From an uncultured Cellvibrio sp. (lineage in GTDB: Bacteria; Pseudomonadota; Gammaproteobacteria; Pseudomonadales; Cellvibrionaceae), in assembly GCA_946482385.1 (NCBI GenBank), contig CAMLRI010000030.1, forward strand, positions 1-10,844: a stretch of DNA of 10,844 nucleotides, in the 5' to 3' direction. The notes beneath the pieces were generated by a model, which saw only the letters and a program-made list of their open reading frames with translations, was not told the origin of the DNA and did not search any database. Both the position numbers and the translations under genes were made by a program. Shown piece after piece: positions 1 through 10,844 of this stretch. Within the stretch, counting starts at the first letter, position 1. Every line of letters begins with the position of its first letter.

Positions 1-582
1 CAGGAAAAAATTGATCTGTTCAACGATCTGGAAGGCGATATCACCCAAATTTTTAAAGGCGAAATTCGCGCTAGCAATATAGTGCAGTATGTTACCCCAA
101 CCTTTGGTGGTGGCTTCTCCGGTTCTGTGGCTTATATCACCAAAGAAAATGAAGATGTTGATAATGGTGTGTCGGCATCTTTTGGTTACACCGGTGAAAT
201 TTTTTATGTCGGCCTGGCAACTGATCGGGATGTGGAAGCGGAAGATGTGGATCTGGTACGTGCAGTAGGCCGTGTCACCCTGGGCTCCGTACAACTCGGT
301 GCTTTGGTTGAGTCTTACGATAATGGTGTTATCGATGAAGAGGGTGCGCTGGTATCTGCACTCTGGAATCTTAACAGCAGTTGGGCGTTAAAAGCTCAGT
401 ACGGCCAGTCGGAAGTGCGCATGGCTGATGGCGAAAGTGCCAGTTTGGGTGCAGATTACAAGGCCACTAAAAATATCACTCTCTACAGTTACTTGACCCA
501 TGTAGAAAATGATACCGAAGTGATGGTAGAAGCCCCGCGTGATGATAATTACATTGGCGTTGGTATGGATATGAAGTTTTAA
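1..582 (+). CDS. Outer-membrane porin, C-terminal part (5' truncated by window edge)
   Basis: The frame is open from base 1 and ends with TAA at 580–582, giving 193 visible residues; the true start lies upstream of the window, and the GTG at 82 is only an internal Val codon. The protein alternates short amphipathic strands with acidic turns and ends in GVGMDMKF. A terminal Phe after a beta-strand is the usual signature recognised by the BAM assembly machinery. The N-terminal visible part (DLFNDLEGDI, then QYVTPTFGGGFSG) matches the pattern of general trimeric Gram-negative porins around the constriction-loop region, where family members typically read 'Y.SP.F.GF.G'. Role: passive diffusion of small solutes across the outer membrane. 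Substrate preference cannot be read from this fragment. A strong terminator follows 38 bases after the stop, so it is the last gene of its transcript. I am confident it is a porin, less so about the subfamily. Confidence 0.85.
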   Translation, partial: QEKIDLFNDLEGDITQIFKGEIRASNIVQYVTPTFGGGFSGSVAYITKENEDVDNGVSASFGYTGEIFYVGLATDRDVEAEDVDLVRAVGRVTLGSVQLGALVESYDNGVIDEEGALVSALWNLNSSWALKAQYGQSEVRMADGESASLGADYKATKNITLYSYLTHVENDTEVMVEAPRDDNYIGVGMDMKF

Positions 583-620
583 TGGGCCATTAGTTGTTAT
601 TGGATAATTAATTGCTGTTC

Positions 621-652
621 AATAAAGGGTGCTTCGGCGCCCTTTATTTTTT
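621..652 (+). terminator. Rho-independent terminator of the porin gene
   Basis: A 12-base-pair stem (621–632 with 637–648, one G·U pair) closes a TTCG tetraloop at 633–636 and runs into a T tract at 647–652. The extra-stable UUCG loop plus U run makes this a textbook intrinsic terminator. It separates the porin from the small secreted-protein gene starting at 678. Confidence 0.93.
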
Positions 653-677
653 GCCATTAACATGGGGTTTTAATTAA

Positions 678-1115
678 ATGAATAAAGTTAACCTGTGTGT
701 GTTGCTAACGGGTTGTTGGTTGTCGCTGCCCCTGTGGGCTGAATCGTCCAGCAGTTCGGCCAAGGGCGATTGCCCGGCTGCGGTGGATGCGGCAGATGCT
801 ATGAATGTAAACCGCCAGGATTGCGATTACTCTAAAGAGGGTTTAAACGGGGTTTTGCATCGTGTATTTAAAAAGAGTGAGGAGGGCGCGCGCTTGGATA
901 CAGTGGCCGCACCTGCGCCTGCGGCCACAGCAGAGGGTATAGGTATGCAATTGCGTCTGCAGTTGGCGGATATTAGCCAGGCGGCATCGGGTAAACACCA
1001 GTTGTTGGCCAAGGCGCTGTTGGCGTGCCCGCAAGGGTTTCAAGTCACCAGTGAAACCTATAAGCCAGCGGCCAAGCCGGCAGTGGAGTTAAGTTTGGAT
1101 ATCCGCTGCTTGTAA
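678..1115 (+). CDS. Small secreted protein with four cysteines, unknown function
   Basis: The product is 145 residues. The ATG at 678 is preceded by a GGGG run at 664–667, a weak ribosome-binding site. Residues 1–21 form a signal peptide (positive start, hydrophobic core, cleavage likely after LWA, before ESSSSS). The mature protein has a Ser run, an Ala/Pro-rich stretch around 76–86 that looks like a flexible linker, and four cysteines (C32, C49, C117, C144) in an N-terminal and a C-terminal pair, suitable for periplasmic disulfides. The last 60 residues (LRLQLADI... to LSLDIRCL) look like a compact alpha/beta domain ending in a strand. Cys7 and Cys13 lie inside the signal peptide, without a good lipobox. 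It follows the porin terminator, so it probably has its own promoter, though none is clear; it converges on the TonB-like gene. I do not recognise the family. The coding call rests on the signal peptide, codon pattern and paired cysteines. Confidence 0.75.
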   Translation: MNKVNLCVLLTGCWLSLPLWAESSSSSAKGDCPAAVDAADAMNVNRQDCDYSKEGLNGVLHRVFKKSEEGARLDTVAAPAPAATAEGIGMQLRLQLADISQAASGKHQLLAKALLACPQGFQVTSETYKPAAKPAVELSLDIRCL

Positions 1116-1134
1116 TTCTGTGTGGCCTCACAAT

Positions 1135-1157
1135 AAAAAGGCCGCCCAATGGCGGCC
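1135..1157 (-). terminator. Rho-independent terminator of the TonB-like gene
   Basis: A perfect 7-base-pair stem (1140–1146 with 1151–1157) has a 4-base loop. Read on the minus strand, it is followed directly by five T (A run at 1135–1139). It lies just past the stop of the gene ending at 1181 and 20 bases past the convergent gene ending at 1115. The plus strand has no T run here, so it serves the minus-strand gene. Confidence 0.85.
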
Positions 1158-1180
1158 AGAAAAATCACTTCCCCGAAAAT

Positions 1181-1903
1181 CTATTGATAGTTCACCACCG
1201 CAATATAGTGCATAGGTGTGGCTTTATCCTCGACAAAGCCGGGGATAAATCGCGATTTTTTGAGCGCACTTTCAATCACTTCGGCATCGGCTTTTTTGCG
1301 GGCAGCGGCTTGCAGGGTGCTAACCGATTCCACCGCGCCATCGGCTTCTATGTTGGCCATTACCCGGGTGACTTTGCGGTCGGCAAAAAACATTTTTCCG
1401 TCGCCGCGGCCTTTGGTGGAGTAGTGTACATACCAGTCGTTTTTATCCAGGCGCTCTTGCGGTGCGTAGTAGTTAACACCGTATTGCGCTTGCAGTGTGC
1501 CCAGGTTGGGCAGCATTACAATGGGCTCCTGGGTGCCGGTGATGGAGTAGACCACCCGGAATTGCATGCGCACGGGAATGGCCTGGCCATCAATTTTGGC
1601 GGGTGTAAAGGTGGCAGATTTTAACGCGGTGACTGTGGATGCCTGCATGGATACCAGCGGGCTGTTTTCGTAGCAGGTGACATTGTTCAAGTCGCCAGTG
1701 CTGAGTACATCGGCCTGGCAATAAACTGCAACGGTTTTTACCCCTTCACCAAAACTGCCGGGCAGGTTGATCAGTTTTTTCAGGGTGGCTTCGGCATCGC
1801 CAAATTTGGCAGGGGTGTAGTCTGCAGCAAAACTGGCGACTGAACCCATGGCTGCCATAATCAATAGCGCGCGAACTGCATTTTTGAGTGTATTTTTTTT
1901 CAT
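1181..1903 (-). CDS. Secreted protein with two TonB C-terminal-like modules
   Basis: The product is 240 residues when started at the ATG at 1901–1903. That start has a strong GAGGAG ribosome-binding site at 1911–1916, 7 bases upstream; an in-frame ATG further up overlaps this site and a still longer form would leave the signal peptide internal. Residues 1–26 are a signal peptide (MKKNTLK, hydrophobic core, SFA then ADY). Two segments resemble the C-terminal domain of TonB energy transducers: about 57–120, with ATFTPAKIDGQAIPV and strand VRMQFRVVY, and about 178–239, with IEADGAVESVS, then ALKKSRFIPGF and YIAVVNY. C62 and C77 could form a disulfide in the first module. Unlike TonB, there is no membrane anchor after cleavage and no Pro-rich spacer, so it should be a soluble periplasmic protein that cannot couple to ExbBD. 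It lies downstream of a TonB-dependent receptor but has its own promoter region, with Pho-box-like repeats. The fold assignment is by motif only. Confidence 0.8.
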   Translation of the reverse strand: MKKNTLKNAVRALLIMAAMGSVASFAADYTPAKFGDAEATLKKLINLPGSFGEGVKTVAVYCQADVLSTGDLNNVTCYENSPLVSMQASTVTALKSATFTPAKIDGQAIPVRMQFRVVYSITGTQEPIVMLPNLGTLQAQYGVNYYAPQERLDKNDWYVHYSTKGRGDGKMFFADRKVTRVMANIEADGAVESVSTLQAAARKKADAEVIESALKKSRFIPGFVEDKATPMHYIAVVNYQ

Positions 1904-1996
1904 TGTGATGCTCCTCATGTTAAGAGCGAGTGTGCCATTGTGGGTCAATCGTCGCGCCGGCAGCACAAAAACTGTGCCAGCGCCGATCTTGTTGTT

Positions 1997-2042
1997 AGAT
2001 TAGCATCGGCCTAAGCACAGATATGTGAATATATTGTGACAT
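1997..2042 (-). promoter_or_regulatory. Candidate PhoB-dependent promoter of the TonB-like gene
   Basis: On the minus strand three 7-base units lie at an exact 11-base period: ATGTCAC (2036–2042), TATTCAC (2025–2031) and CTGTGCT (2014–2020), with A/T-only spacers AATA and ATAT. Against the PhoB half-site CTGTCAY they match 6, 4 and 5 of 7. Eleven bases past the last unit is TAATCT (1997–2002), which keeps the first, second and last bases of TATAAT. This is the geometry of PhoB-activated promoters, where the box replaces the -35 element. The match is moderate and the region is A/T-rich, so it could be chance; it gains weight from the much better array in front of the neighbouring operon. Confidence 0.45.
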
Positions 2043-2158
2043 TTTTGGTTGTTATAAGGTTTTTTTTAAAATTTTTTGTGCTTTAAAACCTGTGTTTGTT
2101 TTTTTGATTTTGTCTCGCCCGGGTTGTCATAAATTTGCAACATTTATGTCGGAGCTAT

Positions 2159-2181
2159 AAAAAAAGCCACCCGCAGGTGGC
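2159..2181 (-). terminator. Rho-independent terminator of the TonB-dependent receptor gene
   Basis: A 6-base-pair GC-rich stem (2166–2171 with 2176–2181) has a 4-base loop. It is followed on the minus strand by seven T (A run 2159–2165). It lies about 60 bases past the receptor stop codon and ends the lipoprotein–receptor transcript, so the TonB-like gene beyond it is transcribed separately. Confidence 0.9.
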
Positions 2182-2239
2182 CTCAAAACGCTTGCTTAAT
2201 CGTTTGTCCTTAATTGCCCCTCCTTGAGCCTTGCCTCCT

Positions 2240-4924
2240 TTAAAAGTTGTAAGTCATATCAAAACTGATGCTGGTGCCCACTTCCTGTTTAAGGATGGTG
2301 ACATTGCGTCCGCTGGAGTTGGTTTGGCTGATCTCGCGGTCTTCATCCAACAGGTTGCGCAGTTTAGCTTTGAGCGTTAACTGTTCGGTTGGGTAGTAAG
2401 AGTAGGTGAGATCGAGCGAGCTAAAGGGTTGCTCAAAGGCATCGTCGTGGCCGGTTTCCAGCGCGGCAAAATCCACTTTTTCACCGGCGATGTTGTAACT
2501 GATGGCCGCTGAGTGTTCGCCGTTATCCGAGTCGTAACCCAGTTGTGCGTTAAGCACATAGGGTGACTGGCCGGTCATTTCGCGCTTGGGATTGGTAAAT
2601 CCGGGGGCGCTGGAAACAATTTCCGAATCGCTCAGGGTTAGGTTACCCGAAAGGAAGAAGCCGTAATCCAGGTTCAGCAAGCCCTCCATTTCCACGCCGT
2701 AAATTTCACCCGAGTCGGCATTGTAAAAACTGACAACCAGGTCGAGGTCGGAGCCGGGATTGAGTTTTTGTTCAATGGGATTGGCGATTTCTTTGTAGAA
2801 GAGGCTGAGGCTCAGGTTGTTGCCGCCATCGAAATACCACTCGCCGCGCAGATCGTAGTGATCATTGGTAGAGGCTACCAGGAAGGGGTTGCCCTTTACG
2901 CGACGGTTTAATTCCGGGTCTATGTAGGCGACATCGGAAAGTTCGCGCAAATCTGGGCGGGTGAGTGTTTGGGCGTAACTCAAACGCAATTGGAAAGTCT
3001 CTGTGCCCATGAAGCCATCGTTCATGTAGGTCAGGGCGGCAGATGGATACCAGTCGTCGTGGCCAGTAGCGTAGGTTTGCTCCGGGTCCTGCAAATCTTC
3101 GATGAGTTGTTGCAGTGTGACGCCGCTGTAATCCAGTAGGTCGATGGGCAGCAGGGCTGTGCGGAAATCTTCGTAGCGTGCGCCCAGGTTGATGCGCCAG
3201 CTTTCGTTGAAGGTGGCGTCGATCATGCCGTAGAAAGCATCGGTGATTTGCCCGGCAATATAGCTCTCGGTGCCAAAGCCGCGGCTCATGGTGGCTTCGA
3301 AGGCGTTGTTGAGATTGTTGATATTGCTATCGCTAAACACATCACCGGGTGTGCCCAACAGATAATCGCCGCCGCCTACGCCAATCAGGGCGGTGTAGCC
3401 ATAATAGGCGCGCGCTTTGTCGTTGTAGCTGTAGCCGCCACTCAGTTCAACATCGGCGTTATCAAAAGCCAGGGGCAGGGTGAGATCCCAACCGTAGCTG
3501 GTCACTTCATCTTGCAGGCTCAGGTAAGCAAATTGCGCAGAGGAGTTGGCGGCGATACGGGTGCTGAGAATTTCACCGCTGTCCGGGTCGATACGGTTGT
3601 CGGCAGCGATATTGCTGGCGCCAGGGATGTTGGTTTCAACCGTGGAATCTGAGTAAAACCAATCCACGGTTATTTCGCCCAGTGTGTTGCCAGCCAGTTG
3701 ATCGAAACGGTGTTCACCCAGAACTTGTGCCACCTCCAGTTCGCGATCCTGGTAGCGGGTTTCGTAGGTGACATTCTGGTCGCCTTCGGCCTGGCTGGTG
3801 TTGCTGTCGTAAGAGTAGGTGATAACGGCATCATCGCTCTGGTTGGTGATCAGCATGTAGCTGGCATCCAGTTCGTGCATGTCCTGGTAGTTGATACCTA
3901 TACCGAAAGAGGCGAGCTCTTTAGTGTCTTCCTGGGTGCGTTTGATCTCGGCGTATTCCACATCGGGGGCGCCTACACCCTGGCGTTGCTGGTGCTTGTT
4001 GCGCCATTCGGTTTTGTGCGAAAGGTTGATGATGCTGCCCAGGGTCCAGTCGTCGCCCAGGTCCCAGGAATTGCCCAGGGCCAAAGCGCCATTTTGGTCG
4101 AGGGGGGAATCATCCCGCTCAATATCCACATCGCGATTGATCGACAAAATTAAATCGCGGTTGATGCGGATGGCTTCAGCCGCTTGTTCCGGGGTGACGC
4201 TGTTGTCCACTTCCGTGCTGAGGATGCGGCGAATACCGCTGAGATTGATATTGCCCTGGTAGGTGTCGAGGGCGCTATCAATGGCCTTGGGTAAGCCGGA
4301 AGATTTATCGCCACCGGCATAGCTGAGGTCGCCATCGCCATTGGTGGTGTTAGTGCCTGTACCCAGGGTGAGGCTAAAAACAAAATCATCGGGAACGCTT
4401 TTGGTGCGAATATCCACATTGCCGCCGCCGAAGTTGGCGGGCAGGTTGGCCGAATAAGCCTTTTGAATTTTAAGGCTCTCGACAATGGACGAGGGAATTA
4501 TGTCCAGTGGCAATACGTTGCGGGTCAGCTCGGGGGAGGGAACCTGGGCACCGTTTAATTGCACACTGGCGTAGCGCTCACCCAGGCCGCGCACATACAC
4601 ATATTTGCCTTGGTTGAGGGTGATACCTGGCACGCGGGTAAGGGCGATAGCAACGTTGGAGTCGCCGGTGCGGGCGATTTGGTCGGCGCCCATCAGGTCG
4701 GCGGCGAAGGCGTCTTCCAAGCGCTCTTGCATAATGGATTGGGCGCCGCTTTGCTGGCGACCTATAACAATCATTTCTTCCATGGCGGGCGCTTCAATAT
4801 TAAGCGGCGCTATGGGGGCTGGCTGGATTTCTTCCTGGGCCAGCAGCTGGCTGGAGATCAGGCTCAGCGAGGCGGCAGACATGGCCAGGAACAGCTTGTG
4901 TCTGGTGCTTGGTAACTTTTGCAT
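2240..4924 (-). CDS. TonB-dependent outer-membrane receptor
   Basis: The product is 894 residues and forms a gated outer-membrane transporter that uses proton-motive force relayed by TonB–ExbBD. The start ATG is at 4922–4924, with an AAGG site about 8 bases upstream. Residues 1–29 are a signal peptide (cleavage near LLA, before QEE). A TonB-box-like segment EEMIVIG lies at 49–55. The plug domain runs about 60–178, with VRGLGERY and SVQLNG at 111–125 and the conserved end NFGGGNVDIRTKS. The rest is a 22-strand-type barrel with long Asp/Asn/Tyr-rich loops, ending SFDMTYNF with a terminal Phe. There is no STN signalling domain and no carboxypeptidase-like N-terminal domain, so it should be a transporter only, without sigma/anti-sigma signalling. 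It lies 100 bases downstream of the lipoprotein gene on the same strand, a hairpin between them, and has its own terminator. The ligand is not readable from sequence. The Pho-type regulatory array ahead of the operon points to a phosphorus source rather than iron. Confidence 0.95.
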   Translation of the reverse strand: MQKLPSTRHKLFLAMSAASLSLISSQLLAQEEIQPAPIAPLNIEAPAMEEMIVIGRQQSGAQSIMQERLEDAFAADLMGADQIARTGDSNVAIALTRVPGITLNQGKYVYVRGLGERYASVQLNGAQVPSPELTRNVLPLDIIPSSIVESLKIQKAYSANLPANFGGGNVDIRTKSVPDDFVFSLTLGTGTNTTNGDGDLSYAGGDKSSGLPKAIDSALDTYQGNINLSGIRRILSTEVDNSVTPEQAAEAIRINRDLILSINRDVDIERDDSPLDQNGALALGNSWDLGDDWTLGSIINLSHKTEWRNKHQQRQGVGAPDVEYAEIKRTQEDTKELASFGIGINYQDMHELDASYMLITNQSDDAVITYSYDSNTSQAEGDQNVTYETRYQDRELEVAQVLGEHRFDQLAGNTLGEITVDWFYSDSTVETNIPGASNIAADNRIDPDSGEILSTRIAANSSAQFAYLSLQDEVTSYGWDLTLPLAFDNADVELSGGYSYNDKARAYYGYTALIGVGGGDYLLGTPGDVFSDSNINNLNNAFEATMSRGFGTESYIAGQITDAFYGMIDATFNESWRINLGARYEDFRTALLPIDLLDYSGVTLQQLIEDLQDPEQTYATGHDDWYPSAALTYMNDGFMGTETFQLRLSYAQTLTRPDLRELSDVAYIDPELNRRVKGNPFLVASTNDHYDLRGEWYFDGGNNLSLSLFYKEIANPIEQKLNPGSDLDLVVSFYNADSGEIYGVEMEGLLNLDYGFFLSGNLTLSDSEIVSSAPGFTNPKREMTGQSPYVLNAQLGYDSDNGEHSAAISYNIAGEKVDFAALETGHDDAFEQPFSSLDLTYSYYPTEQLTLKAKLRNLLDEDREISQTNSSGRNVTILKQEVGTSISFDMTYNF

Positions 4925-4962
4925 AGTCTTAACCTTTTCTAGGCAGTGGTCCGGGTATCAAG

Positions 4963-4990
4963 AAGAGAGGCGCCCTGGGGCGCCTCTTTT
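4963..4990 (-). terminator. Intergenic hairpin, possible attenuator between lipoprotein and receptor genes
   Basis: A very stable stem (8 perfect pairs, 4967–4974 with 4979–4986, extended by A·T and G·T pairs to 4963–4990) has a 4-base loop. It lies between the lipoprotein stop (5025) and the receptor start (4924). On the minus strand the 3' arm ends in a mixed C/T stretch, not a clean T run, so it is a weak terminator at best. It may allow partial read-through and set the ratio of the two products, or protect the upstream mRNA from 3' exonucleases. The clean T run is on the plus strand, where no gene reads into it. Confidence 0.6.
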
Positions 4991-5024
4991 CGTTGTCAGC
5001 AACAAGGCGCGATTGAAGCGCTGA

Positions 5025-6689
5025 TTAGTTGCTGCTGCCCAGGCCGACAGTCCAGCCTTCAACCCAGTCGCTGCCATTTTTAACAGCGCCGATGAAATCC
5101 ACTTCGTCGAAGAAATCGTTGGTGCCAGCTACAGGTGCAGTGGTGGTAGAGGCTTCTTCAGACAGGGTGGTGACATCAAACACAGTCACGTTAATGACGT
5201 TGGTGTTGCCATCGGCCATGCTGGGCGCGGTGATGTAAGCGCGTGGGTTGGTTGCCAAATCGGTGATGATGGTGGCGGGCAATGTGCCGGCCGGTGAGCT
5301 GGAATCCAGTACCAGGTTGTTGTAAGCCGGAGTGATGAACCAATCCTTCAACACAAAGCCCGCATTGCTGGGGTTAACGGTGCCGGTTTTGATGGCTTCG
5401 GTACAGGCAACCAGGTTGCTCTTGGCGGCAGAGATGCCTGCTTCGATATGGTCAATAGTGGCTGGGCCTTCGGTGTCATCCACTTCAAAACATTCGTTAG
5501 AGGCCATGCCGCTGGCATTGGAGGTAATGATCGAGTTGTAAATTTCGAACTGGGTGCCTTCGCGGAACAGTGGGCCTTCGGAGTCATCTTTGGGCGAGGG
5601 TATATCGCCCATGTTTTTATCCACGTTGGAGGTAATACAGGTGAGGTTGGAGAAACGTGGGTGAGTCATGGGTGTGATGTCATCCGCGCGGCTGCCACCG
5701 GTGTTGTCGCCTTCAATACAGCGGCCGCCACCTGATGGGTTGATCGCCAGGGCGAATTGGATGTTGCCCACATAGCCATCGGCAAAGTCGTAGGAGTCGT
5801 CGGCAATGTTCACGGCAACCACGTGTTTCAGGTTGACCGCACCGCCGAACATTTCAAAGCCGTCATCGCGGGTAGAGTAGACTTGTACGTGGTCAACTAC
5901 GGTGTTGGAGCCAACGGTGTACAGGGTCAAACCGTTGAGTTCGTTGCCATCAACCACTTCGTAACCGGCGTGTTTGATCACTACATAGCGCAGTACGCCA
6001 GAGTTGTCTTCGTTGTCATCGCCACCGTAGGTGCCTGGGCGGCCTTCGGTAAGAACGTGGCAATTGGCTGCGTCGCTACATTTATTGGTGATGCCCTGGC
6101 CGAGAATTTGTACGCCGCCCCAGAGGCCGCGGTCGGATTCGGTAGCTTCGCCTTCAATCAAATCTTTTACCGCGCTGAATACAATCGGTGCTTCTTTGGT
6201 GCCTTCGGCAAAAATTTGTGAGCCGCGGGCAATGCGCACATAGTCAACCGGGTTGCTAAACGCCAGTTTGGCGCCGGCTTCAATAAACAGAATGGGGCCT
6301 GCACCAGCGGCGGGTACAGTGGCGCCAGCGGCGGCTTCATCGGCGTCTACGTCGTCGCCCACAAACAGGCTGTCTTCAAAAATGTGTACGCCACCATTGG
6401 GCAGGGCTTCCAGGGTGAGGTCTACTGTTAGTGGGCGGGTGTCGCTCACAAAGGCCACGCTGTAAGTACAGTTGTTGCCGCTTTGTACGCCCTGAATGTT
6501 TTGGCCGGAGAGTTCGTAAGCCGCACAGGGGTTGGTTGCCGCCGATGAACTGCTGCCACCAGAGTTGTTGGTGGTGTTGTTATTGGAGTTGCTAACGGAG
6601 TTGCTGGGGTTCAGGTTGATATCGCTACCACCGCACGCGGCCAGGGTTGCTGCCAACAGGTTCAATGCAAACAAGTTTCTGATATTCAT
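5025..6689 (-). CDS. Outer-membrane lipoprotein with beta-helix-like motifs, receptor partner
   Basis: The product is 554 residues. The N-terminus has a lipobox LAAC with the lipidated Cys at 19; Gly-Gly at +2/+3, not Asp, favours sorting to the outer membrane. Residues 20–53 are a low-complexity Asn/Ser/Gly tether. The folded part has an Asp-rich loop (FVGDDVDADEA, about 109–119), then beta-helix-type turns: AEGTKEAPIVFSA (161–173), RGLWGGVQILGQG (187–199), RDDGFEMFGG (274–283) and DDSYDFADGYVG (297–308). The C-terminus (DFFDEVDFIGAV, then DWVEGWTVG, 525–549) is a closing motif I know from similar extracellular lipoproteins of unassigned function that often lie beside TonB-dependent receptors. 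Eight mature cysteines fall in nearby pairs (55/74, 204/210, 324/351, 400/429). The ATG at 6687–6689 has only a weak AGAG site about 10 bases upstream. It is the first gene of the operon with the receptor, preceded by the Pho-box array. It probably captures substrate at the surface; the ligand is unknown. Confidence 0.88.
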   Translation of the reverse strand: MNIRNLFALNLLAATLAACGGSDINLNPSNSVSNSNNNTTNNSGGSSSSAATNPCAAYELSGQNIQGVQSGNNCTYSVAFVSDTRPLTVDLTLEALPNGGVHIFEDSLFVGDDVDADEAAAGATVPAAGAGPILFIEAGAKLAFSNPVDYVRIARGSQIFAEGTKEAPIVFSAVKDLIEGEATESDRGLWGGVQILGQGITNKCSDAANCHVLTEGRPGTYGGDDNEDNSGVLRYVVIKHAGYEVVDGNELNGLTLYTVGSNTVVDHVQVYSTRDDGFEMFGGAVNLKHVVAVNIADDSYDFADGYVGNIQFALAINPSGGGRCIEGDNTGGSRADDITPMTHPRFSNLTCITSNVDKNMGDIPSPKDDSEGPLFREGTQFEIYNSIITSNASGMASNECFEVDDTEGPATIDHIEAGISAAKSNLVACTEAIKTGTVNPSNAGFVLKDWFITPAYNNLVLDSSSPAGTLPATIITDLATNPRAYITAPSMADGNTNVINVTVFDVTTLSEEASTTTAPVAGTNDFFDEVDFIGAVKNGSDWVEGWTVGLGSSN

Positions 6690-6786
6690 GAGTTTTAACT
6701 CTCTATCTAGTAGGTGAATTGAAATCGGCCAACGCGGTTACCCCGCATTTGTGGGTGCTATCTTTGATGACAAATGTGAAGCTTGG

Positions 6787-6837
6787 GCTACAGAAAAATG
6801 AAAGTTTGGTTGCAGTTTGGTGGCGGTTAGATGACAG
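6787..6837 (-). promoter_or_regulatory. Array of five Pho-box-like direct repeats (candidate PhoB site)
   Basis: On the minus strand, in the direction of the lipoprotein–receptor operon, five 7-base units lie at an exact 11-base period: CTGTCAT (6831–6837), CCGCCAC (6820–6826), CTGCAAC (6809–6815), CTTTCAT (6798–6804) and CTGTAGC (6787–6793). They match the PhoB half-site CTGTCAY at 7, 5, 5, 6 and 5 of 7 positions, 28 of 35 in total by hand count. The spacers CTAA, CAAA, CAAA and TTTT are A/T-rich, as in the known 7+4+7 Pho box. A sixth, weaker unit GCTTCAC (6776–6782, 4 of 7) continues the phase. The 8-mer ACCAAACT also recurs exactly 11 bases apart within the array. The array ends about 100 bases upstream of the ATG. 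The -10 element is not evident. Binding by PhoB is inferred from known box architecture. Confidence 0.75.
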
Positions 6838-6994
6838 CAGGGGGGTAAGTCGGCCGTATTGTCTGAGGCGCATGGCGTAAAAAAAGGGCGGAACGCAGGA
6901 GGTATGTGTTGGGTGGATTGTTATATGCCGAACCCAGCAGCTGACGTTTGCTAGTTGTTGGCGGTGGGGCTATTGGGTAGAGTGGCGCCCGTCA

Positions 6995-7026
6995 TTGATC
7001 AGGCTGCCCATTGGGGCTTTTATTAT
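6995..7026 (+). promoter_or_regulatory. Candidate sigma-70 promoter of mlaA
   Basis: TTGATC at 6995–7000 (4 of 6 to TTGACA) is followed after 17 bases by TTTTAT (7018–7023, 4 of 6), overlapped by TATTAT at 7021–7026 (5 of 6 to TATAAT) at a less favourable spacing. Transcription would begin about 20 bases before the mlaA start codon. It is supported by position and hexamers only. Confidence 0.35.
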
Positions 7027-7051
7027 CGTCAGTGTTATCGCAAGGATTTCC

Positions 7052-7846
7052 ATGAAACTTTTTAGGGTATTAGAGGCTTGTGGCCTTAGGGGCTTACCGT
7101 CTTATCGCGCTTGGGCCGGCGGTTTGCTGGCCTTGGCTGTTATCGCAACACCAGCGGCGGCCATGGCCGATGGGGATGCGCCAGAGGTGCAGGATGAGCA
7201 AAGTGCCGATCCCTGGCAGGCATTTAACCGCAAGGTGTTTGCCTTTAATGAAGTGGTGGATAAGTACACCTTGCGCCCACTGGCAGTTACCTATCGCGCC
7301 CTGATGCCCGACCCGCTGGAAGTGGGTGTGCGCAATATTTTCAATAATGTGCTGGAGGTGCCCAGCATCCTTAACGGCACCCTGCAGGGCAAGTTTGGCG
7401 GTGCCGCCCACGATTCGGGGCGCTTGCTGGTGAATACCACCCTGGGCTTGGGTGGCTTGCTGGATGTGGCCCAATACATGAACTTGCCCGCCGATGAGCG
7501 CGAGGATTTTGGCCAGACCCTGGCGGTGTGGGGCTACGAATCCAGTGCTTACCTGGTGTTGCCTTTCCTGGGGCCAAGTACCCTGCGCGATGGTTTGGCG
7601 AAGCCGGTGGATTGGTTCACCAACCCCACCAGCTACATAGACCATGTGCCAACGGACAACACTGTGTTGGGCGTTTCTCTGTTGAATACCCGCGCCGGTT
7701 TGTTGCCCTTGGAAGAAAGCATTAGCGGGGATCGCTACACCTTTATCCGCGATGCCTACTTGCAGCGCCGCGCCTACCTGATTAACAACGGTGAGGTGAA
7801 CGATGATTTTGGCGCTGAGGATAGTTTTGAGTTAGACGATTTTTAG
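7052..7846 (+). CDS. mlaA: MlaA (VacJ) family outer-membrane phospholipid transport protein
   Basis: The product is 264 residues from the ATG at 7052, which has AAGGA at 7042–7046. A longer in-frame form from TTG at 6995 would add a second hydrophobic stretch and lacks a good site. MlaA sits in the outer membrane with porins and removes mislocalised phospholipids from the outer leaflet, passing them to MlaC and the MlaFEDB transporter. Family motifs are clear: DPWQAFNR (53–60), a Pro/Tyr-rich segment RPLAVTYRALMPDPL (75–89), LLVNTTLGLGGLLDVA (125–140), EDFGQTLAVWG (151–161), YLVLPFLGPSTLRDG (167–181) and SGDRYTFIRDAYLQ (225–238). The signal sequence (about 1–39) ends ATPAAAMA before DGD and has no lipobox Cys, so it looks like a signal-peptidase-I substrate, unlike the E. 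coli lipoprotein. The C-terminal tail is acidic. No other mla gene is in the window. It faces the PilZ gene. Confidence 0.93.
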   Translation: MKLFRVLEACGLRGLPSYRAWAGGLLALAVIATPAAAMADGDAPEVQDEQSADPWQAFNRKVFAFNEVVDKYTLRPLAVTYRALMPDPLEVGVRNIFNNVLEVPSILNGTLQGKFGGAAHDSGRLLVNTTLGLGGLLDVAQYMNLPADEREDFGQTLAVWGYESSAYLVLPFLGPSTLRDGLAKPVDWFTNPTSYIDHVPTDNTVLGVSLLNTRAGLLPLEESISGDRYTFIRDAYLQRRAYLINNGEVNDDFGAEDSFELDDF

Positions 7847-7876
7847 CGGGAAGCGACTAGGCAATAAAATGAATAG

Positions 7877-7899
7877 GGGCGCTGCAACTAGCGGCGCCC
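7877..7899. terminator. Hairpin between convergent mlaA and PilZ genes
   Basis: A 9-base-pair GC-rich stem (7877–7885 with 7891–7899, one G·T pair) has a 5-base loop and lies in the 65-base gap between two convergent stops. Neither side has an immediate T run, although the minus strand is T-rich a few bases further on. It may end both transcripts with help from Rho, or protect 3' ends; it is not a canonical intrinsic terminator. Confidence 0.45.
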
Positions 7900-7911
7900 G
7901 TATGGATAGGG

Positions 7912-8220
7912 TTAGGGGATGACCTGCAAAATTTCCAAGCCCAGCATGACTTGCAAGTCGTCGCTACTGTTGGCGCGCACCACCTTGGCTTTGGCTTTAA
8001 GGGTTGGGTTGTGGCCATGATCAGAGCTGATTTCCACCTCCAGCTCTGTGCCTACCGGAATCAGGGTGCGGGTTTCTACCTGCATGCCACCGCCGCTTAA
8101 ATCGCGGCACAGCCCTTCAATCACTTCCTTGTCGACTGCAAGCCTGGCATTGAGCGGGGCGCTGATTTTCATGCGGATAAAATCGCGTTTTTCGCTATAA
8201 GCCTTGTCTTGAATACCCAT
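7912..8220 (-). CDS. Single-domain PilZ protein (c-di-GMP receptor)
   Basis: The product is 102 residues, the length of a stand-alone PilZ domain. The two c-di-GMP-binding signatures are present: RxxxR as R12-DFI-R16 near the N-terminus, and DxSxxG as DLSGGG at 40–45. The rest follows the six-strand barrel pattern (MQVETR, TELEVEIS, LKAKAKVVRA, VMLGLEIL). There is no signal peptide, so it is cytoplasmic. PilZ proteins of this size act as c-di-GMP-responsive adaptors on partner proteins (motility, pili, polysaccharide export); the partner cannot be named here. The ATG at 8218–8220 has AAGAGGA at 8227–8233, 6 bases upstream. It appears monocistronic, after a 282-base gap that contains degenerate repeats, and converges on mlaA. 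Confidence 0.92.
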   Translation of the reverse strand: MGIQDKAYSEKRDFIRMKISAPLNARLAVDKEVIEGLCRDLSGGGMQVETRTLIPVGTELEVEISSDHGHNPTLKAKAKVVRANSSDDLQVMLGLEILQVIP

Positions 8221-8370
8221 ACTGCATCCTCTTTATTAATGTGTTTTTTACTGGGTGTCGCTTGGTCAAAATCAAGGTTGAGTGTAGCACAGGCAGGTGT
8301 TTCGCCAGCCATAGGGGGCAATTTTGCCCTTATGGAACAAAAGGTTATTTCAGCGTTTTGTTTGGCGAAG

Positions 8371-8442
8371 TTTGGCTATAGATAGAAAGTTTAGCTATAG
8401 AAAATTTAGCTACAGGCTACAGAAAGTCTGGCTATAGGAAGG
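8371..8442. repeat. Four degenerate direct repeats around GGCTATAG/AGCTATAG
   Basis: Four adjacent units share the core TTT(A/G)GCTA(T/C)AG followed by an A-rich tail: 8371–8389, 8390–8404, 8405–8426 (with an internal duplication of GCTACAG) and 8427–8442. Unit length varies from 15 to 22 bases. They lie upstream of the PilZ gene and just beyond the fdxA terminator. They could be tandem regulator sites for PilZ, or slippage-expanded intergenic DNA. No function is known to me. Confidence 0.6.
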
Positions 8443-8460
8443 ACAGGTTACCCGGGGTAT

Positions 8461-8489
8461 AAAAAAACCGCGCCTGGGCGCGGTTTTTT
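8461..8489 (-). terminator. Rho-independent terminator of fdxA (bidirectional shape)
   Basis: A GC-rich 6-pair stem (8468–8473 with 8478–8483) and 4-base loop is flanked by seven A (8461–8467) and six T (8484–8489), so either strand reads as stem plus U run. It lies 14 bases past the fdxA stop and serves that gene on the minus strand. Confidence 0.92.
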
Positions 8490-8502
8490 GGGGGAGGTTT
8501 AA

Positions 8503-8826
8503 TTAACGCTCCAGATACTGCAGCTTGCCGGGCACGCCATCCCACTCGGCGTGGTCGGCGGGGGCATCTTTCATTTCGGTGATATTGGGCCATACCTGCG
8601 CCAGCTCGGCGTTCAGCTCCAGGAATACGGCCTGGTCTTCGGGCAGCTCGTCTTCCGAGAAGATGGCATTCACCGGGCACTCGGGTTCGCACAGGGCGCA
8701 GTCGATACATTCATCCGGGTGGATCACCAAAAAATTGGGGCCTTCGTAAAAGCAATCCACAGGGCAGACTTCTACACAGTCTGTGTGTTTACATTTGATG
8801 CAGTTTTCCCCAACTACAAACGTCAT
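8503..8826 (-). CDS. fdxA: Seven-iron ferredoxin (3Fe-4S plus 4Fe-4S), FdxA type
   Basis: The product is 107 residues and a soluble cytoplasmic electron carrier of the Azotobacter ferredoxin I type. The cysteine layout fits that family with an offset of one: C9, C17 and C50 for the 3Fe-4S cluster, and C21, C40, C43 and C46 for the 4Fe-4S cluster. C12 and C25 are the extra cysteines also seen in the family. The order is CxxCxxxxCxxxCP, then CxxCxxCxxxCP. The roughly 55-residue C-terminal extension (ELPEDQ... to LQYLER), rich in acidic and aromatic residues, is typical of this long form. The ATG at 8824–8826 has GGAG at 8833–8836, 6 bases upstream. It lies 163 bases downstream of mutS on the same strand, a pairing conserved in pseudomonads. 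It probably has its own promoter: a TAGAAT -10-like hexamer lies at 8880–8885. Confidence 0.96.
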
Positions 8827-8879
8827 AGGAGACTCCAGAAGTTAGCCAATTCAATCGTGCGAGTTTAACAGAGGCGCGC

Positions 8880-8905
8880 ATTCTAAACAGCCAAAGCCGC
8901 TTTGG
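8880..8905 (-). promoter_or_regulatory. Weak hairpin and -10-like hexamer between mutS and fdxA
   Basis: On the minus strand a 5-base-pair inverted repeat (8891–8895 with 8901–8905) is followed by CTGTTTAGAAT. The TAGAAT (8880–8885, 5 of 6 to TATAAT) could be a -10 for fdxA, with a leader of about 47 bases, but no good -35 is found. The hairpin could be a poor mutS terminator. Neither reading is firm. Confidence 0.25.
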
Positions 8906-8989
8906 GTAGGTTTTTATCCGCCAGAGTTCTACTTGGCCTGATGCAATTTATTGTGAAAACCCTTAACTGAGAATTGTTCTTTTTAAACT

Positions 8990-10844
8990 CTATTTTCCTT
9001 TGGCATAAAGCTCTTTTAAGCGATACAGCTGCTCCAGTGCCTCGCGCGGGCTAAGGTTGTCCGGGTTGATTTTTTTCAGTGCATCCAGCGCGGGATTGGG
9101 CAGCGCATCAAATAAGCCGGATTGCAGGGGCGAGCCGGCGGCTGTTTCCTGTGTGGCGCTGTTTGCCTGGGGTGTTGGGGTGGTGGCTGCCATGGCTGGT
9201 GCTTTGATCGCGTGGGGATGCTCGCCATTTTCCAGCAGATGCAACTGTGCCCGCGCCTCATCCAGTACATCGGCGGGAATACCGGCCAGCTTGGCCACTT
9301 GCAGGCCGTAGCTCTTGCTGGCTGGCCCCTCCTGTACCTTGTGCAAAAACACAATATTGTCTTTGTGTTCGGTGGCATTCAGGTGCACGTTGACTATGCC
9401 CGGCACAGTTTCCGGCAGGCTGGTGATTTCAAAGTAATGGGTGGCAAACAGGGTAAAGGCGCGCACTTTTTCCGCCAGGTGTTTGGCGCAGGCCCAAGCC
9501 AGGGATAGGCCATCAAAGGTGCTGGTGCCGCGGCCAATTTCATCCATCAGCACCAGGCTGCGCTCGCTGGCGTTGTGGAGGATGTTGGCGGTTTCGGTCA
9601 TCTCCACCATAAAGGTGGAGCGGCCGCCGGCCAGGTCGTCGGATGAACCAATACGGGTAAAAATACGATCGACAATGCCAATATGCGCTGCTTGGGCGGG
9701 AACAAAGCTGCCCACATGAGCCAGCAGGGTAATCAGCGCCGCCTGGCGCATATAGGTCGATTTACCGCCCATGTTAGGGCCGGTGATGATCAGCATATGG
9801 CGCTGGGGGCTAAATACCAGGTCGTTGGGTACAAAGGGGGCACTGGTGACCTGCTCCACTACCGGGTGGCGGCCACCGCTAATCTCGATCCCCGCCGCTT
9901 CGCTCAATTCCGGGCGGCAAAAGCCCAGGGCATCGGCGCGCTCTGCCAGGGTGGCAATCACATCCAGCTCGGCTACGGCGGCGCCGGAATCCTGTAGGGG
10001 AATCAGCTGTTGGTTAAGTTGGTCGATCAGGTCTTCGTAGAGCGCTTTTTCCCGTGCCAGGGCGCGGCTTTGGGCGGAAAGGGCCTTATCTTCAAAAGCC
10101 TTCAGCTCGGGAGTGATGTAGCGCTCGGCGTTCTTCAGGGTTTGACGGCGAATGTAATCAGCCGGTGCTTTTTCCGATTGGGCGCTGGTGAGTTCAATGT
10201 AATAGCCGTGGATGCGGTTGTAGCCCACCTTAAGGGTGGGTATGCCGGTGCGCTCCCGCTCGCGGGTTTCCAAGTCGACCAGATACTGGCCGGCATTGGT
10301 GCTGATATTGCGCAGCTCGTCCAGCTCGGCATCATAACCTTCGGCAATCACCCCGCCATCGCGGATCACCACCGGCGGGTTTTCAATAATGGCGCGGCTC
10401 AGTAAATCCACCAATTCCGGAAAGGTGGAAATCTGCGCGGCCAGCAGGCGCAATTGCGGTGCCTGTTTGTTGGCCAGTTCCGCTTGCAGCTCCGGGTAGG
10501 TGGCAAGGGACAGCAACAGCCGCGACAGGTCGCGGGGGCGCGCCGAGCGCAGCGCCAGTCGCCCCAGAATCCGCTCCATATCGCCCACCCGCTTAAGAAT
10601 GCCGTTAACCAGTTCAAAGGCGTAATTCTGTTGCAGTTCGGCAATAGCGCCCTGGCGGTGGCGCAGCAGTTGGATATCGCGCAGGGGGCGGTTCAACCAA
10701 CGGCGCAACAAGCGGCTGCCCATGCTGGTGGCGCAGCGGTTAAGCACCCAAAACAGGGTGTGCTCATCGCCGCCATTAAGGTTGGTGTCCAGCTCCAGGT
10801 TGCGGCGGGTGGCGGCATCCATAATTACCGCTTCGTCGCGGTTT
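8990..10844 (-). CDS. mutS: DNA mismatch-repair ATPase MutS, C-terminal two-thirds (5' end outside window)
   Basis: The frame is open to the window edge, giving 617 visible residues ending in TAG at 8990–8992. The visible part starts just before [11 protein letters not shown], which in E. coli MutS lies about 270 residues into the 853-residue protein, so the mismatch-binding N-terminal domain is beyond the window. Present are the core lever/clamp domains, then the ATPase: Walker [10 protein letters not shown] (9755–9781), Walker B LVLMDE followed by [10 protein letters not shown] (9509–9556), and the conserved FATHYFE. A variable Ala/Pro/Thr linker follows, with QSGLF (9110–9124) fitting the beta-clamp-binding pattern QxxLF. 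The tail [16 protein letters not shown] is the C-terminal oligomerisation helix pair. MutS recognises base mismatches and recruits MutL to start strand-specific repair. No frameshift or loss of a catalytic residue is seen. Confidence 0.98.

Follow-up and report, generated by a model that had tools for sequence, protein, structure and literature searches.

How should one read a TonB-dependent receptor gene, by default annotated as an importer of iron or sugar, when a regular series of short repeats lies in front of the operon to which it appears to belong? The question is raised by a 10,844-nucleotide stretch of DNA from an uncultured Cellvibrio sp. (contig CAMLRI010000030.1), the whole of which is called the window here. 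Its minus strand carries a lipoprotein gene, then the receptor gene, then a TonB-like gene; the opposite flank of the lipoprotein gene carries MlaA and PilZ genes, and beyond these are genes that we take to encode a ferredoxin and then MutS. An earlier note had seen, upstream of the lipoprotein and receptor genes, five 7-base units that resemble the PhoB half-site CTGTCAY, more than a Pho box usually holds, and had proposed that the receptor is controlled by phosphate starvation. The promoter region contains the following features.

6776 to 6837, minus strand: candidate PhoB-box array, six 7-base units with an 11-base period (unit scan; alignment with six other Cellvibrio-type loci)
6757 to 6762, minus strand: weak -10-like element GATAGC, beginning nine bases past the last 11-base unit (sequence reading and alignments)

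Read on the minus strand from 6837 down to 6772, the units, each followed by its spacer, are CTGTCAT ctaa, CCGCCAC caaa, CTGCAAC caaa, CTTTCAT tttt, CTGTAGC ccaa and GCTTCAC attt. Rescoring confirmed the description given before: the five units of 6787-6837 agree with CTGTCAY in 28 of their 35 bases and have a period of exactly 11, the first of them (6831-6837) is perfect, and a weaker sixth unit (6776-6782, 4 of 7) continues the phase and brings the total to 32 of 42. None of 2000 intergenic and none of 200 whole-window first-order Markov simulations reached 28 of 35. On both strands of the whole window, the array is the top one whether two, three, four, five or six units at 11-base spacing are counted; the runner-up among non-overlapping five-unit arrays has 22 of 35 at 1992-2042 (minus strand), a stretch that contains the PhoB-like site described below for the TonB-like gene, and in the array's own intergenic region periods of 8-10 and 12-15 bases give at most 19 of 35. 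A Pho box that activates lies about ten bases upstream of the -10 and replaces the -35 element. We infer a -10 at GATAGC and no more than infer it, because only three of its six bases match TATAAT; at its relative position in the alignment, most Gilvimarinus loci have TATAGG.

How far does the array resemble the boxes that relatives carry in front of genes of the Pho system itself? Among the genomes of the 51 loci described below, 20, all from relatives, were searched; PhoB is above its curated cut-off in all 20 and PstS in 15. A two-unit site of at least 11 of 14 matches lies in 12 of 15 pstS and 13 of 20 phoB upstream regions (an example upstream of a Cellvibrio pstS is CTGTCATTTATCTGTCAT) and is lacking in 3 of the 15 and 7 of the 20, while upstream of other response regulators none of five regions rose above simulations. 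These boxes have the same CTGTCAY units, A/T-rich 4-base spacers and 11-base period as the array. A matrix was made from 25 two-unit pstS/phoB promoter sites, the relatives' own, with lipoprotein promoters kept out of the training and p values per position taken from 1.37 million background positions. For 6820-6837 it gives 15.4 (p=1.2e-5 per position), which is above background, as a PhoB site would be; since its training sites were chosen by likeness to CTGTCAY, the matrix is not independent of that consensus.

The relatives' loci, 51 in number, come from one scan with a 30-sequence profile, and 49 lipoprotein upstream regions, those of 48 loci and of the window, were tested. In a phylum-wide draw, relatives of the lipoprotein were present in 53 of 398 genomes. 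Four-unit arrays with the 11-base period and 18-23 of 28 matches, a score that 0 to 3 simulations out of 300 also gave, were found in 39 of the 49 regions, the window included, so that the repeats seen in one sequence turn out to be conserved upstream of related lipoprotein genes. The ten regions with no four-unit array above simulations are of two kinds: L010, L013, L018, L019, L020, L022 and L037 have 14-17 of 28, which 18 to 268 simulations out of 300 also gave, and all seven except L022 pass the two-unit matrix; L048, L049 and L051 are very distant relatives. By the matrix, a site with p<=1e-4 lies upstream of the lipoprotein gene in 44 of 49 regions, again including the window, or in 44 of 46 if the three very distant loci are set aside, against a chance rate of about 3.5% of 350-base regions. 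Those missed are L022, L031 (narrowly, p=1.01e-4), L048, L049 and L051. Still farther away, among 40 distant loci, 12 are without a called lipoprotein ORF, and in 23 of the other 28 a PhoB-like site is present (p<=1e-4). Upstream of other genes the matrix found sites before 0 of 46 receptor genes, 0 of 7 PilZ genes, 0 of 4 ferredoxin genes and 1 of 6 ORF145 genes; three of seven MlaA upstream regions do score, each within the intergenic stretch that the MlaA and lipoprotein genes have in common. Among the aligned Cellvibrio sequences, mean column identity is 0.83 in the array (0.79 in units 1-2, 0.86 in units 3-6) versus 0.51 in the 100 bases upstream; between the array and the -10-like element it is 0.88, in the leader that follows 0.78, and the 40-base window of highest identity is 6768-6807. 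Conservation and the PhoB matrix, two checks that might each have refuted it, both support the proposed phosphate-starvation control of the receptor operon.

The earlier remark on unusual length also holds. Unit scoring gives six in-phase units for the window and for six Cellvibrio-type loci, against one to three for the 35 promoters of pstS and phoB; Marinagarivorans and Exilibacterium have five, Gilvimarinus and Zhongshania four, and the named Pseudohongiella one or two. At least four units are present in 28 of 46 lipoprotein promoters (a count that includes L031, whose four units are equalled in 16 of 100 simulations) and in 0 of 15 pstS and 0 of 20 phoB promoters; since the loci are related, these counts are not independent. 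While the boxes of pstS and phoB are usually strong, those of the Cellvibrio-type lipoprotein promoters are mostly weaker: the units of the array have 2, 3, 5, 6, 7 and 12 bits, and the two-unit pstS/phoB sites mostly 7-16.

What do the genes behind this promoter encode?

5025 to 6689, minus strand: ElpS-kind lipoprotein, 554 amino acids (homology, lipobox by eye, structure model)
4966 to 4987, minus strand: stem-loop separating the lipoprotein gene from the receptor gene, with no clear U-run (folding pattern; comparable ones in relatives)
2240 to 4924, minus strand: TonB-dependent receptor, 894 amino acids (Pfam Plug and TonB_dep_Rec_b-barrel; adjacency in relatives)
2163 to 2184, minus strand: terminator-like hairpin after the receptor gene (hairpin pattern search)

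The lipoprotein has a lipobox, identified by eye, whose Cys19 is invariant across 36 aligned sequences. Its structure model (mean pLDDT 87) is a predicted beta-helix by structural neighbours, and in the Pfam copy used it matches no family at E<=1, those of SusD included. Its best 120 of 1111 homologues, of which the closest is 96% identical and those named Cellvibrio 58-78%, are mostly named hypothetical, and all 120 bear the precomputed label PF28492. The same label is on all of the best 120 of 5532 matches of the distant relative L161, Caulobacter, Phenylobacterium and Hyphomonas proteins among them. Compared directly, the lipoprotein is 32% identical to a 486-amino-acid Caulobacter protein over nearly the full length (E 4e-64), and a further comparison gave 41% identity over 265 residues; both comparisons were with homologous proteins from Caulobacter strains other than the one that carries CC0170. 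On this homology the lipoprotein is kin of the ElpS-kind lipoproteins of Caulobacter, which had not been part of the earlier note, as had neither the stem-loop after the lipoprotein gene nor the conserved PhoB-like site that the TonB-like gene has of its own.

The kinship matters for what is described in Caulobacter crescentus. In the portions of PMC2996285 that concern it, ElpS (CC0170) is made under phosphate starvation, is released via the type II secretion system (T2SS) and stimulates extracellular phosphatase activity, and the neighbours of its gene are the TonB receptor gene cc0171 and T2SS genes. Thus the adjacency of lipoprotein and TonB receptor and the link to phosphate starvation are the same as proposed here. 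The sections of PMC11208175 on the Caulobacter PhoB regulon include TonB receptors and T2SS in it. According to the same portions of PMC2996285, cc0171 is constitutive, and therefore co-regulation of lipoprotein and receptor is not universal; unlike that system, the window has an apparent single promoter with a long PhoB array for both genes. It also differs in that the TonB-like gene follows and no T2SS genes adjoin the lipoprotein-receptor pair in the window. T2SS genes beside such a pair are reported for some species only and so are no defining mark of the type. Here gspE and secretin patterns are both present in 10 of the 47 loci L001-L047, mostly Pseudohongiella and other gammaproteobacteria, in the order lipoprotein, receptor, further ORF, secretin, GspE, which is the elpS-cc0171 order as described in PMC2996285. 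By Pfam, the three genes after the pair in L004 and L161 are T2SS C, D and E, and T2SS genes follow the pair also in a Caulobacteraceae-like genome.

Similar pairs are known farther away. In the relevant parts of PMC8115612, Flavobacterium lipoprotein-TBDT pairs are induced on phosphate depletion, and the FI/FII lipoproteins of F. johnsoniae, each adjoining its TBDT, are 31-36% identical over about half the length to a low-phosphate-inducible Caulobacter lipoprotein, which we take to be ElpS. These pairs differ in belonging to Bacteroidetes and in having other neighbours; their likeness to the window is taken from the description in that paper, and the term 'Pho box' is absent from its main text. 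SusCD/PusCD systems, some of them induced by phosphate starvation (in the same parts of PMC8115612), likewise combine an outer-membrane TonB receptor with a surface lipoprotein, but the lipoprotein of the window is a predicted beta-helix without a SusD-family match.

A TonB receptor gene adjoins the lipoprotein gene in the window and in 47 of 47 loci (L001-L047), its ORF being cut by the contig end in some and seemingly split into two in L003 (3859-6512) and L015 (3704-6335), both metagenome-assembled. In the distant loci it is adjacent in 28 of the 28 with a called lipoprotein ORF, on the other side in L167. Among these distant loci (L137-L169), 20 of the 28 called lipoprotein ORFs are of double length, 899-969 amino acids, with tandem matches. 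The receptor itself has hits to general families of TonB receptors, among them one for hemoglobin/transferrin, all under cut-off; its best NCBIfam profile is TIGR01782 with 222 bits, the cut-off being 310.

Between the two genes, a stem-loop 12-80 bases past the lipoprotein stop (within the first 110 bases) is found after 48 of 48 lipoprotein genes; those in relatives are comparable, with different sequences and mostly without a U-run. It reaches -14 kcal/mol or lower in 45 of the 48, and only one of these 45 has a U-rich tail, whereas the same two shares are 79% of 47 and 32% after receptor genes and 42% of 405 and 15% after other ORFs. A strong stem so rarely followed by a U-rich tail is, in most loci, no plain terminator. 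The hairpin after the receptor gene is not significant alone, because the window has 18 such patterns versus 15.7 expected from shuffles.

Behind this hairpin comes the next gene, and at the edge of the window a porin.

2025 to 2042, minus strand: PhoB-like site before the TonB-like gene, ATGTCACAATATATTCAC (matrix score 8.3, p=8.3e-5)
1181 to 1903, minus strand: TonB-like protein, 240 amino acids (profiles, conservation, model)
1 to 582, plus strand: 3' end of a porin gene (Porin_4 by Pfam), whose own upstream region lies beyond the window

The TonB-like protein has, by eye, a signal peptide and no membrane anchor, followed by two TonB C-terminal-like domains (Pfam TonB_C at 63-120; TIGR01352 best at 180-226). 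Its model has a pLDDT of 76, and Foldseek relates it to TonB domains at no better than E 0.01. Two cysteines, Cys62 and Cys77, do not vary among 14 sequences. Each of the 13 other loci with the gene has a site 117-172 bases before the start codon; with that of the window, 13 of the 14 are at p<=1e-4 and that of L025 is at 1.3e-4, and in L011 the best-scoring site is a different one. Of seven porin genes close to the relatives' operons, six carry PhoB-like sites (p<=1e-5); of two porins of about 30% identity, that of L031 has the site and that of L035 does not.

How might such an operon work? Judged from the repeats and their conservation, the array at 6776-6837 is very probably a PhoB-box array that places the lipoprotein-receptor operon in the Pho regulon. 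At low phosphate, phosphorylated PhoB would align head to tail along the 11-base units and recruit RNA polymerase, substituting for a -35 element. A single mRNA might then cover lipoprotein and receptor, with the intervening stem-loop favouring the lipoprotein part. The beta-helix lipoprotein, at the cell surface or released, may capture or help to process a phosphorus-containing compound, whose product the TonB-dependent receptor would take inward, and the TonB-like protein, from its own PhoB-like promoter, may help to couple or energise the receptor. In view of the kinship of the lipoprotein and of the regulation, it is likely that the operon serves phosphorus scavenging rather than uptake of iron or sugar. 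The weakness of most of the six units makes it probable that the lipoprotein promoter requires more PhoB-P than that of pstS and has a steeper response. We suggest further, tentatively and as something possible rather than probable, that four to six mostly weak units form a high-threshold, steep switch that fires in deep starvation only, after pstS, and that through the stem-loop the lipoprotein is made in large excess over the receptor.

Could the array instead belong to another regulator? A different member of the OmpR/PhoB family with an 11-base direct-repeat site would make the operon answer a different signal; there are 31 to 87 matches to PhoB-like regulators per genome, the matrix may not set PhoB apart from its paralogues, and some units, CTTTCAT, CTGAAAC and TATTCAC among them, deviate from the core. 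Yet the matrix was built on the relatives' own pstS/phoB promoters, its site recurs at the TonB-like gene and at most nearby porins, and the related lipoproteins of Caulobacter (PMC2996285) and Flavobacterium (PMC8115612) are, in the parts drawn on above, phosphate-starvation proteins; we hold this reading to be improbable. Hardly credible is a generic receptor system for iron or glycans whose repeats are an incidental AT-rich repeat: the general TonB families that the receptor matches under cut-off would fit it, as would the beta-helix fold, common to many polysaccharide enzymes, but not one of 2000 simulations produced the array, which is moreover conserved across genera.

Another possibility accepts PhoB and changes the sign, the extra units repressing or fine-tuning instead of activating. 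The E. coli phoB promoter has an additional, auto-repressing PhoB site, as stated in the part of PMC6194859 concerned, and the array is longer than the two units that suffice at pstS. Against this, the related lipoproteins are induced by phosphate starvation (PMC2996285, PMC8115612; same portions). In both the window and Gilvimarinus, nine bases lie between the end of the last 11-base unit and the -10-like element, which is the activating arrangement, and a repressing or fine-tuning role seems unlikely to us. We thus keep to PhoB as an activator of the lipoprotein-receptor operon. Under this reading, a regulatory mark conserved in several gammaproteobacterial genera would assign a receptor-lipoprotein family to phosphorus acquisition, and the locus ties a mostly 'hypothetical' lipoprotein family to the ElpS system of Caulobacter. 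Few strong boxes at pstS and phoB versus many weak ones at the lipoprotein operon also make the relation between box number and starvation threshold testable with reporters.

Two further PhoB-like sites of the window are on the plus strand. One at 1715-1732 (score 10.9), inside the TonB-like gene on the opposite strand, is probably due to chance. The other, TTGTCATAAATTTGCAAC at 2124-2141, is with a score of 23.1 the strongest of the whole window; a third partial unit and TATAAA come next, and it is directed into the receptor gene at its 3' end. In the same interval of 13 other loci, an antisense site is strong only in L003 (18.6) and weak in L014 (7.1), and since no more than one of the 13 has a strong one, that of the window may be an antisense promoter or a relic one, specific to the strain.
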